From: Actinomycetospora soli
GTDB lineage: Bacteria; Actinomycetota; Actinomycetes; Mycobacteriales; Pseudonocardiaceae
Direction: 5' to 3'
Length of the DNA stretch: 64,000 bases
Assembly (NCBI RefSeq): GCF_021026295.1
Contig: NZ_JAJNDA010000001.1
Coordinates: forward strand, 124,001-188,000
A program made the position numbers and the translations under genes. Below are positions 1 through 64,000 of this stretch, piece after piece (position 1 is the first letter of the stretch; every line of letters starts with the position of its first letter). The notes beneath the pieces were generated by a model. It saw only the letters and a program-made list of their open reading frames with translations. It made no database searches and was not told where the DNA came from.

Positions 1-183
1 GTCCGTGCCCGTGACCCTGCCCCATGACCCGAACGATACATGCATGCATGCGCATGTGGTGGTTGTGGTGCGTCACGACCCGCCCTCCTGCGATCCGCTG
101 CATCACCCTTTCGTGATCGTTTCGTTACCGTCGGTGTGACTGCATCCGCGGTCGCGTCAGAACACCGGGGGAAGGACGCACCG

Positions 184-1176
184 ATGGGTAAGCACAGGAT
201 CCGACTGGGACGACGGACGGTGGCCGCACTCGCGGCAACCGGGGCTCTGGTGATCGGCGGGACCTCCGCCGCCCTGCTCGGGACCGGGAGCGCCGCGCCG
301 CTCGACCTGCTCCCGATCGCGACGCCGGCGAACACGACCTACGTGCTGCCGGACCTCGACCCGTTCGAGCCCGGTGACATCCGCGGCGGCGGGAAGGCCG
401 AGGTGTCGGACGAGTACGGCGCCCCCGCCGGAGGCGGAACGGCATCGCTGCGTCTGTCCACGCCCACCGGCTCCGACAAGGTGGCCTACTACGAGCTCGT
501 CTCGGGTGCCGACGCCGATCTGGAGAACTGGATCGCGGCCGGGGCGTACTCCGCCTATCAGGGCGCCGCCGACAACCCCGACCAGTTCCCGAGCCTCCAG
601 CTCGCCGTCGACCCGACAGGGGCCGGTGGCTTCGCCACCCTCTTCTACGAGCCGATCTACAACCCCGGCGCCAGCACCGCGCCGAACCAGTGGAACCGCT
701 ACCTGGCAGGCGCCGGCAGATGGTGCTCGACCAAGCCGATCGAGAACGTCATCGACGCGTCCCAGACGTTCTGTTCGAACGACGGCGCCAAGCCGCTCGC
801 CGACTACGTGGCGGCAGCACCGAATCTGGTGGTGCAGGCCGTCACGATCAATCAAGGCAGCGGGAACCCGGGCCTCGAGTCGGCGGTCGACCTCGTCACG
901 ACGCCGACCACGACCTATGACTTCGAGCTGACGAAGCCCACCACCCCTGTCGACCCGACCACGCCCACCACCCCGCCGACCACCGGGCCCGACAACGGCA
1001 ACGGCAACGGCGGGAACAACGGCAACGGCGGGAACCACGGCAACAACGGCGGCGGCCACGGCAACAACGGCGGCGGCCACGGCAACAACGGCGGCGGCCA
1101 CGGCAACAACGGCGGCGGCCACGGCAACAACGGCGGTGGCCAGGGGAACGGCGACGACCACTGCGTCTGCGGCTGA
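184..1176 (+). CDS. Secreted protein with Gly/Asn/His heptad-repeat tail
   Basis: 330 aa, family not recognised. The ATG at 184 follows a strong ribosome binding site (GGGGGAAGGA, 168-178), and a TACCGT -10 at 126-131 fits a short leader. The N-terminus has basic residues (KHRIRLGRR) followed by a hydrophobic stretch to about residue 35 ending in SAAP, so it is a likely Sec or Tat signal peptide; RR lacks a full Tat consensus. The central domain (about 40-260) is a compact-looking globular region with two Cys (WCSTKP and TFCSND) that could form a disulfide. It is followed by a Pro/Thr linker (TTPVDPTTPTTPPTT), five exact HGNNGGG heptads and a C-terminal CVCG. Wall- or surface-located function is inferred only from signal, linker and repeat. 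Confidence 0.75.
   Translation: MGKHRIRLGRRTVAALAATGALVIGGTSAALLGTGSAAPLDLLPIATPANTTYVLPDLDPFEPGDIRGGGKAEVSDEYGAPAGGGTASLRLSTPTGSDKVAYYELVSGADADLENWIAAGAYSAYQGAADNPDQFPSLQLAVDPTGAGGFATLFYEPIYNPGASTAPNQWNRYLAGAGRWCSTKPIENVIDASQTFCSNDGAKPLADYVAAAPNLVVQAVTINQGSGNPGLESAVDLVTTPTTTYDFELTKPTTPVDPTTPTTPPTTGPDNGNGNGGNNGNGGNHGNNGGGHGNNGGGHGNNGGGHGNNGGGHGNNGGGQGNGDDHCVCG
1036..1140 (+). repeat. 21-bp in-frame tandem repeat (5 units)
   Basis: Five consecutive 21-bp units inside the secreted-protein gene, each encoding HGNNGGG. The unit starts CACGGCAACAACGGC. Units are nearly identical at the DNA level, with variation only at the last one (GGTGGC), which suggests recent expansion by slippage or unequal recombination. 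Confidence 0.95.
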
Positions 1177-1281
1177 CCGGCCTCCCGCGTCGCGAGGGGC
1201 GCACCGCGCAGGTCCGACGACGACGTCGGAGCCCGTCCGGTGTGCCCCTCGTGGACCGAGGCGGACCGTAGGGTGCCGCCC

Positions 1282-1911
1282 GTGAGCGTCATGGACCTCG
1301 CCCGGGACGAGCGCGCCGAGTTCGCCGACCTGCTCGAGGGCCTCTCGCCGGAGCAGTGGGAGGCACCGAGCCTCTGCGCGGGCTGGACGGTGCGCGAGGT
1401 CGTCGCCCACGCGATCAGCTACGACGAGCTCTCCTGGTCCGAGGTCGGCCGTCGACTCGTCCGCGCGGGTGGCAACCCGGACGGCGCCAACGCGCTCGGC
1501 GTGGACGAGTACGGGCGGCGCACGCCGGACGAACTCGTCGCCCTCCTCCGTGCCCACCTGACCCCGCGGGGTCTGACCGCGGCCATGGGCGGGCGCATCG
1601 GACTGGTCGACGGGCTCATCCACCAGCAGGACGTCCGGCGCCCGCTCGGTCTGCCGAGGTCGATCCCCGAGGAGCGGCTCCGTCCGGCGCTGACCCTGGC
1701 GTTGTTCGCCCCGCCGATCCGTGGCGTCCTGCGCGTCCACGATCTCCGGCTCGAGGCCACGGACATCGCCTGGTCGTCCGGTCCCCTCACCCGTCGGCGC
1801 GGCACGGTGCGGGGGACGGCCGAGGCCCTCGTGATGGCGATCGCGGGACGTCGTGTCGCCGACGACCTCGAGGGCGACGGGGTCCCGCTCCTCGCCCCAC
1901 GCCTCGGGTGA
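1282..1911 (+). CDS. Maleylpyruvate isomerase/DinB-like mycothiol-dependent enzyme
   Basis: 209 aa. The N-terminal half matches the MDMPI/DinB four-helix fold: LSPEQWEAPSLCAGWTVRE followed by a VVAHAISY metal-site-like His. This is typical of the actinobacterial mycothiol-dependent maleylpyruvate isomerase family, most members of which have unknown substrates. The start is set at GTG 1282 because TAGGGT (1269-1274) lies exactly 7 nt upstream, the spacing of a leaderless transcript; ATG 1291 is the alternative. It is monocistronic. Family assignment is good; the reaction is not known. Confidence 0.8.
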   Translation: MSVMDLARDERAEFADLLEGLSPEQWEAPSLCAGWTVREVVAHAISYDELSWSEVGRRLVRAGGNPDGANALGVDEYGRRTPDELVALLRAHLTPRGLTAAMGGRIGLVDGLIHQQDVRRPLGLPRSIPEERLRPALTLALFAPPIRGVLRVHDLRLEATDIAWSSGPLTRRRGTVRGTAEALVMAIAGRRVADDLEGDGVPLLAPRLG

Positions 1912-2045
1912 CCGGTCGGGACGAGAGCGTCGGCCCGGAGTCGGAGCTGCGGTCCGGTCGCACAGTCGCCGGCTCAGCTCGAGCACCAGCTCGTCCTCGG
2001 ACGCGGGCCACGTCCCACGGTTCCCCGTCCGCGAAATCCGTCGCG

Positions 2046-2060
2046 ACCCGTCGTCGGGAA
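2046..2060 (-). repeat. Copy of dispersed 15-bp motif
   Basis: Exact copy of TTCCCGACGACGGGT on the minus strand, in the gap before the GNAT gene. The ends CCCG/CGGG can pair around ACGA. Other exact copies are at 7294, 20625, 21061, 23332 and 38111. Confidence 0.8.
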
Positions 2061-2075
2061 CGGTTGGCTGGTGGT

Positions 2076-2657
2076 GTGGCCGTCACCTTCCGCCCCGTGA
2101 CGGCGGACGACTTCCCGCTGATCGGGCGCTGGTTGGCCGAGCCGCACGTGGCGCGGTGGTGGGTGCACGACCCGAGCCCGGCGGCGGTCGACCGGGACTT
2201 CGGCCCGACCCTGCGCGGCGAGGAACCGGCGGAGGACCTGATCGCCGAACTCGACGGCCGACCGGTCGGCCTGTGCCAGCGCTCGTTCTGGCACGCCTAT
2301 CCGGACGAGGTCGAGGAGTTCGCGGACCAGATCGACGTCCCGACCGACGCGATGACGATCGACTACCTCGTCGGCGACCCGGTCGACGTCGGGCACGGCC
2401 TCGGGACGGAGCTGATCCGCGCGCTCGCCGCCGACACCTTCGCCGCGCATCCGGACTGCGGCCTGCTCCTCGTGCCCGTCGTCGCCGGGAACCCCGCATC
2501 GTGGCGGGCGCTGGAGAAGGCCGGGTTCCGGTTCGTCGGTGAGGCGCTCGCGGCGCCCGACAACCCCGTCGACCCGCCCGAGCACCGCGTCTACCGCCTC
2601 GACCGGGTTACCGGTCAGCGTTCGACCTCCCCGGGCTCCACGAGGCCCGACTCGTAG
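2076..2657 (+). CDS. GNAT-family N-acetyltransferase (AAC(6')-like)
   Basis: 193 aa. The opening FRPVTADDFPLIGRWLAEPH and the WWVHDP motif are typical of the Acetyltransf_8 group, which includes aminoglycoside 6'-acetyltransferases and siderophore acetyltransferases. The acetyl-CoA-binding loop is GHGLGTELIRAL, followed by AGNPASWRALEKAGFR, the standard GNAT C-terminal helix. GTG 2076 is chosen because the domain begins there and TTGGCT lies 6 nt upstream. The 3' end overlaps the convergent response regulator by 43 bp. Substrate is unknown; resistance to an aminoglycoside is possible but not shown. Confidence 0.85.
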   Translation: MAVTFRPVTADDFPLIGRWLAEPHVARWWVHDPSPAAVDRDFGPTLRGEEPAEDLIAELDGRPVGLCQRSFWHAYPDEVEEFADQIDVPTDAMTIDYLVGDPVDVGHGLGTELIRALAADTFAAHPDCGLLLVPVVAGNPASWRALEKAGFRFVGEALAAPDNPVDPPEHRVYRLDRVTGQRSTSPGSTRPDS

Positions 2658-3280
2658 GCGAGCACGACCGCCTGCACCCGGTCACGCAGGTCGAGCTTGC
2701 GGAGCAGTCGGTTCACGTGGGTCTTCACCGTGCCCTCGCTGAGGAAGAGGGTCCGCGCGATCTCCGAGTTCGAGAGGCCGCGCGCCACGAGCCGCAGGAC
2801 TTCGGACTCGCGGTCACTGATCCGCGTGAGCACGTCCCTGTCGGCGGTAGCGGGAGACGGTCGCGAGACGAAACGTTCGACCAGCCGTCGAGTGATCGAC
2901 GGGTCCAGGAGCGACTCCCCAGCCGCGACGACGCGCACGGCGTGCACCAGGTGCTCCGGCGGAGAGCTCTTGAGCAGGAAGCCACCGGCACCGGCGCGCA
3001 GCGCGTCGTAGACATGGGCGTCCTGGTCGAAGGTGGTGAGCATCAGCGCCCGCGTGCCCGCCGACGACCGGACGATCCGGCGCGTGGCCTCGAGGCCGTC
3101 GAGGCGCGGCATGCGGACGTCCATGAGCACCACCGCCGGCCGGAGATCGACGACGAGCCGGACGGCCTCCGCACCGTCGGCCGCCTCGCCCACGACGACG
3201 AGATCGCCCTGCGCCTCGAGGATCATCCGGATTCCGCCGCGGACGAGGGCCTCGTCGTCCGCGACCACCACGTCGATCAC
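2615..3280 (-). CDS. NarL/LuxR-type response regulator
   Basis: 221 aa. The receiver domain (residues 1-120) has the acidic pair in VVADDE, phospho-acceptor Asp54 in VLMDVRMP, the Thr of MLTTFD and the Lys of FLLKSS. The C-terminal LuxR helix-turn-helix (about 150-215) reads RESEVLRLVARGLSNSEIA and EGTVKTHVNRLLRKL. The GTG start overlaps the stop codon of the kinase gene by 4 bp, so the two are translationally coupled partners of one two-component system. Regulated genes are unknown; the divergent small membrane protein at 4608 is the nearest candidate target. Confidence 0.92.
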   Translation of the reverse strand: MIDVVVADDEALVRGGIRMILEAQGDLVVVGEAADGAEAVRLVVDLRPAVVLMDVRMPRLDGLEATRRIVRSSAGTRALMLTTFDQDAHVYDALRAGAGGFLLKSSPPEHLVHAVRVVAAGESLLDPSITRRLVERFVSRPSPATADRDVLTRISDRESEVLRLVARGLSNSEIARTLFLSEGTVKTHVNRLLRKLDLRDRVQAVVLAYESGLVEPGEVER

Positions 3281-4428
3281 ACCGGGACACCGATGCGGGG
3301 CAGGCGCGCACGCACCACCCATCCCCCGCCCTCCCGCGGACCGGCGACGAGCTCGCCGTCGAACACCGCCACCCGCTCGCGCATGCCGATCAAACCGAGT
3401 CCGGAGCCGCGCGTGTCGGTCCCGCCTCCGCCTCCGTGCCCGCGATCGTCGACCTCGACCGACACCTCGTCCGGTGCGTAGTGCAGTCGGACCACCACGT
3501 CCTCCCGCGGCCCGTGCCGCAGTGCGTTGGTCAACGCCTCCTGCACGATGCGGTGCACGGTGAGCGCGAGGCTGGCCGGGATGTCGTCGTCGCGGCCGAG
3601 GGTCACGATCGTGACGGGGAGGCCGCCCGCGCGGGTGCGCTCGACGAGCTCCGCGACACCGGTCCCCTGCGGCCCGCCGTCCGATCCGTCCGACGGGCGG
3701 AGCAGTCCGAGCAGTCGGTGCATGTCGTCGAGGGAACGGCGCCCGTTGTCCTCGACGGCCAGGAGGGCCGCCGTCACGGCGGGCTGATCGTCGCTCAGGA
3801 CCTGTCGGGCCGCGCCGGCCTGGAGCGTCATGACGCTGATGCCGTGGGCGACGACGTCGTGGAGCTCCCGCGCGATCCGCGCCTGCTCCCTCCGGACCGC
3901 TTCGCGCGCGTGTTCCTCCTGGTCGCGAACCGCCACGGCGGCCTCCACCCGGAGCTGTTCCGCGTGCCGGCGCCACCGGCGAGCTCCTCGGCCGAGGCCC
4001 CAGATCCCGAGGAAGATCGCGGCGTTCCCGAGGAGATCGCCGACGCTGGATTCCTCCCAGAACAGGACGTCGTAGACGTGCACGCCGATCAGCACCCCGA
4101 CCAGCCCGACCCATGCCGCCACGGGCTCGCAACGCAGGGCCACCGAGTGCGTGACGATCATCAGCGCGAGGAAGCCCCCGACGGCCGATGCGGCGCCGAG
4201 GGGCGTCTGAACGGCCATGGCCGCGGCACACGCGAGCGCGGCCCCGAGCGGGGTGATCCGTCGTAGGCCCACCGCGAACGTCGCGACCAGGAAGGTGAAC
4301 CGCTGGGCCCACTCGGGTCCCTCGAGGGTCTCGGCGAATGAGAGCTCGACCTGCGTGGCCACGGTGAGGACGAGGGCGAGCAGCCCGTCGACGACCGGGG
4401 CCGGCACCCGGTCCCAGCGCTCGGTCAT
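3277..4428 (-). CDS. Sensor histidine kinase (HisKA_3, DesK/NarX class)
   Basis: 383 aa. The N-terminal half has about five hydrophobic membrane segments (residues 10-145). A dimerisation/phospho-acceptor helix follows with His190 in ARELHDVVAHG, then an HATPase_c domain with the N box (EALTNALRHG) and G boxes (DDRGHG, GSGLGLIGMRER). There is no obvious extracytoplasmic sensor domain, so sensing is probably membrane-linked. ATG 4428 has a TAGCGT -10 on the minus strand (4435-4440) at 6 nt, so the mRNA is probably leaderless. It is first gene of a two-gene operon with the regulator at 2615-3280. Confidence 0.92.
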   Translation of the reverse strand: MTERWDRVPAPVVDGLLALVLTVATQVELSFAETLEGPEWAQRFTFLVATFAVGLRRITPLGAALACAAAMAVQTPLGAASAVGGFLALMIVTHSVALRCEPVAAWVGLVGVLIGVHVYDVLFWEESSVGDLLGNAAIFLGIWGLGRGARRWRRHAEQLRVEAAVAVRDQEEHAREAVRREQARIARELHDVVAHGISVMTLQAGAARQVLSDDQPAVTAALLAVEDNGRRSLDDMHRLLGLLRPSDGSDGGPQGTGVAELVERTRAGGLPVTIVTLGRDDDIPASLALTVHRIVQEALTNALRHGPREDVVVRLHYAPDEVSVEVDDRGHGGGGGTDTRGSGLGLIGMRERVAVFDGELVAGPREGGGWVVRARLPRIGVPV

Positions 4429-4607
4429 GAGCGGACGCTAGCCGGACGCGGGAACGCCCGTCATCCATCCGAGGTGGTACCCGCCCACATCCCGGGGTGG
4501 ACGGCACCACCCCGTAGGCCGCCCGGCCCGTGCCCGTCGGGGGACGTCGACACCGGTCCGCGATTCCTAGCGTCGATGCGTCCAGCCCACCGGCCGAAGG
4601 AGCTGCC

Positions 4608-5060
4608 ATGACCACCGCGACGACCACTCCTGCACTGCCCGCCCGGCTCGCCCTCGGAGCCGGCGCCCTCCTCCTCATGTGGACCGCCGACGTCGTCGGA
4701 CTCCTGATCGGACCGGAACACCGGGTCGACGGGGGCGATCTCGTCGGGATCGCCGTCATGACCGCGGTCGCCGTCGCGGCGTGGGCCGTCGTCCTCCTCC
4801 TGGCCCGCGAGCCCGACGCCGGGAACCGGTCGGCCACGGGCGCCGTCGTCATCGGGGCCCTCGGCAGCCTCGGCTGCGTCGTCTTCTGGACCGGCGTCCC
4901 CCTGGTCCTCGGCATCGGGGCCGTGCTGCTCGGTCGACTCGCGACCACCCGCGCCGAGCAGGGAGCAGGCCGCGGGAGGCTCGCCCGCGCCGGCCTCGCC
5001 CTCGGGGTCCTCGCGCTCGTGCTCTGGCTGGGGGCCTTCGTATTCGTCCAGGACTGGTGA
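4608..5060 (+). CDS. Small four-helix membrane protein
   Basis: 150 aa, not recognised. Four hydrophobic segments are visible (about residues 12-33, 44-64, 76-100 and 118-145), separated by short polar loops, with an R/E-rich loop (RLATTRAEQGAGRGRLAR) before the last helix. ATG 4608 is preceded by GAAGGAG (4596-4602) and a TAGCGT -10 at 4568-4573. It is divergent from the histidine-kinase operon across a 179-bp gap, so it could be a target of that system (inference). Confidence 0.75.
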   Translation: MTTATTTPALPARLALGAGALLLMWTADVVGLLIGPEHRVDGGDLVGIAVMTAVAVAAWAVVLLLAREPDAGNRSATGAVVIGALGSLGCVVFWTGVPLVLGIGAVLLGRLATTRAEQGAGRGRLARAGLALGVLALVLWLGAFVFVQDW

Positions 5061-5098
5061 CGCCGTCGCTCCCCCCGCCCGCGCACTAACATGCGCCG

Positions 5099-5731
5099 GT
5101 GCCCGAGAACCCCTGGCTCGCCGTCACCGGAGGCACCGCCGGACCCGGCTACGCGGAACGATTCGCGACGATGGCGGCGGAGGGCGCCGACCTGCACGGC
5201 GAGGCCCGGCGGGTCCACGAGCTGCTCGGCGCATGCCCCGGCGACGTGCTCGACGCCGGGTGCGGGACGGGGCGGGTCGCGATCCACCTCGCCGAGCTCG
5301 GCCACCGCGTGGAGGGCGTCGACCTCGACGCCTCGATGCTCGACGAGGCCCGCGCCGCGGCCCCGCACCTGGCATGGCACCTGCGCGACCTCACGACCCT
5401 CGACCTCGGCCGGCGCTTCGACCTCGTCGTCGGCGCCGGCAACCTCTGGCCGCTGCTCACGCCGGGGACGCACGCCCGCGTGATCGCCCGCCTGGCGTCG
5501 CACCTGCGGCCGGGCGGCCTGCTCGTGCTGGGGTTCGGGCTCGACGACGAGCACGTCCCGTTCACCCTGCCCGACGACGTGCCGTTCCCCGACCTGCACG
5601 CCTACGACACGGCCGCCGTCGGCGCCGGCCTGCAGCTGCTCATACGCACCGCGGACTGGGACGGCACCGAGCCGTACACCGGCGGCGGCTACGCGGTGAG
5701 CGTCCACCGCCGAGGGAGCACCACCCCGTGA
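5099..5731 (+). CDS. Class I SAM-dependent methyltransferase
   Basis: 210 aa. Motif I of the Rossmann-type SAM site is VLDAGCGTGRVAIHLAELG, followed by the acidic residue of VEGVDLD and the strand-4 sequence FDLVVGAGNLWPLL. Methyltransf_25-type small-molecule enzyme; substrate unknown. GTG 5099 is a leaderless start: TAACAT (5087-5092) sits 6 nt upstream. The 3' end overlaps the antiporter start by 4 bp (GTGA), so the two are co-translated, although no functional link is evident. Confidence 0.88.
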   Translation: MPENPWLAVTGGTAGPGYAERFATMAAEGADLHGEARRVHELLGACPGDVLDAGCGTGRVAIHLAELGHRVEGVDLDASMLDEARAAAPHLAWHLRDLTTLDLGRRFDLVVGAGNLWPLLTPGTHARVIARLASHLRPGGLLVLGFGLDDEHVPFTLPDDVPFPDLHAYDTAAVGAGLQLLIRTADWDGTEPYTGGGYAVSVHRRGSTTP

Positions 5732-7290
5732 ACGGCCTCGCCCTGCTGATCGTCCTCGTCGTCTCGCTGGCCGTCACCGCCCTCGCCGACCGTTTCCGCG
5801 TCTCGTCGCCGCTGCTCCTGGTGCTGGTCGGCCTCGTCCTCTCATTCGTCCCGGGCATCCCCAACGTGCCCCTCGACCCCGACCTCGTCCTCTTCCTCGT
5901 CCTCCCGCCGCTGCTCTACTCGGCCGCGCTGGAGTCCTCCGCACTGCGCATCCGGGAGAACCTCAACCGGATCGGCCAGCTCGCCTTCGGGCTCGTCATC
6001 TTCACGACGGCGGTCGTCGGTCTCGTCGCGTGGTGGGTCGTCCCGGGCCTCCCGCTCGCGAGCGCGCTCGTCCTCGGGGCCGTGGTGGCGCCCCCGGACG
6101 CGGTCGCCGCCGCCTCGATCGGGCGCCGACTCGGGCTCAACCGCCGCATGATGACCGTCCTCGAGGGCGAGAGCCTGCTCAACGACGCGACCGCGCTGAC
6201 CCTGTTCCGGGTGCTGCTCGCCGTCGCGCTCGGCACCGGCGCCTCGCTGTGGGAGGGCATCGGCGAGTTCGTCCTGGCCGCCGCGGGCGGGATCGTCATC
6301 GGGGCCGTCGCGGGCTGGGTGATCCACCGCGTGCGCCTGCGGCTGGGCGACTCGTCGCTGGAGAGCGCGGTCGGACTCGTCGTCCCGTTCGCGATCTACC
6401 TGCTCGCCGAGGACCTGCACGCCTCCGGGGTGCTCGCCGTCGTGATCGCCGGGCTCTACCTCGGGCACAAGTCGAACGAGGGCGGCTTCGCGACCCGCAT
6501 CCAGGACCAGGCCGTCTGGAAGGCCCTCGACCGCCTGCTCGAGGCCCTCGTGTTCGCCCTGATCGGGCTGCAGCTCGCGGTCGTCGTCGCGGACCTGCGG
6601 ATCTCGTTCGGGGTCGTGGCCTGGGCGTCGGTGGCCGTCCTCGCGGCGACGATCCTCGCCCGCTTCGTCTGGATGTTCCCGACGATCTACCTGCCGCGCC
6701 TCCTGCCGAAGGTCCGGGCGCGGGGTCCCGCGATGCCCGTCCGGGTGCCCGTGGTGCTGTCCTGGGCCGGGATGCGCGGCGTGGTGACGCTGGCCGCGGC
6801 GTTCACCATCGACCCGCGGATGCCGGGCCGGGACATCGTGCTGTTCCTGGCGTTCGTCGTCACCGTCGGCACCCTGCTCCTGCAGGGCCTGAGCCTGCCG
6901 TGGGTCATCCGCCGGCTCAACGTCTACGACACCGGCGCCCAGGCCGACACCCTCAAGGAGGCCGCGGCGAAGCAGGCGGCCGCCGAGCACGCGTTGGCCC
7001 GCCTCGAGGAGCTGACCGGCGTCGACGGCGACCGCACGCCCGGCCACGTCACCGACCAGCTGCGGTCCTGGGCCGAACAGCGCTCGAACGGCGCCTGGGA
7101 ACGGCTCGGACGTCCCGCCGAGGAGATCGGCGAGTCGCCCTCGGTCGCCTTCGTCCGGCTGCGCCGCGCCATGCTCGACGCCGAGCGCGAGACCTTCGTC
7201 CGCTTCCGCGACATGGGCCGACTCGAGGAGACCGCCATGCGCGAACTGCTCCGCGAGCTGGACTACGAGGAGGCCATGCTCGATCGCTGA
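5728..7290 (+). CDS. CPA1-family Na+/H+ antiporter
   Basis: 520 aa. About twelve membrane segments cover residues 1-410, followed by a roughly 110-residue Ala/Glu-rich cytoplasmic tail. Signature features are APPDAVAAASIGRRLG (conserved Asp in an unwound helix), EGESLLNDATAL (the ND ion-binding motif of CPA1 exchangers) and SWAGMRGVVTLAAAF. It exports Na+ (or K+) in exchange for protons at the cytoplasmic membrane, contributing to pH and salt homeostasis. GTG 5728 overlaps the methyltransferase stop by 4 bp. Confidence 0.93.
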   Translation: MNGLALLIVLVVSLAVTALADRFRVSSPLLLVLVGLVLSFVPGIPNVPLDPDLVLFLVLPPLLYSAALESSALRIRENLNRIGQLAFGLVIFTTAVVGLVAWWVVPGLPLASALVLGAVVAPPDAVAAASIGRRLGLNRRMMTVLEGESLLNDATALTLFRVLLAVALGTGASLWEGIGEFVLAAAGGIVIGAVAGWVIHRVRLRLGDSSLESAVGLVVPFAIYLLAEDLHASGVLAVVIAGLYLGHKSNEGGFATRIQDQAVWKALDRLLEALVFALIGLQLAVVVADLRISFGVVAWASVAVLAATILARFVWMFPTIYLPRLLPKVRARGPAMPVRVPVVLSWAGMRGVVTLAAAFTIDPRMPGRDIVLFLAFVVTVGTLLLQGLSLPWVIRRLNVYDTGAQADTLKEAAAKQAAAEHALARLEELTGVDGDRTPGHVTDQLRSWAEQRSNGAWERLGRPAEEIGESPSVAFVRLRRAMLDAERETFVRFRDMGRLEETAMRELLRELDYEEAMLDR

Positions 7291-7293
7291 TCC

Positions 7294-7308
7294 TTCCCGA
7301 CGACGGGT
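7294..7308 (+). repeat. Copy of dispersed 15-bp motif
   Basis: Exact TTCCCGACGACGGGT, 4 bp after the antiporter stop codon. Member of the six-copy dispersed family. Confidence 0.85.
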
Positions 7309-7386
7309 CCTGCCGCTCCGGTCGCTCCGGGCCTCACGGAACACCCGGTCCACCGACCGACGACCCGGCCGAACCCGACGCGTCCC

Positions 7387-7401
7387 GCACACACTGTGTG
7401 C
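7387..7401. promoter_or_regulatory. 15-bp perfect dyad at head of the 52-bp repeats
   Basis: GCACACA-C-TGTGTGC, a perfect inverted repeat with a single central base. It begins the 52-bp repeat array about 190 bp before the AAA-ATPase start. Shorter dyads (GCAC-TGT-GTGC) recur at the head of the following copies. Operator-like in form, but no regulator is known for it. Confidence 0.45.
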
Positions 7402-7515
7402 GCCGCGCGCGGGATTCACCCGGGTCGGGCCGCGCTCCCGCCGCACTGTGTGCGCCCCGCGCAGGACTCACCCGGATCGGGCCGCGCTCCCGCCGGACTG
7501 TGTGCGCCCCGCGCA
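7392..7515 (+). repeat. 52-bp tandem repeat, about 2.4 copies
   Basis: Direct repeats with exact period 52 (copies begin at 7392, 7444 and 7496; the third is truncated). Each begins ACTGTGTGCGCC and ends GGGCCGCGCTCCCGCCG. The first two copies differ at only a few positions. They fill most of the 300-bp gene-free stretch between the antiporter and the AAA gene. The period is not a multiple of three and no spacers occur, so this is neither coding nor CRISPR. Confidence 0.9.
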
Positions 7516-7590
7516 ACCCGCTCGGCGTCGACGCCCGCGCCCTGCGCGACCCGGGCGCCGGGAGGGCGCGCGGTCGCTAGGGTGCCGGAC

Positions 7591-8817
7591 GTGAGCGGCG
7601 CCGATCCCCTGCTCGACAGCCTGCGCGCCGCCGTCACGGCGGCGCCCGAGGACATGACCCTGCGGCTGCACCTCGCCGGGCTGCTGCTCGACGCGGGCGA
7701 GCAGCAGGAGGCGATCACCCACGTCGCGGCGGTGCTCGGGCGGGAGCCCGGCAACACCGCGGCCACCGGGCTCATGGCGCGTGCCCTGGCTCCCGAGGCG
7801 CCCGCACCCGCCGTCGGGACGCCGGCCTTCGACTGGGCGGCGGCCGAGGCCGAGGTCAGCGACGTCGTCGGGCCCCGGTTCGCACCGGAGGCCGAGGACC
7901 CTGAGCCGGTCCCGGCCCACCCGCCGTCGGGAAGCACCCGCTTCGCGGTGGAGCGCCCGGACCTGCGCCTCGCCGACGTCGGCGGCATGGACGCGGTGAA
8001 GAAGCGCCTCGAGGCCGCGTTCCTGGCGCCGCTGCGCAACGAGAAGCTGCGGGCGCTCTACGGCAAGAGCCTGCGCGGCGGGCTGCTGCTCTACGGGCCA
8101 CCGGGGTGCGGCAAGACGTTCTTCGCCCGGGCGCTCGCGGGCGAGCTGGGCGCGGGTTTCCTCGCAGTCGGCATCCACGACGTGCTCGACCAGTGGGCCG
8201 GCACCTCCGAGCGCAACATGCACGACGTCTTCCTCGCCGCCCGCGCCGCGGCCCCCTGCGTGCTGTTCTTCGACGAGCTCGACGGCATCGCGCAGAAACG
8301 TTCGGCCGTGGTCGGCGGGGTGCTGCGGCAGGTGATCACGCAGATGCTCGCCGAGCTCGACGGGGTGTCGGCCGACAACGAGGGCGTGTTCGTCCTGGCC
8401 GCGAGCAACATGCCGTGGGACGTCGACCCGGCGCTGCGACGGCCGGGCCGGTTCGACCGCACGGTCCTCGTGGTCCCGCCCGACGACCACGCCCGCCGCG
8501 CCATCCTGGAGTACCACCTGCGCGACCGGCCGGTGGAGAACGTGAAGCTCAAGCCCCTGGTCGCCCGCACGGAGGGGTTCTCCGGCGCCGACCTGGCCCA
8601 CCTCTGCGAGGCCGCGACCGAGCACGCCCTGCTCGACTCCGTCAGCACCGGCACGGCGCGGATGATCAACCAGGACGACCTGCTCGCGGCGGCCGCCGAG
8701 ATGCGACCGTCGACCGGGCCGTGGTTCACCACCGCCCGCCAGGTGGCCCTGTACGCCAACGGCGACGGCACGTACGACGACCTCGCCGCCTACATGAAGC
8801 GCCGCAAGCTGCTGTGA
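7591..8817 (+). CDS. TPR-AAA+ ATPase (Cdc48/FtsH-type AAA)
   Basis: 408 aa. The N-terminal 60 residues form one or two TPR-like helical hairpins (LHLAGLLLDAGEQQEAITHV), then an acidic/Pro linker, then a single classical AAA domain (about 120-370). It has Walker A GPPGCGKT (Lys175), Walker B FFDELDG (Asp228, Glu229), a sensor-1 Asn in AASNMP and arginine fingers in ALRRPGRFDR. The closing lid contains SGADLAHLCEAA. GTG 7591 lies 7 nt after TAGGGT (7578-7583), so leaderless; GTG 7582 lies inside that -10. It overlaps the following TPR membrane protein by 4 bp, implying a complex in which the ATPase remodels membrane-associated clients. No known system is recognised. Confidence 0.88.
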   Translation: MSGADPLLDSLRAAVTAAPEDMTLRLHLAGLLLDAGEQQEAITHVAAVLGREPGNTAATGLMARALAPEAPAPAVGTPAFDWAAAEAEVSDVVGPRFAPEAEDPEPVPAHPPSGSTRFAVERPDLRLADVGGMDAVKKRLEAAFLAPLRNEKLRALYGKSLRGGLLLYGPPGCGKTFFARALAGELGAGFLAVGIHDVLDQWAGTSERNMHDVFLAARAAAPCVLFFDELDGIAQKRSAVVGGVLRQVITQMLAELDGVSADNEGVFVLAASNMPWDVDPALRRPGRFDRTVLVVPPDDHARRAILEYHLRDRPVENVKLKPLVARTEGFSGADLAHLCEAATEHALLDSVSTGTARMINQDDLLAAAAEMRPSTGPWFTTARQVALYANGDGTYDDLAAYMKRRKLL

Positions 8818-9971
8818 GCGGCGAGGCCCGGCGGCGGGCGGGGCTGCTGGTCGACGCCCGCCAGTACGACCTCGCGCGCCCCGAGATCGCGCGGGCGCTC
8901 GCCGAGGACCCGGACGACGCGGCGGCCTTCCACGTGCTCGCCCTGCTCGAGCAGCGGACCGGGAACCACGACGAGTCGCTGGCGGCGCTCGACCGCGCGG
9001 CCGAACTCGGCCTGCCGCCGACCGCCCACCTCTACACGCGGCTCAACACGCTCTACCACGCCCGCCGCTTCCCGAAGGCCGTCGCGACCGCCGAGGAACT
9101 GCTGCGCCACGACCCGCAGCACGTCCTCGCGCACGTCCTGCTCGCGCAGATGCTCGGCGGGGAGGGCCGCGCCGACTACCACCGCGCCCGCGCGCACGGC
9201 GAGCACGCGGTCTCCCTCGCTCCGGAGAACGACCACGCCCACTACGCCCTGGGCCAGGTGCTCGCCTCCACCCACGGCCGCTCGGGCGCCCGGGCGGCCC
9301 TGCCGCACCTGCAGCAGGCGGTACGACTCAAGCCCGACGACCCGGCGAACCTCAACGCCCTCGGGCTCGTCGACCTGACCCTCGGGCGCTCGCGGCGGGC
9401 CCTGCGCTCGTTCGCCGACGCCCTGGCGGTCGACCCCACGCTCGAGCCCACGGCGTTCAACGTCCCGCTCGCGATGCTCGGCCTGGTGCGCCGCGCGGGC
9501 CTGGTCCTCACGGTGCTGTTCCTCGCGGCGGCCGTCGCCGGGGTGGCGTTGGCACCGCGGCTCCCGACGTCGGGTGCGGGCGCCTCGGCGGGCGCGGGTG
9601 CGCCCGGGCACGCGGTGGCGGTCGTGGCGGTGCTCGCCGTCGTCGGGCTGGTCGCCGCCTGGCTGCGGCGGGCGGTGCCGGCCTCGCTGCGGCCGGCGGC
9701 CTCGCGGGCGTGGCGCCGGGACCCGGTCGTCGCGCCGCTCATGGTCTCGTCGGCGGTGACCTCGGTGCTGAGTGCGGTGCTGGTCGTCCTGCCGGTGCCG
9801 AACGGCGTGCACGTCCTGCCGTTGCTGCTGCTCGGGCTGGTGGTGCGGGTCGTCGCGGTGCTGGTCAGCCGGGCCCGCACCGCGCGCTACGGGCAGGACC
9901 GGCGCACCGAGCGGGCCGAGCTGTGGCGGCCCCCGGAGCGGCCGCCACGACCCGACGTCACGCGCTCTTGA
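8814..9971 (+). CDS. TPR protein with C-terminal membrane domain
   Basis: 385 aa. Residues 1-215 are a string of tetratricopeptide repeats (ARPEIARALAEDPDDAAAFH, AAELGLPPTAHLYTRLNTLY, HYALGQVLAS, NLNALGLVDLTLGRSRRAL). From about residue 222 there are four hydrophobic segments, with a Gly/Ala-rich loop between the first two, and a basic C-terminal tail. GTG 8814 overlaps the AAA-ATPase stop (GTGA), so the two products are probably made in step and act together at the membrane. The last 14 bp overlap the convergent EthD-like gene. Confidence 0.85.
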   Translation: MSGEARRRAGLLVDARQYDLARPEIARALAEDPDDAAAFHVLALLEQRTGNHDESLAALDRAAELGLPPTAHLYTRLNTLYHARRFPKAVATAEELLRHDPQHVLAHVLLAQMLGGEGRADYHRARAHGEHAVSLAPENDHAHYALGQVLASTHGRSGARAALPHLQQAVRLKPDDPANLNALGLVDLTLGRSRRALRSFADALAVDPTLEPTAFNVPLAMLGLVRRAGLVLTVLFLAAAVAGVALAPRLPTSGAGASAGAGAPGHAVAVVAVLAVVGLVAAWLRRAVPASLRPAASRAWRRDPVVAPLMVSSAVTSVLSAVLVVLPVPNGVHVLPLLLLGLVVRVVAVLVSRARTARYGQDRRTERAELWRPPERPPRPDVTRS

Positions 9972-10266
9972 CGACCTCCTGGAACTCCATGTCCATGCCG
10001 GCCTGGGCGAAGTTGTCCAGGTCCGCGACCGCCTTCTGCCCCGCCTCGGACCCCAGCGACGCCTGCGCCGCCTCCTTGGAGTCCCAGTCGAGGACCGCGA
10101 TCAACGCGTGCGGCGGCTTCGAGCCGTCCGGCGTCTCGCACACCCCCCAGGTGAACGACCGGAGGTCCGGCAGGTCGTTGGCCAGCGGGGCGTGGACGTC
10201 GCGGTAGTGCGCGACGAACGCGTCCATGTCGGCGGGGTGGTGGTAGCTGGCGGTCAGGCGGTACAT
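9958..10266 (-). CDS. EthD-family protein
   Basis: 102 aa, the size of a dimeric alpha/beta-barrel domain of the EthD family. Diagnostic segments are MYRLTASYHHPADMDAF and HYRDVHAPLANDLPDLRSF, the family's H..DVHxPL motif. EthD proteins are small accessory or degradative proteins of uncertain chemistry. ATG 10266 follows AGGGAGG. Monocistronic, with a single-mismatch relative of the 15-bp motif in the gap upstream (10320-10334). Confidence 0.88.
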   Translation of the reverse strand: MYRLTASYHHPADMDAFVAHYRDVHAPLANDLPDLRSFTWGVCETPDGSKPPHALIAVLDWDSKEAAQASLGSEAGQKAVADLDNFAQAGMDMEFQEVVKSA

Positions 10267-10339
10267 CGGTGGACCCTCCCTGCGCGGAATTCCGTGTGCG
10301 CTGCAACACAACCAGCCCGACCCGCCGTCGGGAAAGGGG

Positions 10340-11299
10340 TCAGGCGGAACCCGTGACGATCGGGTTGCGGGCACTCGCCGCCGGCTGCCCCGGCGCGGTG
10401 TCCGGGACGAACAGCTGCCAGTCACCGCTGACCATCGTCGGGTGGTCGATCACCCGCGCGCCGTCGGCGTAGTAGGTCGCCCCGAGGACCATCCGCGGGG
10501 TCGTCGTGTGGTTCGCGCCGGCGGTGTGGAAGCACAACGTCGAGTGGAAGCTGACGTCCCCGAGGGCGAACGGCTCGTCGTGGACGACCACCCCCGCGCC
10601 CCGCAGCGCCTCGGAGACCCGGAGGTCGTAGGAGGTCCCGACCTTGTCGAACGGCACGTCGGCGACCAGCCGCCAGGTGTCCATGCCGCGCGCGAACGAG
10701 AGCGGGCCCATCGCGGCAGGGACCGGCTGCAGCGGCATCCACGTGGAGATGACGTCGTGGGAGTCCAGCGGGAAGTGGTGGGCGTCGTAGTGCCACGGGG
10801 TACGGCCCGCGCCGGGCTCCTTGCAGAGCGCGCTGTCGTGGTAGAGCCGCAGCGTGTCGTGCCCGAGGAGTGCGGCGCAGATCCCGGCGATGCGCGGCGA
10901 GAGCACGGCCGCGCGGACCAGCGGGTCCTCGAGCCACATCATCTCGCGGGCACGCAGCGCGGACCCGGTCGTCGTCGCGAGCAGCTCGGTCAGGCGACGG
11001 CGCAGCACCTCGGCGGCACCCGGGGACACCACCCGCGGCAGCACCACGAAACCGTCCGCGGCGAAGGCGCCCGCCGCGCCGAGGGGCAGCTCGTAGGGCT
11101 CGGCGAGCTCGGCGATCACCGTGTCGTCGTCGGGCAGCGGGCCCGGGTCGGACGCGGGGAGCTCGACCAGCGCCGGCGGCGTCCCGTTGTCCGCGAGGGA
11201 CATGTACCAGTCCCACCACTGCTCGTTGTCACCGTCCCAGGCGGGGGCGACGTCGTCGGGGGCACCGGCCGCGGTGGCTTCGCTGAGGTGCGGGTTCAT
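10340..11299 (-). CDS. Phytanoyl-CoA dioxygenase (PhyH) family Fe(II)/2OG oxygenase
   Basis: 319 aa. The iron-binding facial triad is visible as His170-x-Asp172 in WHYDAHHF and a distal His in CFHTAGANHT, with a 2-oxoglutarate-binding Arg in TTPRMVLGATYY. The N-terminus has an unusual Trp-rich stretch (EQWWDWYMSLADN) before the domain. The ATG overlaps the upstream methyltransferase stop by 4 bp (ATGA). The pair suggests sequential hydroxylation and methylation of one small metabolite; substrate unknown. Stop TGA at 10340. Confidence 0.87.
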   Translation of the reverse strand: MNPHLSEATAAGAPDDVAPAWDGDNEQWWDWYMSLADNGTPPALVELPASDPGPLPDDDTVIAELAEPYELPLGAAGAFAADGFVVLPRVVSPGAAEVLRRRLTELLATTTGSALRAREMMWLEDPLVRAAVLSPRIAGICAALLGHDTLRLYHDSALCKEPGAGRTPWHYDAHHFPLDSHDVISTWMPLQPVPAAMGPLSFARGMDTWRLVADVPFDKVGTSYDLRVSEALRGAGVVVHDEPFALGDVSFHSTLCFHTAGANHTTTPRMVLGATYYADGARVIDHPTMVSGDWQLFVPDTAPGQPAASARNPIVTGSA

Positions 11300-12132
11300 G
11301 TCGGTCTCTCCCATGTGATCACGTCGACGACCTGGGTGAACCGGTAGCCGTCGTCGCCCTGTCGGCCGGCGAGGTACTCCCCCACCGCGCCCTCGGTCTC
11401 CATCCGCTCGAGCGGGATCGAGTCGTCGAACACGCAGCGCTGCAGGAAGCCCTCGACCACCCGGCGGTCGGGGTGGCCGACGTCGTAGCGGATGGTCGCG
11501 ACGGCGGGCTCGACCCCGGCGGCGACGAGGGCCTCCCGGACCTGCTCGGACGAGGTGAAGGGCACCGCGTCCGGCGCGAACGTCCCGCGGTACGCGTCGG
11601 CGAAGCGCAGGTAGTGCGAGGCCGGGGCGGCGTGCACGATCGCGCCGAAGCCGCCCGGGCGCTGCGCGGCGACCATCCGGGCGATCCCCGCGCCGATCTC
11701 GGTCGGCGGGACGGCGTAGAGGGCGTGCGTGGCCCAGGCGACGTCGAAGTCCCCGACCTCCGCGGGCAGGTCCTGGATGCGGACCTCGTGCTCCGCGCGC
11801 ACGGCGAACGGGGCCGCCAGCACCGACCGGGCCTCGGCGAGCGAGAACGACGACGGGTCGAGCAGGTCGATCTCGACGCGGAGGTCGCCGACCGCGGTGG
11901 CGAGCCCGCGACGCTGCAGCTCGGCCGGGAACTTCCCGCTGCCGCACGCGACGTCGAGCACGGTGGTCGTGGTGTCGCGGGCATGGCCGCGCAGGTCGGC
12001 CGCCCAGTCCCGCGCCGCGACCATCTGCCGGTAGTCCTCGGTGGCGAGCGCGTAGAACGCCTCCATGCCCGCCCGGCCCTCCTCGGCCCAGTGCGCGAGG
12101 CTGCGTTCCTCCGTGGTGCCCTGCTGCGGCAT
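11296..12132 (-). CDS. SAM-dependent methyltransferase paired with PhyH oxygenase
   Basis: 278 aa. SAM motif I is TTVLDVACGSGKFPAELQ, with motif II-like acidic VGDLRVEIDLLD and the later strand FDVAWATHALYAVPP. ATG 12132 has a CGGAGG ribosome binding site. It is the first gene of a tight two-gene operon with the downstream dioxygenase. Its N-terminal helices (HWAEEGRAGMEAFY) are typical of small-molecule methyltransferases. The substrate cannot be read from sequence. Confidence 0.86.
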   Translation of the reverse strand: MPQQGTTEERSLAHWAEEGRAGMEAFYALATEDYRQMVAARDWAADLRGHARDTTTTVLDVACGSGKFPAELQRRGLATAVGDLRVEIDLLDPSSFSLAEARSVLAAPFAVRAEHEVRIQDLPAEVGDFDVAWATHALYAVPPTEIGAGIARMVAAQRPGGFGAIVHAAPASHYLRFADAYRGTFAPDAVPFTSSEQVREALVAAGVEPAVATIRYDVGHPDRRVVEGFLQRCVFDDSIPLERMETEGAVGEYLAGRQGDDGYRFTQVVDVITWERPT

Positions 12133-12219
12133 GTGTCCGCGCCTCCGTAGGTGCCGTGATGGCTGCCTCCGAACAGAACCACGTCCCCCGCGGTTCGGCA
12201 GGGCGAGCACGGGACCGGC

Positions 12220-12849
12220 TCAGCGGCGCAGGCGCGCGACCACCCGCGTCGTGAGCGGGTCCAGGAACAGCGTGAGCAGGGCGTAGTAGCCCACGGCCGG
12301 GACCACGACGACGAGCACCAGGGCGAGCACGATGTCGACCGTGGCCGCCGCCGACCCGACGACGAACGCCTCCGGCGGCCGGCGCGGGTCGTCGTGGGCG
12401 AGCGCCGTGCGGCGCATCAGCACGGCCATCGCCGTGAGCAGGCCGGTGGCGAGCGTCAGCACCCCGATGTAGGTGCGCAGGACGAAGGGGTCCGGACCGT
12501 AGGTCGAGGTCAGCTGCGTGGTGAACGGCAGGAGGACCACCGTCAGCACCCACCCGAGGTTGAGCAGCACCAGCAGCGGGGTGAGCCGCGCGCCGAACCC
12601 GAACAGCCGGTGGTGGACCAGCCAGAGCCGCCCGATGACGGCGAAGCTCAGCAGGAAGCTGCCGAACACCGGGAGGTTCTCGACGACGAGCCGCGCCGGC
12701 GGGACCGCCGGGCGGTCGTCGGCGGGCACGAGTTCGCTGAGCTGGAGGACGAGCAGCGTGAGCGCGATGGCCACCGACGCGTCGACGAAGGCGACCATCC
12801 GCTCCTGACCCGGCAGTGCCGCCGGGTCCGGCTCGTCCACCGCGCTCAC
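12220..12849 (-). CDS. TMEM175/DUF1211-like membrane channel protein
   Basis: 209 aa. The first helix, RMVAFVDASVAIALTLLVLQ, matches the TMEM175 pore helix signature R..aFsDavfAIaiTLLvL, but the usual Ser of FSD is Val here. Six hydrophobic segments are expected and visible. Bacterial members are K+-conducting channels. GTG 12849 overlaps the stop of the histidine phosphatase gene (GTGA). No ribosome binding site is visible upstream, consistent with coupling. Confidence 0.85.
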   Translation of the reverse strand: MSAVDEPDPAALPGQERMVAFVDASVAIALTLLVLQLSELVPADDRPAVPPARLVVENLPVFGSFLLSFAVIGRLWLVHHRLFGFGARLTPLLVLLNLGWVLTVVLLPFTTQLTSTYGPDPFVLRTYIGVLTLATGLLTAMAVLMRRTALAHDDPRRPPEAFVVGSAAATVDIVLALVLVVVVPAVGYYALLTLFLDPLTTRVVARLRR

Positions 12850-13460
12850 AGCAGGTCCGCGACGTGCCCGGTCTCGTTCACCGACCGCACCTTGCGACGA
12901 CCCGAGCGCGAGACGAGCACCCGGCTCAGGCTCGCGTGGTCCAGCGGGAACGTCAGCGGCCGCCCCAGGCCCAGTTCGAGCGCGAGGAACAGGTTGATCG
13001 TCCCCGCGTGGCAGACGACGAGCACGGTCTCCCGGCCGGCGTCGGCGTGCCGGGCGACGATCCGGTCGAAGGCCCCGCGCACGCGGGCCGTGAAGGCGCC
13101 CACGTCGACGAACTCGGGCAGGAACCCCTCCTGGATGCGCTGCCAGTCGGGATCGTCCGACCCGAGCCGCTGGTGGACCGGGGTGTACGACGAGCGCCCG
13201 GCGTCGAACTCCGCCAGGTCCTCGTCGACGACGGGGGTGAGGCCGAGGGCGTTCGCCGCCGGCTCGGCGGTCTCCTGCGCGCGGCGCATGCCCGAGACGA
13301 CGATCTCGGTCACCTTCTCGCCGGTGTTGTTCGCCGCCCACCAGCCCAGCGCGCTGGCCTGCACGCGCCCGCGGGAGGACAGCTCGGGGTCGGCGGGGCG
13401 ACCGTCGGGGGTGGCCTCCGCGGCCACCGGCTCGGCGTGGCGGACGAGGACGAGCTGCAT
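12846..13460 (-). CDS. Histidine phosphatase family protein (phosphoglycerate-mutase-like)
   Basis: 204 aa. Catalytic RHAE motif at residues 7-10 (LVLVRHAEP), a phosphate-pocket Arg in SGMRRAQETA and the second catalytic His in VVCHAGTINLF. The acid/base Glu is probably in LAEFDAGRSS. Two-step phosphohydrolase or mutase of unknown substrate; SixA/CobC/PhoE-type enzymes are relatives. Located just downstream of the HIT-family gene (31-bp gap) and coupled to the channel gene. Confidence 0.9.
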   Translation of the reverse strand: MQLVLVRHAEPVAAEATPDGRPADPELSSRGRVQASALGWWAANNTGEKVTEIVVSGMRRAQETAEPAANALGLTPVVDEDLAEFDAGRSSYTPVHQRLGSDDPDWQRIQEGFLPEFVDVGAFTARVRGAFDRIVARHADAGRETVLVVCHAGTINLFLALELGLGRPLTFPLDHASLSRVLVSRSGRRKVRSVNETGHVADLL

Positions 13461-13491
13461 GATCGGTTCTCCCGTCGCTTCGCTCGCCTCG

Positions 13492-13923
13492 TCAGGAGGC
13501 CGCGGGGACGTGGTCGCCGTGGCCCGCGGCGCGCAGCCCGGCCCGGATGCGCTCGGCCTGGTCGTCCATCGCCGCCGGGTCGGGGTCGGACGCGGCCTGC
13601 GTGAAGTCGAAGGCCTCCAGCCCCCACGCCGGGTGGACGTGGACGTGCAGGTGGGGGACCTCGAAGCCCGCGATCATGAGCGCCACACGCGGGGGCTCGA
13701 AGACGTCGCGGATCACCGTCCCGATCGTGCGCGCGGTCGCCATGGCGTGCTCGAAGAGCCCGGTTGGCGCGTCGATCCACTGGTCAATCTCCTCGCGGGG
13801 CACCACGAGGGTGTGGCCGGGCCCCAGCGGGTTGATCGAGAGGAACCCGACGACCTGCTCGTCGGACCACACGAAACGCCCGGGGATCTCGCCGTTGATG
13901 ATCTTGGTGAAGACGGTCGCCAC
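13492..13923 (-). CDS. HIT-family nucleotide hydrolase
   Basis: 143 aa. The N-terminus TVFTKIINGEIPGRFVW and the histidine triad VPHLHVHVHP are diagnostic of HIT proteins (HinT branch), which hydrolyse nucleoside phosphoramidates and related nucleotide conjugates in the cytoplasm. GTG 13923 is leaderless: TAGGCT on the minus strand (13931-13936) lies 7 nt upstream. It probably heads an HIT-phosphatase-channel transcript. Confidence 0.92.
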   Translation of the reverse strand: MATVFTKIINGEIPGRFVWSDEQVVGFLSINPLGPGHTLVVPREEIDQWIDAPTGLFEHAMATARTIGTVIRDVFEPPRVALMIAGFEVPHLHVHVHPAWGLEAFDFTQAASDPDPAAMDDQAERIRAGLRAAGHGDHVPAAS

Positions 13924-14006
13924 GCGGCGGAGCCTAACGACCCGAGGGTGTCGGTGGGGGCCGGTAGCGTGGCGCCGGTCGGTGTTCGAGGTGTTGAGGA
14001 GAATCG

Positions 14007-16216
<2,210 letters not shown>

Positions 16217-16220
<4 letters not shown>

Positions 16221-18568
16221 GCGCCCGCATCCCGTCCTCCACCTACCGGCTCCAGCTCTCGCCGGAGCAGGACTTCGCGGCGGCGACCGAGCTCGTCGGC
16301 TACCTCGGCGACCTCGGCGCGGGCGCGCTGTACTGCTCCCCGCTGCTGCAGCCCTCCCCCGGCTCGATGCACGGCTACGACGTCGTCGACCCCACGCGGG
16401 TCAACGACGAGCTCGGCGGCGAGCAGGCCCGCGTGGCGCTCGTCGGCGCGCTGCGCGAGGCCGGCCTGAAGGCACTGATCGACCTCGTGCCCAACCACAT
16501 GGGCGTGGCCGTGCCCGAGGCCAACCCGTCGTGGTGGTCGCTGCTGCAGCTCGGCCCCGACTCGCCGTACGCGTCCTGGTACGACGCCGACCTCTCCGTG
16601 CCGGTCCTCATCCCGGTCCTCGGATCGCCGGAGGACGTCGAGAAGCTCGAACTGTCCGACGACGGGTCCGAGCTGCGGTACTTCGAGCACCGCTACCCGG
16701 TGGCGCCGGGCACCGGCGAGGGCACCGCGCAGGAGGTGCACGAGCGGCAGCACTACCGCCTCGTGCACTGGCGGCGCGGCAACGCCGAGCTCACCTACCG
16801 CCGCTTCTTCGACGTCTCCGACCTCGCTGCCGTACGGGTCGACGACCCCGAGGTCTTCGACGCGACGCACGCCGAGGTGCTGCGCTGGGTCGGGGCCGAC
16901 CCCGACGTCGTCAGCGGCCTGCGCATCGACCACCCCGACGGGCTGACCGCGCCCGGCGCCTACCTGCGGCGGTTGCGTGAGCGGCTGGGCGACGACGCCT
17001 GGCTGCTCGTCGAGAAGATCACCTCGCTGCGCGCGGACGGGGTCACCGAGGCGCTGCCGGCGTCGTGGCCCGCCGACGGCACCACGGGGTACGACGCGCT
17101 GCGCGAGGTGTGCGGGCTGTTCGTCGACCCGCGCGGCGAGTCGCTGATCGAGCAGATCGCCGCGGAGCACACCGGCGAACGGCAGCGTCTGTCGGTGGCC
17201 GAGCACACCGCGAAGCGGCTGGTCACCGACGAGATCCTGCTCGCCGAGGTCAAGCGGATCGCCCGGCTCGTGCCGTCCGAGGACGGCGACGACGAGGCGA
17301 CGGTGCAGGACGCGGTGGCCGAGCTGCTGGCGGCCTACCCGGTGTACCGGTCGTACCTGCCCGAGGGGCGCGCGGACCTGGAGCGGGCGGTCGACACCGC
17401 GTCGACCTCGCGCCCGGAGCTGGCCCCCGTGGTGCGCCGCATCCGGGCCGCGATGCTCGCCGACCCGGACGGGCCGCTGACCCTGCGCGTTGAGCAGACC
17501 AGCGGGATGGTCACCGCGAAGGGCGTCGAGGACACGACGTTCTACCGGTGGAACCGCTTCGTCGCCCTCAACGAGGTCGGCGGCAAGCCCGACCGGTTCG
17601 GCGTCTCCCCCGCCGAGTTCCACGCCGCCGCCGCGCACCGCGACGCGGCCACGCCGGTCGCGATGACGACGCTCTCGACGCACGACACGAAGCGCTCCGA
17701 GGACGTCCGGGCCCGGCTCGCCGTCCTGTCCGAGCTCACCGCCGAGTGGGGCGCGCTGCTGCGGACGCTCTCGGCGCGGCACCCGCTGCCCTCGCCGTCG
17801 CTGGAGCTGCTGGCCTGGCAGTCGGTTCTCGGCGCGTGGCCGATCACCGAGGAGCGGCTCGGCGGGTACCTGACGAAGGCCTCGAAGGAGGCGAAGCTCG
17901 TCACCGCGCACGTCGACGCCGACGCCGAGGTCGACGAGCAGATCGCCGCCTGGCCCGCGCAGGTGCTCGGGAACGCGGAGACGGTCGCGGAGATCGAGAC
18001 CTTCGTGGCGCAGATCGACCGCCACGGCCGCTCGAACGCGCTGGGCCAGAAGCTGCTGCAGATCGCGGGGCCGGGCGTTCCCGACGTGTACCAGGGCACC
18101 GAGCTGTTCGAGTACTCGCTGGTCGACCCGGACAACCGGCGGCCGGTCGAGTTCGCCCGCCGCCGGGAGCTGCTCGCGCGGATCGACGGCGGGTGGATGC
18201 CACCCGGTGACGATCCCGACGGCGCCTCGAAGCTGCTGGTCACGGCGGCGGCCCTGCGCCTGCGTCGGTTCCGGCCGGAGCTCTTCGACGGGTACGCCCC
18301 GCTGCCGGCCTCCGGTCCCGCGGCCGAGCACGCCGTGGCGTTCGCCCGTGGCGGCCCGGCCGGGCGGGAGCGGCTCGTCGTCGTGGCGACGCGGCTGCCC
18401 GTGGGCCTCGAGGCGGCCGGCGGCTGGGCCGACACGGTGCTGCCGCTGCCCGGCGGGGCGTCGGACTGGACCGACATGGTCACCGGGGAGGCCGTCGACG
18501 GCGCCACCCCGGCCCTGTCGACCCTGCTCGCCCGCTACCCCGTGGCGCTGCTGGTGCGCCCGGCCTGA
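16217..18568 (+). CDS. treY: Maltooligosyl trehalose synthase TreY
   Basis: 783 aa. Begins [19 protein letters not shown], the standard TreY opening. GH13 motifs are seen in [27 protein letters not shown] and the ending [14 protein letters not shown]. It isomerises the reducing-end alpha-1,4 bond of malto-oligosaccharides to alpha-1,1, making maltooligosyl trehalose; TreZ (encoded at 31361) then releases trehalose. GTG 16217 overlaps the glgX stop (GTGA). The partner hydrolase gene is about 13 kb away rather than adjacent. Confidence 0.96.
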
Positions 18569-18632
18569 CCGGTCGCGCGACGGGGTCGGTGCGCAGGCGC
18601 CGACCCCGTCGCCCGGGTCGGCGCGGCCCATG

Positions 18633-18692
18633 CGCGAGAGGTACACCAGGCACGATCTGACGCCCTGGAACCTGCACCATGTCCCACTCGCG
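18633..18692. repeat. 60-bp intergenic element, copy A
   Basis: Bounded by CGCGAG and CTCGCG, with an internal imperfect pairing CCAGGC...GCCCTGG. Identical over 60 bp to copy B at 18716-18775 (83-bp period); a diverged copy lies near 48810-48871. Sits in the 228-bp gap between the convergent treY and ferric-reductase-like genes; nothing else was recognised there. Confidence 0.9.
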
Positions 18693-18715
18693 AATGCGCG
18701 GGTCGCTGCGCCAGC

Positions 18716-18775
18716 CGCGAGAGGTACACCAGGCACGATCTGACGCCCTGGAACCTGCACCATGTCCCACTCGCG
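18716..18775. repeat. 60-bp intergenic element, copy B
   Basis: Exact duplicate of copy A, same orientation, separated by 23 bp. The terminal CGCGAG/CTCGCG arms suggest a folded RNA or DNA hairpin at the 3' ends of the two convergent genes. Confidence 0.9.
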
Positions 18776-18796
18776 AGCGGCGACGCGCAGGAACGA

Positions 18797-19528
18797 TCAG
18801 CGGCGCGGCTTCGGCGCGAGCGGGACGACCTTGCGGGCCGGGCGCACCGCCGGGAGCACCTCGGTCGCCGCCTCGACCGGGGACAGCGTCTCCGTCACCG
18901 CCTCCTCGACCACCGGACGCGCGACCGGAACCTCGCCGGTGACGGCCCGGATCGCCTCCTCGGGGACACGCCCGCGCTCCGACACCGGCACGGAGGTCCG
19001 CCGGGTGTCGCGGCGGCGGTAGATCAGTGCGGCGATGATCGCAACCGTCGCGAGGAACGGCACCACGAGCGTCCACCACGTCGTCCCGCGGAACGACAGG
19101 TTCAGCACCGCGTGCACCACCACGATCGGCCAGCACAGGTACGACGACCAGTGCACCCAGAACCACACGCGGCGCGAGATCCGGGAGCGCAGGAGCGAGG
19201 TCAGGATGATGGCCAGGATCAGGTCGAAGGCCACCGTCCCGAACGCGGCGCCGATCGGGTTGTACAGCGCGATCCCGGGCACGAACACGTCCACGACCCG
19301 CAGGTGCACGTAGTCGGTGACCAGCACCGTCACGATGTGCAGCACCACGAAGACGACCGTGATCAGCGACAGGTTCCGGTGCAGCGCCACCAGCACGAAC
19401 CGGGGCAGCCCCAGCTCGGCGTTCTTCACCACCGAGGTGTTGTGCAGGATCCCCAGGACGACGACGAGGCTGAGCAGCAGCAGACCCATGGCCCCGAGGG
19501 CCCGCGAGACGAACCAGAGCTGGAGCAC
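18797..19528 (-). CDS. Ferric-reductase-like heme-binding membrane protein
   Basis: 243 aa. Six hydrophobic helices lie within residues 1-180. Candidate heme-ligand His are in LVALHRNLSLITVVFVVLH and, after the fourth helix, WVHWSSYLCWPIVVVHAVLN, the pairwise arrangement of the ferric reductase/YedZ/NOX transmembrane domain. The last 65 residues are a charged cytoplasmic tail with no visible flavin or NAD(P) domain, so electrons must come from elsewhere. GTG 19528. It follows an 82-aa membrane protein by 4 bp, likely one operon. Confidence 0.82.
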   Translation of the reverse strand: MLQLWFVSRALGAMGLLLLSLVVVLGILHNTSVVKNAELGLPRFVLVALHRNLSLITVVFVVLHIVTVLVTDYVHLRVVDVFVPGIALYNPIGAAFGTVAFDLILAIILTSLLRSRISRRVWFWVHWSSYLCWPIVVVHAVLNLSFRGTTWWTLVVPFLATVAIIAALIYRRRDTRRTSVPVSERGRVPEEAIRAVTGEVPVARPVVEEAVTETLSPVEAATEVLPAVRPARKVVPLAPKPRR

Positions 19529-19532
19529 CGCG

Positions 19533-19781
19533 TCACCGCGTGAACGGCGTGTAGACGAGCGGACCCTCCTGCGGGCGCGTGTACTGGTACTCCAGCGGCG
19601 TCACGCGCGGCACGTCGGGCGCGGAGGCGGTCGCCGAGATCGCGGCCTGCAGACCGACGGTCAGGGCGGCGGCGACGGCGGTGATCCACGCCGTCGTCTC
19701 GACGATCATGCGCTTGTTCGTCTCGTGCTGGGTCTTCTTGCGCGCGCCCGTGCCCGCACGCACCGCTCCCGACGCCGCCAC
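19533..19781 (-). CDS. Small single-helix membrane protein upstream of the ferric-reductase-like gene
   Basis: 82 aa, not recognised. A basic N-terminus (RKKTQHETNKR) precedes one membrane helix (about residues 32-52, ITAVAAALTVGLQAAISATA) and an extracytoplasmic tail rich in Pro/Tyr (LEYQYTRPQEGPLVYTP). GTG 19781 start. Position and spacing suggest it is a subunit or assembly factor of the neighbouring heme membrane protein (inference). Confidence 0.6.
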   Translation of the reverse strand: MAASGAVRAGTGARKKTQHETNKRMIVETTAWITAVAAALTVGLQAAISATASAPDVPRVTPLEYQYTRPQEGPLVYTPFTR

Positions 19782-19815
19782 GCCGTCCAGGATGCCGGAT
19801 GAAGTCGGCGTGAGA

Positions 19816-20607
19816 TCACGCGAGGGCGGCTCGCAGCACCGTGTCGAGCGGGCGGGGCGGACGACCGGTCACGCGCTCGACCACGTCGGTGATCCGGTCC
19901 TCGGCGCTGGCGGCGATCAGCTCGTCCAACCCGGCCAGCACCTCGGCCATCGGACGGGGCAGTCCGGCCGCCACCTGGTGGTCGACGAACTCCCCGAACG
20001 ACACCGACAGGTGCTCCACCGGGTGTCCGACGACCTCCGCCGCCACGTCGCACGCCTCGTCGTAGGACAGCGCCGCCGGCCCGGTGATCAGCTGCTCCCC
20101 CGGCGCCCCGCCCTGCACCGCGACCGCCGCAACCGCCGCGATGTCGTCCGCGTCCACGAAGGGCACCCGGCCCCGACCGGTCGCCGTCACCACCCGGCCC
20201 GCCCGGACCCCGGCCGCGACCGCGTGGTCGCCGGTGAAGTTCTGCGCGAACCAGCTCGGCCGCAGCACCGTCCACTCCGGCGCCTCGCGTACCAGGGTCG
20301 CGAGCCCGCCGTACCCGGTCGACGACGGCTCGATCAGCGACGACGACAGCAGCACCACCCGGCGCAGCCCCCGCTCCAGTGCGCGCCGCAGCACCGGTCC
20401 GACCACGGGCAGCGGGTCCGCCTCCCCCACCGGCGCCATCAGGTAGAGCGCGTCCGCGCCGTCGAAGGCCGCGTCGTGCGTCGTCGGATCGGCCCAGTCG
20501 AAGCCGGAGGCCGACCGCGACGCCCGCCGCACCGTCACCCCGTCCGCCTCGAGGGCCGCCACGACGCGGCGTCCGGTGGTGCCGGTCGCCCCGGTCACGA
20601 GGGTCAC
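19816..20607 (-). CDS. NmrA-type NAD(P)-binding protein
   Basis: 263 aa. Begins MTLVTGATGTTGRRVV, the Rossmann GxxGxxG of atypical short-chain dehydrogenases. NmrA/QOR2-like features are RVVLLSSSLIEP, WTVLRPSWFAQNF and FVDADDIAAVA. There is no YxxxK catalytic pair, so it is probably a redox sensor or quinone-type oxidoreductase. The start is taken at GTG 20607 because it forms a GTGA overlap with the SnoaL-like gene; GTG 20610 is adjacent. The NmrA/SnoaL pair is common in Actinobacteria and lies next to a divergent TetR regulator. Confidence 0.87.
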   Translation of the reverse strand: MTLVTGATGTTGRRVVAALEADGVTVRRASRSASGFDWADPTTHDAAFDGADALYLMAPVGEADPLPVVGPVLRRALERGLRRVVLLSSSLIEPSSTGYGGLATLVREAPEWTVLRPSWFAQNFTGDHAVAAGVRAGRVVTATGRGRVPFVDADDIAAVAAVAVQGGAPGEQLITGPAALSYDEACDVAAEVVGHPVEHLSVSFGEFVDHQVAAGLPRPMAEVLAGLDELIAASAEDRITDVVERVTGRPPRPLDTVLRAALA

Positions 20608-21011
20608 CACGTCGGACCACCTGCACCCGTCGTCGGGAAGGCCTGCGGGTTCCAGTAGTCGCGGTAGGACGCGATCCCCGCGTCGCCGACCGTGACCACG
20701 GCGACGTAGCGCATCTCGTACGGCTCCCCCGTCGCCACGACGTCGCCGGCCACGGCGAACTCGACGACGAGGGTGTCGGGGTCGGCCGTGTCGTGCCGGA
20801 CGTCGGAGACCACGCGCCGGGGCAGCACGACGTCGGTGTAGCCCTGCAGGTGGGCGGTGACGGCGTCGCGCCCCTCCAGGTGCGTGACCCCGCCCGGCGG
20901 CGCGAACGGGAAGTCCACCGTCCCGTCCGGTGCCCACTCCCGGGCGAACGCCGCCATGTCGTGCGCCAGCACGGCCTCCAGCAGCCGGTCCATCGTGCGG
21001 TGCGCTCTCAC
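20604..21011 (-). CDS. SnoaL-like (NTF2-fold) protein
   Basis: 135 aa. NTF2/SnoaL pattern: a helical start (MDRLLEAVLAHDMAAFAREW) followed by DGTVDFPFAPPGGVTHLEGRD and an end with IASYRDYWNPQAF. Such proteins act as small cyclases, isomerases or ketosteroid-isomerase-like enzymes. GTG 21011 has GGAGGA 5 nt upstream; ATG 20993 is the alternative. TATCGT on the minus strand (21051-21056) could be its -10. The 3' end carries an exact copy of the 15-bp motif (20625-20639), in a reading that gives FPTTG. Confidence 0.83.
   Translation of the reverse strand: MRAHRTMDRLLEAVLAHDMAAFAREWAPDGTVDFPFAPPGGVTHLEGRDAVTAHLQGYTDVVLPRRVVSDVRHDTADPDTLVVEFAVAGDVVATGEPYEMRYVAVVTVGDAGIASYRDYWNPQAFPTTGAGGPTW
20625..20639 (-). 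repeat. Copy of dispersed 15-bp motif
   Basis: Exact copy of TTCCCGACGACGGGT on the minus strand, within the C-terminal codons of the SnoaL-like gene. Confidence 0.8.
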
Positions 21012-21060
21012 CGGTCCTCCGTCACGTCGATACGGTCCCGTTCCGTCGTCACGATACACC

Positions 21061-21075
21061 TTCCCGACGACGGGT
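21061..21075 (+). repeat. Copy of dispersed 15-bp motif
   Basis: Exact TTCCCGACGACGGGT in the 92-bp divergent promoter region between the SnoaL-like and TetR genes, just upstream of the TetR -10 (21092-21097). Confidence 0.85.
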
Positions 21076-21103
21076 CGGTCCCGTCCCGGCGTAGGGTGCG
21101 GAC

Positions 21104-21691
21104 GTGCCCCGTGAACCCGCCGGCGCCGCGGTGCTGCGCCCCGAGCTGACCGAGGCCGTGATCGACGCCGTCTTCGTCGAGCTCGCGGCCGTCGGCTACG
21201 GGCGCCTGTCGATGCAGAAGGTGGCCGCGCGGGCCGGCGTCGGGAAGAGCGCCCTGTACCGCCGGTGGCCGGGCAAGCAGGAGATGGTGACCGACGTCCT
21301 GTCGCGCCTCGGGGTCCCGGACGAGCCGCCGCCGGACACGGGGAGCCTCGTCGAGGACCTGCGCCTGCTCGCCCGGGAGATCCGGGACTGGCTGACGCTG
21401 CCGCGGCTGCGGGGGATCACACCGGACCTGCTGGCCGAGGTGGGCCGCAACGCCGACCTCGCCGCGGCGTTCCGGGACCGGCTCGCCGGACCCCGGCGGG
21501 AGCGGCTGCGCCCGGTCCTCGCCGCCGCCGTCGCCCGCGGGGAGATCGCGGAGGACCCGGTGGCCGTGGAGGTCGTGGTCGACGCGCTCGCGAGCGCGCC
21601 GTACTGGCGGCTCACGGTCGCGGGCGAGGACGCCGACGACCGGTATCTCGACCGGCTCGTCGACGTCCTCGTGGGAGGCCTGCGCTCCTAG
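21104..21691 (+). CDS. TetR/AcrR-family transcriptional regulator
   Basis: 195 aa. The N-terminal helix-turn-helix is LSMQKVAARAGVGKSALYRRWPGKQEMV, split over residues 35-62; the C-terminal ligand domain is TetR_C_11-like. GTG 21104 is leaderless (TAGGGT at 21092-21097, 6 nt). It is divergent from the SnoaL/NmrA operon and therefore its likely repressor. The stop overlaps the convergent aldo/keto reductase stop in a shared CTAG. Confidence 0.9.
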   Translation: MPREPAGAAVLRPELTEAVIDAVFVELAAVGYGRLSMQKVAARAGVGKSALYRRWPGKQEMVTDVLSRLGVPDEPPPDTGSLVEDLRLLAREIRDWLTLPRLRGITPDLLAEVGRNADLAAAFRDRLAGPRRERLRPVLAAAVARGEIAEDPVAVEVVVDALASAPYWRLTVAGEDADDRYLDRLVDVLVGGLRS

Positions 21692-22728
21692 CCGAGGAGC
21701 GTGGCGTCGGCCGGGGAGAGCCGGTCGGTGATCGTGTTCCGCTGGTGCCAGTACGGGTAGAGCAGCGGCATCGCGGAGACCTCGTCGAGGCGACGGACCT
21801 CGTCGTCGGTGAGGGCGAGGTCGGCGGCGGCGAGGTTGTCGGCGAGCTGCTCCTCGGTGCGCGCGCCGATCACGAGCGAGGTCACGCCGGGCTTGTGGAG
21901 CAGCCAGGCGTTGGCCACCTGCGCCACCGAGACCCCGTGCGCGTCCCCGATCTCCGCGGCGACCTCGATGATGTCGTAGAGCCGCTCGCGGTCGTGCACC
22001 GGCGGCTCGGACCACTCCCCGAGGTGGCGGGAGGTCTCCGGGTCGTCCTGCCCGCGGCGGAACTTGCCGGAGAGCAGCCCGCCCGCGATCGGGCTCCACA
22101 CGAGGATGCCGAGCCCCTGGTCGATCGACACCGGCACCAGCTCGTTCTCCGCCTCGCGCGCCTGCAGCGTGTAGTGGATCTGCTGCGACACGAAGCGCTG
22201 GAACTCGCCGCGCTCGGAGACGCCCAGCGCCTTCATGATGTGCCACGCCGAGTAGTTCGAGCACCCGATGTACCGGATCTTGCCCTTGCGGACGAGGGTG
22301 TCGAGCGCCTCGAGGGTCTCCTCGAGCGGCGTCTGCCCGTCCCAGCCGTGCAGTTGGTAGAGGTCGATGTGCTCGACGCCGAGGCGGCGCAGGCTGTCCT
22401 CGCAGGACCGGACGATGCGGGTCCGGGAGGCGCCGCCGTCGTTCGGCCCGTCGCCCATCGGGAAGCGCATCTTGGTGGCGAGGTAGAGGTCGTCACGGTG
22501 GTTCTTGGTGGCCTGCCCGACGATCTCCTCGGACTGCCCGGCCGAGTACATGTCGGCGGTGTCGACGAGGTTCACGCCGTGGTCGACGCACAGGTCGATC
22601 TGTCGGGTGGCGCCCTCGACGTCGGTGGTGCCGAGCTGTTCGAACATGCCCCGGCCGCCGAAGGTCATCGTGCCCATCGTCATCGTCGAGACCTTGAGTC
22701 CCGACCGGCCCAGTTGCCTGTACTCCAT
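21688..22728 (-). CDS. Aldo/keto reductase
   Basis: 346 aa. Begins EYRQLGRSGLKVSTMTMGTM. The catalytic tetrad is visible: Asp in LVDTADMYSAGQSEE with its Tyr, Lys in LYLATKMRF and His in DLYQLHGWD. The NADPH-binding end TSLVIGARTEEQLADNL is present. Family of NADPH-dependent carbonyl reductases related to the YhdN/Tas group; substrate not predictable. ATG 22728. Confidence 0.93.
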   Translation of the reverse strand: MEYRQLGRSGLKVSTMTMGTMTFGGRGMFEQLGTTDVEGATRQIDLCVDHGVNLVDTADMYSAGQSEEIVGQATKNHRDDLYLATKMRFPMGDGPNDGGASRTRIVRSCEDSLRRLGVEHIDLYQLHGWDGQTPLEETLEALDTLVRKGKIRYIGCSNYSAWHIMKALGVSERGEFQRFVSQQIHYTLQAREAENELVPVSIDQGLGILVWSPIAGGLLSGKFRRGQDDPETSRHLGEWSEPPVHDRERLYDIIEVAAEIGDAHGVSVAQVANAWLLHKPGVTSLVIGARTEEQLADNLAAADLALTDDEVRRLDEVSAMPLLYPYWHQRNTITDRLSPADATLLG

Positions 22729-22783
22729 GCACGCCGGATGCCCGCCCGGGGACGTCCCCGAACGGGCGTGGCGGTGCGGTCGA

Positions 22784-23428
22784 TCAACGGCGGGTGAGCT
22801 CCGGGCGGATCGCGAGGATCGTCCCGAGGGCCGCGTAGCCGACGAGGAAGTGGGCCCCGGCGATCACGGAACCGACCGTCTGACCGAAGATCGCGAGGGA
22901 CGGCAGGGCGACGAAGATCCAGGTCTCGGCGACGACCGGCCAGACGCGCAGCGCGCCCCGCCAGCGGCCGGCGACCGCGACCTTCACGCCGATGATCGCC
23001 ATGCCGAGCATCGAGAGCGGCCAGAACGGGTCGAGGACGGTCGCGATCGTGCTCCACTCGCCGTTGCCGGTGGGCAGGGTGAGCACCGACTGCAGGGTCG
23101 CGACGCCGAGGAACACCGACTCGACGACGAGCATCGTCCGGGCGAGCCGGGTCGTCCCGGTCGCCCGGGTGCGCCACATCGCGGCCAGGAGGCAGAACAC
23201 GCCGAGCTGGAACAGCAGCCCGCTGAGCGCGATCGGGAACCGGCCCTCGGCCTCCCAGCCCGCGGTCACGACGAAGGTGATCCCGTAGATCCCGGCGCCG
23301 GCGGCGAGTCCGGCGCCGAGCAGGCGGAGCGTTCCCGACGACGGGTGCGGGTCCGGCTCCCGGGCCGGGGGCGGGGCCACGTCGGTGCGGGCGGGGGCCG
23401 GGACGTGACTGGTGCGGGTGCTGCTCAT
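22784..23428 (-). CDS. Multi-pass membrane protein (unknown)
   Basis: 214 aa. After a Pro-rich cytoplasmic N-terminus (about 45 residues) there are six hydrophobic segments with the small polar loops expected of a DUF998-like or sensor-type integral membrane protein. ATG 23428 is chosen for its CAGGAG ribosome binding site; an in-frame ATG at 23479 lacks one. Divergent from the two-component operon at 23624, so it could be under its control. The N-terminal codons contain one 15-bp motif copy (23332-23346). Confidence 0.72.
   Translation of the reverse strand: MSSTRTSHVPAPARTDVAPPPAREPDPHPSSGTLRLLGAGLAAGAGIYGITFVVTAGWEAEGRFPIALSGLLFQLGVFCLLAAMWRTRATGTTRLARTMLVVESVFLGVATLQSVLTLPTGNGEWSTIATVLDPFWPLSMLGMAIIGVKVAVAGRWRGALRVWPVVAETWIFVALPSLAIFGQTVGSVIAGAHFLVGYAALGTILAIRPELTRR
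23332..23346 (+). repeat. Copy of dispersed 15-bp motif
   Basis: Exact TTCCCGACGACGGGT within the disordered N-terminal coding region of the membrane protein gene, antisense to it, where it encodes HPSSG. Confidence 0.8.
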
Positions 23429-23623
23429 GGCGGGCTCCTGGGGGAATCGGTCGACGGTGGCGGGGTGCCGGTCGGTCATGGCGGGAAGCCTGCGCCGGGC
23501 GCGTCCCGGTCCCCCAGGGCCGCGGCTCCCGGTTCCGGTCCCGTCCCGTGTCCCGGGTGTCCGGGACATCGCCCGGGACCGTGGCCCCTCGAAGGCACGA
23601 CGTCGCCGTGGCAGGGTCGGCGT

Positions 23624-25717
23624 GTGACGGAGACCCTCCCGCGCGCGCGGGCGACGGACGCGGACGTGCCGCGCCCGCCGTCGTCGCCGTGGCCGCGGGA
23701 GGTGGGGCTCGCCCTCGTCGCGCTGGTCGCCCTCGCGGTCACCGTCGCGGTGGTGGTGCTCGACGTCCGCGCGGTCGGCCGGCCCGTCCCGGCGGGTGCG
23801 AGCGGCGAGCCGGGCTGGCCGATCGCCGCGTCCGGGCTCGCGCTGCTCGTGCCGGGTCTCGTCATCGTCCGGGGCCGGCCGGGACACCGCCTGGGGCCGG
23901 TGCTGCTCGTCGGTGGGCTCGCCTGGGTGGTGGACGCGCTGGCGGGCGCCTGGCTGCTGGAGGCCCTGGCGACGGGCGTCCCGCTCGGCGGCCTCGCGTT
24001 CACCGTGATCGCGCGGTGGGGCGCGTTCCTGCTGCTCACCCTGCCGCTCGTGCTGCTCCTCTTCCCGGACGGCAGGCTCCCCCGCGGCCGGGTCGGACGC
24101 TCCGCCACGGTGGGCAGCCTCCTGGCCACGGCGCTCCTGCCGGCGTGCCTGGTCGTCGTCCCGTCCGAGGTGCTCGACGCGCGCTTCGGCGAGACGACCT
24201 CCCCGGAGGTCCGCGCCCTCGGGATCGACACGCTGTCGGTGCCGTGGTCGGGCTGGCCGGTGGTGCTCGACGTCGCCTACGCGTTCCTCCCGCTCGGACT
24301 GGTCGTGCCGCTGGTCGTGGTCGTCGTGCGGTTCCGGCGGGCGACCGGGGTGCGGCGCCTGCAGATGCGGTGGCTGGTGTGGGCCGCGATCGTCGACGCG
24401 CTGGTGATGCTCACGAGCCGGGTGCTCCCGGCGTGGGCGACGGCGCCGGCGCTGTGCCTGGCGATCGGCGTGACGGCGGCGGCGGTGCTGGTGGCGGTGA
24501 CCCGCTACCGGCTGGCCGAGATCGACCGGCTGCTCCCGGCGACGGTGCTGACCGCGCTGCTGGCCCTCGGCGTGGTCGCCGTCGACCTCGTGGTGCTGCT
24601 CGTCGCCGGCTCGGTCCTCGGCGACCGCGATCCGGTGTTCGTGGCCGTCGCGGTGGTCGCGATCGCCTACACACCCCTGCGCGCGCGGTTGTGGCGGCTC
24701 GCGCGGCGCCTCGTCCGCGGCACGCGCGACGACCCGGAGGGCACCGTCGCGGCCCTCGCCGACCGTCTCGAGTCGGCGTCGGCCCCCGACGCGCAGCTCG
24801 CGGCGCTGGCGCGCTCGGTGGTGGACGCGTTCCGGCTGCCCGGGGTGCGCGTCGAGGTCGACCGGGCCGACGGGGCCCGGGCCGTCGTGGAGCACGGACG
24901 GGCGGGCGACGACGTCGTCGAGCTCCCGCTGCGCTACCGCGACGAGCCGGTCGGCCGGGTCGCGGTGCCCGCGACCGCCTTCGCGGCGCTGTCCCGGCGC
25001 GACCAGCGGCTGCTCGCCGACCTGCTCCGGCAGGCCGCCGCGGCCGCCCGCGCCGGTGCCCTCGGGGCGTCCCTGCAGCAGGCGCGCGAGCAGCTGGTCA
25101 CGGCCCGCGAGGAGGAGCGCCGGCGGCTGCGCAACGACCTGCACGACTCCGTCGGGCCCGGGCTCGGCGCCGTGACGCTGCGGATCGAGACCGCCCGGGC
25201 GCTCGCCGGGGTCGACCCGGCGGCCGCGGACGCCGCGCTCGGCCGGGCCACCGACGACGTCGCGGAACTCCTCACCGAGGTCCGGCGCCTGGTGCACGAC
25301 CTGCGCCCGCCCGCGCTCGACGAGCTCGGCCTGCTCGCGGCCCTGCGCGAGCGGGCGCGGGCGCTCTCCGGCGAGCACCTCGACGTCACGGTGCACGGGG
25401 ACGACCCCGGTGAGCTCGGGGCCGCGGTGGAGGTCGCCGCGTTCCGCATCGTGTCCGAGGCGCTCACCAACGTCGTCCGGCACGCCGGGGCGACGCGGGC
25501 GCGGGTCGACGTCGGACGCGAGCCCGGCGCGCTCGTCGTCAGCGTCGCCGACGACGGCCGCGGGATCGACCCCGACCGCGCCGCCGGGGTCGGCAGCCAC
25601 TCGCTGCGCGAACGCGCGGCCGAGCTCGGCGGCACGACGACCGTGACCTGCCCGCCCGCCGGGGGCACCGAGGTGCGCGCCGTGCTGCCCGTCCGCCCGC
25701 CGGGAGGAGCCCCGTGA
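23624..25717 (+). CDS. Sensor histidine kinase (NarX/DegS type) with large membrane domain
   Basis: 697 aa. About ten membrane helices fill residues 25-360, with short loops between them. A GAF-like region follows (about 375-475; LAALARSVVDAFRLPGVRVE), then a coiled-coil entry (LQQAREQLVTAREEERRRL), a HisKA_3 site with His507 (RNDLHDSVGPGLGAV) and HATPase_c with EALTNVVRHAGA and ADDGRGI. GTG 23624 has CAGGGT 6 nt upstream, probably leaderless. Coupled by a 4-bp overlap to the regulator at 25714. Confidence 0.92.
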   Translation: MTETLPRARATDADVPRPPSSPWPREVGLALVALVALAVTVAVVVLDVRAVGRPVPAGASGEPGWPIAASGLALLVPGLVIVRGRPGHRLGPVLLVGGLAWVVDALAGAWLLEALATGVPLGGLAFTVIARWGAFLLLTLPLVLLLFPDGRLPRGRVGRSATVGSLLATALLPACLVVVPSEVLDARFGETTSPEVRALGIDTLSVPWSGWPVVLDVAYAFLPLGLVVPLVVVVVRFRRATGVRRLQMRWLVWAAIVDALVMLTSRVLPAWATAPALCLAIGVTAAAVLVAVTRYRLAEIDRLLPATVLTALLALGVVAVDLVVLLVAGSVLGDRDPVFVAVAVVAIAYTPLRARLWRLARRLVRGTRDDPEGTVAALADRLESASAPDAQLAALARSVVDAFRLPGVRVEVDRADGARAVVEHGRAGDDVVELPLRYRDEPVGRVAVPATAFAALSRRDQRLLADLLRQAAAAARAGALGASLQQAREQLVTAREEERRRLRNDLHDSVGPGLGAVTLRIETARALAGVDPAAADAALGRATDDVAELLTEVRRLVHDLRPPALDELGLLAALRERARALSGEHLDVTVHGDDPGELGAAVEVAAFRIVSEALTNVVRHAGATRARVDVGREPGALVVSVADDGRGIDPDRAAGVGSHSLRERAAELGGTTTVTCPPAGGTEVRAVLPVRPPGGAP

Positions 25718-26385
25718 CCCGCGTCCTGCTCGCCGACGACCACCCGGTCTACCTCGAGGGCCTCGCCGGGCTGCTCGCCGCGACCACGGCGGTCACCGGG
25801 ATCGAGGTGGTCGGCACGGCCGCCGACGGCGCCGAGGCCGTCGCGCGGGCCGCGGACCTGGCCCCCGACGTCGTCGTGATGGACGTCCGGATGCCCGGCC
25901 TCGACGGCATCGCCGCCACGCGCCGGGTCCTCGAGGACCGGCCCGGGACCGGCGTCGTCGTGCTGACGATGAGCGAGGAGGACGAGACCGTCTTCGCGGC
26001 CGTGCGCGCCGGCGCGCGGGGCTACCTGCTCAAGGGCGCCACGCGCGCCGAGATCACCAACGCGATCGCCACCGTCGCCGCGGGCGGCGCCGTGTTCGGC
26101 CCCGCGATCGCCCGCCGGGTCGCGGAGTTCCTCGCGCCGCGCCCGGCCACCGGCACCGACGTGTTCCCCGAGCTCACCGCCCGCGAGCGCGAGGTGCTCG
26201 ACCTCGTGGCCGCCGGCCGGGCGAACCCGCAGATCGCCGCGGCGCTGCACCTCTCCCCCAAGACGGTGCGCAACGTCGTGTCGTCGATCTTCACGAAGCT
26301 GCAGGTCGCCGACCGGGCCGAGGCGATCGTGCGGGCACGGGAGGCGGGCCTGGGCCGCGCCTCAGGTCCGGGCGGCCTGCGGTGA
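25714..26385 (+). CDS. NarL/LuxR-type response regulator
   Basis: 223 aa. The receiver has the LLADDH acidic pair, phospho-acceptor Asp57 (VVVMDVRMPGLDG), Thr in VLTMSEED and Lys in YLLKGATR. The LuxR-type helix-turn-helix (160-215) reads LTAREREVLDLVAAGRANPQIA and SPKTVRNVVSSIFTKLQV. Translationally coupled to its kinase. Its last 24 bp overlap the convergent gene for the giant sensor. Confidence 0.94.
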   Translation: MTRVLLADDHPVYLEGLAGLLAATTAVTGIEVVGTAADGAEAVARAADLAPDVVVMDVRMPGLDGIAATRRVLEDRPGTGVVVLTMSEEDETVFAAVRAGARGYLLKGATRAEITNAIATVAAGGAVFGPAIARRVAEFLAPRPATGTDVFPELTAREREVLDLVAAGRANPQIAAALHLSPKTVRNVVSSIFTKLQVADRAEAIVRAREAGLGRASGPGGLR

Positions 26386-29300
26386 CACCAGCCCGCTGAG
26401 CGCGAGGACCCGCGCGGCCGGCCCCGTCTCCGGCAGCACCAGCTCCGCCCCGGCCCCGGCCGCCGCGAGCAGCACGCCGATCCCGGCGCTGGCGAGGTGC
26501 CCCACCCCCGTCACGTCCAGGGTCCAGCTCGGGCCGGGCGGGGCGATCAGCGCGCGGGCCAGCACGTCGGCCCCGGCCAGGTCGAGGTCGCCCGTCACCC
26601 GCACCGTGGTGCCCTCGACGGTCACCGTCGCCGCCCGGTCGGGGGCCACCACGGCCGTCGTGTCCCGGTCCGCCGCGCCGGAGCGCCGGGCCGGGGGTAC
26701 GGTGAACGACACCGTGGTGCCGTCCGGCCCGGCGTCGAGGACGACGTCGGAGGCCAGCGCCCGGATCAGCGACAGCCCGCGGCCGCGGTGCCCCGGGTCG
26801 GTGGGGATCGCGCGCCAGGCGCCGTGGTCGGTGACGTCCACCGCCACCCCGCCGTCGGGCCGCACCGCGAGCGTGACCGTGACCTGCGCCCCGGGCGGCG
26901 GCACCGCGCCGTAGGCGTGCTCGACCGCGTTCGTGGCGGCCTCGCCGAGGGCGAGCTGCAGGTCCTCGGCGACCTCGTCGCGCAGCCCCGCCGCCCCGGC
27001 CCACGTCCGGACCGCCCGCCGCATCCGGGCGAGCTCGACGGGGTCGGCGGGGAAGGTCCGGGTCAGGGGTGAGGGGGCCAGCCGCACGACGACCACGGCC
27101 ACGTCGTCGATCGCCTCGGCGGGGGCGAGCGCGTCGAGCAGGTGCGAGGCCATCGGTTCGGGGGCCGTGTCGACGCTGCGGGTCGCCACCGCGACGAGCC
27201 GGTCCAGGCCCTCGTCGAGGGACTCGCCGCGGCGCTCGACGAGCCCGTCGGTGTAGAGCACGAGGTCGGCGCCCGGCCGGACGTGGACCACGCCCTCCGT
27301 GCGCGGCGGCCGGTTCTCCTGCGCGAGCCCGAGCAGCGGGCCGTGCCCGGCGGCGTCGGTGAGCAGGCGCGGGCCGTCGTCGTCGATGAGCAGGGCCGGC
27401 AGGTGCCCCGCCCGCGACCAGCGCACCTCGCCCGACTCGATGTCGACGAGCAGACAGATCGCCGTCGAGGCCCGTGCGCCCGCGACCCGGGAGACCAGGC
27501 CGTCGAGCAGGTCGAGGGCAGGACCGGGTCCGTGGCCCGCGAGCAGGTACCCGGACAGTGCGGTCCGCAGCTGCCCCATGACGGCGGCCGCCGCGGTCCC
27601 CTGGCCGACGACGTCGCCGACCACCACCGCGACGTGGCGCGGCCCGACCTCGACGACGTCGTACCAGTCGCCGCCGGCGGACGTCCCGACCGCGCCGGGC
27701 AGGTAGCGCACCGCGATCGGCAGGCGGGCCACCTCCGGCAGGGCCTGGGGCAGCAGCGACCGCTGCAGGGTCTGCGCGATCTCGTGCTCGGCCCGGAACA
27801 GCCGCGCCCGGTCGAGGGCCACCGCGCACGGCTCGGCGAGCGCGAGCAGGGTGGTGCGCTCCCCCGCGTCCAGCCGCCCGAGGACGTCCCGGCCGACGGT
27901 GATGCCGCCGACGACGTTCCCCGCCGCGATCAGCGGGACCGTGACCACCTTGCGCAGCCCCCGGGCCCGCATCAGTGCGACGAGCTCGGGGTCCTGCGCG
28001 CCCTCGGGCTCGCCGGGCTCGGGTTCGTGCACCCAGATCGAGCGCTCGGAGCGCACGGCCCGGGTGAGCAGGGTGTCGGAGTCCAGGGAGACGACGTTCC
28101 CGTGCGAGCGGGGGTCGAGCTCGGCGGGCCGCCGGGTCACCATGCGCAGCTCGCGGGTCGCGCGGTCGTACTCGAAGACGGCGGCCTGGGTGTCCTCGCC
28201 CAGCAGCTCCACGACGTGCTCCATCATCGCCCGGCCCACGTCGGCGGGCGTGGCGGCCGCGGAGAACGCGGTGGTGGCGTGGTGGACGATCGCGAGCCGG
28301 TGCGCGGCGCTGCGCTCGTCGGCGTAGAGCAGCGCGTTGTCGAGGCTGGGGAGTGTGCGCGCCACGACCTCGTCGACGAGGGCGCGGTCGGCGTCGGACC
28401 AGACCGCGGCGGACGGGTCGCGCTCCAGCACGAGGACGCCGAGCGTCCGGTCGCGGACCCGCAGCGGACGCCGCAGGCGGTGCGGGTCCGCGTCCGTCCC
28501 GATCTCGCCGCTCTCGTCGACGTACACCCGGTCGCCGAGGTGCGCGTCGTGCAGCACCCGGGCGAGCTCCCGCAGTCGGCCGGCGACGGTGTCGGTCGAC
28601 TCCATCCCCGCGCCGACCTCGGCGAGCAGCCGCGCGCGGTCGGCCTCGCGGAGCCGGGTCTCGACGTCCACCGCCGCACCGACCCACCCGCTCGCGTGGC
28701 CGTCCGGCCCCGGGACGGGCGTGGCCTGCTCGACGAGGCGGTGGAAGGTCCCGTCGGCGTGGCGCAGGCGGAAGTCGGTCTCCCAGCTCCGGCCCTCGGC
28801 GCGCGCGGGGGCCACCACGGCGTCGTAGGCCTCGCGGTCCGCCGGGTGCAGCCCGGAGAGCCAGCCCTGACCGAGCTCCCCGGCCCGGTCGCGGCCGGTG
28901 AACCGGGTCCAGCCGGCGTTGAGGAAGACGCGTCGCCCCACGGCGTCGGACACCCAGATCATGGCCGGCGCGAGGTCGGCCACCGCGGAGAAGCGGGCCT
29001 CGGCCTCGCGGCGGGCGCGCCCGAGCTGCAGGTGGGCCTGCACCCGGGCCTGCAGCTCGCCGGGCGCGAACGGCTTGACGAGGTAGTCGTCGGCCTGGGC
29101 GGCGAGGCCCTCGACGGCCGCCTCCTCCCCCGCCCGCGCCGAGAGCAGCAGGACCGGCACCCGGTCGGTGCGCGGGTCGGAGCGCAGCGCCGTGAGCAGG
29201 CCCAGCCCGTCGCGGCCGGGCATCATCACGTCCGACACCACCATGTCCGGCGGGTCGGCCAGGGCGAGCTCGAGGGCCTCGTCGCCGTCGACGGCGGTCA

Positions 29301-31260
29301 GCACCGTGCAGCGCGGGGCGAGCAGCCGGCTCACGTAGTCGCGCATGTCGGCGTTGTCGTCGACGACCAGCACGCGACCCAGCACGGAGCCCTCGGACGC
29401 CGCCGGGCCCGCGCCCGCGCCGGTGGGGACCCACAGCTCGGCCTCGTCGACGAGGGCACGCGACCGGCCGGTGGGGTCGGAGGACGGGTCCGCCGGGTCG
29501 TCGGTGCCGTCGGCGCCGTCGCTGCCGTCGCTGCCGTCCCGGTCGCCGGCGGCGACGACGGGCATGCGGACCGTGAACGTCGTCCCGACACCGAGCTCGC
29601 TCCCGACCTGCACCGACCCGCCGTCGTACTCGACGAGCTCGCGCACCAGCGCGAGGCCGATGCCGCTGCCCTCCGCGGAGCGGGCCCAGGTGCCCTCGAT
29701 GCGGTGGAACCGCTCGAACAGGCGGGGCAGCTCGTCCGGGGCGATCCCGATCCCGGTGTCGGCCACGGTCAGGACGGCCTGGTCGCCCTCGCGGCGCAAC
29801 TGCACCGTCACCGAGCCGGCGCGGGTGTACTTGAGGGCGTTGGAGACGAGGTTGAGCACGACGCGTTCCCAGCCCGTGCGGTCCACCGCGACGCGCTCCG
29901 GCCAGGACGGGGCGTCCACGACGTACTCGAGGCCGGCCCGCTGCATCGCCGAGGCCACCATCCCGGTGACGTCGACGGTGAAGCGGCCGAGGTCGACCGG
30001 CGTGCGGATCGGCGCGGACCCGCCGGCCTGCAGGCGGGCGACCTCGAGCAGGTCGCCGACGAGGCGGGTGAGCCGCCGGGTGTTGCGCGCGACGACCTCC
30101 AGGTCCCCGCGGGCGCGGGCCGGCGCGAGGTCGGGGTCGGCGAGGAGCCCGTCGACCGGCCCGGAGATGAGCGTCAGGGGCGTGCGCAGCTCGTGGCTCG
30201 CGTCGGCGAAGAACCGGCGCCGCGCCTCGTCGAGCTCGGCGAGCGCCTCCGCCCGGCGTCGTTCGGACTCCGCGGCGCGGGCGTCGAGCACCCCGGAGGT
30301 GACCTGGCTCGCGACCAGCTCGACGAAGTCGCGGTAGAGGTCGTCGAAGGCGAGGAAGCGGGACAGCCCGACGACGAGGACGCCCAGCAGCTCGTCGGGA
30401 GCGGCCCCGGGCGGGCGCAACGGCACGAGCGCCACCCGGTCGCAGTCCTCGGGCACCGCGCCGTGCACCCCGGTCGGCAGGTCGATGACGGTGGTGCCCT
30501 CGCGGGCTCGGTCCAGCGGCCACGGCCCGATCTCGTCCGGACCCGCCGTCCAGGGCGCCGCCGGGCCGCCGCGGTCGGTGCCGATGGCGGCCACCAGTTC
30601 CAGGCCGCCGTCCTCCTGCAGGTAGACGAGCCCGAACGGCACGTCGCGGTGGTCGTCGCCGAGCACCTCCCCGGCCGCGTCGGCGACCGCGCGGGTGGTG
30701 CGCGCCGTGGTCATCGCGGTCGCGAGGTCGCGCAGGAACGCCATCCGCCGTTCGGAGAGCACGCGCGGGGTCGTCTCGGCCACCGCGCAGAACAGTCCGC
30801 GGATCGTGCCCTGCTCGTCGGCGAGCGGGCTGTAGGAGAAGGTGTGATACGTCTCCTCGGGCCAGCCGTTGCGCTCGAGGTAGAGCAGCAGGTCCTCGTC
30901 CCAGGTCGACTCGCCGCGCTCGATGACGGCCGTGACCTGGGGCAGCACGTCGTCGTAGATCTCCGACCAGACCTCCCGGAACGGTCGGCCCAGCGCCCCC
31001 GGGTGCTTCGAGCGCAGCGTGTCCCGCCGGTAGGAGTCGTTGTAGAAGAACGTGAGGTCCGGCCCCCACGCCATCCACATCGAGAACCGGGAGGTCAGGA
31101 GCACGCGGACCACGGTGCGCAGCTCCCGGGGCCAGGACCGCGAGGGCCCGAGCGGGGTGCCCGCCCAGTCGACCTGGGCCATGGCGGCGGCGACGTCGCC
31201 GTGCCCGGCGAACAGCGGATCGACCTCCGCCGGCTCCGCCCCGTCCGCTGCCCCTGCCAT
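26362..31260 (-). CDS. Giant hybrid sensor: HK-REC-PAS-GAF-SpoIIE-RsbW-STAS fusion
   Basis: 1632 aa in one uninterrupted frame; ATG 31260 has GGAGGAG upstream. Domains in order: PAS-like (30-160); GAF (170-335); HisKA with His356 (DASHELRTPLTLISG); HATPase_c (455-570, NLVSNALKYT, DTGIGI, EGSGIGLAL); an Asp/Gly/Ser linker; a receiver with Asp677 (VVSDVMMPGRDG) and Lys in YLVKPFA; PAS (763-880); two GAF-like regions (890-1160); a PP2C/SpoIIE phosphatase (1175-1385, GGDWYDVVEV with Asp1198, VVGDVVGQG, LYTDGLVERRG); an RsbW-like kinase (1400-1525, Asn1444 in ATNAVEHAYG); and STAS (1540-1632, LASAGIGVLL). The C-terminal half resembles mycobacterial Rv1364c; the added kinase/receiver front end is unusual. 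Probably cytoplasmic, since no membrane helices are seen. Likely controls an alternative sigma factor by partner switching. Confidence 0.93.
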   Translation of the reverse strand: MAGAADGAEPAEVDPLFAGHGDVAAAMAQVDWAGTPLGPSRSWPRELRTVVRVLLTSRFSMWMAWGPDLTFFYNDSYRRDTLRSKHPGALGRPFREVWSEIYDDVLPQVTAVIERGESTWDEDLLLYLERNGWPEETYHTFSYSPLADEQGTIRGLFCAVAETTPRVLSERRMAFLRDLATAMTTARTTRAVADAAGEVLGDDHRDVPFGLVYLQEDGGLELVAAIGTDRGGPAAPWTAGPDEIGPWPLDRAREGTTVIDLPTGVHGAVPEDCDRVALVPLRPPGAAPDELLGVLVVGLSRFLAFDDLYRDFVELVASQVTSGVLDARAAESERRRAEALAELDEARRRFFADASHELRTPLTLISGPVDGLLADPDLAPARARGDLEVVARNTRRLTRLVGDLLEVARLQAGGSAPIRTPVDLGRFTVDVTGMVASAMQRAGLEYVVDAPSWPERVAVDRTGWERVVLNLVSNALKYTRAGSVTVQLRREGDQAVLTVADTGIGIAPDELPRLFERFHRIEGTWARSAEGSGIGLALVRELVEYDGGSVQVGSELGVGTTFTVRMPVVAAGDRDGSDGSDGADGTDDPADPSSDPTGRSRALVDEAELWVPTGAGAGPAASEGSVLGRVLVVDDNADMRDYVSRLLAPRCTVLTAVDGDEALELALADPPDMVVSDVMMPGRDGLGLLTALRSDPRTDRVPVLLLSARAGEEAAVEGLAAQADDYLVKPFAPGELQARVQAHLQLGRARREAEARFSAVADLAPAMIWVSDAVGRRVFLNAGWTRFTGRDRAGELGQGWLSGLHPADREAYDAVVAPARAEGRSWETDFRLRHADGTFHRLVEQATPVPGPDGHASGWVGAAVDVETRLREADRARLLAEVGAGMESTDTVAGRLRELARVLHDAHLGDRVYVDESGEIGTDADPHRLRRPLRVRDRTLGVLVLERDPSAAVWSDADRALVDEVVARTLPSLDNALLYADERSAAHRLAIVHHATTAFSAAATPADVGRAMMEHVVELLGEDTQAAVFEYDRATRELRMVTRRPAELDPRSHGNVVSLDSDTLLTRAVRSERSIWVHEPEPGEPEGAQDPELVALMRARGLRKVVTVPLIAAGNVVGGITVGRDVLGRLDAGERTTLLALAEPCAVALDRARLFRAEHEIAQTLQRSLLPQALPEVARLPIAVRYLPGAVGTSAGGDWYDVVEVGPRHVAVVVGDVVGQGTAAAAVMGQLRTALSGYLLAGHGPGPALDLLDGLVSRVAGARASTAICLLVDIESGEVRWSRAGHLPALLIDDDGPRLLTDAAGHGPLLGLAQENRPPRTEGVVHVRPGADLVLYTDGLVERRGESLDEGLDRLVAVATRSVDTAPEPMASHLLDALAPAEAIDDVAVVVVRLAPSPLTRTFPADPVELARMRRAVRTWAGAAGLRDEVAEDLQLALGEAATNAVEHAYGAVPPPGAQVTVTLAVRPDGGVAVDVTDHGAWRAIPTDPGHRGRGLSLIRALASDVVLDAGPDGTTVSFTVPPARRSGAADRDTTAVVAPDRAATVTVEGTTVRVTGDLDLAGADVLARALIAPPGPSWTLDVTGVGHLASAGIGVLLAAAGAGAELVLPETGPAARVLALSGLVSPQAART

Positions 31261-31360
31261 CCGCCGTTCTCCTCCGTACCGGTGACGATCGAGCCTAACG
31301 CCGGGGGCGTGTACCCGGTTCGCGCGGCGATGCCCCGTGCGGACCGGGAGGATCGGCGCC

Positions 31361-33097
31361 GTGACGGGTACGGGTGTCGACGGGACGTTCTCGGTGTGGG
31401 CTCCGACGGCCGGGACGGTGTCGGTGGTGGTCGACGGCGTCGCCCGGCCCATGAGCGCCGACGAGGGATGGTGGACCGCGACCGTCGAGGGGGCCGGTCC
31501 GGGCAGCTCGTACGCCTACGCCCTGGACGGCGCCGACCCGCTGCCCGACCCGCGCTCGCGCCGGCAGCCCGACGGCGTCCACGCGCCCTCGCAGGTGTGG
31601 GCGCCGCCGGCCGGCCGCGACGAGGGCTGGACCGGCCGCGGGCTGCCCGGTGCGGTGATCTACGAGCTGCACGTCGGCACGTTCACCCCCGGCGGCACGT
31701 TCGACAGCGCGGTCGACCGCCTCGACCACCTCGTCGAGCTCGGCGTGACGATCGTCGAGGTGCTGCCGGTCAACGCCTTCGACGGCACCCGCGGCTGGGG
31801 CTACGACGGGGTGCTGTGGTTCGCCGTCACCGAGAACTACGGTGGCCCGGACGCGTTCCGCCGGTTCGTCGACGCCTGCCACGACCGGGGCCTCGGGGTG
31901 GCCCTCGACGTCGTGTACAACCACCTCGGGCCGTCCGGGGCCTACCTCGACCGGTTCGGGCCGTACTTCGCGGGCTCCAACGACTGGGGGTCCGCGCTCA
32001 ACCTCGACGGGCCCGGTTCGGACACCGTGCGGGCCTACATCCTCGAGAACGTGACGATGTGGTTCGTCGACTTCGGGGTCGACGCGCTGCGCCTCGACGC
32101 GGTGCACGCGCTGCGCGACACCCGCGCGACGCACCTGCTCGAGGAGATGGCCGTCCACGTCCAGGGCCTGGAGGCGGCGCTGGGACGGCCGCTCACGCTC
32201 ATCGCCGAGTCCGACCTGAACGACCCGCGGCTGGTCACCCCGCGCGAGGCCGGCGGCTACGGGCTCGACGCCCAGTGGTGCGACGACATCCACCACGCCC
32301 TGCACTCGACGCTGACCGGTGAGACGCAGGGCTACTACGTCGACTTCGGCGAGCTGGAGACCCTCGGCCGCGTGCTGCGCGAGGCCTACGTGCACGCCGG
32401 GACGTGGTCGACGTTCCGCGGCCGCACCCACGGGCGGCCGGTCGACCTCGACCGTGTTCCCGGCTGGCGCTTCCTCGCCTACCTGCAGGACCACGACCAG
32501 GTGGGCAACCGCGCGGGCGGCGACCGGCTCTCCGCGTCGCTGTCCCCCGGCCGGCTCGCGTGCGGGGCGGCGCTGGTGTTCTGCTCGCCGTTCACGCCGA
32601 TGATCTGGATGGGCGAGGAGTGGGGCGCGTCGACGCCGTGGGCCTTCTTCGTCGGGTTCGACGACCCGCAGCTGCAGGACGCCGTCCGGGAGGGCCGTCG
32701 TCGGGAGTTCGCCGAGCACGGCTGGGGCGCCGAGGAGGTGCCCGACCCCACGGACCTCGCCACCTTCGAGCGCTCCCGCCTGGACTGGGCCGAGCCCGAG
32801 GAGGGCCAGCACGCCTGGCTGCTCGACGTCTACCGCACGCTCGCCGCGCTGCGCCGCACCGAGCGGGAGCTGGCCGACCCGCGCCTGGACCGGGTGCACG
32901 TCGACGTCGACCCCGGCGCCCGCACCCTCGTGGTGCACCGCGGGGCGCTGCGCCTCGTGGTGAACCTCGGCGGCGGGGAGGCGACGGTGCCGATCGACGG
33001 CGCCACCGAGGTGGTGTGGGCGCCGTTCGAGGTGGGGCTCTCGGAGGCCGCGGTCGTGCTGCCGGCCGAGTCGTGCGCGCTGGTGCGGACGTCCTGA
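31361..33097 (+). CDS. treZ: Maltooligosyl trehalose trehalohydrolase TreZ
   Basis: 578 aa. An N-terminal CBM48-like domain (GTFSVWAPTAGTVSVVVDG) precedes a GH13 barrel: PRSRRQPDGVHAPSQV is a TreZ hallmark, with DVVYNHLGPSGAY, the nucleophile in ALRLDAVHAL and acid Glu in LIAESDLNDPRL. It releases free trehalose from maltooligosyl trehalose made by TreY. GTG 31361 is preferred because GGGAGGA lies 8 nt upstream; GTG 31337 is possible. Separated from glgX-treY by about 13 kb and divergent from the giant sensor gene. Confidence 0.95.
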   Translation: MTGTGVDGTFSVWAPTAGTVSVVVDGVARPMSADEGWWTATVEGAGPGSSYAYALDGADPLPDPRSRRQPDGVHAPSQVWAPPAGRDEGWTGRGLPGAVIYELHVGTFTPGGTFDSAVDRLDHLVELGVTIVEVLPVNAFDGTRGWGYDGVLWFAVTENYGGPDAFRRFVDACHDRGLGVALDVVYNHLGPSGAYLDRFGPYFAGSNDWGSALNLDGPGSDTVRAYILENVTMWFVDFGVDALRLDAVHALRDTRATHLLEEMAVHVQGLEAALGRPLTLIAESDLNDPRLVTPREAGGYGLDAQWCDDIHHALHSTLTGETQGYYVDFGELETLGRVLREAYVHAGTWSTFRGRTHGRPVDLDRVPGWRFLAYLQDHDQVGNRAGGDRLSASLSPGRLACGAALVFCSPFTPMIWMGEEWGASTPWAFFVGFDDPQLQDAVREGRRREFAEHGWGAEEVPDPTDLATFERSRLDWAEPEEGQHAWLLDVYRTLAALRRTERELADPRLDRVHVDVDPGARTLVVHRGALRLVVNLGGGEATVPIDGATEVVWAPFEVGLSEAAVVLPAESCALVRTS

Positions 33098-33139
33098 CCC
33101 CCTCGTGGCAGGAAAGCGTCGTTGCTGTCATCCAGTGGG
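33098..33139 (-). repeat. 42-bp 3'-end element, copy 1
   Basis: Matches 33098-33139 to 35096-35137 with two mismatches. On the minus strand it ends in TTCCTGCCACGAGGGGG. It begins 20 bp after the acs stop codon. It overlaps the terminator-like hairpin at 33114-33152. Confidence 0.85.
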
Positions 33140-33152
33140 TGCAACGCCGCTT
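33114..33152. terminator. Bidirectional hairpin between treZ and acs
   Basis: Arms AAGCG-T-CGTTGC (33114-33125) and GCAACG-C-CGCTT (33141-33152) pair over 11 bp with one internal mismatch around a 15-nt loop. It lies in the 61-bp gap between two convergent genes. No U-tract follows, which is usual for actinobacterial terminators. Confidence 0.7.
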
Positions 33153-33158
33153 CGTCGG

Positions 33159-35081
33159 TCAGGCCCGCAGCGCCGCCCGCGCCTGATCGAGGGCGGTCGG
33201 GTCGACGATCGACGTCGTGTCCCCGGGCTCCCGGCCGGACGCCAGGTCGAGCAGCAGGCGGCGCAGGATCTTGCCGGAGCGCGTCTTCGGCAGGACCGAG
33301 ACGACGTGCACCTGCTGCGGCCGCGCGACCGGGCCGAGCTCGCGGGTGACGTGGGCACGCAGGTCGGCGGTGAGGTCCTCGTCGGGCGCGGGCTCCCCCC
33401 GGGTCACGACGAACGCGACGACCGCCTGACCCGTCGTCGGGTCGGGGGCGCCGATCACCGCCGCCTCGCCGACCCGCGGGTGGCTCACCAGCGCGGACTC
33501 CAGCTCGATCGACGAGAGCCGGTGCCCGGACACGTTCATGACGTCGTCCACGCGGCCCTGCAGCCACACGTACCCGTCGTCGTCGATGCGGGCGCCGTCC
33601 CCGGCGAGGTACCAGCCCTGCGTGCGGAACCGCTCGAAGTAGGACGAGACGTAGCGGTCCGGGTCGCCCCAGACGGTCCGGGCCATCGACGGCCAGGGCC
33701 GGTCGACGACGAGCAGCCCGCCCTCGTCGGGCGCCGCGTCGGTGCCGTCCTCGTGGACCACCCGGACCGAGACGCCGGGCAGCGGGCGGGTCGCCGAGCC
33801 GGGCTTCAGCGTCGTCGTGCCCGGCAGCGGGGCGACCATCGCGGCGCCGGTCTCGGACTGCCACCACGTGTCGACGATCGGGCAGCGGCCACCGCCGACG
33901 TGGGTGTGCAGCCAGCGCCACGCCTCGGGATTGATCGCCTCGCCGACGCTGCCGAGCAGCCGCAGCGACGACAGGTCGTGCCCCTCGAGGATCTCGGTGC
34001 CCCAGGTCATGAAGGTCCGGACGAGCGTGGGCGCCGTGTAGTACACGGTGACGCCGTAGCGGGCGAGTATCTCGAAGTGCCGGCCCCGGTGCGGGGTGTC
34101 CGGTGTGCCCTCGTAGAGGACCTGCGTGACGCCGTTCGCGAGCGGGCCGTAGACCTCGTAGGTGTGTGCGGTGACCCAGGCGAGGTCGGCCTGGCACCAG
34201 TAGACGTCGTCGTCGCGGTGGTCGAAGCACGCCCAGGCGGTCCAGGCGGTCTGGGTGAGGTAGCCGCCCATGGTGTGCACGAGGCCCTTGGGGCGGCCGG
34301 TCGTCCCGGACGTGTAGATCAGGAAGAGCGGCGTCTCGGCGTCGAAGGCCTCCGCGTCGTGCGTGGTGGGCTGCGGGTCGACGACGTCGTGCCACCACAC
34401 GTCGCGGCCCTCGGTCCACGGCACGTCCTGCCCGGTGCGCCGCACGACGAGGACGTGCTCGACGTCGGTGCCGGCCACGGCGTGGTCGGCGTTCTCCTTG
34501 ACCGCGATGGCCTTCCCGCGCCGGTACTGCCCGTCGGTGGTGACGACGACCTTCGCCCGCCCGTCGGTCACGCGGAACCGCAGCGCCTCGGCCGAGAACC
34601 CGCCGAAGACGAGCGAGTGCAGGGCCCCGATCCGCGCGCACGCCAGCATCACCACGACGGTCTCGACCAGCACGGGCAGGTACACCACGACGACGTCGCC
34701 GGTCCCGACGCCGAGCCCGGTCAGCGCGTGCGCGGCCTGCGCCACCCGGCGCTGCAGGTCGGCGTACGTCACCGCGACCCGGTCCCCCGGCTCGCCCTCC
34801 CAGTACAGCGCGACCTTCTCCCCGCGGCCTGCGGCCACGTGCCGGTCCACGCAGTTGTGCGCGACGTTCAGCCGGCCGTCGGCGAACCAGGTGACGAACG
34901 GGTGCTCGGACCCGTCGTAGCCCTGCGTCGGCTCCCGGTCCCAGTCCAGCTCGCGGGCCCGGGCGAGCCAGAACGCGTCGAGGTCGGCGTCCGCCTCGGC
35001 GCGCAGCCGGGCCTCGTCGTCGGCGGTGACGTTGGCGCGGGCGCGCAGGTCGGCGGGCGGGGCGTAGCGGTCGTCGTCCAT
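33159..35081 (-). CDS. acs: Acetyl-CoA synthetase
   Basis: 640 aa, the usual length. AMP-forming enzyme that activates acetate to acetyl-CoA through acetyl-AMP. Visible motifs are the phosphate loop IYTSGTTGRPKGLVHT, the adenylate motif DTWWQSETG, hinge Asp/Arg in YLAGDGARIDDDGYVWLQGR and the regulatory/catalytic Lys in PKTRSGKILRR, which in homologues is acetylated. ATG 35081 (MDDDRYAPPADLRARANV) gives the standard start; the upstream ribosome binding site is weak. Both its 5' and 3' sides carry copies of a 42-bp element. Confidence 0.96.
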   Translation of the reverse strand: MDDDRYAPPADLRARANVTADDEARLRAEADADLDAFWLARARELDWDREPTQGYDGSEHPFVTWFADGRLNVAHNCVDRHVAAGRGEKVALYWEGEPGDRVAVTYADLQRRVAQAAHALTGLGVGTGDVVVVYLPVLVETVVVMLACARIGALHSLVFGGFSAEALRFRVTDGRAKVVVTTDGQYRRGKAIAVKENADHAVAGTDVEHVLVVRRTGQDVPWTEGRDVWWHDVVDPQPTTHDAEAFDAETPLFLIYTSGTTGRPKGLVHTMGGYLTQTAWTAWACFDHRDDDVYWCQADLAWVTAHTYEVYGPLANGVTQVLYEGTPDTPHRGRHFEILARYGVTVYYTAPTLVRTFMTWGTEILEGHDLSSLRLLGSVGEAINPEAWRWLHTHVGGGRCPIVDTWWQSETGAAMVAPLPGTTTLKPGSATRPLPGVSVRVVHEDGTDAAPDEGGLLVVDRPWPSMARTVWGDPDRYVSSYFERFRTQGWYLAGDGARIDDDGYVWLQGRVDDVMNVSGHRLSSIELESALVSHPRVGEAAVIGAPDPTTGQAVVAFVVTRGEPAPDEDLTADLRAHVTRELGPVARPQQVHVVSVLPKTRSGKILRRLLLDLASGREPGDTTSIVDPTALDQARAALRA

Positions 35082-35095
35082 CGCGTGCCGAGTTC

Positions 35096-35137
35096 CCCCC
35101 TCGTGGCAGGAACGCGTCGTTGCTGTCGTCCAGTGGG
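35096..35137 (-). repeat. 42-bp 3'-end element, copy 2
   Basis: Second copy, 1998 bp from the first, starting 21 bp after the stop of the 70-aa gene and just upstream of acs. A short hairpin, GTGGG/CCCAC around 6 nt (35133-35148), overlaps its promoter-distal end. Confidence 0.85.
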
Positions 35138-35157
35138 AGGAAACCCACACGGTCGGG

Positions 35158-35370
35158 TCAGTCCGGCGGCTCGTCGATCAGCTCGTCCAGCGTGACGAAC
35201 AGCGGCTCGCCCCGCTCCTGGGCCCGCGCGGCGGCGCGGCGGGCGGCCGCGGCGATCCGACCCAGTTCGTCGGCGCCCACCACCCGGGTCTGCACGACCT
35301 CACCGCTCTCGTCGGTCAGCGTGACGGCGACCAGGCCGGTCTCGCGCTCCTCCGAGAACGACAGCGGCAT
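35158..35370 (-). CDS. Small conserved-type hypothetical protein
   Basis: 70 aa, not recognised. Soluble and charged: a beta-rich first half (GLVAVTLTDESGEVVQTRVVG) and a helical second half (ELGRIAAAARRAAARAQERG) ending in LFVTLDELIDEPPD. ATG 35370 is leaderless: TAGGGT on the minus strand (35377-35382) is 6 nt upstream, which together with strong GC3 bias supports it as a real gene. Lies upstream of acs on the same strand with a repeat/hairpin in between. Confidence 0.65.
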   Translation of the reverse strand: MPLSFSEERETGLVAVTLTDESGEVVQTRVVGADELGRIAAAARRAAARAQERGEPLFVTLDELIDEPPD

Positions 35371-35415
35371 GCCCCCACCCTAGGCGCCGACGATGTGGCT
35401 TCTCCTGTCACTGGG

Positions 35416-35440
35416 TGCAAGCAGTGACGCATTGCTTGCA
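35416..35440 (-). terminator. Hairpin directly after the PatB-type lyase gene
   Basis: TGCAAGCA (35416-35423) and TGCTTGCA (35433-35440) form a perfect 8-bp stem around a 9-nt loop, starting at the base after the stop codon. Relatively A/T-rich for this genome. Probable terminator or mRNA 3' stabiliser. Confidence 0.7.
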
Positions 35441-36628
35441 TCACGAAGGCAGGGCCGCCGCCATCCGCTCCAGCGCCTCGGCCAGGACCGGGCGGGCCGT
35501 CGCCAGGGTCAGCCGCATGCCGCCCGGTCCGCCGCAGAGTGCGCCGTCGGTCATGACGACCCCCGCCTCCCGCGCGAAGAACGCCGACGCCGGCTCGTCG
35601 AGCCCGAGCCCGGACGCGTCGAGCCACGCGAGGTAGGTGCCCTCCGGGACCACCGCGTCGACCCCGGGCAGGGACGCCTCGCGCAGCAGGGCGCGGTTGC
35701 CGTCGAGGTAGGACAGGACGTCGTCGAGCCACGGGCGGCCGTGGGTGTAGGCGGCCGTCGTGGCCAGCACCCCGGGCGTCGCGGTGCTGTGCTCGGCGAG
35801 GTAGCCGTGCTCGGCCCAGGTCGCCGCGTCGTCGCTGTTCGAGAGGATCACCTGGCCGCACTTGAGGCCCGGGAGGTTCCACGCCTTCGACGCCGAGGTC
35901 GCGGTGATCGCGTGTGCGGCGGTCACGTCCGACAGCGACGCGTACGGCACGTGGGCCCGTCCGTCGAAGGTCAGCGGGGCGTGGATCTCGTCCGCGAACA
36001 CCCGCGCGCCGTGCCGCTCCACGACCTCCGCCACGCCCGCCAGCTCCTCGGCGGTGAACAAGCGCCCGGTCGGGTTGTGCGGGTTGGTCAGCACGAGCAA
36101 CCGCGACCCCGACGAGGTGAACGCCGCGTCCAGCGCCTCGAGGTCGAGCGCGAACGGGTCGGTGGTCATCGGTACCGGCACCATCTCGCGCCCGAGCCGC
36201 CCCGGCACCGTCAGGAACGGCATGTACGCGGGCATCGGCAGCAGGACCGGGCTGCCGGGCGGGGTGAAGTGCTCGATGGTCGCCACGAGCGCGGTCATGA
36301 CGTCGGGTACCGGCCGGATCCGCGCCGGGTCGACCGTCCAGCCGAAGCGGTCGGTCCAGAACGCCGAGCACGCCGCCGCCATGTCGGCGACCCACGCGTC
36401 GGCGAGGTAGCCGACGCGGGAGGCGTCGACGCTCGCGCGGACCGCGTCGGCGACCGGGCCCGCCGTCGGGAAATCCATCTCGGCGACGAACGCGCCGATC
36501 AACCCGCGGCCGTGACGGTCGGTGCCGCCGGCCACGCCCTGGCCCGACCACTTCCACGTGCCGCCCGCCCGCATCACGTCGGCGGTCAGGGCGTCGAACC
36601 GGTGCGCCATCGCTCCATGATCGCCCAT
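35441..36628 (-). CDS. PatB/MalY-type PLP-dependent C-S lyase (aminotransferase class I/II fold)
   Basis: 395 aa. The PatB family is indicated by HRFDALTADVMR near the start, FVAEMDFPTAGPV, TNPHNPTGRLF, the PLP-binding Asp in VFADEIHAPLTF and the Schiff-base Lys in TATSASKAWNLPGLKCG. Likely cystathionine beta-lyase activity (cystathionine to homocysteine in methionine synthesis, or cysteine conjugate cleavage). ATG 36628 lies 10 nt after the pyk stop; ATG 36610 (MAHRFDAL) is also plausible. Probably co-transcribed with pyk. Confidence 0.9.
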   Translation of the reverse strand: MGDHGAMAHRFDALTADVMRAGGTWKWSGQGVAGGTDRHGRGLIGAFVAEMDFPTAGPVADAVRASVDASRVGYLADAWVADMAAACSAFWTDRFGWTVDPARIRPVPDVMTALVATIEHFTPPGSPVLLPMPAYMPFLTVPGRLGREMVPVPMTTDPFALDLEALDAAFTSSGSRLLVLTNPHNPTGRLFTAEELAGVAEVVERHGARVFADEIHAPLTFDGRAHVPYASLSDVTAAHAITATSASKAWNLPGLKCGQVILSNSDDAATWAEHGYLAEHSTATPGVLATTAAYTHGRPWLDDVLSYLDGNRALLREASLPGVDAVVPEGTYLAWLDASGLGLDEPASAFFAREAGVVMTDGALCGGPGGMRLTLATARPVLAEALERMAAALPS

Positions 36629-36638
36629 GCCGGGGGAC

Positions 36639-38057
36639 CTAGTGCGTGTCCTCCCCCAGCCGGTGCACGCGGATCAGGTTGGTCTTGCCGGCCTGCCCGG
36701 GCGGCGAGCCGGCGACGATGACGACGAGCTCGCCCGGCGCGAAGCGGCCGATCTGCAGGATGGAGGCGTCGACGCGGGCGATCATCGCGTCGGTGGTCTC
36801 CTCCCACGGCACGAGGAAGGTCTCGACGCCCCAGGACAGGGACAGCTGCGAGCGGATCGCCGGCACCGGGGTGAAGGCGAGCACGGGCAGGCGGGTGTGC
36901 AGCCGGGCGAGGCGGCGCACGGTGTCGCCGGAGCGCGTGAAGGCGACGAGCGCGCGGGCGTTGAGGCGCTCGCCGATGTCGCGGGCCGCGGTCGTCACCA
37001 CGCCCCGCTGGGTGCGCGGCACGTGCTGGATCGCCGGGACCGACGCCGGCCCGGACTCGACCGCCTCGACGATGCGCGACATCGTCTGCACCGTCTCGAT
37101 CGGGTAGTCGCCGACCGAGGTCTCGCCGGACAGCATCACCGCGTCCGCACCGTCGAGGACGGCGTTCGCGACGTCGCTCGCCTCGGCGCGGGTCGGGCGG
37201 AAGTTGTGGATCATCGACTCGAGCATCTGCGTCGCGACGATCACCGGCTTGGCGTTCTCGCGCGCGATCTGCACGGCGCGCTTCTGCACCAGCGGGACGT
37301 CCTCGAGCGCGAGCTCCACGCCGAGGTCGCCGCGCGCGACCATCACCGCGTCGAACGCGAGCACGATCGCCTCGAGCGCGTCGACCGCCTCGGGCTTCTC
37401 CAGCTTCGCGATCACGGGCAGGCGGCACTCGTACTCGTCCATGATCTTGTGCACGAGCTCGGCGTCGGCAGGTGAGCGCACGAACGACAGCGCGATCATG
37501 TCGACGCGCAGGCCGAGGGCGAAGCGCAGGTCGGCCTCGTCCTTCTCGCTCATGGCCGGGACCGATACCACGGTGCCCGGCAGCGAGATGCCCTTGTTGT
37601 CCGAGACCCGCCCGCCCTCGACGACCCGGCAGACCACGTCGCGACCCTCGACGGCGGTCACCTCGACCGAGACGTTGCCGTCGTCGATCAGCAGCGCCTC
37701 GCCGGGGCGCACGTCGTCCGCGAGGCCCTTGTAGGTGGTGGACACGCGGTCGTGCGTGCCGGCGACGTCCTCGGTGGTGATCCGGACGGTCTCGCCGGTG
37801 GCCCACGTCTGGGGCCCGTCGGTGAAGCGGCCGAGCCGGATCTTCGGGCCCTGCAGGTCGGCCAGGATGCCGACCGCGCGCCCCTCGGCGTCGGCGGCCT
37901 CGCGCACGCGGCGGTAGACCTCCGCGTGCTGCGCGTGCTCACCGTGGGAGAAGTTGAGCCGCGCGACGTCCATCCCGGCCCGGACGAGGGCGCGGATCCG
38001 CTCCGGGGACGACGTCGACGGGCCCAGCGTGCAGACGATCTTCGCGCGACGGCTCAC
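36639..38057 (-). CDS. pyk: Pyruvate kinase
   Basis: 472 aa. Converts phosphoenolpyruvate and ADP to pyruvate and ATP. Visible: RRAKIVCTLGPSTSSPERI, NFSHGEH, substrate-lobe IAKLEKPEAVDALEAI, the signature VARGDLGVEL, ATQMLESM and the C-terminal regulatory domain RSGDTVRRLARLHTRLPVLA. GTG 38057 is leaderless: TAGGCT on the minus strand (38065-38070) is 7 nt upstream. Confidence 0.97.
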   Translation of the reverse strand: MSRRAKIVCTLGPSTSSPERIRALVRAGMDVARLNFSHGEHAQHAEVYRRVREAADAEGRAVGILADLQGPKIRLGRFTDGPQTWATGETVRITTEDVAGTHDRVSTTYKGLADDVRPGEALLIDDGNVSVEVTAVEGRDVVCRVVEGGRVSDNKGISLPGTVVSVPAMSEKDEADLRFALGLRVDMIALSFVRSPADAELVHKIMDEYECRLPVIAKLEKPEAVDALEAIVLAFDAVMVARGDLGVELALEDVPLVQKRAVQIARENAKPVIVATQMLESMIHNFRPTRAEASDVANAVLDGADAVMLSGETSVGDYPIETVQTMSRIVEAVESGPASVPAIQHVPRTQRGVVTTAARDIGERLNARALVAFTRSGDTVRRLARLHTRLPVLAFTPVPAIRSQLSLSWGVETFLVPWEETTDAMIARVDASILQIGRFAPGELVVIVAGSPPGQAGKTNLIRVHRLGEDTH

Positions 38058-38110
38058 GGGGGTCAGCCTACGCCGCTCTGCACCGATCCAGTAGGCCAGG
38101 ACACCGAGCT

Positions 38111-38125
38111 TTCCCGACGACGGGT
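38111..38125 (+). repeat. Copy of dispersed 15-bp motif
   Basis: Exact TTCCCGACGACGGGT in the divergent promoter region of pyk and the AI-2E-family gene (178-bp gap). Confidence 0.85.
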
Positions 38126-38235
38126 CGCCCGGCGGCCGTCGTCCGTCGCCGACGTGGACGGCGGGCGAACCCGCCCGGAACGTCGTCCGCACGGTCGTCC
38201 GGCCCCGCGACCAGCGCAGGTCTACCGTGACGCCC

Positions 38236-39534
38236 GTGACGGCGCAGCGCGGTTCCGAGCCCGGCGCCCCCGAAGTGGTGGGTGACCGGCTCACGGATCC
38301 GGCTGCCGGTCGGGCCACGACGGCCGCGCCGGACGTGGCGCCCGGGCCCGTGAAGCCGGCGCGGCAGCGCTGGACGATCCCGCACGGTCTCGACGTCGCC
38401 GCCGGGCTCGCCTGGCGGGTGGTGCTCATCGCGGCCGCCGTGGCCTGCCTGATCTACGTGGCGAGCACGCTGTCGGTCGTCCTCATCCCCGTGGTGCTCG
38501 CGCTCATCCTGGCCTCGCTGCTCGCACCCGAGGCGCACCTGATGAGCTCGCGGATCCGGTGGCTCCCGCACGCCGTGGCCACCGCGATCGTCATCATCGC
38601 GGGGCTCGCCGTCGTCGGGGGCGTGTTCACCGGCGTGGTCTACGCGTTCATCTCCGGGCTGCCCGAGCTGACCAGCGCCTTCACCGGCAGCCTCGCCGAG
38701 ATCCAGAACTGGGTGCGCACCGGCCCGCTCGGGCTGAACAACCAGCAGTTCGCCCAGCTCGGTGACCAGATCCTGAGCAGCATCCAGCAGAGCCAGGCCA
38801 CGATCGCGGCCAGTGCGCTCGGGGCCGTCGGCACCGTCGGCGAGCTGTTCACCGAGGGCCTGCTCGCCCTGTTCACCCTGATCTTCCTCATCCACGACGG
38901 CGGGTTGATCTGGCGTTTCCTGCTCCGCGGGGTCCCGCGGGCGGTGCGCAACCGCGCCGACGTCGCCGGCCGGCGCGCGTTCGCCTCCCTGGTCGGCTAC
39001 ACCCGGGCGATCATCGTCGTGGCGTTCATCGACGCGGTGACGGCGGGCATCGGGCTGTGGCTCATCGGCGTCCCGCTGGCCGTGCCGCTGGCCGCGCTGA
39101 TCTTCTTCGGCGCGTTCGTGCCCACCCTCGGTGCCGTGGTCTCCGGGGCCGTCGCGGCGCTGGTCGCCCTCGTCAGCGGCGGCATCACCGACGCGCTGCT
39201 CGTCGTCCTGCTCCTGCTCGCGGTGCAGAACCTCGAGGGCTACATCCTGCAGCCGCTGTTCCTCGGCAAGTCGATCAAGCTGCACCCGCTGGCGGTCGTG
39301 CTGCCGATCGCGTGCGGGCTCGTCGTCGCCGGCATCCCGGGGGCGCTGCTCGCCGTGCCGCTGGTGACCGTGATCGACAACGGCGTCCGCTCGCTGACCC
39401 GGCGCTCCGACGCCGACGTCGACCCGGCGACGGTCAACCCGCTCGACCCGCGCAGCGCCCGCCCGGAGTTCGGCGCGGATCCGGCCGTGAACGTGGTCCC
39501 CGAGGAGGAGCCCGCCCTAGGCTCCCGGTCATGA
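38236..39534 (+). CDS. AI-2E transporter (PerM/YdiK) family membrane protein
   Basis: 432 aa. A long disordered N-terminus (about 50 residues), then seven to eight helices with the AI-2E family's amphipathic middle (PELTSAFTGSLAEIQNWV) and the C-terminal signature PLAALIFFGAFVPTLGAVVSG, then LHPLAVVLPIACGLVVAGIPGALL. Exporter or channel of uncertain substrate; some members export autoinducer-2, others act as Na+/H+ antiporters. GTG 38236 is leaderless (TACCGT, 38223-38228, 7 nt); GTG 38227 overlaps that -10. Confidence 0.9.
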   Translation: MTAQRGSEPGAPEVVGDRLTDPAAGRATTAAPDVAPGPVKPARQRWTIPHGLDVAAGLAWRVVLIAAAVACLIYVASTLSVVLIPVVLALILASLLAPEAHLMSSRIRWLPHAVATAIVIIAGLAVVGGVFTGVVYAFISGLPELTSAFTGSLAEIQNWVRTGPLGLNNQQFAQLGDQILSSIQQSQATIAASALGAVGTVGELFTEGLLALFTLIFLIHDGGLIWRFLLRGVPRAVRNRADVAGRRAFASLVGYTRAIIVVAFIDAVTAGIGLWLIGVPLAVPLAALIFFGAFVPTLGAVVSGAVAALVALVSGGITDALLVVLLLLAVQNLEGYILQPLFLGKSIKLHPLAVVLPIACGLVVAGIPGALLAVPLVTVIDNGVRSLTRRSDADVDPATVNPLDPRSARPEFGADPAVNVVPEEEPALGSRS

Positions 39535-39782
39535 CCTTGGTCGTGGCCTCGCGGTTCACCTGGAGCGACTACCCCGGGCTGCGGCCCGGCCGGGTCTACG
39601 CCGGGAAGCCCGACCTGTTCCGTCGGCCCTCCGGCGACGTCCACCTCCTCGCGGACGCGGACGCCACCGCCACCGTGTGCGGCCTGCCGCGGGCCGACTT
39701 CCCCCACGAGTTCGCGACCGCCGACGCGATGGTGAAGGCGACCCCGTGCCCGGAGTGCGGCCTGGGGTCACCTACCCCGTGA
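39531..39782 (+). CDS. Small Cys-containing hypothetical protein
   Basis: 83 aa, not recognised. Pattern: a hydrophobic/aromatic start (FTWSDYPGLRPGRVYAGKPDLFRR), one Cys in TVCGLPRADFPHEF and a C-terminal CPECG pair, which together could hold a metal or sit near a zinc ribbon. ATG 39531 overlaps the AI-2E-family stop (ATGA) but also has its own TAGGCT -10 at 39518-39523, exactly 7 nt upstream, so it may be expressed both ways. The 3' end overlaps the convergent acyl-CoA dehydrogenase by 11 bp. Confidence 0.68.
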   Translation: MTLVVASRFTWSDYPGLRPGRVYAGKPDLFRRPSGDVHLLADADATATVCGLPRADFPHEFATADAMVKATPCPECGLGSPTP

Positions 39783-41001
39783 CGTCCCGCCCGATGAGCT
39801 GCCGGGCGATGATCCAGTTCTGCAGCTCGTTGGCGCCCTCGAAGATCTCGAGGATCTTCGCGTCGCGGTACATCTCCTCGAGGCGCACCGACTCCCCCGA
39901 CTCCGAGACCTGCCGGGCGAACCCGACGACGCCGTGGATCTGGATGGCCTCGCGCACGATGTCGTTGGCCAGCCGGGTGCCGGCCTCCTTGGCCATCGCG
40001 GCCTCGGGCATCGCGGTCCGGTCGCCGCGGTCGAGCAGCGTCGCCGCCTTCTGGTAGAGCGTCCGGGCGCTCTCGATCTCGGTGGCGCGGCGGGCCATGG
40101 TGAACTGCCAGTGCTGCATCGCCCCGAGCGGGCCGCCGAACGCGTGCCGCGTGCGCAGCCGCTCCACCGCCAGGTCCAGCGCCGCCTGCGCCACCCCGAC
40201 CCCGGCGGCGCCGATCCCGATCCGGCCGCGCACCAGCGACCCCAGCGCGACGCCGAGGCCGTTGCCCCACTCCCCGAGCAGGTTGGCCGCCGGCACGTGC
40301 ACGTCGTCGAACACGATGTCCGCGGTGATCTGTCCGCGGTGGCCCATCTTCAGGTCCGGCTCGCCGATCCGGACCCCGGGCGAGCGCAGGTCGACCAGCA
40401 GCATCGCGGCCCGGTCGGTGTCCTCCGCGCGCACCAGCACCGACACCCAGCCCGCGACGACGCTGTTGGTGATCCACCGCTTGCGGCCGGTCACCGTGAA
40501 GCCGCCGTCGACCCGGGTCGCGACCGTCGACATGCGCTCCGCGGTCAGGTCCGAGCTGGTGTCGGGCTCCGTGGTCGCGAACGAGAACGACGTCTCGCCC
40601 GAGGTCAGCTGCGGGATCAGCTGCTCCCGCAGCTCGCTCGAGGCGTGCGCGAGGGTCTGCGGGACCAGCAGGCACTGCCCGTCGTAGACCCCCGCCATCG
40701 ACGAGGAGTGGTAGGCGATCTCCTCGGTCACCGTGCACGTCGCGAGCATCGGGAACTCCAGCCCCGGCCCGAACGGCTCGGCGAACGGGACCGCGAACAG
40801 CCCCTCCCCCGCGAGGCCCCGGAACGCCTCCCACGGGAACGAGTCGCGGGACTCCTCCCGCGCCCCGATCTCGCGCGCCACCGGCGCCAGGTGCTTCTCC
40901 ACGGCGACCCGCGCGCGGGCCCGCAGGTCGACGGTCTCGTCCGGCAGCCAGACGTCGTGAATCATGCGCTCCTGGGTGCGCGGCACGGCGGGAGAGGTCA
41001 T
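39772..41001 (-). CDS. Acyl-CoA dehydrogenase
   Basis: 409 aa. FAD-dependent alpha,beta-dehydrogenation of an acyl-CoA. Shows the FAD/substrate segments FSFATTEPDTSSDL and GRKRWITNS, FDDVHVPAANLLGEWGNG, the RTRHAFGGPLGAMQHWQF signature and the catalytic-base region AKILEIFEGANELQNWIIAR. ATG 41001. It lies 79 bp downstream of the enoyl-CoA hydratase gene on the same strand, consistent with a beta-oxidation or branched-chain/aromatic acid degradation cluster. Confidence 0.95.
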   Translation of the reverse strand: MTSPAVPRTQERMIHDVWLPDETVDLRARARVAVEKHLAPVAREIGAREESRDSFPWEAFRGLAGEGLFAVPFAEPFGPGLEFPMLATCTVTEEIAYHSSSMAGVYDGQCLLVPQTLAHASSELREQLIPQLTSGETSFSFATTEPDTSSDLTAERMSTVATRVDGGFTVTGRKRWITNSVVAGWVSVLVRAEDTDRAAMLLVDLRSPGVRIGEPDLKMGHRGQITADIVFDDVHVPAANLLGEWGNGLGVALGSLVRGRIGIGAAGVGVAQAALDLAVERLRTRHAFGGPLGAMQHWQFTMARRATEIESARTLYQKAATLLDRGDRTAMPEAAMAKEAGTRLANDIVREAIQIHGVVGFARQVSESGESVRLEEMYRDAKILEIFEGANELQNWIIARQLIGRDVTG

Positions 41002-41080
41002 GGACGCTGGATAGCAGAGCCCTCGGGGCCGGTCCCACGGATCGGACCGAAGGGGGCACCGGTCTCCCCCTCAGGTGCGG

Positions 41081-41864
<784 letters not shown>

Positions 41865-41878
<14 letters not shown>

Positions 41879-42071
41879 CCGTGCCTCCTCGCACGTCGGT
41901 GAACCGACCCGCCGCGACGTCGTCGACCGCCTGTGCGGTCGCCCGGTCGTGAATCTTCTTCCCCGTCGCGATCACCGGCAGCGCGTCGGCCGCCGCGACC
42001 CCCGCGGCGAGCCCGGCGAAGGAGTGCTCGACCGAGCGCCGGTGGGCGGTCGGGTCGTCGGTGTCGCTCAT
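41865..42071 (-). CDS. Small protein nested in the SDR-ECH operon
   Basis: 68 aa, not recognised. Overlaps the SDR stop by 4 bp (ATGA) and the enoyl-CoA hydratase start by 14 bp. The sequence is soluble and mostly helical, with RRSVEHSFAGLAAGVAAAD and GKKIHDRATAQAVDDVAAG. Retained coding between two overlapping genes suggests it is translated; an accessory factor of the acyl-CoA cluster is a guess from position only. Confidence 0.6.
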
Positions 42072-42808
42072 GACATCGTCATCCCGCCGCTGACGCTCAC
42101 CGTCTGCCCGGTGACGAAGCCGGCCTCGTCGGAGGCCAGGAACGAGACCATCGGCGCGAGGTCGGTGGGCTGGGCGAGCCGGCGCATCGGGATGGCCTTG
42201 ACCAGCGCGTCGCGCAGCCGGTCGTTGCCCTCGACGACGGAGGCGAACAGCGCGGTGTCGGTCGGGCCCGGACAGACGCAGTTGGCGCGCACCTGGTGGC
42301 GGGCCGTCTCGCGGGCGATCGTCTTGGTGAACGCGATGATCCCGCCCTTCGCCGCGGAGTACACCGCCTCCCCGGACGACCCGACCCGCCCGGCGTCCGA
42401 GCCCAGGTTGATGATCGAGCCGCGCCGCTGCGCGATCATGGTCGGCAGCGCCGCGTGGCAGGTGTTGAGGACACCGACGAGGTTGATCCCGATGATGCGG
42501 CCCCACTGGTCGGGGTCGGAGTCGACGAACGGCCCGACGACGTCGAAGCCCGCGTTGTTGACCAGCACGTCGATCCGGCCGTGCTGCTCGAGCACCTGCG
42601 CCACCAGCGCGTCCACCGACGCCCGGTCGCTGACGTCGGCCGCGACGCCGAGGCCTCCGACGACGGCCGCCGTGTCCTTCGCCGTGCCCTCGTCGACGTC
42701 GGTCGCCACCACCGTGGCGCCCTCGGCCGCCAACGTCTCCGCGATCGCCCGGCCGATGCCGCGCCCGGCGCCGGTCACGATCGCGACGTTCCCGTCGTGC
42801 CGTCCCAT
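42068..42808 (-). CDS. Short-chain dehydrogenase/reductase (SDR), FabG-like
   Basis: 246 aa. The cofactor site is TGAGRGIGRAIAE, with an Asp-terminated second strand (VVATDVDEG) that favours NAD(H). Then NNAGF, the catalytic Ser in IINLGSDAGR (shifted) and the Tyr/Lys pair in AVYSAAKGGIIAFTK, ending DEAGFVTGQTVSVSGG. Probably a 3-hydroxyacyl-CoA dehydrogenase-type step beside the enoyl-CoA hydratase. ATG 42808 has GGGAGG upstream. It is read in frame with an upstream acyl-CoA-dehydrogenase remnant. Confidence 0.93.
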   Translation of the reverse strand: MGRHDGNVAIVTGAGRGIGRAIAETLAAEGATVVATDVDEGTAKDTAAVVGGLGVAADVSDRASVDALVAQVLEQHGRIDVLVNNAGFDVVGPFVDSDPDQWGRIIGINLVGVLNTCHAALPTMIAQRRGSIINLGSDAGRVGSSGEAVYSAAKGGIIAFTKTIARETARHQVRANCVCPGPTDTALFASVVEGNDRLRDALVKAIPMRRLAQPTDLAPMVSFLASDEAGFVTGQTVSVSGGMTMS

Positions 42809-42937
42809 CGTGGGTCCTCCCTGGGGTGCGAGTGCTCGGCCGACGCGCTTCCGGGCGAGGGCGAGCTCGATGGTCTGGGCGGTGCCGTCGCCGATCTGCA
42901 GACCGAGGACGTCGCGCATGCGCTGGTCGAAGGGCAG
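42809..42937 (-). pseudogene. C-terminal remnant of an acyl-CoA dehydrogenase
   Basis: About 43 codons reading LPFDQRMRDVLGLQIGDGT, then AQTIELALARKRVGRALAP, match the last helices of acyl-CoA dehydrogenases (R-D-...-LQIGDGTA-Q...-AR...-GR). No N-terminal or central part is present upstream (the TetR gene follows), and the frame runs without a stop into the SDR. Interpreted as what is left of a deleted dehydrogenase gene in the same operon. Confidence 0.65.
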
Positions 42938-43002
42938 CTCGGGTCGGGAGGTCCATCGTCGGCCTCCGTCGTGGCGCTGACGAACGTGCCGAAGTTCGAC
43001 CT

Positions 43003-43023
43003 GAGAGTCAAGACTTGTCTCTC
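43003..43023. promoter_or_regulatory. Inverted-repeat operator upstream of TetR gene
   Basis: 21-bp dyad: GAGAG-N-CAAG-N-CTTG-N-CTCTC, all 9 bp of the arms matching. It lies 5 bp upstream of the TetR -10 (TAGGCT, 43028-43033), between it and the divergent SDR operon. Size and place fit autorepression by the adjacent TetR protein and control of the acyl-CoA operon. Confidence 0.75.
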
Positions 43024-43040
43024 CGGTTAGGCTCACCGGC

Positions 43041-43649
43041 GTGAACCGGGTCCAGCGCAAGCGCGACGAGCGCGTGCGGCGCATCGTGGCGGTCGCGGCC
43101 GAGGTGTTCGGGGAGCGCGGCTACGAGGCGACGTCGCTCGAGGAGGTCGCCGAGCGCCTCGACGTCACGAAGGGCTCGCTCTACTACTACTTCGCCGGGA
43201 AGGACGAGCTGGCGACGGCGGCGATCGAGACGCTCGGGACCGACTGGACGGAGCGGCTCGAGGCGCTCGCGCGCACGCTCGCGGACGTGCCGCGCCCCGA
43301 ACGGCTGCGGGCCCTGCTCCGCGAGCACATCGCGATCGCGGTGCACGAGTACCCGGCGGCCCTGCGGCTGTTCCTGGTCCCCGACTCCTGGCCGACCGCG
43401 CTCCGCGACCGCATCCGGGAGCTGCGGCGGCGCCACGACCTGGTGTTCCGCCGGGAGATCACCGCGGGTGTGGCGGCGGGCGACTTCGCGGTCGTCTCGG
43501 TCGACGCCACCCTGCAGGCCATGCACGCGACGATGAGCCAGGCCCCGCTGTGGTGCTCGCACCTCGCCGCGGAGGCGCAGGAGCGGGCGATCGACGACCT
43601 GGCCGCGGTGCTGTGCAAGCTTGCCGGTGAGCAGAAAGGGTCGCTATAG
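43041..43649 (+). CDS. TetR-family regulator of the acyl-CoA cluster
   Basis: 202 aa. The helix-turn-helix is TSLEEVAERLDVTKGSLYYYFAGKDEL (residues 30-57 region), typical of KstR2/FadR-like TetR proteins that respond to acyl-CoA ligands; a TetR_C_33-like core follows. GTG 43041 is leaderless (TAGGCT 7 nt upstream). The 21-bp operator just upstream, in the divergent gap with the SDR operon, is its likely target. The stop codon lies in the centre of a 40-bp palindrome. Confidence 0.93.
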   Translation: MNRVQRKRDERVRRIVAVAAEVFGERGYEATSLEEVAERLDVTKGSLYYYFAGKDELATAAIETLGTDWTERLEALARTLADVPRPERLRALLREHIAIAVHEYPAALRLFLVPDSWPTALRDRIRELRRRHDLVFRREITAGVAAGDFAVVSVDATLQAMHATMSQAPLWCSHLAAEAQERAIDDLAAVLCKLAGEQKGSL

Positions 43650-43666
43650 CGACCCTTTCTGCTCAC
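43627..43666. terminator. Perfect 40-bp palindrome between convergent TetR and rel genes
   Basis: Bases 43627-43646 are the exact reverse complement of 43647-43666 (arm starts GTGAGCAGAAAGGG). The A-run and T-run in the arms would give a hairpin with U-rich flank in both directions. The TetR stop TAG is at 43647-43649, the first bases of the second arm. Likely bidirectional terminator serving TetR and rel. Confidence 0.9.
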
Positions 43667-43680
43667 GAGGCGAAGCCACC

Positions 43681-46086
43681 TCAGCTCGCCGAGGTCATCC
43701 GGTAGACGTCGTAGACGCCCTCGACGTTGCGGACCACCCGCAGGACGTGCCCGAGGTGCTTCGGGTCGCCCATCTCGAAGCTGAACCGGCTCACGGCGAC
43801 CCGGTCGCGGCTCGTCGTCACCGACGCGGACAGGATGTTGACCTTCTCGTCGGCCAGCGCCTTCGTGATGTCGGAGAGCAGGCGGTGCCGGTCGAGGGCC
43901 TCCACCTGGATCGCCACGAGGAAGACCGCCGTCGACGACGAGGCCCAGCTGACGTCGACCAGCCGCTCCGGCTCCGAGCGGAGGTCGTCGGCGTTGGTGC
44001 AGTCCGTGCGGTGCACCGACACCCCGCCGCCGCGGGTGACGAAACCCAGGATGTCGTCGCCGGGCACGGGCGTGCAGCAGCGCGCGAGCTTGATCCACAG
44101 GTCGGAGGTGGACTCGTCGTCGGAGTCGACGCCGTTGACCACCACGCCGACGTCGCCGGTGCCGCGGCGCCGCTGGACCGTCGACGGCGTCGCGCGTTCG
44201 GCGAGCTCGTCCTCGTTCTGCTCGACGCCGCCGAGCAGGGCGACCAGGCGCTGCACGACGTGGCGGGCGGAGACGTGGTGCTCCCCCACCGCCGCGTACA
44301 GCGCGGTGACGTCGGCGTAGCGCAGCTCGCGGGCCAGCGCCCCCATCGAGTCCGCCGAGACGAGGCGCTGCAGCGGCAGGCCGGTGCGGCGCGCCTCGCG
44401 GGTGATCGAGTCCTTGCCCTCCTCGATCGCCTCCTCGCGCCGCTCCTTGGCGAACCACTGCTTGATCTTCTGCTTCGCGCGCGGCGAGGCGACGAAGCCG
44501 GTCCAGTCCTTCGACGGCCCGGCGCTCTCGGCCTTCGAGGTGAAGATCTCGACGACCTCGCCGTTCTCGAGCTGCCGCTCGAGCGCGACCAGGCGGCCGT
44601 TGACCCGCGACCCGATGCACTTGTTGCCGACCTCGGTGTGCACCGCGTACGCGAAGTCCACCGGCGTCGAGCCGGCGGGCAGCGTGATCACGTCGCCCTT
44701 CGGCGTGAACACGAAGATCTCGCGGGTGGCGAGGTCGTAGCGCAGCGACTCCAGGAACTCGCCCGGGTCGGCCGCCTCCCGCTGCCAGTCGAGGAGCTGG
44801 CGCATCCACGCCATCTCGTCGAGCTCGAGGCCGCCGGTGTTGTGCGACCCCTTCGTCTCCTTGTAGCGCCAGTGCGCCGCGATGCCGTACTCGGCGGTGC
44901 GGTGCATCTCGTGGGTGCGGATCTGCACCTCGAGGGGCTGCCCGTCCGGCCCGATCACCGTGGTGTGCAGCGACTGGTAGACCCCGAAGCGGGGCTGGGC
45001 GATGTAGTCCTTGAACCGGCCCGGCATCGGCTGCCACAGGGCGTGGACCATGCCCATCGCGGCGTAGCAGTCGCGCACGTCCTCGACGAGGATGCGCACG
45101 CCCACCAGGTCGTGGATGTCGTCGAAGTCCTTACCCTTGACGATCATCTTCTGGTAGATCGAGTAGTAGTGCTTCGGGCGGCCGAGCACCTCGGCCTTCA
45201 CCCGCGCGGCCTCGAGCTGGCCGGACACCTCGTCGATCACCGTGCGCAGGTAGGTGTCGCGGCTCGGCGCGCGGTCGGCCACCAGGCGGACGATCTCGTC
45301 GTAGCGCTTGGGGTGCAGGATCGCGAACGCGAGGTCCTCGAGCTCCCACTTGACCGTCGACATCCCGAGCCGGTGGGCCAGCGGGGCGAGCACCTCGAGG
45401 GTCTCGCGCGCCTTCTTCGCCTGCTTCTCCGGCTTGAGGAAGCGCATCGTGCGCATGTTGTGCAGCCGGTCGGACAGCTTGATGACGAGCACCCGCGGGT
45501 CGCGCGCCATCGCGACGACCATCTTGCGGATCGTCTCCGCCTCGGCCGCCGCCCCGAGCTGGACCTTGTCGAGCTTCGTCACGCCGTCGACGAGGTGGGC
45601 GACCTCGGCGCCGAAGTCCGCCGCGAGGCGCTCGAGGGAGTAGTCGGTGTCCTCGACGGTGTCGTGCAGCAGCGCCGCCGTCAGCGTCGTCGTGTCCATG
45701 CCGAGCTCGGCGAGGATCGTCGCGACGGCGAGCGGGTGGGTGATGTACGGGTCGCCCGACTTGCGCATCTGGCCCTCGTGGAAGGCCTCCGCGGTGTCGT
45801 ACGCCCGCTGCAGGATCGCGAGGTCGGCGCTCGGGTGCAGCTCGCGGTGGACCGTCGCGAGCGGCTCCAGGACCGGCTTCACCGGCCCGGTGCGCTGCGC
45901 GGTGATGCGGCGGGCGATGCGCGCGCGGACGCGGCGGGTCGCCGAGCGCGGGCGCCCGGTGGTGGTGCCGCCGACCGGCTCCAGACGGCGGGCCTCGCGC
46001 GGCTCCGTCGACCCGACCGTCGGCTCCGTCGCCGCGTCGGACGACTCGGGCGTGACCGTCTCGACCGGCCCCAGGTCCTGGCTCAC
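43681..46086 (-). CDS. relA: Bifunctional (p)ppGpp synthetase/hydrolase Rel
   Basis: 801 aa. An N-terminal HD hydrolase domain ([16 protein letters not shown]; intact HD) precedes the synthetase ([13 protein letters not shown]), TGS ([29 protein letters not shown]), a zinc-finger/RRM-type region ([14 protein letters not shown]) and a C-terminal ACT domain. It makes and degrades the stringent-response alarmone on the ribosome. GTG 46086 is preferred: GGAGG lies 5 nt upstream and TAGGCT (minus strand, 46153-46158) leaves a leader of about 60 nt. GTG 46140 adds 18 residues. Confidence 0.96.
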
Positions 46087-46255
46087 GGTCACCTCCGCTG
46101 GTGCGACCCCCTGCTCACCCCGGAGAACGTCGTCGTCCACCGGGATCAGTCCAGCCTAGGTCAGGAGCGGGCACGCTGTCCGGCGGCGTCGCCGTCCGGT
46201 CACCTGGGGACGACGGCCCGTGCCCGGCCGGTCCGCCGGTCCGGTGAGCGGTCGC

Positions 46256-48676
46256 TCAGCGGCGGAGGGCGCGGGACGGGCGCAGCACGACGTCGTGCGT
46301 CCCGCCCGCGACCCGCCCGACGTACGGCGCGTGACCGTCGGCCGCGACGACCAGCTGCCACCACCCGTCGTCGGGGAGGTCGAGGGCGAAGCTCCCGTCG
46401 GGTGCGGTGGTGACGCGGCCCCGCTGCGCCCCGTGCGGGTCGACCACCGTGACGACGCCCGCGACGCCGGCCCCGGTCTCGTCGTGCACGCGTCCGCGCA
46501 GCCCGGTCCCGACGGCGGGTCGGGTCGGCCCGGTGCCGTCGGGCACCTCGCGGTCGTCCCCGCCGGCGTCCGGGTCGATCTCGTGGAGCGCGACGAGGGC
46601 GCCGTGGAGGGCGGAGAGCTCGGTGAGCACGTCGTCCGGGGCGTCGTCCCAGACGCGGTGCCGGTGCTCGCCCGGGCCGCGCCCCTCGGCGAGGGCGTCG
46701 ACGAGCCCCTGCACGGCGCGGGTGGCGGCGCCGACGCGCTCGTGGCGCAGCGCGGGATCCGAGCGTCGGGTGCGCTCGAGCTGCCGGGCGGCCTCGACCA
46801 GGGCGCGGACCCGCACCGCGCAGCGCACCCACGTGGCGAGGCGGCGGGCGATCGTCGGGCGGCGGCGGGCGCCGCCGGGCGCGATCCGCAGCGAGAGCGG
46901 CACCCCGATGAGGGCGAGCTGGTGCACGGCGGCGTCCAGGGCCCGCGCGCGGGCGTGCAGGTCCCGGCCCGTCTCCCCGCGCACCACGGCGGCCACGTCG
47001 GTGGCCGCCGCGCGGAGCTCCTCGGCGAGCCGGGCGCGGGCGGCCCGCTCGGCGCGCACCGCGGTGATCGGCAGGAAGGAGACCGCGACGACGCCCCCGA
47101 CGATCGCCCCGAGCGCGGTCTCGCCGACGCGCAGGGCGAGCAGGCCGCTGGAGTAGGTGCCGAGCAGTTCGTAGAGCTCGGCGACGATCAGGGTCACCGC
47201 GAACGCCAGGGACGTGTACGAGACGCGGAACAGGTAGAAGCCGACGAAGATCGCCACGAGGATCACGGTGAGCGAGACCGCGGTCGACGAGCCGAGCCAC
47301 GGCACCACGACGAGGGCCACCACGACGCCCACCACCGTGCCGACGGTGCGCTGCACCGCCTTGCGGATGGTCTCCGCGGCGGTGGCGGTGCCGGTGAAGG
47401 CCAGGAAGCAGGCGAGGACGGCCCAGTACCAGCGCTGGCCGGACAACGCGTCGCCGAGGGCGATCGACAGGGCGCCCGCGAGGGCGATCTGCCAGGCCTG
47501 GCGGGTCGTGAGCAGCATCCCGCCGGCCCGGTCGGACGTGTCGTCCGGGGCGACCATCGGGCCCACGGTGGCGGCGCTGCCGGGCAGGAAGCCCGCGAAC
47601 AGGTCCGCGGCGGGCTCGAACGGGGTCTCGTCCGACCGGTCGCCGGTGCGGGGACGTCCGGCGCGGTCGTCGTCGAGCACGGCGTCGAGGTCGGCCAGCG
47701 CCTCGGTGACGGCGCGGTCGGCCTCGGAGTCGCCGGCGGGATCGCCGTCCGGGTCGTCGAGGGCCCGCGCGAGGGCGGCCTCGACCCGGATGACCGCGGC
47801 GCGCACGTCGGCCGCCCGGGCTGCGTCGGCCAGGGCACCCGGGATGGCGAGCTGGCCGTCGACGAGCACGGCGGCCTCGTTGACGCGCAGCACGGCGCGG
47901 TCGCGGGCGGTCTCGTCGGCGCGGCGCCAGAGGGGGCGCAGGTCCGGGTCGCGGTGCTCGGCGAGGGCGACGCGGGTGCGCGCGGCGAAGGAGTCGACCA
48001 TGCGGCGCAGCCGCCGCGCGGGCCACTGCGGGGCGATCACGAGCGCGAGCACCAGGAGCAGCACCGTCGTCGTCGCGACGGCCAGGAGCACGACCGGGAG
48101 CTGCGCGAACGACAGCTGCAGGAACAGGGCGATGAAGTAGCCCATCCACGCGACCATGCCGCAGGCGAAGGCCCGCGGTCCGAACCGCCGGACCCACACG
48201 ACCACGAACATCACGACGACGAACAGCGCGAGCGAGAGCAGCCGGTGCTTGTCGACCAGCGTGCTCAGCGTGATCCCGGCGAGCATCGCCAGCGGCAGGC
48301 TCACCTGGGTGAGCGCGCGGCCGGCCGGCGTCGGGTCGGACGCCGTGAAGGTCGTGATCATCGTGAGGACCGCGCCGAGCACGATGACGATCACCGCCTG
48401 CGTCCCGGCGAGCCCGAGGGCCCGGGCCAGGAGCGCCGACACCGCGAGGGCGAGCGCCAGCGACGCGGCCGCGCGGGTGGCGAGCGCGAGCCGGACGTGA
48501 CCCGGGTCGGAGGCGACGAGGCGGTCGCGCAGCCGGACGCGGGGGGTCGTGTCGGTCGTGGTGTGGGTCGACCCGCCGTCCGGGGTCGAGTCACGGATCG
48601 TGGGATCCGTGGGGGTGCGGGGCTCCTCCGGCCCGTCCCCGGTGTCCGCGCGGCGCCCGGTCGCCTGGATCGTCAT
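46256..48676 (-). CDS. FUSC-family membrane protein with C-terminal Ig-like domain
   Basis: 806 aa. Two blocks of about six helices each (residues 65-215 and 390-540), each followed by a helical cytoplasmic domain, as in FUSC/YccS/aromatic-acid-exporter-like proteins; the second block contains AETIRKAVQRTVGTVVGVVV. The last 90 residues (GLRGRVHDETGAGVAGVVTV, TTAPDGSFALDLPDDGWWQL) form a carboxypeptidase-regulatory/Cna-B-like beta sandwich, an unusual addition. ATG 48676 has GAGGGAGG upstream. It sits between apt and rel, genes usually adjacent in this neighbourhood. Confidence 0.87.
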   Translation of the reverse strand: MTIQATGRRADTGDGPEEPRTPTDPTIRDSTPDGGSTHTTTDTTPRVRLRDRLVASDPGHVRLALATRAAASLALALAVSALLARALGLAGTQAVIVIVLGAVLTMITTFTASDPTPAGRALTQVSLPLAMLAGITLSTLVDKHRLLSLALFVVVMFVVVWVRRFGPRAFACGMVAWMGYFIALFLQLSFAQLPVVLLAVATTTVLLLVLALVIAPQWPARRLRRMVDSFAARTRVALAEHRDPDLRPLWRRADETARDRAVLRVNEAAVLVDGQLAIPGALADAARAADVRAAVIRVEAALARALDDPDGDPAGDSEADRAVTEALADLDAVLDDDRAGRPRTGDRSDETPFEPAADLFAGFLPGSAATVGPMVAPDDTSDRAGGMLLTTRQAWQIALAGALSIALGDALSGQRWYWAVLACFLAFTGTATAAETIRKAVQRTVGTVVGVVVALVVVPWLGSSTAVSLTVILVAIFVGFYLFRVSYTSLAFAVTLIVAELYELLGTYSSGLLALRVGETALGAIVGGVVAVSFLPITAVRAERAARARLAEELRAAATDVAAVVRGETGRDLHARARALDAAVHQLALIGVPLSLRIAPGGARRRPTIARRLATWVRCAVRVRALVEAARQLERTRRSDPALRHERVGAATRAVQGLVDALAEGRGPGEHRHRVWDDAPDDVLTELSALHGALVALHEIDPDAGGDDREVPDGTGPTRPAVGTGLRGRVHDETGAGVAGVVTVVDPHGAQRGRVTTAPDGSFALDLPDDGWWQLVVAADGHAPYVGRVAGGTHDVVLRPSRALRR

Positions 48677-48809
48677 CGCCCTCCCTCGAGTCGGCCGCCA
48701 AGAATGTTAGCTGGGCGAACCAATCTGTGGGGCCGGACGGGGAGTTCCCGGACCGGATGTGGTCAATCCCCTAGGACGTCCGGCAGTTCCTCGCGACGTG
48801 CCGCTCTCC

Positions 48810-48871
48810 CGTCCGAGGTGCACACCAGGCAGGCCGGACGGCCCCGGAACCTGCCCCACGTCACTCTCGCG
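48810..48871. repeat. 60-bp intergenic element, diverged copy C
   Basis: Aligns to the 18633/18716 element over its full length with roughly three quarters of bases conserved (shared blocks include CACCAGGCA, GGAACCTGC and CTCGCG). It lies in the 235-bp gap 3' of apt and 5' of the FUSC gene. The rest of the gap holds a TAACAT-type box upstream of the FUSC gene and nothing else recognised. Confidence 0.7.
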
Positions 48872-48911
48872 GGCAGGTGCTCGCGGGTGCGAACTCAGGC
48901 CCGCCTGCGTG

Positions 48912-49445
48912 TCAGCGCTCGAGGACGGCGTGCACCGGACGGTCGCCGACCCGAGCGCGGCCGGACAGGGCCGGGAGCTCGAGCACGACCGACAGGGCGA
49001 CGACCCGGGCCCCACAGCTCTCGACCAGCTCGCTCGCGGCGGCGGCCGTGCCGCCCGTGGCGAGGACGTCGTCGACGAGCAGGGCCCGGGTGCCGGGCGC
49101 GAGGACCCCGGCGGGCAGCTCGAGGGTCGCCGACCCGTACTCCAGGTCGTACGACCGGGACGCGGCGACCGCGGGGAGCTTGCCGTGCTTGCGCACGGGG
49201 ACGATCCCGAGGCCGAGCGCCTGCGCGACCGCGGCGCCGAGCAGGAACCCGCGCGCCTCGATCCCGACGACGACGTCGACGCCGGTCGAGGTCACGGGCT
49301 CGCTGAGCAGCCGGGTGGTGGCGGCCAGCCCGGCCGCGTCGGCCAGCACCGGGGTGAGGTCCCAGAACCGGATGCCCGGCTCGGGGAAGTCGGGGACCGC
49401 CCGCAGCAGCTGCTCGACGGTCCCGCGGTCGGTCGTCGGGCTCAC
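48912..49445 (-). CDS. apt: Adenine phosphoribosyltransferase
   Basis: 177 aa. Salvages adenine with PRPP to give AMP. Visible: FPEPGIRFWDLTPVLAD at the start, GIEARGFLLGAAVA, the flexible-loop region VRKHGKLP and the PRPP-binding site ALLVDDVLATGGTA. GTG 49445 overlaps the secF stop by 4 bp, the classical actinobacterial secF-apt coupling. Confidence 0.96.
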   Translation of the reverse strand: MSPTTDRGTVEQLLRAVPDFPEPGIRFWDLTPVLADAAGLAATTRLLSEPVTSTGVDVVVGIEARGFLLGAAVAQALGLGIVPVRKHGKLPAVAASRSYDLEYGSATLELPAGVLAPGTRALLVDDVLATGGTAAAASELVESCGARVVALSVVLELPALSGRARVGDRPVHAVLER

Positions 49446-50806
49446 CGGCGACGCTTGCCGCTCGGGCGACCCGACTTGCCCGCCGGACGGGCTCCCGGAC
49501 GCGGCGCCGACGCCCGACCGTCGGTGACCGGACGCGACGGCGCGCCCGCACCCGCGGCCGCGACGGCGCGGGTGTCGATCACGTCGGTGTTCTCCCCGCG
49601 CGGGGCGTCGGTGGTCCCGGCGCGCCGGGCGTTCTTCTCCCGGCGTGCCTGCACCCGCTGCGCCTGCTGGATCCAGACGCGGTCGCGCATCGCGAGGTCG
49701 ACGACGATCGGCGTCGCGAGGAGCACCGACGACGCCGCACCGACGATGGTGCCGACCAGCTGGACGAGCGCGAGGTCGCCGAGCACACCGACGCCGAGCA
49801 GCACGACGCCGACCACGAAGAGCCCGATCAGCGGCAGCGCCGCGATCAACGACGTGTTCAGCGACCGCATCAGGGTCTGGTTGACGGCGAGGTTGGCCGC
49901 CTCGGCGTAGGTGCGCCGGGTCAGGCTCTGCAGACCGCGGGTGTTCTCGCGGACCTTGTCGAACACGACCACCGTGTCGTACAGCGAGAACCCGAGGATC
50001 GTCAGGAGACCGATGACGGTCGCGGGCGAGACCTCGAACCCGACCAGCGAGTAGACGCCGGCCGTGATGATGATGTCGTTCGCGAGCGCCACCATGGCGG
50101 CGAACGCCATCCGCCGCTCGAAGTAGAACGCCAGGTAGACCGACACCAGCACGAGGAACACGACGAGCGCGATCAGCGCCTGCCGCGTGATCTCCCCGCC
50201 CCAGCTCGCGCTCACCGCGCTGTCGCTGACCGCGTTCTGGTCGGGGGCCCCGGCCGCGTCCAGGGGCTGGAACGTGTCGAACAGCGCCTGCCGCAGCGCG
50301 ACGACCTCGGCCTGGGACAGCCGGTCGGACTTGATGATGACCGTCGCGTTGTCGCCGGTCCCGGCGGTCTGCACGGTCTCGGCCGGGCGTCCGACCGACT
50401 GGTCGAACACCTGCTGGACCTGGCTGACCTCGGCCACCCCGGTCGCGCCGCGGGCCGGGAACTGCACCGAGGTGCCGCCCTCGAAGTCGATCGAGAAGTT
50501 GAACCCGCGCAGGATCATCGAGAGCAGGCAGACGACGACGACGGCGCCGAAGACCGCGTACCAGGTCTTCGAGCGGCCGACGATGTCGAGCCCGCCGTTG
50601 CCCTCGTAGAGCGCGTCGAGCCGGCTGCGCCGCACCCGGCGCGCGGCCGGTGCGTCCTCGGCCCGGTCGTCGGAGGCCTCGTCGGCGTCCTCGGCGTCCT
50701 CGGCCTCGAGCTCGTCGTCCTCGGGGAGGGCGTCCTCGAACTCCTCGTCCCGGGAGTCACGGGGTTCGCGGGCGTCACGGCCGGAGCGGCCGCCTGCGCG
50801 GGTCAT
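49442..50806 (-). CDS. secF: Protein translocase subunit SecF
   Basis: 454 aa. Six-helix RND-fold partner of SecD, using the proton motive force to complete preprotein export. Motifs: [65 protein letters not shown] and the C-terminal [19 protein letters not shown] long acidic N-terminal extension ([20 protein letters not shown]) precedes the first helix, and a Pro/Arg/Gly-rich tail follows the last. ATG 50806 with GGAGG, overlapping secD by 4 bp. Confidence 0.96.
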
Positions 50807-52560
50807 CGGGCACCTCCGCGGCCGGAGCCGCTGCGCGTGGTGGAGCGGTTCGATCGGCTGCCGCCGCCGCGGGAGCCGCCCGCGCGGGCCCCGACCCGGG
50901 GCGTGGCACCGGGACGAGGACCGGAGCGGCCGGACTGGTTGGCGACCTTGCCGAGGCCCGACCAGGCCGGGCTCGCGAACAGCTTCGAGTTCGAGGCCAG
51001 GGCCAGCAGCGGATGCGTGACGAGGAAGACCACGATCAGGTCGAGGATCGTCGACATGCCCAGGGTGAAGGCGAAGCCGCGGACCTGGCCGACGGCGAGG
51101 ACGTAGAGGACGACGGCGGCGAGGAAGCTCACCGCGTCGCCGGACAGGATCGTGCGGCGGGCGCGGGTCCAGCCGCGGGGCACGGCCGACCGGAAGCTCC
51201 GGCCCTCGCGCATCTCGTCCTTGATGCGTTCGAAGAAGATGACGAACGAGTCCGCCGTGATGCCGATCGCCACGATGAAGCCGGCGACGCCCGCGAGGTC
51301 GAGGGTGAAGCCGATGCTGCGCCCGAGGAGCACGAGCACCGCGTAGACGATGAGCCCGGACAGGACCAGCGACAGGATCGTCAGCACGCCGAGCGCGCGG
51401 TAGTAGAAGAGCGAGTAGACGAACACGAGGATCAGCCCGATGACGCCGGCGATGAGGCCGGCCTCCAACGAGGCGAGCCCGAGCGTCGCGGAGATCGTCT
51501 GGGCGTCCGAGGTGTCGAACGACAGCGGGAGCGAGCCGTAGCGCAGCACGTTCGCGAGGTCCTGCGCGGACTGCTGGTTGAAGTTGCCGCTGACCTGCGA
51601 GGTGCCCGCCGGCTGGGCCGCCTGGATGACGGGGGCCGAGACGACCTCCGAGTCGAGCACGAAGGCGACGGCCTGGCCGATGTTGGTGCTGGTGTACTGC
51701 GCCCAGACGCCCGCGCCCTCGGACTTGAACGTCACGTCGATGACGTAGCCCGCGCCCTGGGGGTTCGGCGCGGAGTTGGCGCCGGCGACCTCGGTGCCCG
51801 AGAGGATCGACGGGCCGAGCACGTACTTCGCGGTGCCCTCGCGGTCGCAGGCGACGAGCGGCCGCGACGGGTCGTCGTACCCGCGCAGCGGGTCGTCCGC
51901 GGCGCAGTTGAGCGTCTGCAGCGCCCGTGCCTGCACGGCGGGGTCGGTGCTCTGCCGGGTCTCCCGGGCCTGGGTGATCGCCGCGGCGAGCCGCGGGTCC
52001 TGGGAGGTGCCGCCTCCGGGCGAGGGGGACGGCGGCGGGGTCGGCTGCTGCGCGGGCAGCTGGACGGCCTGCCCCGCGGGCGCCTGGCCGGGCGTGGCCG
52101 CACCGGCCCCTCCGGTCTGGCCGCCCTGGCCCTGCTCACCGGCCTGACCCGGCTGGCCGGGCTGCACCGGCGGAGTGGCCGCGACCGGTCCGTTGACGAC
52201 GGGGCGGAAGTACAGCCGCGCGGTCTGCCCGAGGCTGCGGGCCTGGTCGCCGGACGTGCCGGGGACCGTGATGACGAGGTTGTTGCCGTTCTGGACGACC
52301 TCCGCGCCCGAGACGCCCAGGCCGTTCACGCGCTGCTCGATGATCTGGCGCGCGAGGTTCAGCTGGTCGGGCGTCGGCGCGGCCCCGGTCTCGGTGCGCG
52401 CGGTGAGCGTGACCTGCGTGCCGCCCTGCAGGTCGATGCCGAGCTTCGGGGTGGGCCGACCGTCGCCGGTGAGGAACACCAGGCCGTACAGGATCGCCAC
52501 GATGGCCACGAAGAAGGCCAGGTAGCGCCCGGGCCGGAACCGGACGGTGGGAGGGGCCAC
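50803..52560 (-). CDS. secD: Protein translocase subunit SecD
   Basis: 585 aa. Shows [15 protein letters not shown], the P1-domain ending [20 protein letters not shown] (split), [22 protein letters not shown], the motif [17 protein letters not shown] and six helices. The extracytoplasmic domain is interrupted at about residues 130-200 by a Gly/Gln/Pro-rich insert ([27 protein letters not shown]), typical of actinobacteria but long here. GTG 52560. First half of the secDF-apt operon. Confidence 0.96.
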
Positions 52561-52769
52561 GCTGCGAACTCCTGGGTCGGGCGGGATCGAGTCCTCGGGT
52601 CGGCCTCGCTGGCGGGCCCGGCGTCGATCACCGACGCCCGGCCCACGGGCGCCGCGGCACCGGGCCGCGGCGGCCCGCGAAGGACCTCACCGCAGGGTAG
52701 GACCACCCTCCGACAGCGACCGCACCCGGCCCGTGACGTCCGGCCGGGTGGCATCCGCTAGGGACGGTC

Positions 52770-53204
52770 TCAGTTGTTGCGCGACTCCTTCGAGCCGGCG
52801 GGGACGCCGTTGCCGCTCGGGTCGGCGGCGGGGTCGGCGAACGCCTGGTCGGAGCGGGCGTCGCCCGACCCGGTGGCCGTGGCGGGCGCGGCGGTCCCGA
52901 GGGCCGGCTCGTCCTCGACCTCGTCGGCGAGGGCGACCGCGTCGGCGTCGCTCGAGAGCTTCTCGCGCACCGCGGCGCGCAGCCACGTCGTGATGACGTC
53001 GGGGGCGATCTCGAGGTCGATGGTGCGCTCGTCGTCGGTGTCGACCACGGTGCCGCTGATCCCGGAGGTCATCAGCACGACGTCGCCGACCGAGATCGAG
53101 TTCTGCAGGTCTTCCTGCTGCTGCTGCTGCTTCTTCCGCTGACGGTTCGAGAAGAAGATCATGCCGATCATGAAGATGATCAGCAGGGGGAAGAGGAGGT
53201 CCAT
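52770..53204 (-). CDS. yajC: Preprotein translocase subunit YajC
   Basis: 144 aa. One N-terminal helix (LLFPLLIIFMIGMIFFSNRQ), the Q/K-rich RQRKKQQQQQEDLQNS motif and the GDVVLMTSGISGTVV domain of YajC. The acidic/Ala-rich C-terminal 50 residues are low-complexity. Accessory to SecDF. ATG 53204 has GGAGAGAG upstream. A 209-bp gap separates it from secD. Confidence 0.94.
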   Translation of the reverse strand: MDLLFPLLIIFMIGMIFFSNRQRKKQQQQQEDLQNSISVGDVVLMTSGISGTVVDTDDERTIDLEIAPDVITTWLRAAVREKLSSDADAVALADEVEDEPALGTAAPATATGSGDARSDQAFADPAADPSGNGVPAGSKESRNN

Positions 53205-53252
53205 CTCTCTCCAATGCGGGTACTCGGTGCGGTCGACCCCGAGTCTGCCAGC

Positions 53253-54326
53253 TCAGCCGAAGAGCGTCGGCGGGCCCTGCTCCTCCGATTCGTCCCGTGC
53301 GTCCGGTTCGGGTGGCGTCTCCCCCAGGTGCCGCCACGCCGCCGGGGTGGCGACGCGCCCGCGGGGCGTGCGCGCGAGCATGCCCGCGCGCACCAGGTAG
53401 GGCTCGCAGACCTCCTCCACGGTGCCGGGCTCCTCCCCCACCGCGACGGCGAGCGTGGACACCCCGACGGGGCCGCCGCCGAAGGAGCGCACCAGGGCGC
53501 CGAGCACGGCCCGGTCGAGCCGGTCGAGGCCCAGCTCGTCGACGTCGTAGACCGCGAGGGCCGCGCGGGCCACGTCGCGGGTGACCCGTCCGTCGGCCCG
53601 CACCTCCGCGTAGTCGCGCACGCGACGCAGCAGCCGGTTCGCGATGCGGGGCGTGCCCCTCGACCGCCGGGCGATCTCCCGCCCGCCGTCGGGCTGCAGG
53701 TCCACCTCGAGGATCTGGGCGCTGCGGCGCACCACGAGCTCGAGGTCCGACGGCTCGTAGAACTCCATGTGCCCGGTGAAGCCGAAGCGGTCCCGCAACG
53801 GCCCGGTCAGCGAGCCCGCGCGGGTGGTCGCGCCGACGAGGGTGAAGGGCGCGACGTCCAGCGGGATGGACGTGGCCCCGGGGCCCTTCCCGACGACGAT
53901 GTCGACGCGGAAGTCCTCCATGGCGAGGTAGAGCATCTCCTCCGCCGGCCGCGCCATCCGGTGGATCTCGTCGATGAACAGGACGTCGCCCTCGACGAGG
54001 TTCGACAGCATCGCCGCGAGGTCACCCGCCCGCTCGAGGGCCGGCCCGCTGGTGATGCGGACGCCGCTGCCGAGCTCGGTGCCGATGATCATCGCGAGGC
54101 TCGTCTTGCCCAGCCCGGGCGGGCCGGAGAGCAGCACGTGGTCCGGCGGGCGGCCGCGGCGCATGGCGCCCTGCAGCACGAGGTCGAGCTGTTCGCGGAC
54201 CCGGGGCTGGCCGATGAACTCGGTGAGCCGCGCGGGGCGCAGGCGGTTCTCCAGGTCCGACTCGCCCACCTCGCGGGTGGCGGCCAGCGCCCGCTCCAGG
54301 TCGGCCGAGAGCTCGTCCCCGCTCAC
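53253..54326 (-). CDS. ruvB: Holliday junction helicase RuvB
   Basis: 357 aa. AAA+ motor of branch migration. Walker [12 protein letters not shown], Walker B FIDEIHRM, sensor GATTRAGSL and PLRDRFGF, and C-terminal winged helix [24 protein letters not shown] 54326 overlaps the ruvA stop by 4 bp. Confidence 0.97.
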
Positions 54327-54949
54327 CGGTTCGGACCCAGGCGGTGCAGGGCGGCGCGCAGCACCGCGGACGAACCGGCCGACTCGCCGAGCGCCCCGAC
54401 CGTCTCGTCGACCGCCTTCTCCGCGGGCTTGGCGGCGAACCCGAGGCCGACGAGGGCCTCGACGACCTGGTCGCGCATCGTGCCGGACGCGACCACGGAC
54501 GCGGTGCCGCCGTCCTCCGCGCCCGTGGGCAGGTCGGCGACCGGGTCGGGCGGCGCGACCTTGTCCCGCAGCTCCACCACGAGCCGCTCGGCGCCCTTGC
54601 GGCCGATGCCCGGCACGCTCATCAGCGTCGTCAGGTTCCCGTCGGCAAGGGCCCGGGAGAGCGCCGCCGGGTCGAGCACCGCGAGCGTGGCGAGGGCCAG
54701 GCGCGGGCCGACGCCGGTCACGGTCTGCAGCAGGCCGAAGAGCTCCCGCTCGGCGGCGTCGGCGAACCCGAACAGGGTGAGCGAGTCCTCCCGCACGACG
54801 AGGGCGGTCTCGAGCCGGGCGCTCTGCCCCCGGCGCAGCCCCGCGAGCGTGGTGGGCGTGGCCTGGACCGCCATCCCGACGCCGCCGACCTCGACCACGG
54901 CGTGGTCCAACCCCACCGAGAGGACCTCACCGCGCACCGACGAGATCAT
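54323..54949 (-). CDS. ruvA: Holliday junction DNA-binding protein RuvA
   Basis: 208 aa. Begins [21 protein letters not shown] (OB fold); the helix-hairpin-helix motifs are [15 protein letters not shown] and [15 protein letters not shown]; a flexible linker and C-terminal three-helix RuvB-binding domain follow ([19 protein letters not shown]). ATG 54949 has AGAGGTGG upstream. Forms the tetramer that directs RuvB. Confidence 0.97.
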
Positions 54950-55063
54950 CGTCCACCTCTCCCCGCCCACGACCACCGACGAACACCTGTTCGACGCGGG
55001 ACGCTACCGCGCGGGTCCGACGATCACGGGGGGACCCGCCGGGCCCCCGTCGGGTGACGGAGG

Positions 55064-55636
55064 TCAGCGACCGGTCCGACCGCGGGTCGCGGCGGCGAGC
55101 TTCGCGGCGTGGACCCGGGTGAGCTCGGCCGCCCGGGCCTGCGCCTCGGCCATCCGCGCGGCCATCGGCGCCCGCCAGCAGTGGCAGACCGCGAGGGCGA
55201 GGGCGTCGGCGGCGTCGGCGGGGCGCGGCGGGGTGTCGAGGGCGAGGACGCGGGTCACCATCGCGGTCACCTGTGCCTTGTCGGCCCGGCCGGAGCCGGT
55301 GACCGCGGCCTTGACCTCCGAGGGCGTGTGGAAGGCGACCGGCAGCCCGGCCCGGCCCGCGACGAGGGCCACCACCCCGCCAGCCTGCGCGGTGCCGATC
55401 ACCGAGCGCACGTTGTGCTGGCTGAACACCCGCTCCACGGCCACGACGTCGGGCCGGTGCCGGTCGATCCAGCCCTCCACCGCGTCGGCGATGGCGCCCA
55501 GCCGGGCGGCCACCTCGTCGTCGGGCGGGGTGCGGACGACGTCGACGGCGATCGCGCGGACCTCGCGTCCGCGCACGCCCTCGACCACTCCGAGGCCGCA
55601 CCGCGTGAGGCCGGGGTCGACGCCCAGAACCCGCAT
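55064..55636 (-). CDS. ruvC: Holliday junction resolvase RuvC
   Basis: 190 aa. RNase-H-fold nuclease; catalytic acids in [12 protein letters not shown] (first Asp), [11 protein letters not shown] (Glu) and [13 protein letters not shown] (last Asps). ATG 55636 (MRVLGVDPG) matches the usual start, with GGGGGA just upstream; GTG 55657 would add seven residues. 114 bp separate it from ruvA. Cleaves the junctions migrated by RuvAB. Confidence 0.96.
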
Positions 55637-55746
55637 CCGTCCCCCGTCGCTCGGCACCGCTGTCCCCCGCGCACGCTACCCACCGGCACCCGGCGATCCG
55701 GTCGGTGACGCGCCCGGTGCCGTCCGGACGTGGTGAGGTGATCGCC

Positions 55747-56211
55747 ATGAGCAGCTCCGAGGAGGCCCGCCCGCCGTTCCCGCCGTTCGACGCCGACGGT
55801 GCCGCGGCGAAGGTGCGCGCCGCCGAGAACGCCTGGAACACGCGCGACGCGGAGAAGGTGTCGCTCGCGTACACCGTCGACACCGTGTGGCGGAACCGCA
55901 GCGAGTGGGTGCGCGGGCGGGAGGAGGTCGTGGCGTTCCTGACGCGCAAGTGGGAGCGCGAGCTGGACTACGCCCTGCGGAAGTCGCTGTGGGCGTACAG
56001 CGGGAACCGAATCGCAGTCCGCTTCCAGTACGAGTGCCGGGACGCGGACGGGCAGTGGTGGCGCTGCTACGGCAACGAGAACTGGGAGTTCGCCGAGAAC
56101 GGCCTCATGCGCCGACGCGAGGCGAGCATCGACGATCTGCGCATCGACGAGTCCGACCGCCGCATCCACGGCCCGCGCGCGGAGGGCGACGAGTCCGACA
56201 TCCCGGTGTGA
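55747..56211 (+). CDS. DUF1348 (NTF2-fold) protein
   Basis: 154 aa. Strong DUF1348 signature: [75 protein letters not shown] and [20 protein letters not shown]. Small soluble NTF2-like protein of unknown reaction. ATG 55747 has GAGGTG upstream. Convergent with the AlkB-like gene, 9 bp between stops. Confidence 0.93.
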
Positions 56212-56220
56212 GGACGGCGC

Positions 56221-56892
56221 TCACCGCAGCGCCCACGCCGGCACCTCGCGGGCACGCTCGGTGCGCGCCGCCACCGGGCCCGGGTCGGAGTGCCGGAAGG
56301 TCACGCTGATCCGGGGCCCGGCGCCGGGCTCCTTCGGCACGGTGTGCTGCCACTCGTGCTGGCAGCGCCCACCCATCACCAGCAGGTCCCCGCCGCAGAC
56401 CGTGAGCCAGCGGGTGCGCCCGCCGGCCACCAGGGGTCGGAGCCCGAACCGACGCGGCGCCCCCAGCGACACGATCGCCACGACCGGCGCCGGGTGGGTG
56501 AACCGCACCCGGTCCCCGTGCCAGGCCACCGAGTCCGTCCCGTCGCGGTAGAAGTTGGCGGACACCCGGTCGAACGCCTCGCCGTAGCGGTCGGCGAGCA
56601 GCGGGGCGAGCTCGGCCGACGGTTCCGGGGCGTCGGCGAGCGCCCAGCCGGCCGTGAGCCGCGGCTCCACGATCTCCTGCTCGAACATCCGGCGGCGCCG
56701 CTGCCGCCAGGGCACCTCCCGGACCAGTCGGTCGAACCACTCCTCGGCGCCCGGCAACCAGCCCGGGACGACGTCCACCCAGGACCGCGCGTCGAGCCGC
56801 GTCCGGTGCGCGCCGGACCACGACACGTCCGCGGACGGTCCCGACGCGAGACCGGGGACGTCGAACAGGGAGGGGGTGAACACCGCCGTCAT
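56221..56892 (-). CDS. AlkB-like Fe(II)/2-oxoglutarate dioxygenase
   Basis: 223 aa. The AlkB fold is shown by NFYRDGTDSVAWHGD (iron ligands His125 and Asp127), the distal ligand His183 in WQHTVPK and the 2OG-binding Arg in GPRISVTFR; RLTAGWALAD and LLVMGGRCQHEW are family-typical. Removes alkyl groups from N1-A/N3-C or similar bases by oxidation. ATG 56892 has no ribosome binding site; a TCGACT -10 8 nt upstream would make it nearly leaderless. That -10 overlaps a perfect LexA box (56902-56917), so it is probably DNA-damage inducible. Confidence 0.9.
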   Translation of the reverse strand: MTAVFTPSLFDVPGLASGPSADVSWSGAHRTRLDARSWVDVVPGWLPGAEEWFDRLVREVPWRQRRRRMFEQEIVEPRLTAGWALADAPEPSAELAPLLADRYGEAFDRVSANFYRDGTDSVAWHGDRVRFTHPAPVVAIVSLGAPRRFGLRPLVAGGRTRWLTVCGGDLLVMGGRCQHEWQHTVPKEPGAGPRISVTFRHSDPGPVAARTERAREVPAWALR

Positions 56893-56901
56893 GCGCTAGA
56901 G

Positions 56902-56917
56902 TCGAACACATGTTCGA
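56902..56917. promoter_or_regulatory. LexA (SOS) box
   Basis: TCGAAC-ACAT-GTTCGA, a perfect 16-bp palindrome that matches the mycobacterial/actinobacterial LexA consensus TCGAAC-N4-GTTCGA. It covers the -10 region of the AlkB-like gene (minus) and the predicted start site of a plus-strand promoter (TAGAGT, 56897-56902) that leads to acyP and the AlkZ-like gene. Confidence 0.9.
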
Positions 56918-56967
56918 CCAGGGGGCAAGTCGCGTCACGCCGCGACGCGCAGGGTACGGAGCACGCC

Positions 56968-57234
56968 ATGAGCGCGCGTCACCTCGTCGTCCACGGCACC
57001 GTGCAGGGTGTCTTCTTCCGCGCGAGCGCCGAGCAGGAGGCCGGGCGGCTCGGCGTGGCCGGATGGGTCCGCAACCGCTCCGACGGCACGGTGGAGATGG
57101 TGGTGGAGGGCGACGACGAGGCGGTCGAGGCCCTGGTCCGCTGGGCGCACGAGGGGCCCGCGCGGGCGGACGTCACGGGCGTGGACGTCTCCGAACACGA
57201 GCCCGAGGGCCTCTCCGGGTTCACCCAGCGGTGA
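56968..57234 (+). CDS. acyP: Acylphosphatase
   Basis: 88 aa, full family length. VHGTVQGVFFRASAEQEAGR holds the phosphate loop and catalytic Arg; GWVRNRSDGTVEMVVEG holds the catalytic Asn. Hydrolyses carboxyl-phosphate bonds. ATG 56968 follows GGAG. It is about 58 nt downstream of the predicted LexA-controlled start site and 10 bp upstream of the AlkZ-like gene. Confidence 0.96.
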   Translation: MSARHLVVHGTVQGVFFRASAEQEAGRLGVAGWVRNRSDGTVEMVVEGDDEAVEALVRWAHEGPARADVTGVDVSEHEPEGLSGFTQR

Positions 57235-57244
57235 GGACCGCGCC

Positions 57245-58351
57245 GTGAGCACGGAGGTCCGCACCGAGCGCGTCCTCGCCCGGCGCGTGCGGCGCCACTT
57301 CCTCGCCGGGGCTCCCGCGCGGGACGCGGTCGCGGTCGCCGGCCGCCTGCTCGGGGTCCAGGCGCAGGTCACCGCAGCTGCCGACCAGGCGGTCGCGGTC
57401 CGCGGGCCGGCGGTGACGGCGGTGCGCGACGGGCTCGCCGACGGCTCCCTGGTCCGGACCTGGAGCGTGCGCGGCACCCTCCACGTCCTCGACACCGCCC
57501 GGGCACCCGACCTGCTCGCCCTGCTCGCCGCCGCCCGCACCTGGGAGAAGGGGTCGTGGCAGCGGGAGTTCGCCGCCGCCGACGAGGTCGCCCGGCTCGC
57601 GGAGCTGGCCGGCGGCCTCCTCGCCGACGGACCGCTCACCCGCGAGGAACTGGTCGCGGGATTCGCCCCGCACGTGTCCGACGGGCTCGCCGACCGCCTG
57701 GGCTCGGGTTGGGGCACGGTGCTCAAGCCCCTCGCATGGCAGGGACTGCTCGTGAACGGGCCGCCCCGGGGCCGACGCCCCACCTTCACCGCGCCGCCCT
57801 GGACGACGCTGCCCGACCCCGACGCGGCGGCGGCCCGCGTGATCCCGGCCTACCTCGACGTGTACGGCCCCGCGAGCCCGACCGCGTTCGACGACTGGCT
57901 GCTGCGCGGCGGCACCCGCCGGCCCACGCTGCGGCGGTGGTTCGCGGACCTGGTCGACGCCGGGACGATCACCCCGGTGGACACGGGCGACGGCGAACCC
58001 CGCTACGCCCGCACCGTCGACCTCGACGAGCTCGTCGCCGACGAACCGGCGCCGCCCGACCACCTGCGCTTCCTGCCCGCCTTCGACACGTGGGTGCTCG
58101 GACCGGGGACGCGCGCCGCCGACGTGCTCGCCCCCGAGCACCGCGGGCGCGTGAGCCGTGCCGCGGGCTGGATCGCGCCCGTCGTCGTGCGCTCGGGACG
58201 GGTGGTCGGCACCTGGTCCGGCCGGGACGTGCACGACGCCGAGCTGTTCGACGGCGGCGCGCTGCCCCCGGACCTCGTCGCCCAGGAGCACGAACGCTGG
58301 CGGAGGATCCTCACGGAGACCTCCCCGGTCGGAGAGGGCGGTTCCCCGTGA
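57245..58351 (+). CDS. AlkZ-like (HTH_42) DNA glycosylase, winged-helix protein
   Basis: 368 aa. The HTH_42 superfamily fold of three tandem winged helices is supported by the length and segments VRGTLHVLDTARAP, TREELVAGFAPH and YGPASPTAFDDWLLRGG. The catalytic QxQ motif of AlkZ-type crosslink-repair glycosylases is present as Gln39-Ala40-Gln41 in LLGVQAQV (QxD in YcaQ/AlkX types). So a glycosylase removing alkylated or crosslinked bases is likely. GTG 57245 lies 10 nt after acyP, with GTGAGGA upstream. The linked LexA box and AlkB-like gene fit a repair role. Confidence 0.85.
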   Translation: MSTEVRTERVLARRVRRHFLAGAPARDAVAVAGRLLGVQAQVTAAADQAVAVRGPAVTAVRDGLADGSLVRTWSVRGTLHVLDTARAPDLLALLAAARTWEKGSWQREFAAADEVARLAELAGGLLADGPLTREELVAGFAPHVSDGLADRLGSGWGTVLKPLAWQGLLVNGPPRGRRPTFTAPPWTTLPDPDAAAARVIPAYLDVYGPASPTAFDDWLLRGGTRRPTLRRWFADLVDAGTITPVDTGDGEPRYARTVDLDELVADEPAPPDHLRFLPAFDTWVLGPGTRAADVLAPEHRGRVSRAAGWIAPVVVRSGRVVGTWSGRDVHDAELFDGGALPPDLVAQEHERWRRILTETSPVGEGGSP

Positions 58352-58421
58352 TCGCGTTCGGGTAGCCCGGCGGCCGAGCGGGTCGATCCCGATCCGACGC
58401 CCATCACCGGAAGGGGACGCC

Positions 58422-58595
58422 ATGAGCGGCGCCGACAAGGCCGAGAACAAGGGCGAGGAGCTCAAGGGCAAGGTCAAGGAGAGCGCCGGCAGCGCGGTCG
58501 GCAACGAGTCCCTCGAGGCCGAGGGCAAGGCCGACCAGAGCAAGAGCAGCATCAAGCAGGCCGGCGAGAAGATCAAGGACGCCTTCAAGTCCTGA
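58422..58595 (+). CDS. CsbD-family stress protein
   Basis: 57 aa, Lys/Glu/Ala/Gly-rich, intrinsically disordered: ENKGEELKGKVKESAGSAVG, then EAEGKADQSKSSIKQAGEKI. This is the CsbD pattern of general-stress proteins, in Bacillus a SigB regulon member. ATG 58422 has AAGGGGA upstream. A strong hairpin follows the gene. Being small and sigma-factor-linked, it is a plausible target of the giant partner-switch protein in this window (inference). Confidence 0.9.
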   Translation: MSGADKAENKGEELKGKVKESAGSAVGNESLEAEGKADQSKSSIKQAGEKIKDAFKS

Positions 58596-58608
58596 TCGGC
58601 ACCACCTC

Positions 58609-58641
58609 GACGGCGCCCGCGGCCCCGGCCCGGGCGCCGTC
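58609..58641 (+). terminator. Terminator hairpin after csbD-like gene
   Basis: GACGGCGCCCG (58609-58619) and CGGGCGCCGTC (58631-58641) form a perfect 11-bp stem with an 11-nt loop, starting 14 nt after the stop codon. No U-tract, as usual for this G+C level. Confidence 0.85.
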
Positions 58642-58664
58642 GTCGTGTCCGGGGCCCGCTCCCG

Positions 58665-58727
58665 GCGTCGACCGCGTCGACCGCGTCGACCGCGCCGACC
58701 GCGCCGACCGCGCCGACCGCGCCGACC
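58665..58727. repeat. 9-bp tandem repeat, 7 units
   Basis: Three GCGTCGACC units followed by four GCGCCGACC units, in the 290-bp gap between the CsbD-like gene and the FAD oxidoreductase. No gene was recognised in that gap apart from this repeat, the hairpin and the promoter at 58874. Confidence 0.9.
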
Positions 58728-58885
58728 GGGAACTCCACGCCACCCTTTCCCGACACCGACGGCACGCGGCCAGGTCGTTCGCAAGACGACTCCCGGTGGA
58801 CCAGGCTCCGATCCTCGTAGGTCCGTTCGGGTGACCACGGAGGGCTCCGGTCCGCCCCGACGCGCGCCGCCGCTACGGTCCGTCC

Positions 58886-59866
58886 GTGCCGACCGCCCCG
58901 ACGCCCCGCGCCGAGGTCGTCGTCGTGGGAGCCGGCGTCGTCGGCCTGACCACCGCCGCCGTGCTCGCCGGCACCGGGCTCGACGTCGAGGTGTGGAGTG
59001 CCGACGACCCGCTGGACACCGCGTCGGCCCGGGCCGCAGGGGTGTGGACGCCGATGTCCCAGGCACCCCTGGCGTCGTCGCTCGCGTGGGCGGAACGGTC
59101 GTTGCAGGAGTTCTGCGGGTTGAGCCGCGTCCCGGGCTCGGGCGTCGCCCTCGTCGAGGGCCTCACGCTGACGCCCCACGACACCGGCGGCCACCTGCCG
59201 CCGCTCACCCGGCTGTCCCCCGACCTGCGCGACGCGCGTCCCGACGAGCTGCCCGCGGGGTTCCCCGCCGGACTGCGCTACCGCCTCCCGCGCATCGACA
59301 TGCCGCGCTACGTCCCCTGGCTGGTGGACCGGCTCACCGCGTCCGGCGGCCGGATCCGCCGACACAGGGTGGAGAGCCTCGCGGAACCGCTGGCGAGCGC
59401 ACCCGTCGTCGTGAACGCCTCCGGCCTGGGCGCCCGGGACCTCGGGCCCGACCCGGCGGTGCGGCCCGTGTTCTCGCAGTACGTGGTGACCGACAACCCG
59501 GGACTGACCCGGGTCGTGGTCGACACCACCGACCAGCGCCGCTGGGTCTCGATCATCCCCCACCCCGACCGGGTCCACCTCGGGGGCGTGCGCGTCAGCG
59601 GGCGCGACGACGACCGCCCGGACCGGGAACTGGCCTCGGACGTCCTGCGGCGCTGCCGCGAGGTGGAACCGGCCCTCGTCGACGCCCGCGTCCAGCGCGT
59701 GGACACGGGGCTGCTGCCGAGCCGCCCGACGATGCGGGTCGAGACCGAGCAGCGGGACGAGGGCCTCGTGGTGCACGCCTACGGGCACGCGAGCGGCGGG
59801 GTGACCGTCAGCTGGGGCGTGGCCCACGCGGTCGCGGAGCTGGTCGCGTCCGGTCGGGACAGCTAG
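58886..59866 (+). CDS. FAD-dependent D-amino-acid-oxidase-like oxidoreductase
   Basis: 326 aa. N-terminal dinucleotide fold EVVVVGAGVVGLTTAAVLAG, then the FAD contact AGVWTPM; GLRYRLPRIDMPRYVPWL is DAAO-typical, with VVNASGLGARDL and the C-terminal HAYGHASGGVTVSWGVAHAV. Oxidises a D-amino acid or related amine to the imine. GTG 58886 is leaderless (TACGGT, 58874-58879, 6 nt). The last 4 bp overlap the convergent gene. Confidence 0.9.
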   Translation: MPTAPTPRAEVVVVGAGVVGLTTAAVLAGTGLDVEVWSADDPLDTASARAAGVWTPMSQAPLASSLAWAERSLQEFCGLSRVPGSGVALVEGLTLTPHDTGGHLPPLTRLSPDLRDARPDELPAGFPAGLRYRLPRIDMPRYVPWLVDRLTASGGRIRRHRVESLAEPLASAPVVVNASGLGARDLGPDPAVRPVFSQYVVTDNPGLTRVVVDTTDQRRWVSIIPHPDRVHLGGVRVSGRDDDRPDRELASDVLRRCREVEPALVDARVQRVDTGLLPSRPTMRVETEQRDEGLVVHAYGHASGGVTVSWGVAHAVAELVASGRDS

Positions 59867-60630
59867 AAGGGCCGGCGCCCGAGCCCGACGGCCCGCGGCG
59901 GCGGGACCACCTCACCCCGGGCACGCTGCCCGGCCCGGCGCAGCACCTCCACCAGCCGGTCGCCGTTGCGGCGGCCGGTGATCGGGTCGAGGCGGTCGTG
60001 CACCAGCGGGTTCGGGTGGGGTGCGCGGGACACGGTCGCGCGCGTGAGCTGCCACGGCAGGCCCGACCGTCGCGCCAGGACATCCCACGCCTTCGCCGCC
60101 GGCGCACCGAGCAGGACCACCTCGGCGGGTGGGGTCCCGAGCAGGTCGAGGAACTCCCCGAGGCGCGGCTTCGCCCGCACCACCTCGTCGGTGAGCCGCC
60201 GGGGCGGGTGGTGGTTCGGGTTCGCGATCCACCACGGCACGAGGTGCCAGTGCAGGGTCACCTCGTGCTCGAGGCCCGCGCGGTCCGCGGCCCGGTAGAG
60301 GTTGGCCGAGACCGCGTCGTTGGCGTACCGGCTGACGAACCCGCTGCCGTCCTCGGCGTCGGCGGCCGGTTCGTGCAGGAGCAGCAGGACCCGCGCGCCG
60401 TCGGCGGCCGCGGTGGGGTCGACGTAGGGGATGTTCTCCAGCGTCGTGTCGCGGAGCCGGTCGACCCAGCGGTTGAGCCGTCCCGGGCCGCCGTCGTGCC
60501 GGCGCGCCCACCAGTAGGCGTGGCGCTCCGGGTCGAGCTCACGGCTGAACAGCTCGCCCCGCCGGTGCGCGAGCCGGTTCCACAGCACGCGCTCCGGCCG
60601 GGCCACCGGCCGTCGCTCGTCCTGCGCCAC
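59863..60630 (-). CDS. Uracil-DNA glycosylase superfamily protein
   Basis: 255 aa. UDG-fold features: the substrate loop after the strand in VLLLLHEPAADAEDG, an Asn/Ala segment DAVSANLYRAADRAGL, the HWHLVPWWI strand, LGEFLDLLGTPPAEVVLLGAPAAKAWD and a late His in SRAPHPNPLVHD, equivalent to the HPS/HPL motif of UDGs. Excises uracil or a related base. The catalytic water-activating residue is not clear. GTG 60630 is leaderless (TAGGCT on the minus strand, 60638-60643, 7 nt). Confidence 0.75.
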   Translation of the reverse strand: MAQDERRPVARPERVLWNRLAHRRGELFSRELDPERHAYWWARRHDGGPGRLNRWVDRLRDTTLENIPYVDPTAAADGARVLLLLHEPAADAEDGSGFVSRYANDAVSANLYRAADRAGLEHEVTLHWHLVPWWIANPNHHPPRRLTDEVVRAKPRLGEFLDLLGTPPAEVVLLGAPAAKAWDVLARRSGLPWQLTRATVSRAPHPNPLVHDRLDPITGRRNGDRLVEVLRRAGQRARGEVVPPPRAVGLGRRPF

Positions 60631-60637
60631 GCACCCC

Positions 60638-60647
60638 AGCCTAGGGT
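60638..60647. promoter_or_regulatory. Overlapping divergent -10 boxes
   Basis: The minus-strand TAGGCT (60638-60643) and the plus-strand TAGGGT (60642-60647) share two bases (AGCCTAGGGT). They drive the UDG-like gene (leaderless GTG 60630) and the ASCH-domain gene (ATG 60656, 8 nt downstream). The two transcripts can hardly be initiated at once, so they would exclude each other. Confidence 0.65.
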
Positions 60648-60655
60648 ACGCCACA

Positions 60656-61252
60656 ATGCGCGGCGTGCTGTTCGCCCGGCGCTTCGCGGAGCCGATCGCG
60701 CGCGGGGAGGTCGACCTCACCTTCCGGCGGTGGCGTCGCGCGCAGGTCCGGGCCGGGCACCCGTACCGCACGCCGGTCGGCCGGCTGCACGTCGACGACG
60801 TCACCGAGGTCGACCCGGGCTCGGTCACCGACGCCGACGCGGCCCGCGCGGGCTTCCCGACGGCGGGTGCACTGCTCGCCGAGGCCGGGCGCCACGCCGC
60901 CGACGACACGCCGCTCTTCCGCATCCGCTTCCACCTGCTCGACGAGCCGGACCCGCGCGCCGAACTGGCGGGGAACCCGCCGTCGGGGCCGGAGGCCGCA
61001 GCCGTCGCGGCGCGGCTCGACGCGATGGACCGGCGCAGCACCCACGGACCGTGGACGTGGGCGACGCTCCGGGCGATCGCGCGGGAGCCCGGGCGGCGGG
61101 CCCCCGACCTCGCCGCCGGGTTCGGCCGGGAGACCGCGCCGTTCAAGGCCGACGTCCGGAAGCTCACGGCGCTCGGGCTGACCCGGTCGCTGCCCGTCGG
61201 CTACGAGCTCTCGCCGCGCGGCCGGGCCGTGCTCGCCGACCGGGAGCCCTGA
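60656..61252 (+). CDS. ASCH-like domain protein with C-terminal winged helix
   Basis: 198 aa. The N-terminal ASCH (PUA-like) fold is suggested by LFARRFAEPIARGEVDLTFR, then HPYRTPVGRLHVDDVTEVDP; ASCH proteins bind or modify nucleic acid or modified nucleosides. The last 70 residues look like a winged helix (WTWATLRAIAREPGRRAPDLA, VRKLTALGLTRSLPVGYELS). Divergent from the UDG-like gene and overlapping the next gene by 1 bp (TGATG). Confidence 0.65.
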   Translation: MRGVLFARRFAEPIARGEVDLTFRRWRRAQVRAGHPYRTPVGRLHVDDVTEVDPGSVTDADAARAGFPTAGALLAEAGRHAADDTPLFRIRFHLLDEPDPRAELAGNPPSGPEAAAVAARLDAMDRRSTHGPWTWATLRAIAREPGRRAPDLAAGFGRETAPFKADVRKLTALGLTRSLPVGYELSPRGRAVLADREP

Positions 61253-61992
61253 TGGCCGACGACGTGGTGGTCCGGCTGGTCGGGGGGCCCGACCACCCCG
61301 GGGAGCTCGACGCCGCCGGGCTGCGGGGCCTGCTGGGCGCGCTGCAGCTGCTCAGCACCCGCGTGGCCCGCCACCTCGTCGACCAGGCGCGCCCGGGACG
61401 CAGCGCCGGCGTGGTCGAGCGGTCGGCGCGGGTGCGGGTCGTCGGGCTCGCCGCGGAGGGCACGGCCACCGTGCTGCGGTGCGCGGTCGGCGAGGAGGGC
61501 GTCCTGGGCGACGGCCTCGAGCACGAGGTCACCGACGCCGTGTTCGAGCTCGTGCGGGGTCTGTGGAACGAGGTGCCGCCCGGCTGGACGACGCCGCTGC
61601 TCGGCGAGGCGTGCGTGGACCTGCTCGACGCCCTGGCGCGGGTCGGGCGCACCGCGACGTTCGGCGGGGCCCGGTTCCGCGCGGTCAGCTTCGCGCCGGG
61701 CGCCCTGTCCCGGGACGTCTGGCCGCGGGAGGACGCGCCGCGCCGGTACGGGTCGGCCGCGACCGTGCGCGGCCGGCTGGACCGCGTCGACCTGCGGCGA
61801 CGAATGCTGCGGGTGCTCGACGAGACCGGCGCCGACGTGGTGGTCGAGAGCGTGCTCGCCGGCCTCGACGTCGACGGCGACCCGTTCGTCGAGGCGGCCC
61901 GGCTGATCGGCGCGGAGGTGGTGGTGACCGGCCCGGCGAGCCGGGGGCCCGGCGGGCTGCGGCTGCGCGGCGCGACGGTCCGACGGGCCTGA
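61252..61992 (+). CDS. Hypothetical protein coupled to the ASCH gene
   Basis: 246 aa, not recognised. Starts VVVRLVGGPDHPGELDAAGL and has helical segments (GLRGLLGALQLLSTRVARHLVDQ) followed by beta-rich stretches; the C-terminal part (LAGLDVDGDPFVEAARLIGA) is hydrophobic but shows no membrane helix. ATG 61252 overlaps the preceding stop by one base. Function unknown; linkage suggests it acts with the ASCH/winged-helix protein. Confidence 0.65.
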   Translation: MADDVVVRLVGGPDHPGELDAAGLRGLLGALQLLSTRVARHLVDQARPGRSAGVVERSARVRVVGLAAEGTATVLRCAVGEEGVLGDGLEHEVTDAVFELVRGLWNEVPPGWTTPLLGEACVDLLDALARVGRTATFGGARFRAVSFAPGALSRDVWPREDAPRRYGSAATVRGRLDRVDLRRRMLRVLDETGADVVVESVLAGLDVDGDPFVEAARLIGAEVVVTGPASRGPGGLRLRGATVRRA

Positions 61993-62009
61993 ACCCGCCC
62001 GGGAACACC

Positions 62010-62029
62010 CGGGATCCCGCGGGATCCCG
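62010..62029. repeat. Tandem palindromic decamer
   Basis: CGGGATCCCG occurs twice head to tail, each a perfect palindrome, followed by shorter G/C dyads. Lies just after the stop at 61992 and before the gene at 62106, so it may terminate the first transcript. Confidence 0.6.
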
Positions 62030-62105
62030 CCGGAATCGGCCGGAACCGATCGGCGCCCGGCGCACTCCAAGGGGATGACGGCACCCGCCGACCCCAGGAG
62101 GCACC

Positions 62106-62612
62106 GTGAGCACGACCGTCCGCGCCGACCATCCCCTCCGGCCCGTCCTCGGCCCCACCCGCTTCCCGCTGGCGCTGCCCGGCTGGGACGGGGTGGTCGT
62201 CACGGCCCTCGTCCCGCCGGCGGCCCTGCCGCTGCTGCGGCCGCGTCGGCCCGGGGAGACCGTGCGCCTCGCGCTCGCGATCGCCGACCACGAGGTGCGA
62301 CCCGCCCTCGTCGGCGCCGACCGCTGGCAGACCGACGCCCGGGCCCGCCTGGACGCGCGCGGCACGTTCGGTCGTCGCCCGCAGGAGCTGCTCTGCTCCC
62401 CCGGCCACCTCGAGGTGGCCGGCCGCCGGTGGTCGCTCGGCGCGGGTGCCGGCGTCCGGGAGGGCGCCCGGCTCGAGGTCGCCGGCGTGCTCCACGTCGC
62501 CGTCGGGGCGGCACCGGACGTCCGGCCCTGGACGATCCGGGGCTGGCGGCGCGTGGGTCGGGCCGCCGTGGTCGACCTGGTCGACGCCACGCCGACCGGT
62601 GGACCGGCGTGA
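62106..62612 (+). CDS. Hypothetical beta-rich protein (tandem family member 1)
   Basis: 168 aa, not recognised. Soluble, beta-rich, without signal or helices. It has GARLEVAGVLHVAVG near the C-terminus, matching segments in the next two genes. GTG 62106 has CAGGAGG upstream. Overlaps the next gene by 4 bp (GTGA). Confidence 0.65.
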   Translation: MSTTVRADHPLRPVLGPTRFPLALPGWDGVVVTALVPPAALPLLRPRRPGETVRLALAIADHEVRPALVGADRWQTDARARLDARGTFGRRPQELLCSPGHLEVAGRRWSLGAGAGVREGARLEVAGVLHVAVGAAPDVRPWTIRGWRRVGRAAVVDLVDATPTGGPA

Positions 62613-63232
62613 GGCGGCCCCGCCCCCGCCGCCGCCCGGTGCGCGTCGCGGGCGACCGGCGCGGCGGACCCGTCGTCGTGCGGCGGGCCCGCACCGAGGA
62701 GCTGGCGGTGCAGCTGCCCGGGACGTTCCTCGACGACCCCGACCTCGCGGGGCTCGTGCCGGGGTGCCTGATCGACGCCGCGCCCGCCCTGTTCGTGGCG
62801 GAGACGCTCCCCGCCGGAGCGGGCCGGGACGGGTGGAACCACGACGATCTCGGCCTCGTGCGCGCCCAGGGCACCGTGCTGACGGCGCTGCCGAGCACCG
62901 ACGGGCCCGCGCCGGTCAGCGTGCTCGACGCGGGCGAACGGCTGTTCCCGCTGTTCTGGTCGACCGCCGAGCCGCGCGCGGGCCACCTCGCCGTCGCGGG
63001 GGCGCTGTACCTCGACCCGGAGCTGGCGCCGGGGACGGAGCACGGCGAGCAGGTGGCGCTGTGTCGGGAGCGCTACCGGGTCACCGCGATCCGGCTGTCG
63101 TCGCGCCTGTCGTGGCGTCCGGAACCGGCCCGGCAGCTCAGCGAGGTGCCGCGCCACGTCGACGAGGACCTCGTGCTGGTCGTCGGGCTGCTGCCGGTCG
63201 GGGCCGCCGACACGCGTCGCCGCGTCGGCTGA
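62609..63232 (+). CDS. Hypothetical beta-rich protein (tandem family member 2)
   Basis: 207 aa, not recognised. A very basic N-terminal 25 residues (RRPRPRRRPVRVAGDRR) are followed by a domain with AGHLAVAGALYLDPE and RYRVTAIRL, parallel to members 1 and 3. GTG 62609 gives translational coupling to member 1. Confidence 0.62.
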   Translation: MRRPRPRRRPVRVAGDRRGGPVVVRRARTEELAVQLPGTFLDDPDLAGLVPGCLIDAAPALFVAETLPAGAGRDGWNHDDLGLVRAQGTVLTALPSTDGPAPVSVLDAGERLFPLFWSTAEPRAGHLAVAGALYLDPELAPGTEHGEQVALCRERYRVTAIRLSSRLSWRPEPARQLSEVPRHVDEDLVLVVGLLPVGAADTRRRVG

Positions 63233-63269
63233 GCGGGTGGCGGTGCGGTCAGGGCCTACGGTGCACGGC

Positions 63270-63743
63270 GTGCGGGTGGAGGCGGTCGTGCCGGCGTGGA
63301 TGCTCGCCGACGGGGAGTACGTCGGGCTGGCGACCGGCGACCCCGTGCGCACCGGCTTCGCGCTCGCCGTCACCGCCACCGGGCCCGGCGGCACCGAGGC
63401 CCTCGAGCAGTCCGGAGCGCGCCCGGGCCTGACCACCGTCGGCGGGCGGACGGAGGTGGTCGGCCATACGACGGTGCTCCGCAGCCCGCCGTGCTGCCTG
63501 GTCCTCCTCGCGGCGGGCCGGCTGCCGCTCGACGTGGGCCTGCACGTCGAGGGGTGGCTCACGGTGGAGCCGTTCCTCTGGGTTCCCGACGGCGAGCTCG
63601 CCCGGGCCCGGCCGGAGGGGTGCGTCGGGTGGACCGTGGCGCGGGTGCGCGTGGTCGGCGGCTCGACGGAGGACCTCGCGCGGCTGCCGGACGAGGCCGG
63701 CGTCGACCCGGACGCCGCCTACGTCCTCGACCTCACCCGCTGA
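63270..63743 (+). CDS. Hypothetical beta-rich protein (tandem family member 3)
   Basis: 157 aa, not recognised. Contains GLHVEGWLTVEPFLWVPDGE followed by GWTVARVRVVGG, matching the arrangement in the two genes before it. GTG 63270 is leaderless (TACGGT, 63257-63262, 7 nt), so it has its own promoter; GTG 63237 is the alternative start. The last 11 bp overlap the convergent gene. Confidence 0.65.
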   Translation: MRVEAVVPAWMLADGEYVGLATGDPVRTGFALAVTATGPGGTEALEQSGARPGLTTVGGRTEVVGHTTVLRSPPCCLVLLAAGRLPLDVGLHVEGWLTVEPFLWVPDGELARARPEGCVGWTVARVRVVGGSTEDLARLPDEAGVDPDAAYVLDLTR

Positions 63744-64000
63744 TCCGCCACCCCGCGTCGCTGCGCCGACCCCCGTCACAGGGCAGGACCGACCACGCCG
63801 CGGCGCTCCACCGGAAGATCGCGTCCTGGCCGTGCCGCGCGCCGAGGGCCACGGCCTCGTCGTCGGTCAGTCCCTCGACGAGGACGCCGTGCTCGGTGTG
63901 GGAACCGTCGGCGGCGCCGGTCTCGGACGCCCACCGGCGGACGTGCGGGGGCAGTTCCGCCTCCAGCGCCCGCTGCCGGCGGGCGTTCTCCGCGGCGGAG
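63733..64000 (-). CDS. DUF3293-like protein (3' part only)
   Basis: Partial: the window edge cuts the 5' end, leaving 88 codons before the stop (TGA at 63733-63735). The reading ENARRQRALEAELPPHVRRW, HGVLVEGLTDDEAVALGARH and GQDAIFRWSAAAWSVLPCDG resembles DUF3293, a small protein family of unknown function (GQ-AIF/Y-W motif). Inferred from the visible part only. Confidence 0.6.
   Translation of the reverse strand, partial: SAAENARRQRALEAELPPHVRRWASETGAADGSHTEHGVLVEGLTDDEAVALGARHGQDAIFRWSAAAWSVLPCDGGRRSDAGWRISG

Follow-up and report, generated by a model that had tools for sequence, protein, structure and literature searches.

The locus described here lies in a 64,000-nucleotide stretch of the Actinomycetospora soli genome (the window) and is arranged around a short divergent intergenic region. 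An alkB-type gene on the minus strand and an acylphosphatase gene (acyP) on the plus strand are separated by a gap of 75 bp, which encloses a LexA (SOS) box, TCGAACACATGTTCGA, a perfect palindrome with 0 mismatches and the sole perfect LexA box of the window. Ten base pairs after acyP, also on the plus strand, begins a gene for an AlkZ-like (AZL) protein, the named neighbours of which are ruvCAB, alkB, csbD and a gene for a DAO-type oxidoreductase. The features are as follows.

56221..56892, minus strand: alkB-type 2OG-Fe(II) dioxygenase, 223 aa (PF13532; H125, D127, H183, R194, R200)
56897..56902, plus strand: candidate -10 element TAGAGT of a putative acyP-alkZ promoter; its final base, 56902, also opens the box
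56900..56905, minus strand: candidate -10 element of a putative alkB promoter, TCGACT here and TCTACT in the genus's distant clade; overlaps the box
56902..56917, no strand assigned: LexA (SOS) box TCGAACACATGTTCGA, perfect palindrome, 16/16 columns invariant in five near genomes
56923..56928, minus strand: candidate -35 element TTGCCC of alkB, with a 17-bp spacing to the -10 candidate
56952..56964, plus strand: conserved acyP leader with invariant runs GGGTACG and AGCAC and a Shine-Dalgarno-like GGAG at 56958-56961
56968..57234, plus strand: acyP, acylphosphatase, 88 aa (PF00708; R18 and N36 kept)
57245..58351, plus strand: alkZ-like (AZL) DNA glycosylase, 368 aa, GTG start (PF06224; Q39-A-Q41)

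A preliminary description of this DNA had placed a perfect SOS box in the 75-bp gap between divergent genes, and the box at 56902-56917 bears this out. It had also named an AlkB-type dioxygenase with His125, Asp127 and His183, and acyP next to a protein with the Gln39-x-Gln41 motif of AlkZ. Both assignments hold: the dioxygenase has HGD at 125-127 and H183, the glycosylase has Q39-A-Q41, and all three proteins score above the cut-offs of their Pfam families. Two other elements lie nearby. A second LexA box with one mismatch, ACGAACACCTGTTCGA, is found at 54979-54994 between ruvC and ruvA, before ruvA, and a one-mismatch box past ruvC is present in 7/7 loci (the near clade plus genomes G123 and G126). 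After csbD, at 58665-58728, there is a 9-bp tandem repeat, GCGCCGACC, in seven copies.

Products of the three genes

The AlkB protein matches PF13532 with 62 bits (Pfam cut-off 31.2), and its nearest PDB match is ALKBH3 (68.5 bits). H125, D127, H183, R194 and R200 are invariant across 17 Actinomycetospora proteins; we take the first three to form the HxD...H motif and R194/R200 to supply the 2OG-binding arginine. The structure model of AlkB had a mean pLDDT of 37.6 and was set aside. AcyP matches PF00708 with 84.9 bits (cut-off 22.5), has acylphosphatase 2w4d as its best PDB match, and retains in 17/17 genus proteins R18 and N36, which are presumably the catalytic arginine and asparagine.

The AZL protein matches PF06224 ("AlkZ-like") with 134.5 bits (cut-off 25.9), and AlkZ (5uuj) was its only match in the PDB comparison (252.6 bits). 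Its structure model (mean pLDDT 73.2) finds 5uuj as the first fold match (TM 0.77, E 4e-20, 42% identity) and AlkX next, with residues 35-56, which hold the QAQ motif, modelled at pLDDT <50. QAQ is present in 14/14 genus AZL proteins and fits the (Q/H)-aliphatic-Q motif rather than QxD; passages of PMC9040887 distinguish AZL from YQL subfamilies and give (Q/H)-aliphatic-Q as the AZL motif. The same genome encodes five PF06224 members, of which only the alkB-linked one has a box with 0-1 mismatches; none was found in the loci of the other four (L280-L283).

The LexA box and the gap around it

In the whole genome (6.5 Mb, 69 contigs) there are 16 perfect LexA sites on the plus strand versus one for the reversed pattern. 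Counts within the window are less telling than the perfect-site counts: eight sites with ≤2 mismatches were found versus 2.65 expected, a number matched by 1/100 shuffles. The genome encodes lexA (TIGR00498, 238.7 bits, above the cut-off), the locus of which has three one-mismatch boxes. Genes with a perfect box at the 5' end include one for a DNA polymerase III alpha-type protein (L005), which we infer to be DnaE2, one for a radical-SAM protein (L010) and one for a DUF222-HNH protein (L011). This set recalls the Mycobacterium tuberculosis response, which according to passages of PMC8151990 includes dnaE2, a DNA repair photolyase and HNH endonucleases. Nine proteins beside perfect sites were compared with Pfam. 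Of the remaining ones, four matched glyoxalase, GNAT, MarR and trypsin-like families and two matched nothing, so a perfect box does not always indicate an SOS gene. Five proteins, encoded at L011, L013, L014, L015 and L016, have similar N-termini (MAIEA.WDP), and each has a perfect box that coincides with its start or closely precedes it; one of the five is shown as DUF222-HNH (13E12-like).

The gaps of the five nearest genomes, all of the same length, were aligned as a footprint. The box is invariant in 16/16 columns and the rest of the gap in 29/59. A strict sigma-70 promoter and terminator scan of the locus found none, so the promoter elements listed above are our own reading of conserved columns. 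The candidate -10 in the acyP direction is the only TANNNT on that strand of the gap and is kept as TANANT in the five near genomes. On the alkB side, GGCAAG at 56924-56929 (CTTGCC on the alkB strand) is one of a small number of stretches outside the box that do not vary in these genomes; the candidate -35 was not seen in the distant clade. If the alkB elements are read correctly, the alkB transcript is probably leaderless. The GGAG of the acyP leader is replaced by GAAG in one of the five near genomes.

Conservation of the arrangement in Actinomycetospora

AlkB was found in 17/18 genus genomes, the exception being G127, which is 59% complete and the AlkZ fragment of which, at a contig end (L103), was left out of the counts. 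A box precedes the best AlkB gene in all 17 (perfect in seven, with one mismatch in ten), always 8-10 bp from the alkB start, and acyP lies divergently opposite alkB in all 17 across gaps of 38-90 bp. The check proposed in the preliminary description, conservation of box and gene order in relatives, was thus positive in every genus genome with alkB, and its claim that one LexA operator would serve both alkB and acyP-alkZ is supported by the same conserved box and divergent order. Second AlkB copies (44% identity) in G123 and G126 have no box with 0-1 mismatches in their loci (L091, L092).

The third gene is less constant. alkZ follows acyP in 14/17 genomes and is absent from that place in G098, G123 and G126; it occurs beside alkB in each of the two deep clades. 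The acyP and alkZ frames share 4 bp in 10/10 distant-clade genomes, and gaps of 4, 10, 10 and 22 bp separate them in the four near genomes that have alkZ. In one genome (G075) the alkZ frame (L051:1498-2844) continues into csbD downstream with no intervening stop codon. The preliminary description had considered acyP an odd member and possible passenger. As a default this was rejected because acyP is the most constant partner at the locus (17/17 versus 14/17 for alkZ), and it is also the sole free-standing acylphosphatase found in the genus.

The distance from box to acyP differs between clades. In the window's own genome it is 50 bp, and a separate acyP promoter is therefore conceivable there. 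In the distant clade it is 13-18 bp in 7/10 genomes and 29, 64 and 65 bp in the other three. A spacing of 13-18 bp would leave room for little beyond a ribosome-binding site, so the acyP-alkZ promoter should overlap or precede the box in those genomes, and bound LexA should also block acyP-alkZ.

Relatives outside the genus

The association of the box with alkB extends through the family. AlkB was found in 79/120 family genomes at 80 places, five of them in Actinomycetospora, and boxes were sought in an interval reaching from 200 bp before the extrapolated start to 60 bp after it. The box is perfect at 30 of the 80 loci, has one mismatch at 36, two at nine, and four or five at five. A box with 0-1 mismatches is therefore present at 66/80 loci, and any of 179 permuted palindromes is present at most at 1/80. 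No acyP or alkZ match was found within the 1.5-kb flanks of 25 non-genus AlkB loci. Three of the five loci without a box (L024, L025 and L026) encode the AlkB proteins nearest those of the genus (56-61% identity), which argues against unbroken descent of the operator unless the start estimates are wrong.

A collection scan gave 160 AlkZ relatives, of which the best 80 were kept, nine labelled Actinomycetospora and 71 others. All nine Actinomycetospora loci have alkB, acyP and the box. Among the 71 others in this best 80 of 160, 0/71 has alkB or acyP matched anywhere in the 5-9 kb fetched, and 0/71 has a box with 0-1 mismatches within 600 bp upstream of alkZ (less at contig ends); a two-mismatch box lies upstream of alkZ in 9/71. 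Four of these nine are Nocardia loci with an identical two-mismatch palindrome, ACGAACATATGTTCGC, upstream of the AlkZ-like gene (L199:3501, L207:3484, L209:3490, L218:3841).

In a tree of 25 of the 26 family AZL loci (L064, a short stretch, was left out, and the Actinomycetospora rows are the G genomes without the nine scan loci), a weakly supported branch (94/37) sets the 14 genus proteins apart from the rest, and the tree carries a long-branch-type warning. This placement makes a single acquisition of alkZ by the genus likely. A box with 0-1 mismatches within 400 bp upstream was found at 1/26 family AZL loci in the first search, and at 3/33 after seven AZL loci, three from genus g28, had been added on purpose. 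The four AZL-type (H-A-Q) loci of g28 (L077, L345, L346, L347) all have upstream a perfect box with TTATACC directly after it, the box being 139-163 bp from the AZL gene in three loci and 889 bp in the fourth (in L077 the box is at 1338-1353). Conservation extends to the left of the g28 box, where a leftward gene is found, so the box may serve that gene. It is possible that the g28 AZL genes represent an independent recruitment to LexA.

For the acylphosphatase, a PF00708 match, HypF counted in, is present in 120/120 sampled family genomes. Among 27 non-genus acylphosphatase loci fetched, 18 have both SMC signatures nearby. In Actinomycetospora the best acylphosphatase match sits at alkB in 17/17 genomes with alkB, and the nine remaining PF00708 matches lie within open frames of 756-983 aa, which are taken to be HypF. 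No acylphosphatase was found in the 1.5-kb flanks of 16 genus smc loci (at one locus the upstream flank is cut to 640 bp, and at one the smc gene is incomplete), in a search that recovered 27/27 control loci, three of them query sources. The acylphosphatase tree separates the genus proteins together with L121, L132 and L135 from the smc-linked group at 100/100, with a long-branch warning between its halves (the genus loci L124, L127 and L131 were left out of the non-genus set). These results agree with a history in which a resident smc-linked acylphosphatase gave way to a distantly related one at the alkB operator. The origin of this acyP was sought in 298 genomes of the order, and none of the 28 loci scanned had alkB or alkZ context; one of them (L318) has a one-mismatch box inside the acyP match.

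A predicted bidirectional SOS operator

We consider it probable that Actinomycetospora has a genus-specific bidirectional SOS operator, in which alkB shares predicted LexA control with a glycosylase of the crosslink type and with the one free-standing acylphosphatase found. As the box lies between the divergent genes, DNA damage would probably switch on alkB, acyP and alkZ together. The scheme that we infer, in its promoter positions, LexA binding, induction, substrates and order of events, would run as follows. LexA bound at 56902-56917 would cover the -10 region of alkB and the -10 and start region of acyP-alkZ, and both units would stay silent until DNA damage led to RecA-stimulated self-cleavage of LexA. 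Small N-alkyl lesions would then be reversed through oxidative dealkylation by AlkB; the task of the AZL glycosylase would be to excise bulky N7-purine adducts or to unhook crosslinks. The operator may predate the genus and belong to alkB, with acyP and alkZ added opposite it in the Actinomycetospora ancestor.

A match by chance to the LexA pattern might be considered, given the eight sites with ≤2 mismatches in the window, and can practically be dismissed: the box occupies the same position in 17/17 genus genomes with alkB and recurs at 66/80 family alkB loci, and the permuted-palindrome controls (at most 1/80) reject it. The box could instead be the operator of alkB alone, with acyP-alkZ back to back to it under a constitutive promoter of its own. 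Elsewhere in the family alkB does have the box with neither acyP nor alkZ nearby, the 50 bp between box and acyP in the window's own genome would accommodate such a promoter, and the status of acyP as the only free-standing acylphosphatase found suggests constant expression. We nevertheless regard this arrangement as improbable, given that the box is only 13-18 bp from acyP in 7/10 distant-clade genomes and that the gap has, in the acyP direction, a single TANNNT, which touches the box. A milder form, compatible with the bidirectional operator, is that LexA tunes acyP-alkZ, with leaky basal expression for housekeeping and both genes raised a few fold by the SOS response. That no acylphosphatase was found beside the 16 genus smc genes and that acyP is the only free-standing one found point in this direction, as does the graded LexA response in Streptomyces venezuelae described in passages of PMC9380542; we hold it tentatively, as a possibility to be taken seriously.

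The AZL protein might also be a leftover self-resistance enzyme against one secreted genotoxin, which came under LexA by accident of position. It is close to the azinomycin AlkZ, passages of PMC9040887 and PMC13303869 describe AZL enzymes as enriched in biosynthetic clusters and highly lesion-specific, and alkZ is absent from the locus in three genomes. Its position near alkB and ruvCAB in both deep clades, with QAQ kept in 14/14 proteins, tells against such an origin, and we think it rather unlikely. The bidirectional operator could be extended to a bolder proposal. The acylphosphatase would be a true arm of the damage response: the smc-linked enzyme would have been lost, with only a copy from another lineage retained under LexA, and breakdown of reactive acyl phosphates (acetyl phosphate, carbamoyl phosphate or 1,3-bisphosphoglycerate) would be raised along with direct reversal and unhooking. 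AZL would then be a repeatedly recruitable SOS module, of which g28 is a possible second case. We put this forward as speculation, with little expectation that it holds in full.

If the bidirectional operator is correct, the locus would be a ready system in which to study whether direct reversal and unhooking by a glycosylase act in a single coordinated response. A genus with its only free-standing acylphosphatase on an SOS operator would also offer a rare handle on the role of this small, enigmatic enzyme.

Comparison with known systems

The alkB half of the locus has clear precedents. The M. tuberculosis putative AlkB Rv1000c is SOS-box-regulated and was detectable only after mitomycin C (passages of PMC8151990), and S. 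venezuelae alkB (vnz_32390) is a LexA target with a box at -20 (passages of PMC9380542). In both, as described there, alkB has an SOS box and mitomycin C raises its product or transcript; the passages of these two papers mention no divergent acyP-alkZ unit, and "AlkZ" and "glycosylase" have 0 occurrences in PMC9380542. No description of an alkZ-acyP half under LexA, and no SOS literature naming Actinomycetospora, was found among the open-access matches listed. As far as those matches go, the alkB half was already known and the alkZ and acyP side, as predicted here, appears to be new. The mitomycin proteome table of PMC12288472 has entries for protein 6210 of Myxococcus, named there "winged helix DNA-binding domain-containing protein". 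The smc-linked acylphosphatase of Pseudonocardiaceae belongs to the same Pfam family as the genus AcyP but to a separate lineage, across the 100/100 branch.

For the glycosylase, the closest known system is AlkZ of Streptomyces sahachiroi (5uuj; AZL subfamily of HTH_42), which has the QxQ catalytic motif in common with the genus AZL protein. The S. sahachiroi enzyme is, in passages of PMC7367128, the azinomycin self-resistance enzyme of a biosynthetic cluster, whereas the genus AZL gene lies near alkB and ruvCAB behind a LexA box. E. coli YcaQ/AlkX (YQL subfamily) belongs to the same superfamily and unhooks crosslinks, but has a QxD motif; the passages of PMC7367128 report that ycaQ was induced neither by mechlorethamine, which did induce lexA, nor by MMS. 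Acinetobacter baumannii alkX is induced by mechlorethamine and by acid according to passages of PMC13303869, which mention no LexA link and in which "SOS" has 0 occurrences. Crosslink-type glycosylases are known from producers, where they confer self-resistance, from E. coli, where damage does not induce them, and from A. baumannii, where the route of induction is unstated; behind a conserved LexA operator, the AZL enzyme of the genus would be a regulated SOS repair enzyme.
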